IMG/VR virus record: IMGVR_UViG_3300020451_000368
Location: 1 to 24,376 of that record
Direction: 5' to 3' (one strand)
Origin: a virus
DNA: 24,376 bases
In this document: positions 1 through 24,376 of the stretch, piece by piece
Numbering within the stretch: the stretch's first letter is position 1
How the letters are laid out: every line of letters starts with the position of its first letter
Notes under the pieces: model-generated
The model's input: the letters and a program-made list of their open reading frames with translations, nothing else
Databases searched by the model: none
Told to the model about the DNA's origin: nothing
Position numbers and translations under genes: made by a program

Positions 1-2043
1 GGTCCGGATAAACAAAAATACGACAGAGGACTTATGGGAGGTGCAGACCCATATTATTATACCACTCTGAATACCTCCGTAAACCCAGGTATGTACGACG
101 CAACAACCCAACACTTTGACTATAAAGGGTTTAAAGCTGACAAAGATGCTATGTTAAAAAACATGCCAGAGTTCGCTAAACGATTTGGTGGCGGTAATGA
201 TAGACAGACCCTTCAGAATATGTCAGATCGTATGGGGCTAAAGATGGACGGATGGGGCGTTAGTGATGAGATTCATTTCGATGATACAGGAAAGAGCATT
301 GAAGCCCTAGTAGGCGAACTTTTACTAATGGGAGATAACGCAGAAAAAATTAAAAATACTTTTGGAATGACAGTAGTAGATGCTGAGGCAATTGAGGAAG
401 CCCTTTCAAAAGCAAAAGATGAAGAAAAAGAGTTAACACTCTTAAATATAAGAAATCAAATGCTACTAACAAATATGTTAGATATTCAAAAACAACTACT
501 AGATTTAGATGAAAAGCGAGTTGCCGCTGCTCAAATACTTGCAAATGAGGGAGTAGGAAGTGGACAATCCCTTGCAAAAGCAAAAGCTACATATAAATTT
601 GAAACTCAAACTTTTAAAGAGGAGAAAGCTAGAGCAGACTATCGAGTTGCTACTACGAATAAGGAACTTGAATTAAACAAACTACGAGACCAGTTGATAA
701 TGGACGGTGCGACTACTCAAGAGGCTTATGGAAAGACTGAGGAAGAATTACTAAAGATAGCAGACGAAAAATATAAAACAAGCGCCCAAACTATTAGGAA
801 TGCATCAAGAGCAGCTGATAATGCATTAGATGAAGTTACATTACAAACAACTTTAACAGATAATGCAGGAAGACAATTAGAATTAGATAACGCAAAAATA
901 AATATACAATATCAAAAACTAGACGCACTAAGAGAAGAGCTTAGACTTAAAGGTATTTTACAGGCAGTAGATAATGACCTTCTTACTTCCGATAAAAGAG
1001 GATTTGCAGCTATAGCTGAAAAGCATACAGCAAAAGGTAGCAAAATAACTGCTCAACAAAATATCAATACAAATAAACAAGGAACAAATTTAAAAGGTAT
1101 TAACGAATATGACCCAGCATTTACAGCAGCAATGGATCCGTTAGTAGCAATGAACAACTTAGACCCAAACCAAGATAACTATCAAGAACTAGTTAAATTG
1201 TATGCCGAAAGAGTTGGCTTACAACAAGAATCAGCAAACCTTACTGCTAAACAAACACAACATCAAGAAGAAGCTGGAAAATTTATTACTGACCAGCTAT
1301 ATTCACAAAATCAATTATTGCATTTACAAAAGACAAAAGGAATTACACTCAATCCTGCAGAAAAAATATTTAATGAACAGGTAGAAGCACACCTTAAAAA
1401 GTTTGGAGATTTAGAAGGGTTTAATATTGAACAAGTTAAAAAACTTGCAGAAGAACAAGCAAATCTAAATATTGAAGTAGAACTAATGAATGGTATACAA
1501 GATACTCTTTCAAATGGTTTTGTTTCTATGTTCCAAGCTATGGTAGACGGTACTAAAGACTTCGATGATGCAATGAAAGATTTAACAAAATCCGTTCTCT
1601 CTGACTTAGCAGCTATGTTTGCAAAAGCAGCTGCATTAAAAATAATGATGGCTATGTTCCCAGGAATGGGAGGTATGCTAGAAGGAATCCAAGAAATACC
1701 AGGTATGGGACGATATGGTGGAGAGATGACCAAGTACAGAGGAGGAGGTATCGCAAGCGGTCCTAACTCTGGTTATATGGCAATGCTCCATGGTAGAGAA
1801 GCTGTCGTACCACTAGGAAACGACAGAAGTATTCCTGTAGATTTAAGAGGAGCTGGAGGCGGAGGCAACACAGTTACTGTAAATATTAGTATGAATGGTC
1901 AAGGACAAGGAACTTCACAAGTAACAGGCGATGGAATGCAAGGATTAGGAAGGTCAATTGGAAATATGGTACAACAACATTTACAGCAAGAAATGAGACC
2001 TGGTGGATTATTAAACCAACAAGGCACGAAAGGTAGGGCATAA
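1..2043 (+). CDS. Tail tape measure protein, C-terminal part (5' end outside window)
   Basis: The frame is open from base 1, so the Met at 34 is probably internal and the gene starts upstream. Tape measure proteins run through the tail tube, set tail length and are ejected with the DNA. About residues 100-490 (counted from the Met at 34) are charged, Lys/Glu/Gln-rich and look like long coiled coils. Residues about 500-560 form a Met/Ala/Gly-rich hydrophobic stretch. Next comes a Gly-rich segment with a LHGREAVVPLG motif, which resembles the conserved tail end of lambda-type tape measure proteins (G..E.v.PL pattern). The last 60 residues are Gly/Gln-rich. The M-like gene follows with a TAATG overlap, as expected for the lambda gene order. 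The family call is strong; the true length cannot be known from this window. Confidence 0.85.
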   Translation, partial: GPDKQKYDRGLMGGADPYYYTTLNTSVNPGMYDATTQHFDYKGFKADKDAMLKNMPEFAKRFGGGNDRQTLQNMSDRMGLKMDGWGVSDEIHFDDTGKSIEALVGELLLMGDNAEKIKNTFGMTVVDAEAIEEALSKAKDEEKELTLLNIRNQMLLTNMLDIQKQLLDLDEKRVAAAQILANEGVGSGQSLAKAKATYKFETQTFKEEKARADYRVATTNKELELNKLRDQLIMDGATTQEAYGKTEEELLKIADEKYKTSAQTIRNASRAADNALDEVTLQTTLTDNAGRQLELDNAKINIQYQKLDALREELRLKGILQAVDNDLLTSDKRGFAAIAEKHTAKGSKITAQQNINTNKQGTNLKGINEYDPAFTAAMDPLVAMNNLDPNQDNYQELVKLYAERVGLQQESANLTAKQTQHQEEAGKFITDQLYSQNQLLHLQKTKGITLNPAEKIFNEQVEAHLKKFGDLEGFNIEQVKKLAEEQANLNIEVELMNGIQDTLSNGFVSMFQAMVDGTKDFDDAMKDLTKSVLSDLAAMFAKAAALKIMMAMFPGMGGMLEGIQEIPGMGRYGGEMTKYRGGGIASGPNSGYMAMLHGREAVVPLGNDRSIPVDLRGAGGGGNTVTVNISMNGQGQGTSQVTGDGMQGLGRSIGNMVQQHLQQEMRPGGLLNQQGTKGRA

Positions 2044-2462
2044 TGGCAATAGGATTAGCAACAAATACAGTACAAACAGGTGGAGGCACAGTTTCTGCAG
2101 GTACTAATATTACAGGGTTTTCTGGTAAAGTAGTTTATGACAAAGGAATTACACAAACTCCAACTCCTCGTGTATTAAGTGTACAATTCGGCGACGGATA
2201 TGAAATGAGAGTACGAGATGGTATAAATAATACTCCGCGTTCTTGGGGATTAACTTTTAATAATAGAACAAAAGAAGATATAGATAAATTATATAAATTT
2301 ATAAATACTCTAGCAAGTGTAGATACTGCAAAACTCACAGTACCTAACTCAGTTGATGGGGAGGAAACTGTAACAGTTGTGTTAGAAGGCTATAGTAGAG
2401 TACTATCATATGATAGTTATTACTCATTAACCTGTACCGCAAGAGAGGTTTTTGAACCATGA
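2043..2462 (+). CDS. M: Minor tail protein M-like
   Basis: This 139-aa protein resembles the lambda gpM family (phage minor tail protein), which sits at the distal tail tube and takes part in tip assembly. The clearest signature is the segment [20 protein letters not shown] (residues about 43-62), close to the family pattern of a Gly-Asp-Gly-Tyr loop followed by an Arg and an Asp-Gly-Ile/Val. A segment with Trp and alternating hydrophobic residues follows, and then a likely alpha helix containing [12 protein letters not shown]. The start ATG overlaps the tape measure stop (TAATG) and the 3' end overlaps the next start (ATGA), which suggests translational coupling. It is slightly longer than lambda gpM. 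Position between tape measure and L supports the call. Confidence 0.85.
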
Positions 2463-3976
2463 GCCAACCCATCGTAGGGACACTACCTGCAGAATTACAG
2501 GTTCAATCCCAGTCTAGTAGTTTAATTACGGTTTTTGAAGTCGAAGTACCTAATAGTGATATTGGAGGAGCAGGTATAGATAAATTATACTTTCACGATG
2601 GTTCAAATGGGACAGCAGATATTACTTGGTATAGCTTATTAGATGATACTAATTTTGGCTCAACTACATCTGGACACTATGGACAACAAAGTTATACTGC
2701 GTTTCCAGTAGAATCAGAAGGTTGGGAAGTTAGAGGCACAGGAAGTTTACCAAGACCTAGTGTTAGATTTGCAAATATAAATCAATATTGGAGTGCTCAT
2801 TTGAGTAATTATGATGATTTAGTAGGAGCAAAAGTGATACGAAGAAGAACTCTACAAAAGCATTTAGGTACTAACCCTCCAGTAGAATTTAACCGAGATG
2901 TCTACTATATAGAAAGAAAAACTTCTGAGACTGCCACAATGGTTGAATTTGAACTAGCAAGTGCTTTTGATGTACAAGGAATTCAATTACCACGAAGAGC
3001 AGTTATAGCGGCACGTTGCCCTTGGAAGTATAAAGATTCAGACCAAGGCGGTTGTGATTGGCCAGCAGATAATAGATTTACAATAGACAGCACAGAGTAT
3101 ACTCTTTATTTTGATAAAGATGATAATAGAGTTACTAATCATGCAGTCTGGGGCCGACAAGATGTTTCTAGTAATAGAACAAGTAACTTGTATGCAGCAC
3201 AAAGCTACTCAGTAGGGGATTATGTAGAATACTATAGACCAATAGGCGGACTCATAGCAGCGAGTGCTGTTAGTTCAGGTGCAAATATAACTTATACTGT
3301 AGCAACTGGCCATGGTATAACTGCAGGAGAGTTTGTAATTGCAAAAGGATTTACTGATGAAGATGCAAATTTTAAAGCGGTCCCGCTTTATGTAAGTAGT
3401 GTAACTTCTACTTCTATTACAATTCAAAACCCAAGTGCAACTATAACAACATCAAGCGGATACTTACAAGCTACAAGAGTTACTTTATATAAATGTATAA
3501 CGGCTCATGAACTTGCAACAGGAGACGATGCTGATGATATTATTAGACCTACTAATATTTCTTATTGGGAATTTGGAGATGTATGTGGTAAGCGATTAAA
3601 CTCATGTGCAATTCGTTATGGACATGAGCCTGCAGGAACAACAGGAGTCAAAAGTGTAATAGTAGATCAATCTACAACTGGAACAGATAATAATAAACAT
3701 ACAATTAGTGGAGGTAGTGGGTACAACGCAGCACCTACAGTAAGTTTTAGTGGAGGCGGAGGCTCAGGAGCAGCCGCAACAGCTAGTGTTTCTGCAGGCA
3801 GAGTAACATTTATTGAGGTTACTGCTGCAGGAACAGGATATACAAGTGTACCTACAGTTACTTTAACACCAACAAATGGAGGATCAGGAGCAACAGCAAC
3901 AGCTTTTCTTAATACTAGAGGCTCAAGAAATGTAGCTCTACCTTTCGGAGGATTCCCAGGAGCGGCACTAGGATAA
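2459..3976 (+). CDS. L: Minor tail protein L-like, with two extra inserted domains
   Basis: This is a tail-tip hub protein of the lambda gpL family. In that family four Cys hold an iron-sulfur cluster; here the candidates are C187 and C199 ([15 protein letters not shown]) and C376 and C383 (CGKRLNSC). The C-terminus keeps the family ending, LPFGGFPGA. At 505 aa it is about twice the length of lambda gpL. The excess is two stretches: residues about 260-342, a beta-rich domain with an [10 protein letters not shown] loop lying between the Cys pairs, and residues about 414-488, two Gly-rich repeats ([17 protein letters not shown] and [16 protein letters not shown]) between the last Cys and the LPFGGFPG ending. 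The gene overlaps M by four bases and K by one. The family call is firm; the role of the inserts is unknown. Confidence 0.85.
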
Positions 3977-4680
3977 TGATTGAACCAGTACTAGAAGATA
4001 TAAAACAATATGTTTATGAGCGTGCAAATATAGAAGCATGTGGCTTATTAAGTTTAGAAAGAGGGCGAATTAGATGGAATCCTTGTGATAATAAAGCAGA
4101 AAACCCAAAGAACGATTTTATTATAGACCCTTTAGATTACAAAGCAATTGCAGATAAAGGAGATATAGTTGGGGTAGTACACAGTCACCCTGGAGCTGCA
4201 CCAACACCAAGTGAATTAGACCGAGCTGCGTGCAATAAATTAGGAATTCCTTGGTATATTTTTGGAGAAAATGACGAATGGATAAAATTGGAACCAAGCG
4301 AAAATACTTATGAATTACTGGGAAGACCTTTCGTCTATGGTATCTATGATTGTTTCACAATCTTAAAAGACTATTTCGAGACACAGGATATAAATATATA
4401 CCCATATGACTATGAGTGGGAATTTTGGGAAAAAGGAAAAAACCTTTATTTGGACAACTTTAAAAGTGAGGGCTTTACTGAAGTAACAGATGGTAGTCTA
4501 CAGCCAAATGACGTTATTTTAATGGCTCTGAATAGTGAAATTACTAATCACGCAGGAATATATGTAGGACGTGGAAAAATGCTTCATCATGCACCTAATA
4601 GATTATCATGTAGAGATACCTATGCAGGCATGTGGAAACAGATTACAAGAATGGTTGTAAGACACCAGAGTATGATATGA
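3976..4680 (+). CDS. K: Tail assembly protein K-like: JAB/MPN metallopeptidase plus NlpC/P60 domain
   Basis: This 234-aa protein has two hydrolase domains, as in lambda gpK. Residues about 1-105 are a JAB/MPN domain. The JAMM zinc motif is HSHPGAAPTPSELD, with H69, H71 and D82, and E20 as the likely upstream Glu. Residues about 115-230 are an NlpC/P60 papain-like domain: catalytic Cys is probably C126 in IYDCFTIL, and the His is probably H192 in NHAGIYV, with a second His pair at 204-205 in LHHAPNRLS. Relatives cleave peptide bonds in cell-wall peptides and are needed for tail-tip assembly or entry. All expected active-site residues appear present, so both domains may be active. The ATGA overlap with the next gene suggests coupled translation. 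Confidence 0.88.
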   Translation: MIEPVLEDIKQYVYERANIEACGLLSLERGRIRWNPCDNKAENPKNDFIIDPLDYKAIADKGDIVGVVHSHPGAAPTPSELDRAACNKLGIPWYIFGENDEWIKLEPSENTYELLGRPFVYGIYDCFTILKDYFETQDINIYPYDYEWEFWEKGKNLYLDNFKSEGFTEVTDGSLQPNDVILMALNSEITNHAGIYVGRGKMLHHAPNRLSCRDTYAGMWKQITRMVVRHQSMI

Positions 4681-5567
4681 GAAAAGTTTATTTAGAAGGA
4701 CAATTAGGAGAGAAGTTTGGGGCAGAATGGAACCTAGCAGTAAACTCGCCTGCAGAAGCTCTTTCAGCTATTATGGCACAGCGTCCAGGTATGCGACAAT
4801 ATTTAGCATCTGCAGAAGGTGTTCAAGGCTACGAAGTATTAGTAGATAACGAATCAATTGATACGCAAGAAGAGTTAGTACTACAAAATCCAAGTATGAA
4901 ACAATCTTATACTTTTGTACCAGTAATTGGTGGTTCAAAAAGTTCAGGACTCATGATGGTATTAGGAGTAACTCTACTAGCCGCAACAGGTGGTTTAGCA
5001 GGGTTTGGTATTTCTGGATTTATGACAGGTAGTGCAAGTTTAGTAGGAGCTGAAGCAGCCGCATTAACTGCTGTAGAGCTTGCCGCAGTAGGAGGAACAG
5101 GAGCTATAGGAGCAGGTGGTTTAACAGCAGCTCAAGCTCTAGCGGCATCACAAGCGGCTGGAATAGCAGCGGGAGGAGCGGCCAAGGCCGCGGTATTAGC
5201 AACACAAGGACTTGGATATTTAGGTACAGGACTTATGTTAGGAGGAGCTGCAATGATGCTTACGCCAGATGTGCCAGACGGAACTTCCTCAGAAAAAGCA
5301 GAAAACTACTTATTTAGTGGACCAGTTAATACTATGAAACAAGGAGAGTCAATCCCTTTAGTTTATGGAAGAGCAATTGTAGGTTCAAAAACTATTTCAG
5401 CATCAATATTTACTAATACATCAAGACAAAAACTAACAGCAGGAAGAAAAATGGTAGGTATACCAAACTTCAGAACAGACGGTAGTAAATCAGGTACAGG
5501 AGCTATTACTCAAAGTGCTCCAAACAGTTGGTGGCCTGGACGAGGTAATGGAGGGGAGCTTTACTAA
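4677..5567 (+). CDS. I: Tail assembly protein I-like
   Basis: The start chosen is ATG at 4677, which overlaps the K stop in an ATGA. The frame also has an upstream ATG at 4632, but using it would add 15 unlike residues and a 49-base overlap. From 4677 the protein begins MRKVYLEGQLGEKFGAEW, the usual start of the lambda gpI family (short beta strand, small-residue turn, then the SPAEALSAI helix). The middle (residues about 100-205) is a long Ala/Gly-rich hydrophobic region. The end has the family signature YLFSGPVNTMKQGESIPLVY followed by GRAIVGSKTISASI. Lambda gpI acts in tip assembly and is not prominent in the finished virion. At 296 aa it is longer than lambda gpI. Confidence 0.82.
   Translation: MRKVYLEGQLGEKFGAEWNLAVNSPAEALSAIMAQRPGMRQYLASAEGVQGYEVLVDNESIDTQEELVLQNPSMKQSYTFVPVIGGSKSSGLMMVLGVTLLAATGGLAGFGISGFMTGSASLVGAEAAALTAVELAAVGGTGAIGAGGLTAAQALAASQAAGIAAGGAAKAAVLATQGLGYLGTGLMLGGAAMMLTPDVPDGTSSEKAENYLFSGPVNTMKQGESIPLVYGRAIVGSKTISASIFTNTSRQKLTAGRKMVGIPNFRTDGSKSGTGAITQSAPNSWWPGRGNGGELY
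5551..5558 (+). promoter_or_regulatory. Strong ribosome binding site for J
   Basis: GAGGGGAG lies inside the last codons of I, about 8 bases before the J start. It is the most purine-rich start signal in the tail block. Most neighbouring starts lean on stop/start overlap with a weak Shine-Dalgarno, so this may lift J translation independently. Confidence 0.5.
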
Positions 5568-8500
5568 TGAAAAAGAAGCAACACTTAATATCAGTTCGAG
5601 GCTCTAAAGGAAAAGGAGGAGGCGGAAGTACGTTTGAAGCAGACGATAATATGTTTGCAAGGCAGTCTGCCGCGTTTATTGATGCAATCTCAGAAGGGCC
5701 GATTAAAGGATTAGTATATGGCGACGCTTCAATTCTTATTGATGAAGTGCGTCTTAGAGATGTTAACCAAGCTACTGGTCGTATTAAAGCAACTTCAAAT
5801 TTTAATAATTTTACTCTAATTACTAAAAATGGTGACGCAACCCAAGTAGTTGATGCAGATTTCTTCGCAGAATATCCTAGTGCAGCTACTACTCAGAGTG
5901 TAGGTAGCGCAGAACTTTTAGAAAACGAGCCTCAATATTTTACTATATCTAGTGGTGCTTTTGAAAAAAGAGAGACTGATTATATAAAAATTACTATATC
6001 TACTACAGGTATGTCGGCCATTACTAAAAAGGGAGACAATAAAGGAGATATAAATGAAACTTCTGTTTACTTTACAATCGACTTTAATTGGGTAGATAAT
6101 AGTGGAGTACATCATACTCAAGAAATGTTCGATACAGGGTTTCAAGGAAAAGTTAGTGGTAAATATGCTCATACCTTTGGATTTAATATTGAAACTATAA
6201 AACGAACTTCTACAATCAATGATTGGTCAATAAAAGTAACCAAATTAGCGTCTAGTCCAGATAGTACAGACTCAATAGAGCTACAAAATGCTATTTATGT
6301 AGATAGTATAGAAGCTGCAATTGCTGATAAATTAGAATATCCTTATACCGCTTATGTAGGAGGAGTAATAGACGCAGAAGCTTTTAGTAATATTCCTGCA
6401 AGAGGTTATGAAATAGATGGTAGGTTAATACAGATTCCTACTAATCATTACCCTTGTGACTATAATGGTAGAAAGCTAACTTTAAGCGATGCTTCAGATT
6501 TTGCAGTAGGAGATGTAATAAGTCAAACACTAACTATTAGTAGTCTTACCGCATCAGGTACTGCTGAAGAAGGGTATACTGCAACAGCAACGGTACCAGC
6601 ACATGGAGTAGCAACAGGCGAAACTTTTAAAGCAACTATTGCAACTAATGAAACTCAAGATGAAGACTTTTATGAAGGAGAGTTTGTATGTACAGCTGCT
6701 TCAGGCACTACATTTACTTATACACTAAATAAACCCTTTGACGAAACTGCAAATTCAGGAGCAGGTGGGTATAAAACTTTAACTTCAACTACTTGTATAG
6801 GAACTAAAACTGCAGTTATGTTTAGCGGCGGTTTAGTTGATAAGAAAGTAGGCAATACTCTCTATCTTAGAAATGTAGCAGGTTCGACAAGTGCTGTAAA
6901 TGGTACTATTACAAATGCAGATGGAGATTCAGGAACTATTACTGCTCAAGAGCAAGTATTTATACCTGCAAACTATAGAAGAATCAAAGCTACAGAAAAA
7001 CCTGGAACTGCCGAACAAGATTGGGACGGCACATATTATTTAAGCTGGTGTAATAACCCAGCATGGGTATATCACGACCTTATAGTAAATAAAATATATG
7101 GACTAGGAAACTATGTAGATAATTCGCAAATAAACAAGTGGGAACTATTTCAAATTGGTAGGTATTGTGATGAATTGGTACCAGCAGGTGTAGCAGCAGC
7201 AGATTTATTAAGTATACATTGCACATCAGACTCTAACTATATCCCGAGTGGGTCAACTGGCGAGCATGAGCCAAGATTTAGTGCTAACTTAGTAATCAGC
7301 GGAAAACAAGAGGCTTATAAAGTACTCAATGATGTTTCCAGCATATTTAGAGGAATGGCATACTGGTTAAACGGAGAGGCTTACGTCGTACAGGATTCTG
7401 AAAAAGACCCTGTATATCAATTTACAAATGCTAACGTAATAAACGGAGAGTTTAAGTACGAAGGAACAGGCAATAAAACAAGAACAAACTCTATTATGGT
7501 TAATTGGAATAACCCCCAAGACTACTATAGAAGCAGAACAGAAATAGTAGAGTTAGAGGAAAATTTACAAAAAGATACTGAGTTTGTAAAACCAGAGGCA
7601 ACCACAGCATTTGGTTGTACTTCAAGAGGTCAAGCAAGAAGGTTGGGTAAATGGAAGTTACTCACCAATAATTGGAACACCAATACTGTAACGTTCGAAA
7701 CTTCTTTGAACGCAGCCTTTTTGCGACCTGGCGATATTATACAAGTTATTGACCAAAATAAAGAAGGCAAATCCTGGGGTGGAAGAATATCATCTAGCTC
7801 CACTACAACAGCAATCAATATAGATAGAAAACCAAGTGGATTTGGAAGCACAAGTGTTGAATCAGGGTATGCTGTTGGCGACTACAGGCTCACATTAAGT
7901 TATGTAGGGTATAGAGCAATTCTTGCACAAGATACGGCTACTATAGGAAGTACCGCGTACGTGCGAGGAGACCATCTTTCTAGTATTACTACTGAAGAAG
8001 CCGCTTCAACTTTACAAGATGATAGTGGTAATTTAGTCTTTGTACAATGGACTCCCTTTAACTTTACAGAAACACAAACTCTTTCAGGAGTATCAAATAG
8101 TGGAAAAACTTTAACAGTAGCTTCTGCTTTTAATGCGGCCCCAACTCAGGAACAAATCTGGATATTATCAAGAGCAGCACTTGCAACAGGTAAAACAAAG
8201 AAAGAAGCTAAGCTATTTAGAATGATGGCTATGGTAGAGAAAGATAGAAATAGCTATGAAATTACTGCTATGGAATATAACGCATCTAAATTTGATGCAG
8301 TTGATAAAAATGAAGCTCTTACACAATACAGAACAGTATACTTACCTGATAGTTTTAAAACAGTTCCTGCAGTAACAAATATAGATGTAGACCCTGTAAT
8401 CAGGGCTGCAGGTACAGGTGGTACAGTTAATGCTTTAATTGCGGAATGGGACCCAGCTACTAATAGTGATGGCACTTTATATACTTCAGTTAGACACTAT

Positions 8501-11500
8501 GAAGTAGAGATGTCAACAGATAATGATACTTGGCGAAGAGTAGGAACAACTACAAAAACAGACTACGAAATAATAGATACTGATAAAGCCATACTTAGTG
8601 GAACTTACTATTTTAAAGTTTATACAGTAAGCTTGAATGGGGTAAGAAGTGCTGTCGCAGAAAGTGGAGCATTAGTTGTAGATTTTAATAGAGCAGTAGG
8701 CCCAGCAGAAGGAAGTGTAGGTACAACAAACCACTATATAAACTTTATAGGTAATATCAGTACAGATTTTTCACTTGATAGTGGAAAAGTTAGTTTTGAA
8801 AATGCAAATCATTTTCATAATGATGGAAAAAATGAACACGCAGTTACTAGCCAAGCCCAGTTAGATTTTACAGGGCTAGGCACAGCAGCTGGAACTAGAG
8901 GTGCAGAAAATGTAGGTTATGTATACTTTGACCATAGTGCCAGCGCTTTCATAGCAGTAGCTTTCGACGAAACAGCAGGTCAGTTTTACATTCCTGGTAA
9001 TAATACTTTTAGTACAGCAACAGGAACATTAACAGCGAGTACCTCTGCTACTCCGAAAAAGTGGACAGGATTGGATTCTACGAACTTTGACGGTGAATTA
9101 GCACTTGGAAATGTATTTAAATATGTAAATGGTTCAAATACAAGGTATCATAGAGTAAAACGTTTCACCAGTGATTCTGAAATGTTTACTTTTCAACCAA
9201 GTAGAGATACTATTGTAGATGGAGATAACCAAGCCTTTAGTAAACCCAACTTTTTAGCAGATTATACAAATGATACTATTATGGGTAAAGTTACTAGAAC
9301 AGGTAGTGGATATACTTTACAAAAGTTTGGTAATTCACAAGGTGAATCCCCCTATTCAGTTCAAGGAACAAATGAAAGTTTTGGTTTTACTGCAGGCTCT
9401 GATGGAGTGGTTTCAAACGAAAGTGACTTTACTTGCGACTTTACAGTTACAAAAGGAACACAAGCTTATACTTTTGCTTCAAGTGGTACTGCCCAAAATA
9501 CTTTTGGTATAAGTCTACAAGCAAGAAGTGGGTTTGATAATGATGGTGATATAGTAATTAACTCATCAAGTGGGCAGATAACTATCGGGGATAGTGATAT
9601 GGACGCCGTCTCTTCTGCAACAGCAACAATGCGACTGTTTGACAGAGGGAGAGCAAATGTACTTATCGCAGATAGAATATTATCATTTAATAAATCAGGA
9701 GTAGGTACTACAGGAGCGGGAGCTAACTTTGTATTTGCAAGAGCAGCTAGCAAACCTAATGTTCCAACAGCTGATGGACTTAATATTCCTTCCGCAGATA
9801 TTCAATGGTATGATAACCCACCAACAGGCACAAATTTATTATGGGCTTCAAAAGGTACAGTAGCGGCAGGTGGAACTGCTTATAGTTGGGGTGCAGTATT
9901 TCAAGTAGAAGGTGCCGCAGTAGCTGAAATACATTGTTATTCAGATGTACAAGCAAGTAATGGTAGTTCTCCAACTAAACCAAGTAGTTCAACTTATAAT
10001 GCAACTACTTCTACTCTTACACTTAATGATTCTAATTGGAATTTAACACCACCAGCAGTATCAAATAATGGGGACTCAATATATCAATGTACTGCTCTTG
10101 TAAGTGGAGCTTCTACAGCAACGGCTATAGCAGTTACATGGACAAACCCTGTTTTATATCAAAGAAAAACAGACGGACAAGATGGTGCTACAGGTAGAAA
10201 AGTAGCGGAGCTAAGTCTCTTCTACGCATTAGATTTTACTTCTACTAATTCATTTGCAGCACCTTCAGCTCCTTCAACAGGAACGTATAATTTCGCAAAT
10301 GCAACAGTTGCTAGTATTCCTAGTGGCTGGTCTCAAACTAGAGGAGAGTTAGGACAAGGTAAATGGTACTGGGAATCAGAAGCTTTAGCAACAGAAAGTT
10401 CTACGGATAATACTTCTAATGCACTAACTTGGAGTACTCCAAGTATAGCAGGTATAGCAACTGGGGACGTAAACTTTGTATTTAAAAGGTCTGCTTCACA
10501 GCCTACAGGTGTAGGAACTACTAATTGGCCTGCTGTTCCTAGTGGCTGGTATGATGATATTGCAGATGTACCTGCGGGAAGTAATGAAATATGGGCAAGT
10601 AAAGGTACAACAGCAATGAGTAGTAGTGCACCTTATACTTTTATAACAACTTGGCAAAATGCAGTACAGATAGAGGGCTCAACTGGAGCAACAGGTCCAG
10701 AGGGTGCAGGAACAGATACTGTTTACTATTTACAAACAGGATTTAGTATACCTAGCACTCCTAGTGCAGGAACAGCAAATCCTCCTTCAGGGTGGTCTGC
10801 AACTATTCCAACAGCAGCAACAGGAAAAAGTATATGGTTCTCATTAGGAACTAAACCTGCGGGAAGCAGTACTTGGACATGGAAAGCTCCTCAGTTCTAT
10901 TTAGGAGACTTTGATTATACACTACCAGGTATTTTTGACGGTGAGTTCAATTTAAATCTGGCAGGGTCAGGACTAGCAAAATTAGGACTAAGTAATTCGG
11001 ACTATGTTAACCCAAGTGTGGCTGATATTAGGGGATATTTCTCAGGAAGTGGAATCAATACAACAACAGGAGTTATAACAGATACAAATACTACTTACTC
11101 AGCAAGTGACTTTGCAATTACAGGATTATCGGGGTACTCCGCTGGAGCTTATCTAAATTCTGAAGTAACTTATGCGGAACTACAAGGAACTAAACCACCT
11201 ACAAATGCTGAACCTAACCCAACTGTAGCTGATGTTAGAGGATACTTTTCAGGAACCGGAATCAATACGTCAACAGGAGTTATAACAAATAGTCAATACG
11301 CAGCAAGTGATTTCAATATTACGGGATTATCAGGGTATAGTGCAGCCGCATACGCTAATGCTAGTGTTGTTGCTACAGCTACCGTTGATGGTGCTAATAC
11401 AGTAGCGTGGAGTAAGTTTGCTACTGGTAACTTTAACCCAAATACAACTACTCATACTTGGTCAGTAACTTGGAAAAATGGAGCAGGTACTACACTAGCA

Positions 11501-11719
11501 ACTTCAACTGTTGTTGCTAATTTAGATACTACAAATACTGATTTAAATGCTCCTACTATAACCGCAAACGCGTCAGGAAGTGGAGTGACAAGTTCCGTAA
11601 GTGGAACAGGAACTACTGCACAAACAATAACCCTATCTAGATCCGGCTTTAATGATGTCGTTCTAAAAGCAGTCATTTATGTAGTGACGGGATTTAGTTT
11701 CAAATTTAATGGAGAATAA
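5567..11719 (+). CDS. J: Central tail tip / host specificity protein J-like, giant (2050 aa)
   Basis: The J family forms the tail tip and central fibre and binds the host receptor. The N-terminus has the Gly-rich leader RGSKGKGGGGST followed by IDAISEGPIKGLVYGDASIL, a strong J signature. A gene-internal beta domain lies at about residues 325-395 and resembles the insert in L (VPAHGVATGE loop). The next 500 residues match the J body, including the QDYYRSRTEIVE and RPGDIIQVIDQN segments. A fibronectin type III-like domain spans about 930-1045. The rest is fibre-like: five degenerate beta repeats around 1388-1780, with short collagen-like spacers GQDGATG and GSTGATGPEG, then two near-copies of a VADIRGYFSG unit near the end. 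The protein is far longer than lambda J. A strong Shine-Dalgarno-like GAGGGGAG lies just upstream (5551-5558). The C-terminal 800 residues are probably the receptor-binding part. Confidence 0.87.
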   Translation: MKKKQHLISVRGSKGKGGGGSTFEADDNMFARQSAAFIDAISEGPIKGLVYGDASILIDEVRLRDVNQATGRIKATSNFNNFTLITKNGDATQVVDADFFAEYPSAATTQSVGSAELLENEPQYFTISSGAFEKRETDYIKITISTTGMSAITKKGDNKGDINETSVYFTIDFNWVDNSGVHHTQEMFDTGFQGKVSGKYAHTFGFNIETIKRTSTINDWSIKVTKLASSPDSTDSIELQNAIYVDSIEAAIADKLEYPYTAYVGGVIDAEAFSNIPARGYEIDGRLIQIPTNHYPCDYNGRKLTLSDASDFAVGDVISQTLTISSLTASGTAEEGYTATATVPAHGVATGETFKATIATNETQDEDFYEGEFVCTAASGTTFTYTLNKPFDETANSGAGGYKTLTSTTCIGTKTAVMFSGGLVDKKVGNTLYLRNVAGSTSAVNGTITNADGDSGTITAQEQVFIPANYRRIKATEKPGTAEQDWDGTYYLSWCNNPAWVYHDLIVNKIYGLGNYVDNSQINKWELFQIGRYCDELVPAGVAAADLLSIHCTSDSNYIPSGSTGEHEPRFSANLVISGKQEAYKVLNDVSSIFRGMAYWLNGEAYVVQDSEKDPVYQFTNANVINGEFKYEGTGNKTRTNSIMVNWNNPQDYYRSRTEIVELEENLQKDTEFVKPEATTAFGCTSRGQARRLGKWKLLTNNWNTNTVTFETSLNAAFLRPGDIIQVIDQNKEGKSWGGRISSSSTTTAINIDRKPSGFGSTSVESGYAVGDYRLTLSYVGYRAILAQDTATIGSTAYVRGDHLSSITTEEAASTLQDDSGNLVFVQWTPFNFTETQTLSGVSNSGKTLTVASAFNAAPTQEQIWILSRAALATGKTKKEAKLFRMMAMVEKDRNSYEITAMEYNASKFDAVDKNEALTQYRTVYLPDSFKTVPAVTNIDVDPVIRAAGTGGTVNALIAEWDPATNSDGTLYTSVRHYEVEMSTDNDTWRRVGTTTKTDYEIIDTDKAILSGTYYFKVYTVSLNGVRSAVAESGALVVDFNRAVGPAEGSVGTTNHYINFIGNISTDFSLDSGKVSFENANHFHNDGKNEHAVTSQAQLDFTGLGTAAGTRGAENVGYVYFDHSASAFIAVAFDETAGQFYIPGNNTFSTATGTLTASTSATPKKWTGLDSTNFDGELALGNVFKYVNGSNTRYHRVKRFTSDSEMFTFQPSRDTIVDGDNQAFSKPNFLADYTNDTIMGKVTRTGSGYTLQKFGNSQGESPYSVQGTNESFGFTAGSDGVVSNESDFTCDFTVTKGTQAYTFASSGTAQNTFGISLQARSGFDNDGDIVINSSSGQITIGDSDMDAVSSATATMRLFDRGRANVLIADRILSFNKSGVGTTGAGANFVFARAASKPNVPTADGLNIPSADIQWYDNPPTGTNLLWASKGTVAAGGTAYSWGAVFQVEGAAVAEIHCYSDVQASNGSSPTKPSSSTYNATTSTLTLNDSNWNLTPPAVSNNGDSIYQCTALVSGASTATAIAVTWTNPVLYQRKTDGQDGATGRKVAELSLFYALDFTSTNSFAAPSAPSTGTYNFANATVASIPSGWSQTRGELGQGKWYWESEALATESSTDNTSNALTWSTPSIAGIATGDVNFVFKRSASQPTGVGTTNWPAVPSGWYDDIADVPAGSNEIWASKGTTAMSSSAPYTFITTWQNAVQIEGSTGATGPEGAGTDTVYYLQTGFSIPSTPSAGTANPPSGWSATIPTAATGKSIWFSLGTKPAGSSTWTWKAPQFYLGDFDYTLPGIFDGEFNLNLAGSGLAKLGLSNSDYVNPSVADIRGYFSGSGINTTTGVITDTNTTYSASDFAITGLSGYSAGAYLNSEVTYAELQGTKPPTNAEPNPTVADVRGYFSGTGINTSTGVITNSQYAASDFNITGLSGYSAAAYANASVVATATVDGANTVAWSKFATGNFNPNTTTHTWSVTWKNGAGTTLATSTVVANLDTTNTDLNAPTITANASGSGVTSSVSGTGTTAQTITLSRSGFNDVVLKAVIYVVTGFSFKFNGE
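11009..11152 (+). repeat. J C-terminal repeat unit, copy 1
   Basis: This unit encodes NPSVADIRGYFSGSGI through a GLSGYSAGAY ending. It is matched by a second copy at 11216-11353. The protein is conserved while many codons differ, so the duplication is old or under protein-level selection. Confidence 0.8.
11216..11353 (+). repeat. J C-terminal repeat unit, copy 2
   Basis: This unit encodes NPTVADVRGYFSGTGI through a GLSGYSAAAY ending. It is two codons shorter than copy 1, which has extra residues after the VIT segment. A linker of about 20 residues containing ELQGTKPPTNAE separates the two. Similar units occur in phage fibre shafts. Confidence 0.8.
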
Positions 11720-11721
11720 GA

Positions 11722-12621
11722 ATGAAACTAGCGGTCGTCGACTTAATAGATGTTACTACTAATAATAGAAATAGAGAACTACATCAAATAAAAGGAATAT
11801 GTGACGCTATGCAAATAGAGTTTATGGAGTTTCCTGTAAATGTTCTTCCTGTTAATGATTGGTTTGACTCAAATACTGTCTGTATAGTCAGAGGGTCTAT
11901 AAAAACTAGAAAGATGTGGTTAAATAAAGTGACCGACATGGAATACAGAGGCTGTACTATGGTAAATACTAGAGACTGTATGGAGCTATGTAATGATAAA
12001 TATAGATGTTATTTAGCATTAGAAAGAGCAGGATTAAATCAACCTAAAACAGTTCTTGTACCTTCCGAATATGATAATCTAATCGACTATGTAATTGCAG
12101 AAGCTGAATTAGAATATCCTTTAGTATTAAAAACTTTAGAAGGCTCTTATGGAGTTGGGGTAGCGTTAATGGAATCTCCTCTAGGATTAAAAGGAGTAAT
12201 CCAAGCTATGAATACTAAATTAGATTGGGACGGAGCACTCTTACAAAAATACTTGCCCCATGAGTTTGATATAAGAGCACATGTACTAGATGGAAAAGTT
12301 ATAGCAAGCATGAAAAGAACTCCACCCGAAGGTGACTTCAGAACTAATATTGCTAGAGGTGGAACAGGCGAAACGATAGAACTAACAGACTTAGAAATTG
12401 AGCATTGTCTAAGAGCAGCCGAGGCTGTAAATGCAAGATGGTGTGGAGTTGACTTTATTCCATCTGCAGTTAATAGAGCAAATTATGCTCCAAGAATTAT
12501 AGAAGTAAATGCAGCACCAGAAACAGGGGGAATAGAAGCAGCATTAGTAGGAAAAGAAGATTCAAACTCCGCCCCATTATTAACAGAAATAATAAGACAT
12601 TTTAGAGAAATACATGGTTAA
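11722..12621 (+). CDS. RimK-like ATP-grasp ligase
   Basis: This 299-aa protein looks like a complete ATP-grasp enzyme of the RimK (glutamate ligase) type. Such enzymes use ATP to form an acyl phosphate and join a carboxyl group to an amine. Visible motifs are the ATP-binding K137 and the Gly loop after it (KTLEGSYGVGV), the hinge segment LLQKYLPHEFDIRAHVLDGK (residues 173-192), the FRTNIARGG loop (R207, N209) and the metal site with D244, E261 and N263 in EVNAAPETGGIEAAL, close to the EVN.SPG.EGIE motif of RimK. All key residues seem present. A GGAG lies 7 bases upstream of the ATG. It sits between J and two GNAT-like genes and overlaps the first by 8 bases, so the three are probably co-translated. 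The substrate is unknown; a virion protein, a small peptide or a host target are all possible. Confidence 0.85.
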   Translation: MKLAVVDLIDVTTNNRNRELHQIKGICDAMQIEFMEFPVNVLPVNDWFDSNTVCIVRGSIKTRKMWLNKVTDMEYRGCTMVNTRDCMELCNDKYRCYLALERAGLNQPKTVLVPSEYDNLIDYVIAEAELEYPLVLKTLEGSYGVGVALMESPLGLKGVIQAMNTKLDWDGALLQKYLPHEFDIRAHVLDGKVIASMKRTPPEGDFRTNIARGGTGETIELTDLEIEHCLRAAEAVNARWCGVDFIPSAVNRANYAPRIIEVNAAPETGGIEAALVGKEDSNSAPLLTEIIRHFREIHG

Positions 12622-13234
12622 TTTAAGAATACAAGGACAAAACTTATATATGCGACCAATCCTTTTAACGGATATGGCGACTTTGCGTACCGCAATGACT
12701 GGTGTTTGGCCTGGAGATATAGTTCCTACTGAAAATGAGGGAAAAGCGTGGTGGTATGCTTGTAATAGACAAAATGAGACTTTATTTGGAAAAAGAAATT
12801 TAACCTCAACTGATAAAGGTTGGTTAAATCTAACTGTTTGCAAAAATGATGATACTATCATAGGGTTTCAAACTTTAAAATATAGAGGAACCAAAGTAAT
12901 TTCTTTTATGACTTCTATAATACCTGCTCAAAGAGGTAATAGTTATTACAAAGAAATTCATACATTAAGACATAAATTTATATTTGATAGTACAGGACTA
13001 AATGCGGCACTATCTAGAGTTACGCTTCCAACAGTTTCCTCTACTATTAACGACCCAGTAATTCACACAAATAGTACATTATATACTAGCACACATCATA
13101 CTATTGAATTTCCAAATAAAGGAGTATATGCAGTAAAAGAAATTACTAAAGCTGAATGGACAACCTGGATTGATAATTCAGCACAGTCTACTTTAAAAGG
13201 ACACACTTACACACTAACTTGGGCTAGTTCATAA
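12614..13234 (+). CDS. GNAT-like acyltransferase, first of a tandem pair
   Basis: This 206-aa protein resembles GNAT acetyltransferases, which move an acyl group from a CoA donor to an amine. It opens with a typical beta1-alpha1 segment, LYMRPILLTDMATLRTAM (residues 11-28). The central beta strands contain DDTIIGFQTLKYRG, and motif A is probably SIIPAQRGNSYYKEI, where Q106-R107-G108-N109-S110 would form the pyrophosphate-binding loop (consensus Q/R-x-x-G-x-G/A; the final small residue is Tyr or Ser depending on alignment, so the loop is imperfect). The C-terminal 60 residues hold no motif I know. It is a paralogue of the next gene, sharing the GFQ...K..GT strand, the P..RxxxYY loop and the ending KEITKAEWTTWID versus VKKADWLAWLD. 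The substrate is unknown. Confidence 0.6.
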   Translation: MVNLRIQGQNLYMRPILLTDMATLRTAMTGVWPGDIVPTENEGKAWWYACNRQNETLFGKRNLTSTDKGWLNLTVCKNDDTIIGFQTLKYRGTKVISFMTSIIPAQRGNSYYKEIHTLRHKFIFDSTGLNAALSRVTLPTVSSTINDPVIHTNSTLYTSTHHTIEFPNKGVYAVKEITKAEWTTWIDNSAQSTLKGHTYTLTWASS

Positions 13235-13917
13235 TGAAATACGCAAAACAAACTTTTCCAACTATTTATATTAAAGCTATGACTGTAAATGAAAAAGAAG
13301 CAGTACGTGATGCTTTTTCAGACTGGAGAGCAGACGGTGTTCAAATGACAGATGATGAAGCTACTACTTTAATTTATCAATGGTGTGAACAAATGAAAGC
13401 TCCAGATGCAGAATACTTTTCTGCCATAGGCGGGGAGAATGAGTATATGGTAGAACCAGACCCTGACCAGCCGTTTGGTACTTCATGGAGATACGATTGT
13501 ATTTTTAGAAAGTCAGATGATGTCTGTATAGGTTTTCAAGTAGGTAAATTTATGGGAACTAGATTTCATCATTCTATGACTTGTATACGCCCAGCGTATA
13601 GAAATCAAGGGTACTATAGTGAGCTAGGAGACCAAGGGCTAAAAACTTTATTTATAGCTTTGAAAAATGTAGAAACCTTTACTTCTAATGTGCCAGTTAA
13701 GGCAGGCACGCTCCCTTCTTCTATATATGATTTATATAATGGAGATACAGACTGGAGTGCAGGTCTTTTAAGAACACAAACACTTCTTGATAGAATAGAC
13801 CCAGTAGAGTATCAACTTTATGAAGTTAAAAAAGCGGACTGGTTAGCATGGCTAGACCTTCCTAAAAATGCAGCGATAAAAGCAGCTACCTTTTCATATG
13901 AGATATTAGACGAGTAA
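13234..13917 (+). CDS. GNAT-like acyltransferase, second of a tandem pair
   Basis: This 227-aa protein is related to the gene before it and carries the better GNAT loop. Its motif A segment, TCIRPAYRNQGYYSELG, has R123-N124-Q125-G126-Y127-Y128, close to the R-x-x-G-x-G/A acyl-CoA loop. The preceding strand, CIGFQVGKFMGTRFH, corresponds to GFQTLKYRGTKV in the neighbour. The N-terminal region differs and has extra acidic residues (PDPDQPFGTSW, about 75-85). It starts on the TAATG of the first GNAT gene, so both are probably made together with the ATP-grasp enzyme. It ends at a hairpin that appears to close the transcript. Acetylation of protein, sugar or peptide are all possible. Confidence 0.62.
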   Translation: MKYAKQTFPTIYIKAMTVNEKEAVRDAFSDWRADGVQMTDDEATTLIYQWCEQMKAPDAEYFSAIGGENEYMVEPDPDQPFGTSWRYDCIFRKSDDVCIGFQVGKFMGTRFHHSMTCIRPAYRNQGYYSELGDQGLKTLFIALKNVETFTSNVPVKAGTLPSSIYDLYNGDTDWSAGLLRTQTLLDRIDPVEYQLYEVKKADWLAWLDLPKNAAIKAATFSYEILDE

Positions 13918-13959
13918 CTCAGAAAATTACCACCACTAATTTTTGGTTATGTTTCTGAG
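13918..13959 (+). terminator. Hairpin right after the GNAT stop, possible non-canonical terminator
   Basis: CTCAGAAA (13918-13925) pairs perfectly with TTTCTGAG (13952-13959). Inside it, ATTACCA (13926-13932) pairs with TGGTTAT (13944-13950) with one T-T mismatch and a bulged G at 13951, leaving an 11-base loop. The stem is about 14 pairs and begins directly after the stop codon. No T-run follows, so it is not a classic intrinsic terminator; it may instead protect or define an RNA 3' end. Confidence 0.5.
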
Positions 13960-14015
13960 AATTGAATAAGCAGAGCTATAACGAATTAAAATAGTTGACG
14001 TTCCAAATTTAGTTC

Positions 14016-14044
14016 TTGACATCACCTATGATTTTTGCTATAAT
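14016..14044 (+). promoter_or_regulatory. Consensus sigma70 promoter with extended -10
   Basis: The -35 box TTGACA is at 14016-14021 and the -10 box TATAAT at 14039-14044, both perfect consensus, separated by exactly 17 bases. The bases TGC directly before TATAAT supply an extended -10 TGn motif. It lies in the only sizeable intergenic gap of the window and points into the fibre genes. Predicted transcript start is about 14050-14052, leaving a leader of roughly 20 bases. It should be read by host RNA polymerase without a phage factor. Confidence 0.85.
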
Positions 14045-14052
14045 TTACAAAT

Positions 14053-14057
14053 AGGAG
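14053..14057 (+). promoter_or_regulatory. Ribosome binding site at the 5' tip of the fibre transcript
   Basis: AGGAG sits 12 bases before the ATG at 14070, slightly further than usual. Given the promoter position, it would lie at the very 5' end of the mRNA, leaving almost no upstream leader. Confidence 0.5.
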
Positions 14058-14069
14058 TATAATTTTAAT

Positions 14070-14408
14070 ATGGCAGCAGGAACTTATGATATAGTTATTG
14101 ACCAAGGATCAGATTTCGCTATTGAAGTAGCGATTTCAGAAGATGGCACAGTAACTCCAATACAAACTCATACCGCAAGGGCACAATTGCGTCCTTCACC
14201 GACGTCTTCAACAAAGACAGCGGACTTTACTTGCACCATTACTAATGCATCACAAGGCAAAATAAAAATGTCATTAGGTAATAGCACTACGGCATCTATT
14301 TCGTCAGGTAAATACTACTATGATTTAGAATTAGTAAATACTTCAACAAACACAGTAACTAGGTTACTACAGGGCGTAGCGAGAGTTACCCCCGAGGTTA
14401 CAAGATAA
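14070..14408 (+). CDS. Small Ig-like phage structural protein
   Basis: This 112-aa protein is first in the transcript from the promoter just upstream. It begins AAGTYDIVIDQGSDFAIEV and continues with ARAQLRPSPTSSTKTADFTC, a pattern common in small phage proteins that resemble the beta-sandwich N-terminus of BppU-type baseplate proteins (strand, then an ARxQxR segment, then alternating polar and hydrophobic strands). It ends in another strand pair, YYYDLELVNT and RLLQGVARVTPEVTR. No catalytic motif is seen. It is probably a virion or fibre-attachment protein. It overlaps the next small gene by one base. Confidence 0.6.
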   Translation: MAAGTYDIVIDQGSDFAIEVAISEDGTVTPIQTHTARAQLRPSPTSSTKTADFTCTITNASQGKIKMSLGNSTTASISSGKYYYDLELVNTSTNTVTRLLQGVARVTPEVTR

Positions 14409-14536
14409 TGGACCCAGTATCAACATGGGATAACCTATCATATCAAGACGGAATATTATTTTCAGTCTGGTTAGGTGTTCTCTATTTTTGCAAATGCTGG
14501 ATAGACGATTATTTTTGGCACAAAAAGGATAAATAA
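14408..14536 (+). CDS. 42-aa membrane miniprotein
   Basis: This short frame fits exactly between its neighbours, with TAATG overlaps at both ends, which is good evidence that it is real. The protein begins MDPVSTWDNLSYQDG, has a hydrophobic stretch ILFSVWLGVLYFCKCW (residues 16-31) able to span a membrane, and ends in a charged tail, HKKDK. It contains two Cys (28 and 30) and four Trp. The single span with a basic C-terminal tail recalls small phage membrane proteins, but I do not recognise a family. Holin-like, superinfection-exclusion or anchoring roles are all open. Confidence 0.6.
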   Translation: MDPVSTWDNLSYQDGILFSVWLGVLYFCKCWIDDYFWHKKDK

Positions 14537-14916
14537 TGGCAGTTAAATTAACAATTACACCAGAAACTACTTCAGTCGGAGTAACTAATAATGTAACTGA
14601 ACTCACTATTTCTTCAGCGGTATCAGGTGCAGCAACAGATGCACAAGGTATTTCATTTACAAATGCAGCGAGAACTATCTCGACTGCAGACAATGTTGAG
14701 GACGCTCTCTTACAGTTAGCGGACCAACTTTGGGTACAAACAACAGCTCCAACTGCTGGAACAACAAATTTAGCAGAGGGAGATTTCTTTTACGATACTG
14801 ACGATAATCAGTTAAAGATCTATAGAGAAACGTCCGTGGGAAGCTTTAATTGGGTTCCTGTAATGATAGGAAACACATCAGCAGACAGCGACACTATAGA
14901 CGCAGGGAGCTTTTAA
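14536..14916 (+). CDS. Phage structural protein, probably fibre-associated
   Basis: This 126-aa protein begins MAVKLTITPETTSVGVTNNV, a beta-rich start typical of small virion proteins, and is rich in Thr, Ser and Ala. A second part (about 65-115) reads like a fibre segment: LWVQTTAPTAGTTNLAEGDF, then FYDTDDNQLKIYRE. That FYDTDDNQLKIY pattern (data label, Asp pair, Leu/Ile strand) is frequent in phage tail-fibre proteins and is echoed by the N-terminus of the next gene (SSDSNKLFIG). No enzyme motif is seen. Its start overlaps the miniprotein stop. Confidence 0.55.
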   Translation: MAVKLTITPETTSVGVTNNVTELTISSAVSGAATDAQGISFTNAARTISTADNVEDALLQLADQLWVQTTAPTAGTTNLAEGDFFYDTDDNQLKIYRETSVGSFNWVPVMIGNTSADSDTIDAGSF

Positions 14917-14935
14917 GCTCGAATAGGATAATAAT

Positions 14936-16471
14936 ATGGCACAAGTAATTAAAATCAAAAGAAGTACCAGTACTTCCGCACCGGGTTCTCTTGGTGCTGG
15001 TGAGTTAGCGTATTCTTCAGATAGTAATAAATTATTTATTGGTCACCCTTCCTCTAGCGCAGTAACTGCAATCGGCGGTGCTCTATACGTTGAGATGTTA
15101 GACCACTCTGCTGGTACACTAACAGCAAGTTCAGCAGTATTAGTTGACGCTAACAGTAAGATAGACCAATTAAAATCAGGAAATATGGTAGTTACTGGTT
15201 CAAGTAACACCATCTCAACATCATCAGGAAACTTAACAATTGCACCTACGAGTAACTTAGTTATTACTCATGGAGGTACAATTGATATTTCTGGTCAAGC
15301 AAATGCCCTCTCAATGCCCGACAATAATGCGACTGCATTGGATATCAAGGAAGCAGGAAATTCATACCTTAAATTTGTAACTACAAACTCAGGCGAGAAA
15401 GTAGTCTTTGGTAAGAATATAGAAACTGCGGGAGTTGATGTACAGAGTGGTAATTTCTTAGTAGGAACAGACAAATTTACAGTTGCTTCTGGAGACGGAG
15501 ATACAGTAATAGCTGGTACATTAAATGTACAAAGCGGAGTAGATTTAGACTCTACACTTAATGTAGATGGCAATACTACAATGAATGGTAATGTTACTTT
15601 AGGTAACGCAGGTGGAGACGCTATTGCTGTTACAGGTACTGCAACATTCACTCCTTCAGCAGACTTTGACGGAGGCTTTACAGTAGCTGGCTCACAGACT
15701 ATTGATATGGGAGCTAACAGAGTAACTAATATAGGGACTCCAACAGCAAGTACAGACGCAACAACCAAAGCATATGTTGATAGTGTAAAACAAGCACTCG
15801 ACATTAAAGACTCAGTTAAATTAGCAACAACAGCTAATTTATCGGCAACATACAATAATGGTAATGGTACACTTACAATGGACGCAACAGGTGTTGTAAC
15901 TATTGATGGGGTGGCTACTGCACTTAACGATAGAATCTTAATAAAAGACCAAACAACCACAACTCAAAATGGTGTTTACTATGTCTCAACAGCAGGTGCT
16001 GTAGGCGTAGCAGGGGTATTCACAAGAGCAACAGATGCAGACTCAAATTCAGAAGTTACAGGCGGATTATTCTGTTTTGTAGAAGCAGGTTCAAGTAACG
16101 CAGATAATGCTTATGTACTTACCTCACTAACAGGTACTGCAACACTAGGTACTTCGGCACTAACATTTACACAGTTCTCAGGAGCTGGACAGATTGACGC
16201 AGGTAATGCCCTTACAAAAACAGGGAATACCATAGCAGTTACTGTCGATGATAAAACACTTTCACATAATAGTGGAGCAAATTTAAGTCTAAAAGGAATT
16301 TCAGCAACCGCAAATGGAGATATACTCTACGGAGCAAATGGAGCCAATGGTGGTTACGCAAAATTAGCAATCGGAAGTTACGATTCAACAAACAGCGTAG
16401 GTCAGTTACTTCAAGTTGGAGCATCTTCAACAGTAGCTTGGTCTAATACACTAGATGGGGGTACATTTTAG
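14936..16471 (+). CDS. Tail fibre protein with fibre-type N-terminal domain
   Basis: This 511-aa protein opens with MAQVIKIKRSTSTSAPGSLG then AGELAYSSDSNKLFIG, the recurrent N-terminal module of phage fibre proteins (I.IKRS...P..L..GELAYS...KL.IG) thought to serve virion attachment or trimer start. The middle is a repetitive Thr/Ser/Gly/Asn shaft with repeated VSGN.TL/GNVTLGNAGG style strands, likely a beta-helical trimer. Near residues 268-282 is ASTDATTKAYVDSV, a widespread fibre motif. The later part includes NDRILIKDQTTTTQNGVYYV and VFTRATDADSNSEV, also common in fibres. The C-terminus ends in Gly/Thr residues before the next gene starts on its own stop (TAGTG). AGGA at 14925-14928 is a good ribosome site. 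The ligand is unknown. Confidence 0.8.
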   Translation: MAQVIKIKRSTSTSAPGSLGAGELAYSSDSNKLFIGHPSSSAVTAIGGALYVEMLDHSAGTLTASSAVLVDANSKIDQLKSGNMVVTGSSNTISTSSGNLTIAPTSNLVITHGGTIDISGQANALSMPDNNATALDIKEAGNSYLKFVTTNSGEKVVFGKNIETAGVDVQSGNFLVGTDKFTVASGDGDTVIAGTLNVQSGVDLDSTLNVDGNTTMNGNVTLGNAGGDAIAVTGTATFTPSADFDGGFTVAGSQTIDMGANRVTNIGTPTASTDATTKAYVDSVKQALDIKDSVKLATTANLSATYNNGNGTLTMDATGVVTIDGVATALNDRILIKDQTTTTQNGVYYVSTAGAVGVAGVFTRATDADSNSEVTGGLFCFVEAGSSNADNAYVLTSLTGTATLGTSALTFTQFSGAGQIDAGNALTKTGNTIAVTVDDKTLSHNSGANLSLKGISATANGDILYGANGANGGYAKLAIGSYDSTNSVGQLLQVGASSTVAWSNTLDGGTF

Positions 16472-16680
16472 TGGCACAGGTAATTAAAATAAAAAGGTCG
16501 GAATCATCAAGTTCAGTACCCTCTAGTAGTGACTTAGCTACACATGAAATTGCAATGAACACGGCCGACAAAAAGATTTATACTAAAGACTCAGGTGGAA
16601 ATATAGTAACAGTAGCTTCTCATGAAGAAGGCTCTGCTACAGAAGATGATATCTTAGCCTTTACTATAGCATTAGGATAG
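16471..16680 (+). CDS. Stand-alone fibre N-terminal module (GTG start)
   Basis: This 69-aa protein starts with GTG overlapping the previous stop. Its N-terminus, MAQVIKIKRSESSSSVPSSS, repeats the module that opens the preceding fibre, including MAQVIKIKRS word for word, and continues with HEIAMNTADKKIYTKDSGGN, the same strand pattern as ELAYSSDSNKLFIG. Nothing fibre-like follows. It could be an assembly competitor, a cap or adaptor for fibres, or a remnant of a lost fibre. Because the frame is intact and tightly packed, I treat it as functional. Confidence 0.7.
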   Translation: MAQVIKIKRSESSSSVPSSSDLATHEIAMNTADKKIYTKDSGGNIVTVASHEEGSATEDDILAFTIALG

Positions 16681-16684
16681 CAAC

Positions 16685-17017
16685 ATGGCATCAGCATTTA
16701 AAACAGCAACAGCAGTAAACGTAGGAGCGTCTTTAACGACGGTTTATACTTGTCCTTCGGCAACCACAGTTACAGTTATTGGACTATATTTATGTAATCA
16801 GAGTGGAGGCGCAATTGAAGGTACAGTAGAATTCTATGATACAAGTGCATCACACCACGCAACTATAGTTAAAAATACACCAATACCTAGTAACTCAACA
16901 GTTGTTGCAATCGGTGGAGAAGGAAAGGTTGTAATGGAAGCTGGTGATATAATTAAAGTACAATCAAACGTTGCAAGCTCGATAGATGTAGTTCTATCGT
17001 ATCTGGAGCAGACATAA
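16685..17017 (+). CDS. Small beta-sandwich structural protein
   Basis: This 110-aa protein is mainly beta strands: MASAFKTATAVNVGASLTTV, then TVTVIGLYLCNQSGG, an acidic turn, TGTVEFYDTSASHHATIV-like strands and a GDIIKVQSN segment near the end. The pattern resembles small decoration or fibre-cap proteins of marine phages. Two Cys (about 23 and 37) are present. I do not recognise a specific family. It sits between the stand-alone module and the repeat fibre and starts four bases after the previous stop. Confidence 0.5.
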   Translation: MASAFKTATAVNVGASLTTVYTCPSATTVTVIGLYLCNQSGGAIEGTVEFYDTSASHHATIVKNTPIPSNSTVVAIGGEGKVVMEAGDIIKVQSNVASSIDVVLSYLEQT

Positions 17018-17018
17018 T

Positions 17019-19523
17019 ATGGCACTCATAGGAAAGGAAAATGCATTTGTCTCCTCGCTTGAGGCAAACGCAGTTGGAACTACTGAAATAGTAAGTAATT
17101 CTATAACTGCGAGTGAGATAGCTGCCAACGCAGTAGGCTCATCAGAAATTGCAGCAAACGCGGTAGGCACATCAGAAATCGCAACAAATGCGATTGCGGC
17201 AGCACAGCTACAAGCCTCCGCAGTATCAGGCGTAGCAGATAACTCAATCACAGCAGCAAGTATTGCAGCTAACTCAGTAGATTCAAGTGAGTTAGTAACT
17301 GGTAGTATTGATACAATACATCTTGGGGCAGCACAAGTTACGGCAGCTAAATTAGCAGCTGATTCTGTTATAACAGTAAAAATAGCTGATAACGCAGTAA
17401 CAGCAGCTAAAATAGCAGAGAATGTAGTAGGCAGTAGCGAAATAGCACAAAATGCAGTTACTTCTACACACATAGCAGATGGTAGTATAACTTCTACCCA
17501 ATTAGGAGCAAACTCCGTAGATACCGCAGAACTTATTTCAGGTAGTATTGATGCAATACACTTAGCATCAGACGCAGTAGTTACAGCAAAAATATTAGAT
17601 TCTAATGTAACAACAGCAAAGATAGCTGATAATGCAGTTACTGCCGCTAAAATAGCAGACGGAAGTATTACTTCAACACAACTAGGAGCAAATTCAGTAG
17701 ACTCCGCAGAACTAATTACAGGCTCTATCGATACAATTCATCTAGCCGCAACTTCGGTAACAAGTGCAAAAATAGCAAATAATGCTATCTTAACACAGCA
17801 TATAGATGATGACCAAATTACAGCAGACCAAATGGCTGCAAACTCAATCGATAGTGCAGAACTAATATCAGGCTCTATAGACACAATACATTTAGGAGCC
17901 TCACAAGTCACAACAGCAAAGATAGCTGATAACGCAATTACAGCAGCAAAACTCCCATCTGGAGTTATTGCCTCAGACCATATAACAGATGGTACAATTG
18001 TAGCAGGTGACATCGCAGATAACGCAATTACAGCCGCAGCGGTAGCAGCAAACGCTATCTCAGCTTCTGAACTTAAATCAGATGCTTTAGGCGGACAAAC
18101 ATTTACAGGTAATGTTACTCTTTCAGGTAATTTAACTGTTAATGGTAGTACAACAACTGCTTCTTCTACAAATACAGTTATCACAGATAAACTAATTGAA
18201 CTTGGTAACGGACAATCAGGCTCTCCAACAGGAGACCAAGGTATTGTCATGGAAAGAGGAAGTTCAAATAATGCTTTCATAGGATTTGATGAAAGTGAAG
18301 ATAAATTTAAAGTAGGTACTGGTACATTCACTGGTTCTTCTACAGGTGACTTAACAGTCACAACAGGTACTCTTGTAGCAAATATTGAAGGAGACTTAAC
18401 AGGTACAGCAAGTGCAATAGCAAATAATACTGTAACAGCCGCAAAGATTGTTGCAGCAAGTGTTACAACTGCAGAAATAGCAGCAAATACTATCGCAACA
18501 GGAAATGTTGCAGATAACGCAATAGACGGAACTAAAATTGCTTCTAATTCAATTTTAACAAGACATATTGACGATAACCAAATCACAGCAGACCAATTAG
18601 CAAATAATTCTGTTCTTACTCAACATATTGATGACGCACAAATTACAGCTGACCAAATGGCAGCCAACTCAATAGATAGTGCAGAGCTAGTAACAGGCTC
18701 TATTGATACTATACATATTGGAGCTTCTCAGGTTACAACTGCGAAGATTGCAGATAACGCTATAACAGCAGCTAAACTTCCTTCTGGAGTTATTGCTTCT
18801 GACCATATAACAGATGGTACTATTGCAACAGCAGATTTAGCAGATAACTCAATTACTTCAGCAAAAATGGCTGAGAACTCTGTAGGAAGTTCCGAGATAG
18901 CACAGAATAGTATTTTAACACAGCACATTGATGATGCACAAGTTAATACTGCTCAACTAGCAGGTAATTCTATTACAGCAGCAAAGATACAAGCAAATGC
19001 AGTCGGAGCTAGTGAAATAGCAGCTAATGCTGTTTCAACTTCTGAACTTAAATCAGATGCTTTATCAGGACAGACCATGTCTGGAACTGTTAACTTCTCT
19101 GGAGTAGTTACTTTAGGAGACGGGTCAGATAAAGCTAACGTAAATGGTAGTTTAGGTATTCAAGACACTAACCCACCGCAAAAATTACATATTGATGAAA
19201 TTGGTGGATTCGATGTTGCAACTCTTACTAGTAGTTCAACAGGACAACAAACTGTGGACTCTTTTGCAGCAGCTACATTTAGAACTGCTAAGTATCTTAT
19301 ATCTATTACGAATGTCACAGATAGTGACTATCAAGCGTTAGAGCTATTATTGTTCCATGACGGAACAACAGCATATTTAACACAGTACGCATCAATATTT
19401 GATAATGGTGCGCAAGCTACATTTGATGCAGACATAAACTCTGGTAATGTAAGACTAAGAGTTACTCCTGCTTCAACTGATAACATGACTATTAAAGTCA
19501 TAAGACAAGCAATCGAGGTATAA
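17019..19523 (+). CDS. Long repeat-built tail fibre protein
   Basis: This 834-aa protein is mostly tandem repeats of about 10 residues of the type NAVTAAKIADG or NSITAAKIA, with a hydrophobic residue pair at regular places (V/I-T-A-A-K/E-I). Such repeats fit a beta-helical, probably trimeric fibre shaft. Two larger blocks containing LTQHIDD.QITADQMAANS through VIASDHITDGTI occur at 17787-17999 and 18612-18824. Between them (about residues 352-465) is a distinct insert: SDALGGQTFTGNVTLSGNLT, then a DKFKVGTGTFTG segment. A second SDAL segment recurs near residues 680-700. The C-terminal 120 residues are non-repetitive (LGIQDTNPPQKLHIDE, then LLLFHDGTTAYLTQYASIFD) and are the likeliest tip domain. 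No enzyme motif is seen. It starts one base after the previous stop. Confidence 0.8.
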   Translation: MALIGKENAFVSSLEANAVGTTEIVSNSITASEIAANAVGSSEIAANAVGTSEIATNAIAAAQLQASAVSGVADNSITAASIAANSVDSSELVTGSIDTIHLGAAQVTAAKLAADSVITVKIADNAVTAAKIAENVVGSSEIAQNAVTSTHIADGSITSTQLGANSVDTAELISGSIDAIHLASDAVVTAKILDSNVTTAKIADNAVTAAKIADGSITSTQLGANSVDSAELITGSIDTIHLAATSVTSAKIANNAILTQHIDDDQITADQMAANSIDSAELISGSIDTIHLGASQVTTAKIADNAITAAKLPSGVIASDHITDGTIVAGDIADNAITAAAVAANAISASELKSDALGGQTFTGNVTLSGNLTVNGSTTTASSTNTVITDKLIELGNGQSGSPTGDQGIVMERGSSNNAFIGFDESEDKFKVGTGTFTGSSTGDLTVTTGTLVANIEGDLTGTASAIANNTVTAAKIVAASVTTAEIAANTIATGNVADNAIDGTKIASNSILTRHIDDNQITADQLANNSVLTQHIDDAQITADQMAANSIDSAELVTGSIDTIHIGASQVTTAKIADNAITAAKLPSGVIASDHITDGTIATADLADNSITSAKMAENSVGSSEIAQNSILTQHIDDAQVNTAQLAGNSITAAKIQANAVGASEIAANAVSTSELKSDALSGQTMSGTVNFSGVVTLGDGSDKANVNGSLGIQDTNPPQKLHIDEIGGFDVATLTSSSTGQQTVDSFAAATFRTAKYLISITNVTDSDYQALELLLFHDGTTAYLTQYASIFDNGAQATFDADINSGNVRLRVTPASTDNMTIKVIRQAIEV
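17787..17999 (+). repeat. Fibre segmental duplication, block A
   Basis: This 213-base block encodes ILTQHIDDDQITADQMAANS through VIASDHITDGTI. It has the same length and almost the same protein sequence as block B, offset by 825 bases, but with many synonymous changes. Confidence 0.85.
18612..18824 (+). repeat. Fibre segmental duplication, block B
   Basis: This is the second 213-base copy. The protein differs from block A at a few positions only (for example VLTQHIDDAQ versus ILTQHIDDDQ), while the third codon positions differ widely. Confidence 0.85.
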
Positions 19524-19524
19524 A

Positions 19525-19743
19525 ATGGGAACTAAATTACAATTCAATATTGAGGATTCAGGCTTAAGTATTGACGGAACAGAAATTGTTAATAGTAGTA
19601 GACAGGTGTCCAATATGGACGTTCCTGGCACAAAAATGACAGGTACTATTGCAGCAGCTAGACTGCCATATACTATAACAACAACTGCTCCAACTGGGGT
19701 AGGTGCAACATCAAGCGGACACGTTTGGTACGTATACTCATAG
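19525..19743 (+). CDS. Small fibre-associated protein
   Basis: This 72-aa protein begins MGTKLQFNIEDSGLSIDGTE and ends with TAPTGVGATSSGHVWYVYS. The end resembles the closing segment of many phage fibre proteins (T.P....G.VWYVY). A central MDVPGTKMTGTIAAARLP segment resembles fibre shaft to tip linkers. It is probably a fibre cap or a short adhesin piece. It lies between two long fibre genes with spacings of 1 and 8 bases. Confidence 0.5.
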   Translation: MGTKLQFNIEDSGLSIDGTEIVNSSRQVSNMDVPGTKMTGTIAAARLPYTITTTAPTGVGATSSGHVWYVYS

Positions 19744-19751
19744 GAACTTAA

Positions 19752-22049
19752 ATGGCGATTTACGTAAATGACGGGGGAACGCTCCGTACTATTCGCTTTC
19801 TTGCGGTCAACGATAGTGGCACGATTCGTCGTGTCCATCACGTTTACGTTAATGATGGTGGCTCTCTAGAAGGGCCATTTGACGCTGTTCACAGTACTGA
19901 TAGAAGTACAAATACTCAAACTACTTTTATATCGGGTACACAGGAAACTGCTTTTAGCACTACTTGTACCTTTGAAACAAATAAGAATACTAGTACAGTA
20001 TACGATACTACAAAAAATACCACAACTGTATTTGATACAAGTAAATCTACAACTTCTACTTACGCAACTACTAGAAGTACTACAACTACTTTTAATACAA
20101 CTACAAACTTTACTACCACTACCACTTATAATACTACTAGAGACACAACTACTACATTTGACTCTACTACTACTTATACTACTACAACAACGTTTGATAC
20201 AACTACTACTACAACTACTGTATTCAATACTACGACTACATTTACAACTACTACAACTTATGAAACAAGTAAGTCAACAACTACTGTATACGACACTACT
20301 ACAACCTTTAACACTACGTATGACACGACGATAGAAACAAGTAGGTCAACAGGGTTTACGAATAATACTTCACAAAACACAAATACTAGTTACGCAACTA
20401 ACTTTACGAACGAAACTAGTCAAAATACAAATACTTCGTATCAGACTACTTTTACAAATAATACAGGTGCACATACAAACAACACCAATACAAGTTATAA
20501 TACAGCATTTACAAATAACACAGGTGCGCATACCAATAACACTAATACAAGTTATCAGACTACCTTTACAAATAATACAGGTAATCATACAAATAACACC
20601 AATACAAGTTATCAAACTACCTTTACAAATAATACAGGTGCTCATACAAATAATACAAATACTTCGTATCAGACTACCTTTACAAATAATACAGGTGCTC
20701 ATACAAATAACACCAATACAAGTTATAGTACATCATTTACAAATAACACAGGTGCTCATACAAATAATACAGGGTTTACCAATTCTACAAATACTTGTTA
20801 TTCAACGAATACATCATATGGTTGCCAGTTTACAAACTCTACGCACAACCATTGGAATACAAATACAAGTAGGTCAACAGCATTTACCTATAATACAGAG
20901 AGGCTGACTTCGATATTTGTTAGTCCAGAGTATAGTACAATTTTTGGTACATCATATGCTACAAATACAAGTAGAACTACAACCTTTATTAACTTAACAG
21001 ATAACCATACGAATACAAATACTTCGTATCAAACTACTTTTACAAATAATACCGCAGCACCAGCTAATAATACTAATACAAGTAGAAGTACAAATACTTG
21101 TTATTCAACAAATACAAGTAGAACTACGAGTGGAACAGTAGCTACAAACACTTGTTACTCTACAAATACATCATATGCTTGTGGATTCACAGTAGCTACG
21201 AATACTTGTTACTCTACGAATACATCATATGCTTGTGGATTCACAGTAGCTACAAACACTTGTTACTCAACTAATACCTCATATGCTTGTGGATTTACAG
21301 TATCTACAAATACTTGTTATTCTACAAATACAAGTAGAACTACTGATAATGTGACAGTATCTACAAACACTTGTTACTCTACAAATACATCATATGCTTG
21401 TGAGTTTACAAATCTTACAGCATTTAATACAAATACTACTAGGCAAACAGATGATGTAACAGTAAGTACTACTTGGAGTACTAATACAAGTAGAACTACA
21501 ACATACGAAACAACTTTCGCAACTTCTAGGTCAAGTTCAAGAGCAACTTCTACAAGTAGAAGTACAACAACTACTTTTAACACAACGAAGTCTACAGACA
21601 CTACTAGAAGTACTGAAACAAGTAAGAGTACTGTTTCTACTTATGCAACTACACTTGGAACAATTACAAGTAGAGCAACTGCTACAAGTAAAACAACTAC
21701 TTGTACTTTTGAAACAAGTACAAGTACCGCAAGTTCTAGGGCTACTTCAACAAGTAAGTCTACAACTTGTACTTTTGATACTACTAAGAGTACAACTACT
21801 ACTTTTGAAACAAGTAGTACAACGGGGTCTGTATACGAAACTAGTAAGACTACATCATCAGTGTATGATACTACTAGGGCAACAGACACAACAATTACAA
21901 CGGATCATTTGACAACTATTGCGACAGCAACAGCAACAAATATCTTTGAAAGAATAACAGCCTCTCAAGCTGGAACTATATTCGATACTGAAGTATCAAG
22001 CGCTTCTGATGTCGGAGCTTCCTATTGGGACGGTTCATCATGGAGTTAA
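19752..22049 (+). CDS. Giant Thr/Asn/Ser-rich repeat protein, probable fibre or adhesin
   Basis: This 765-aa protein has three parts. Residues about 1-45 carry three copies of a VND.G.L/I R motif (YVNDGGTLRTIRFLAVNDSG), a module found near the start of phage adhesins. Residues about 45-740 are extremely rich in Thr with Asn, Ser, Tyr and Phe. There are three successive repeat types: a 10-12 residue unit like STTTVFDTTK, with one aromatic and a charged end; a 19-residue unit, FTNNTGAHTNNTNTSYQTT; and an 18-residue unit, TNTCYSTNTSYACGFTVA, with paired Cys. A return of the first type fills the C-terminal third. The last 25 residues (SDVGASYWDGSSWS) are a different, probable tip domain. The even spacing of aromatics and Thr pairs suggests a beta-solenoid. 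I recognise no family and no enzyme motif. AGGA lies 7 bases before the start. Confidence 0.75.
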   Translation: MAIYVNDGGTLRTIRFLAVNDSGTIRRVHHVYVNDGGSLEGPFDAVHSTDRSTNTQTTFISGTQETAFSTTCTFETNKNTSTVYDTTKNTTTVFDTSKSTTSTYATTRSTTTTFNTTTNFTTTTTYNTTRDTTTTFDSTTTYTTTTTFDTTTTTTTVFNTTTTFTTTTTYETSKSTTTVYDTTTTFNTTYDTTIETSRSTGFTNNTSQNTNTSYATNFTNETSQNTNTSYQTTFTNNTGAHTNNTNTSYNTAFTNNTGAHTNNTNTSYQTTFTNNTGNHTNNTNTSYQTTFTNNTGAHTNNTNTSYQTTFTNNTGAHTNNTNTSYSTSFTNNTGAHTNNTGFTNSTNTCYSTNTSYGCQFTNSTHNHWNTNTSRSTAFTYNTERLTSIFVSPEYSTIFGTSYATNTSRTTTFINLTDNHTNTNTSYQTTFTNNTAAPANNTNTSRSTNTCYSTNTSRTTSGTVATNTCYSTNTSYACGFTVATNTCYSTNTSYACGFTVATNTCYSTNTSYACGFTVSTNTCYSTNTSRTTDNVTVSTNTCYSTNTSYACEFTNLTAFNTNTTRQTDDVTVSTTWSTNTSRTTTYETTFATSRSSSRATSTSRSTTTTFNTTKSTDTTRSTETSKSTVSTYATTLGTITSRATATSKTTTCTFETSTSTASSRATSTSKSTTCTFDTTKSTTTTFETSSTTGSVYETSKTTSSVYDTTRATDTTITTDHLTTIATATATNIFERITASQAGTIFDTEVSSASDVGASYWDGSSWS
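20451..20771 (+). repeat. 57-bp tandem repeat array
   Basis: Units start at 20451, 20508, 20565, 20622, 20679 and 20736, exactly 57 bases apart, giving about 5.6 copies of the 19-residue FTNNTGAHTNNTNTSYQTT unit. The frame is kept throughout. Synonymous differences between copies show it is not a recent simple expansion. Confidence 0.95.
21144..21414 (+). repeat. 54-bp tandem repeat array encoding Cys-paired units
   Basis: Units start at 21144, 21198, 21252, 21306 and 21363. The first three steps are 54 bases and the fourth is 57, because that unit is TNTCYSTNTSRTTDNVTVS (19 residues). Most units have two Cys, in NTCYST and YACGF. Regular Cys pairs suggest stacked turns joined by disulfides or metal. 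Confidence 0.93.
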
Positions 22050-22050
22050 A

Positions 22051-22221
22051 ATGGCAGAAGTTAAACAGAAACCAAAATATAGAAATAATGAGATTGACGC
22101 AAAATATGTAAATAATAAGATGGAAAACCTAATGGCAGCCCTCTTTGATACTATTGGCGAACAAGAAGAAAGAATTAAAGACTTAGAAAAACAAGTATGG
22201 AAGATTAGTAATAATGCTTGA
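22051..22221 (+). CDS. 56-aa coiled-coil protein
   Basis: The start chosen is ATG at 22051, one base after the previous stop; an in-frame ATG at 22009 would overlap the repeat gene by 41 bases. The protein is MAEVKQKPKYRNNEIDAKYV and a heptad-like helix, ENLMAALFDTIGEQEERIKD then LEKQVWKI (hydrophobic residues at regular spacing). It looks like a short trimeric or dimeric coiled coil, perhaps a fibre-assembly helper or attachment clip. It overlaps the next gene by 8 bases. I do not recognise a family. Confidence 0.6.
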   Translation: MAEVKQKPKYRNNEIDAKYVNNKMENLMAALFDTIGEQEERIKDLEKQVWKISNNA

Positions 22222-23089
22222 CGCTTTAAGTATAAATGAAGAATTAGGAGATATTCCAACTCACTTTATGAAATCAGGCAGTTGTATGCCACCTAAAGAG
22301 AGATTAAGTACTTTAAAAGAATTTCAAAGGCGAGTACTTCCTAAAGTATATAGAGGAGCAAAGTTTGAATTTGACTTATGGTTTAATACAAACGAACTAC
22401 GAACAATTAGAAACTGGTTGTATACAGATTTTCTAGGCGGGGGTATTTACATTCGTGTAAATACAATAAAAATAAACGATAGAGTTATGCATAGTATTGC
22501 TGATTCAGACATAAAAATAGACGAAGAAAGAATACAAAAAATAATTGATAGTTTAGAGAATAAGTACACTTTAAAATTTAATCCTTACGAATTTGATAAG
22601 GTAGTATTTCCACCAGGAAGTAATCTTATACAAGGCGGAAAGAATGTTTTAGATTGGAAAAAACTTGATAAGAAAATCGAAGACGGTTTTGTAATTAAGC
22701 CACACCCTATAACTGCTCATGTATGGGTAGCAAAATATAAAATGCGCTACGGAGCAGATAAGGTACTAGATAAAAAGGTTGGTGGACACGAACTACTTGA
22801 GAAATGTAAAGAGTTAGCTTTTTGCCCAAATAGTCAAATGGGGATAGAAGGACTCTTACTAGGAAAGCAGATTCATTCAGTAGCTACTCCAAGAGTTGCT
22901 AGAGAAAAGAATCATCTTACCTATGAAGCAATATATCAAGGCATAGCAGGAAAACCCTGCGGTTCAAAAACTGCCCTTTTAAAGATATTATCTAGTAAAA
23001 GGTCTGGCATAGTGTTTCACTTTGATGAGGACGCTGAAGAACGAGTTCAAAGATATCTTGAACAATTTTGGGAATATACAGTAAAATGA
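22214..23089 (+). CDS. Putative GT-B glycosyltransferase (KpsC/KpsS-like C-terminal half)
   Basis: The C-terminal half of this 291-aa protein resembles capsule-synthesis glycosyltransferases of the Kdo-transferase type. The key features are FVIKPHPITAHVW (K162-P163-H164-P165, the family's vKPHP nucleotide-sugar motif) and then ELLEKCKELAFCPNSQMGIE with GLLLGKQ (S207 to K217), matching the acceptor-end pattern of a Ser, then an E-A-L-L-x-G-K loop. The N-terminal half (about 1-155) is short for a full GT-B Rossmann domain and I cannot assign it. If real, it would move a sugar to a polymer or protein. It lies after the Thr/Ser/Asn-rich repeat protein and the coiled-coil gene, overlapping the latter by 8 bases. 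The next gene starts in an ATGA overlap. Confidence is moderate because only short motifs can be judged by eye. Confidence 0.45.
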   Translation: MLDALSINEELGDIPTHFMKSGSCMPPKERLSTLKEFQRRVLPKVYRGAKFEFDLWFNTNELRTIRNWLYTDFLGGGIYIRVNTIKINDRVMHSIADSDIKIDEERIQKIIDSLENKYTLKFNPYEFDKVVFPPGSNLIQGGKNVLDWKKLDKKIEDGFVIKPHPITAHVWVAKYKMRYGADKVLDKKVGGHELLEKCKELAFCPNSQMGIEGLLLGKQIHSVATPRVAREKNHLTYEAIYQGIAGKPCGSKTALLKILSSKRSGIVFHFDEDAEERVQRYLEQFWEYTVK

Positions 23090-24111
23090 TAGATATAATT
23101 ATACTAACAGAAGAATTTAACACCGAGATAACACTTAGTTCCTTGGTAAATAAATCTGAAAATTTTAGAATCCACCTATTCAATAGGAGGGGTATGCTTG
23201 CCGAAAAAATGCAACCAACTATTAAATGGGCAATGGAAAATTTTAGGGAAGTTTATAGTTATGAAACACCATTCGCTCTTAGAGGCACAAATTCAAACAG
23301 AATGGCAAGAGTATTATTACAGTTTAAAGAACATTGGAAAGACAAACAACCAAAAGGATTCCCTATTGAAAGAGTTATCGTGCATACTAGAGGCCCGAGA
23401 ATATTTAATGGTAATTTTGCAGGCAATGTACCAACAGTTAAACAAATGGGAGAAAATGTAGTTTATTTCTCAAGAAAGTATCAGTATTTTGACCATAAAT
23501 TCTATGGAAACTATTATCAAATATTAGGACTTACAGATGGGCCTTTCTTTGCAAAGAAAGATGTTGTAGAAAAAGACTTTTTACTTATTAACTGGAAATA
23601 CTTTAAAGAAAAACCAAATTCTTTCTTTTTCAAAAATGGAAAAGCAACAAGACAAATGAATTTAAGTAAGAGAATGTCTCAGGTATCAGGCGTACCTCAA
23701 AGACCTTTACATGATACAGACTCTTTTATATTGTCTGCAAATGATGATGTAATATTTGAACATATGAAAGGAATGAATCATGGCTATATGCCACTATACT
23801 TTGATATGAGAGTAGACGAGTTAATTAAGAGGGAAGCTATAGGTCCAAAGGATACTATGAATCATCATACTATGATGAGAAAAGCTTTCTCAGTAAATAT
23901 AGACCAAGAAGACTTATGGACTGATTATTACGAACAACCTACTTTGTTCTATATGGCAGTACCGTGGGATATGTGGACTAGTTTAATTGATGATATTCCT
24001 TTAAACTTAAGAAGAGAAGCATTAAATGAAAGAATGTTACAAAAAGCCGATAAACAGAAAAAATACCTTCGCAAAGTAGTAGAAGCGGGGTATTTATTAG
24101 GTAAGATATAA
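23086..24111 (+). CDS. Unrecognised 341-aa protein
   Basis: The start is ATG at 23086, overlapping the previous stop in ATGA; an upstream ATG at 23068 would add six residues and a longer overlap. It begins MIDIIILTEEFNTEITLSSL, a short beta strand then helix, which loosely recalls GT-A glycosyltransferase openings, and has an acidic SFILSANDDVIF segment (about 240-250) that might act as a metal site. These resemblances are weak, and a glycosyltransferase role is only a guess helped by its neighbour. The protein contains no Cys, is rich in Lys, Phe, Tyr and Met, and ends in a basic helix containing ERMLQKADKQKKYLRKV. The next gene starts on its TAATG. Confidence 0.7.
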   Translation: MIDIIILTEEFNTEITLSSLVNKSENFRIHLFNRRGMLAEKMQPTIKWAMENFREVYSYETPFALRGTNSNRMARVLLQFKEHWKDKQPKGFPIERVIVHTRGPRIFNGNFAGNVPTVKQMGENVVYFSRKYQYFDHKFYGNYYQILGLTDGPFFAKKDVVEKDFLLINWKYFKEKPNSFFFKNGKATRQMNLSKRMSQVSGVPQRPLHDTDSFILSANDDVIFEHMKGMNHGYMPLYFDMRVDELIKREAIGPKDTMNHHTMMRKAFSVNIDQEDLWTDYYEQPTLFYMAVPWDMWTSLIDDIPLNLRREALNERMLQKADKQKKYLRKVVEAGYLLGKI

Positions 24112-24376
24112 TGTCTATATCTAATAAGCTCAGACTTCTTAAGAAACTATGGTTTTACGAAGAAGGAGCTGAAGGCAACACAGATTTAGCTGGTCAAATT
24201 GTTTTTGAATTTGCTTCAAAAAAGCAAGACCAAATAATAAAAGACTGGTGTAAAACACCTACCGGCCAGCGATATCTCGCAGGCGAAAGAATAATTGATA
24301 ATATCGAAAGATTTAAAGATAGAGACCCCAATACTCTAGGAGCAAAATACCTTCAGTTCTTAGAAAAGTATGATTT
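24111..24376 (+). CDS. coq4: Coq4-family protein, N-terminal 88 residues (cut by window end)
   Basis: The frame opens at ATG 24111 on the previous stop and runs to the last base. The 88 visible residues match the front of Coq4, a ubiquinone-biosynthesis protein. The TPTGQRYLAGERII segment (49-62) fits the family's P.G..LL...P.I pattern, and NTLGAKYLQFLEKYD (74-88) fits the TLG..Y..FL motif. In the Coq4 family a later HDxxH motif binds zinc; it would lie beyond the window. Coq4 helps form or act in the ubiquinone-making complex. The call is fairly firm from two motifs in the right order and spacing, although the essential half is missing. It is an unusual gene for a phage tail region. Confidence 0.75.
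   Translation, partial: MSISNKLRLLKKLWFYEEGAEGNTDLAGQIVFEFASKKQDQIIKDWCKTPTGQRYLAGERIIDNIERFKDRDPNTLGAKYLQFLEKYD

Follow-up and report, generated by a model that had tools for sequence, protein, structure and literature searches.

Cells employ the protein Coq4 in making coenzyme Q (CoQ), a respiratory lipid. To our knowledge it was for a long time the CoQ protein to which no reaction had been assigned, and the C1 action of the human protein is a recent finding. Human COQ4 catalyses the C1 oxidative decarboxylation (PMC11495197) and the motif HD(x2)H(x11)E is required for COQ4 function (PMC9774615). For the homologue Alr8543 the original structure was reported to hold geranylgeranyl monophosphate, and the current one oleic acid (PMC9774615). 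On the viral side, ubiG has been proposed as an auxiliary gene of phages among Baltic Sea viruses (PMC9301287), and our literature search found no paper linking Coq4 with viral auxiliary genes.

The window analysed here is the whole stretch of 24,376 nucleotides of the record IMGVR_UViG_3300020451_000368, a linear IMG/VR fragment whose right end cuts a Coq4-like open reading frame. The phage branch of the Coq4 family to which this gene belongs is real and uncatalogued in the collections searched, and constitutes an accessory metabolic gene with a putative function.

Gene content of the window

The features of the window and the complete coq4 genes used for comparison are collected in Table 1. 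At position 24111 the sequence TAATG joins c2 to coq4, the ATG of the latter sharing its A with the TAA stop of the former, which confirms the translational overlap with the preceding phage gene reported in the first-pass annotation.

Table 1. Coordinates of the features described in the window and in related viral loci
Feature	Location	Strand	Remarks
Lambda-type tail tip genes	Window 2459..11719	+	Minor tail L-like, NlpC/P60+JAB K-like, tail assembly I-like
RimK-like ATP-grasp gene	Window 11722-12621		Adjoins tail genes; Pfam 7.5e-32
Weakly GNAT-like ORF	Window 12614-13234		After the RimK-like gene
227-aa ORF	Window 13234-13917		No Pfam match
Very low-complexity Thr/Ser/Asn-rich repeat protein	Window 19752..22049	+	765 aa
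Small 70-aa ORF	Window 22009..22221	+	Overlaps both neighbours; cluster c10
c1, PHROG 26179 protein with invariant KPHP motif	Window 22214..23089	+	Capsule_synth match, weak
c2, predicted GT-A-fold glycosyltransferase-like protein	Window 23068..24111	+	Stop overlaps coq4 start (TAATG)
coq4, 5' part	Window 24111..24376	+	88 codons (24111-24374); 3' end open at contig end
coq4, complete, in L001	L001 5001-5669		222 aa; Pfam Coq4 2.7e-8, 33.8 bits
coq4, complete, in L002	L002 5001-5690		229 aa; Pfam Coq4 1e-6, 28.6 bits
Coq4, example of the T4-like group	L172:5001-5810

The gene preceding coq4, c2, is a core gene of this phage group and was identified at 48 loci in a scan made with it; its translation may in fact begin at a later ATG (MIDI...). 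The AlphaFold model of c2 had a pLDDT of 87 and its best Foldseek matches were glucosyltransferases of the UGGT/glycogenin class (E 7e-7, TM about 0.42-0.45). For c1 a glycan role may be inferred from the weak Capsule_synth match. The cluster of the small ORF, c10, comprises ORFs of like size and start sequence located at the same position in related contigs. The repeat protein, probably a virion appendage, has equivalents of about 770-1580 aa at the same position in related contigs. Its repeats are extremely rich in Thr, Ser and Asn, with TNTSYQTTFTNNTGAHTNNT-like units, and it lies directly 5' of the putative glycosyltransferase genes; it is a candidate glycosylated virion appendage. Among the lambda-type tail tip genes a 2050-aa ORF sits in the place of J, as judged by its position.

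Family assignment of the coq4 gene

The Pfam model of Coq4 (PF05019) has a curated cut-off of 22.9 bits. The 88-aa fragment encoded in the window reached 13.1 bits (E 0.059), below this threshold, and its score against CSF-1, a cytokine, was slightly better than its Coq4 match. The original call of Coq4 was a good reading from thin evidence, since the similarity of the fragment to Coq4 is weak and below the cut-off, and the fragment by itself is insufficient for the assignment. An identity with CSF-1 was rejected as a chance match: the full protein gave E 0.041 for CSF-1 and 2.7e-8 for Coq4.

Two complete relatives were identified in a scan of viral contigs: L001, 99% identical to the window fragment over 87 aa, and L002, 84% identical over 88 aa. 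Both exceed the Pfam cut-off (Table 1) whereas the fragment does not, and the family membership is upheld through them. All the clade members searched (10/10) matched Pfam Coq4 at E <= 0.01, the lowest score seen being 23.4 bits, above the cut-off. The NCBIfam search gave no match for the phage Coq4-family protein.

As the metal motif falls outside the window, past its right end, it was read in these relatives, 99% and 84% identical to the fragment over the shared part. Both proteins contain HDFTH-(x11)-E, corresponding to HD(x2)H(x11)E, so that the HDxxH motif and its downstream Glu, which the first-pass annotation had proposed to look for in the full protein, were found; the motif is invariant in the 15 of 15 phage members aligned. 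When these were aligned with 25 main-type alphaproteobacterial proteins, H119, D120, H123 and E135 were invariant in both groups, and D117, V124, G127, Y128, G134, Y80, F83 and R206 were also largely common to the phage proteins and the main cellular clade. The phage clade has invariants of its own (W46, R54, Y55, R138, E146, G147, W150, Y189, F195 and N203), and its conserved positions outside the shared set mostly differ from the 25 cellular Coq4 proteins compared.

An AlphaFold model built on the alignment of 15 phage members (mean pLDDT 78.6, pTM 0.77) was compared with the PDB by Foldseek. The sole significant matches were 6e12 (Alr8543; E 8.5e-5 and 2.6e-4, TM 0.66-0.70) and 3msq, a Nostoc punctiforme protein with a putative role in ubiquinone biosynthesis (E 4.1e-4), the next one being at E 1.5. 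The sequence profile of the clade retrieved from the PDB only Alr8543, aligned on the motif at E 0.33, and in the single-protein search of the PDB CSF-1 ranked over Alr8543, none of the matches being significant. By profile, metal motif and all-helical fold, the gene at the window edge is a true member of the Coq4 family.

Phage residence and lineage

Motif-pattern and alignment scans of IMG/VR identified 28 distinct contigs of this coq4 clade; a partial 29th (L074) was added afterwards, the window being number 30. The gene order does not vary among the contigs reaching far enough, and up to coq4 it consists of tail-fibre genes, the giant Thr/Asn-rich repeat protein, c1, c2 and coq4 itself. 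Beyond coq4, on the other strand, lie c3 (GT29-like, Pfam 1.3e-5, convergent to coq4), the optional SDR and radical-SAM genes, nrdB and nrdA, the last two coding for ribonucleotide reductase. A single slot is occupied by coq4 in every contig that carries it and shows both sides, and the stop codons of coq4 and c3 overlap, or nearly so, leaving no room for a host junction. The gene belongs to the phage genome, as had been proposed from the window, flanked on either side by phage genes in the coq4-carrying contigs of sufficient extent. Host DNA beyond an attachment site, the alternative named at that time, was rejected by the synteny of the relatives, given the phage genes through nrdB/nrdA and the overlapping stops.

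The lineage carrying coq4 is, as judged on related contigs and not on the window, one of uncultured T5-like phages. With Pectobacterium phage My1 and with T5-like phages of Vibrio, the TerL of a coq4-less relative of 102.9 kb shares about 50% identity. A coq4-carrying contig of 48 kb codes for a family A DNA polymerase, a primase-type protein and a D12-like recombination protein whose identity to T5-like phages is 36%. Further accessory genes were seen in these phages. An asparagine synthase with glutamine amidotransferase domains was identified both in this 48-kb contig (L147/L148) and in L153; the proteins of the former include AhpC/TSA and glutaredoxin, and the latter encodes a sulfotransferase. 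As for clues to the host, the tRNA search gave a single tRNA-Ala, located in a relative lacking coq4, and the G+C content of about 34-39% is not decisive.

No PHROGs family matched the phage Coq4, and none of 50,697 deposited phage records matched five Coq4 queries (three clade members, one T4-like and one cellular). The remark of the first-pass annotation that this is not a standard phage gene agrees with both results.

Optional presence, exchange and selection

The 48 loci of the c2 scan include some without coq4. One such set (L066-L069, L078, L083-L085, L088, L089 and L096) presents between c2 and c3 a slot of 137-138 nt, in which a small ORF spans about 40 codons; this slot alternates repeatedly with coq4. 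In a more distant coq4-less set c2 and c3 overlap directly. The presence of coq4 on the c2 tree (31 rows) needs 7 changes, at least 5 of them forced by well-supported branches. Because the c2 of the window is nearest to those of the coq4-less L078 and L069/L083 (up to 81% identity), while its coq4 start resembles that of L003 (95% DNA identity over the 266 nt of coq4 covered, 98-100% over 24172-24351), the gene looks like one exchanged by recombination at the c2/coq4 junction. Beside coq4, the c2 genes of the window and L003 are about 53-83% identical in 60-nt steps.

Between members of the coq4 clade dN/dS was 0.06-0.28 (Nei-Gojobori), and therefore the gene is maintained under purifying selection. 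The glycosyltransferase-like c1, c2, c3 and c14 occur with and without coq4, whose presence is independent of every sampled neighbour. An obligate partnership with the glycosyltransferase-like or the SDR/radical-SAM genes found no support, as these occur in both situations. The coq4 gene is an optional accessory gene, repeatedly swapped among these phages.

Phylogeny and cellular relatives

The 15 T5-like phage proteins (15/15) form one clade with a support of 100/100 in two trees, and so stand separate in the comparison with bacterial Coq4 that had been suggested for the window gene. The branch leading to this clade is very long, about 2.6-3.1 changes per site in the two trees. The best named cellular matches are alphaproteobacterial, with 27-33% identity over the matched segments. 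No clade member was identified among 385 Alphaproteobacteria and 399 Pseudomonadota, a sample confined to the latter phylum, and a single-protein search of genome contigs gave no match. Complete clade members score about 290-375 bits and the best cellular protein 62.7 bits; these samples therefore revealed no close cellular donor.

Coq4 homologues were present in 18 of 191 sampled Alphaproteobacteria (about 9%), and one bacterial genome contained up to 6 Coq4 places. E. coli and Caulobacter vibrioides are ubiquinone users, whereas Synechococcus elongatus makes plastoquinone and not ubiquinone; among 14 control genomes including these three, only S. elongatus had a Coq4 match. The suggestion that the gene points to a ubiquinone-using host is not supported in the form given, in view of this distribution, in a plastoquinone maker, absent from two ubiquinone users and in just the 18 Alphaproteobacteria mentioned. 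With Coq4 in about 9% of the sampled Alphaproteobacteria and in cyanobacteria, the gene alone shows neither a ubiquinone-using host nor a ubiquinone function.

A second group of viral copies was reached through L013, one motif match, which lies in a T4-like myovirus with Portal_T4, gp15-like and tail sheath genes. The scan with the L013 protein gave 45 loci in uncultured T4-like phages (L013/L172 and L173-L216), with the order TerL, Coq4, tail sheath in every locus showing both sides. The metal motif is intact in 43 of the 43 loci covering it and the Pfam E values range from 8e-19 to 5e-23. The tblastn ranges of L184, L191 and L211 contain a stop in translation. Since this group is apart from the T5-like clade in both trees, two acquisitions by phages would be the simplest reading, on trees not well enough rooted for proof. 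Three other contigs classed as viral, L005 (150-kb), L008 (361-kb) and L012 (46-kb), contain Coq4-family genes scoring above the Pfam cut-off; in the two trees L005 and L008 group with the T4-like copies, and L012 is placed among the alphaproteobacterial proteins.

Proposed function and alternatives

The reading that we favour, at a probability of about 0.42, is that of a Coq4 protein with an intact metal site, encoded by an optional auxiliary metabolic gene of T5-like phages and acting on or supporting the quinone making of the host. Such an auxiliary role in quinone chemistry and respiration is the leading hypothesis and a plausible one from the sequence comparisons. The predicted ligands of the phage protein are a metal and, at the host membrane, a polyprenylated aromatic lipid. 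It would perform the reaction of its class as human COQ4 does, acting on a prenylated benzoate precursor by oxidative decarboxylation/hydroxylation at C1; alternatively it would support the quinone-making proteins of the host. In this way the quinone pool and respiration would be sustained during the production of phage DNA and virions. The substrate may differ from the cellular one, because the clade is very divergent and has, beyond the metal site, invariant residues peculiar to it. The 41 sampled proteins of two coq4-carrying contigs contained no other quinone-synthesis domain, and the Coq4 homologues of bacteria making no ubiquinone were counted against the quinone role.

Other roles for the same fold were weighed against this one. 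Acting on the quinone or membrane side, coq4 could be directed against the host or against rivals: it could, for instance, deplete or alter the quinones of the host, block its quinone-making proteins or keep superinfecting phages out. A patchy and often exchanged gene (5-7 switches) in a slot that otherwise holds the small ORF of about 40 codons fits a conflict between virus and host or between viruses; patchiness is also possible for metabolic accessory genes, however, and an intact metal site in a gene under purifying selection points to an enzyme and not a decoy, so that we consider this role rather unlikely. The protein could also be a Coq4-fold metal protein with a non-quinone substrate, as perhaps are many bacterial Coq4 homologues, several divergent copies being common in bacterial genomes (the 6 places mentioned) and the phage clade having its own invariants. 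The metal site and the eight further positions listed above are common to the main cellular clade, though, and a non-quinone substrate is unlikely in our estimation.

A third possibility is that the fold serves as a binder or modifier of a polyprenyl lipid for c1, c2 and c3, for example in handling a lipid-linked sugar that would be attached to the cell surface or to the Thr/Asn-rich appendage of the tail. It is fair to raise it because c2 is GT-A-like and c3 GT29-like; coq4 is translationally coupled to the first and always adjoins the second, and the Coq4 fold holds prenyl or lipid chains, as indicated by the Alr8543 structures with geranylgeranyl monophosphate or oleic acid (PMC9774615). 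We give it a low probability all the same, as the glycosyltransferase-like genes are kept in contigs without coq4 and therefore are independent of it. Moreover, the ends of convergent operons often receive unrelated accessory genes and are common landing sites for them. Finally, host DNA beside an integrated phage, or a chance resemblance of the 88-aa fragment, could be argued from the score of that fragment under the Pfam cut-off. Its probability is negligible: the full-length relatives are over the cut-off, phage genes continue on both sides wherever the coq4-carrying contigs extend far enough, and the samples of 385 and 399 bacterial genomes contained no clade member; the synteny has already refuted it.

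Extending the favoured quinone role to both groups of phages, T5-like and T4-like phages, which are unrelated, may each have taken up and kept a Coq4 enzyme that steers the respiratory quinone chemistry of the host, a statement that we make tentatively, as possible and not as probable. If true, it would mean a viral control over respiration of a class not shown by deposited phage genomes. Should the protein act on quinones, respiratory quinone synthesis would join the host functions encoded by marine phages. Being small and having a complete metal site, the phage protein would be a simple test object for the fold alone, if it works outside the CoQ complex. The matched relatives with and without coq4 at the swapped slot also permit asking which hosts or conditions favour the gene.

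Comparison with known systems

The closest described structures are those of Alr8543 (PDB 6e12) and 3msq, which share with the phage Coq4 the all-helical fold (TM 0.63-0.70 over about 220 columns) and, in the case of Alr8543, the HD(x2)H(x11)E motif. Both are cellular (cyanobacterial) proteins with an identity of 18% or less, and unlike them the phage proteins present after the motif the clade-specific EGxGW and DWFxxLGxxINxVRxNLxT. The alphaproteobacterial Coq4 proteins (Kordiimonadaceae, Hyphomonadaceae and Novosphingobium) provide the best named matches and have the metal site in common, but in the trees the phage proteins stand apart from them as a clade of their own (support 100/100), at the end of a very long branch. 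The Coq4 of T4-like phages resembles that of the T5-like clade in being phage-borne, located among structural genes and intact in its metal motif; it differs in belonging to another clade nearer to cellular Coq4, in its slot (TerL/tail sheath) and in the phage lineage. Human and yeast COQ4 belong to the same family and the motif is essential there (PMC9774615), a likeness by family and published motif; unlike the phage protein they are mitochondrial and act within the CoQ complex. The ubiG of Baltic Sea phages is, like the phage coq4, a member of a ubiquinone-synthesis gene family proposed as auxiliary, although it represents a different enzyme and a different step.
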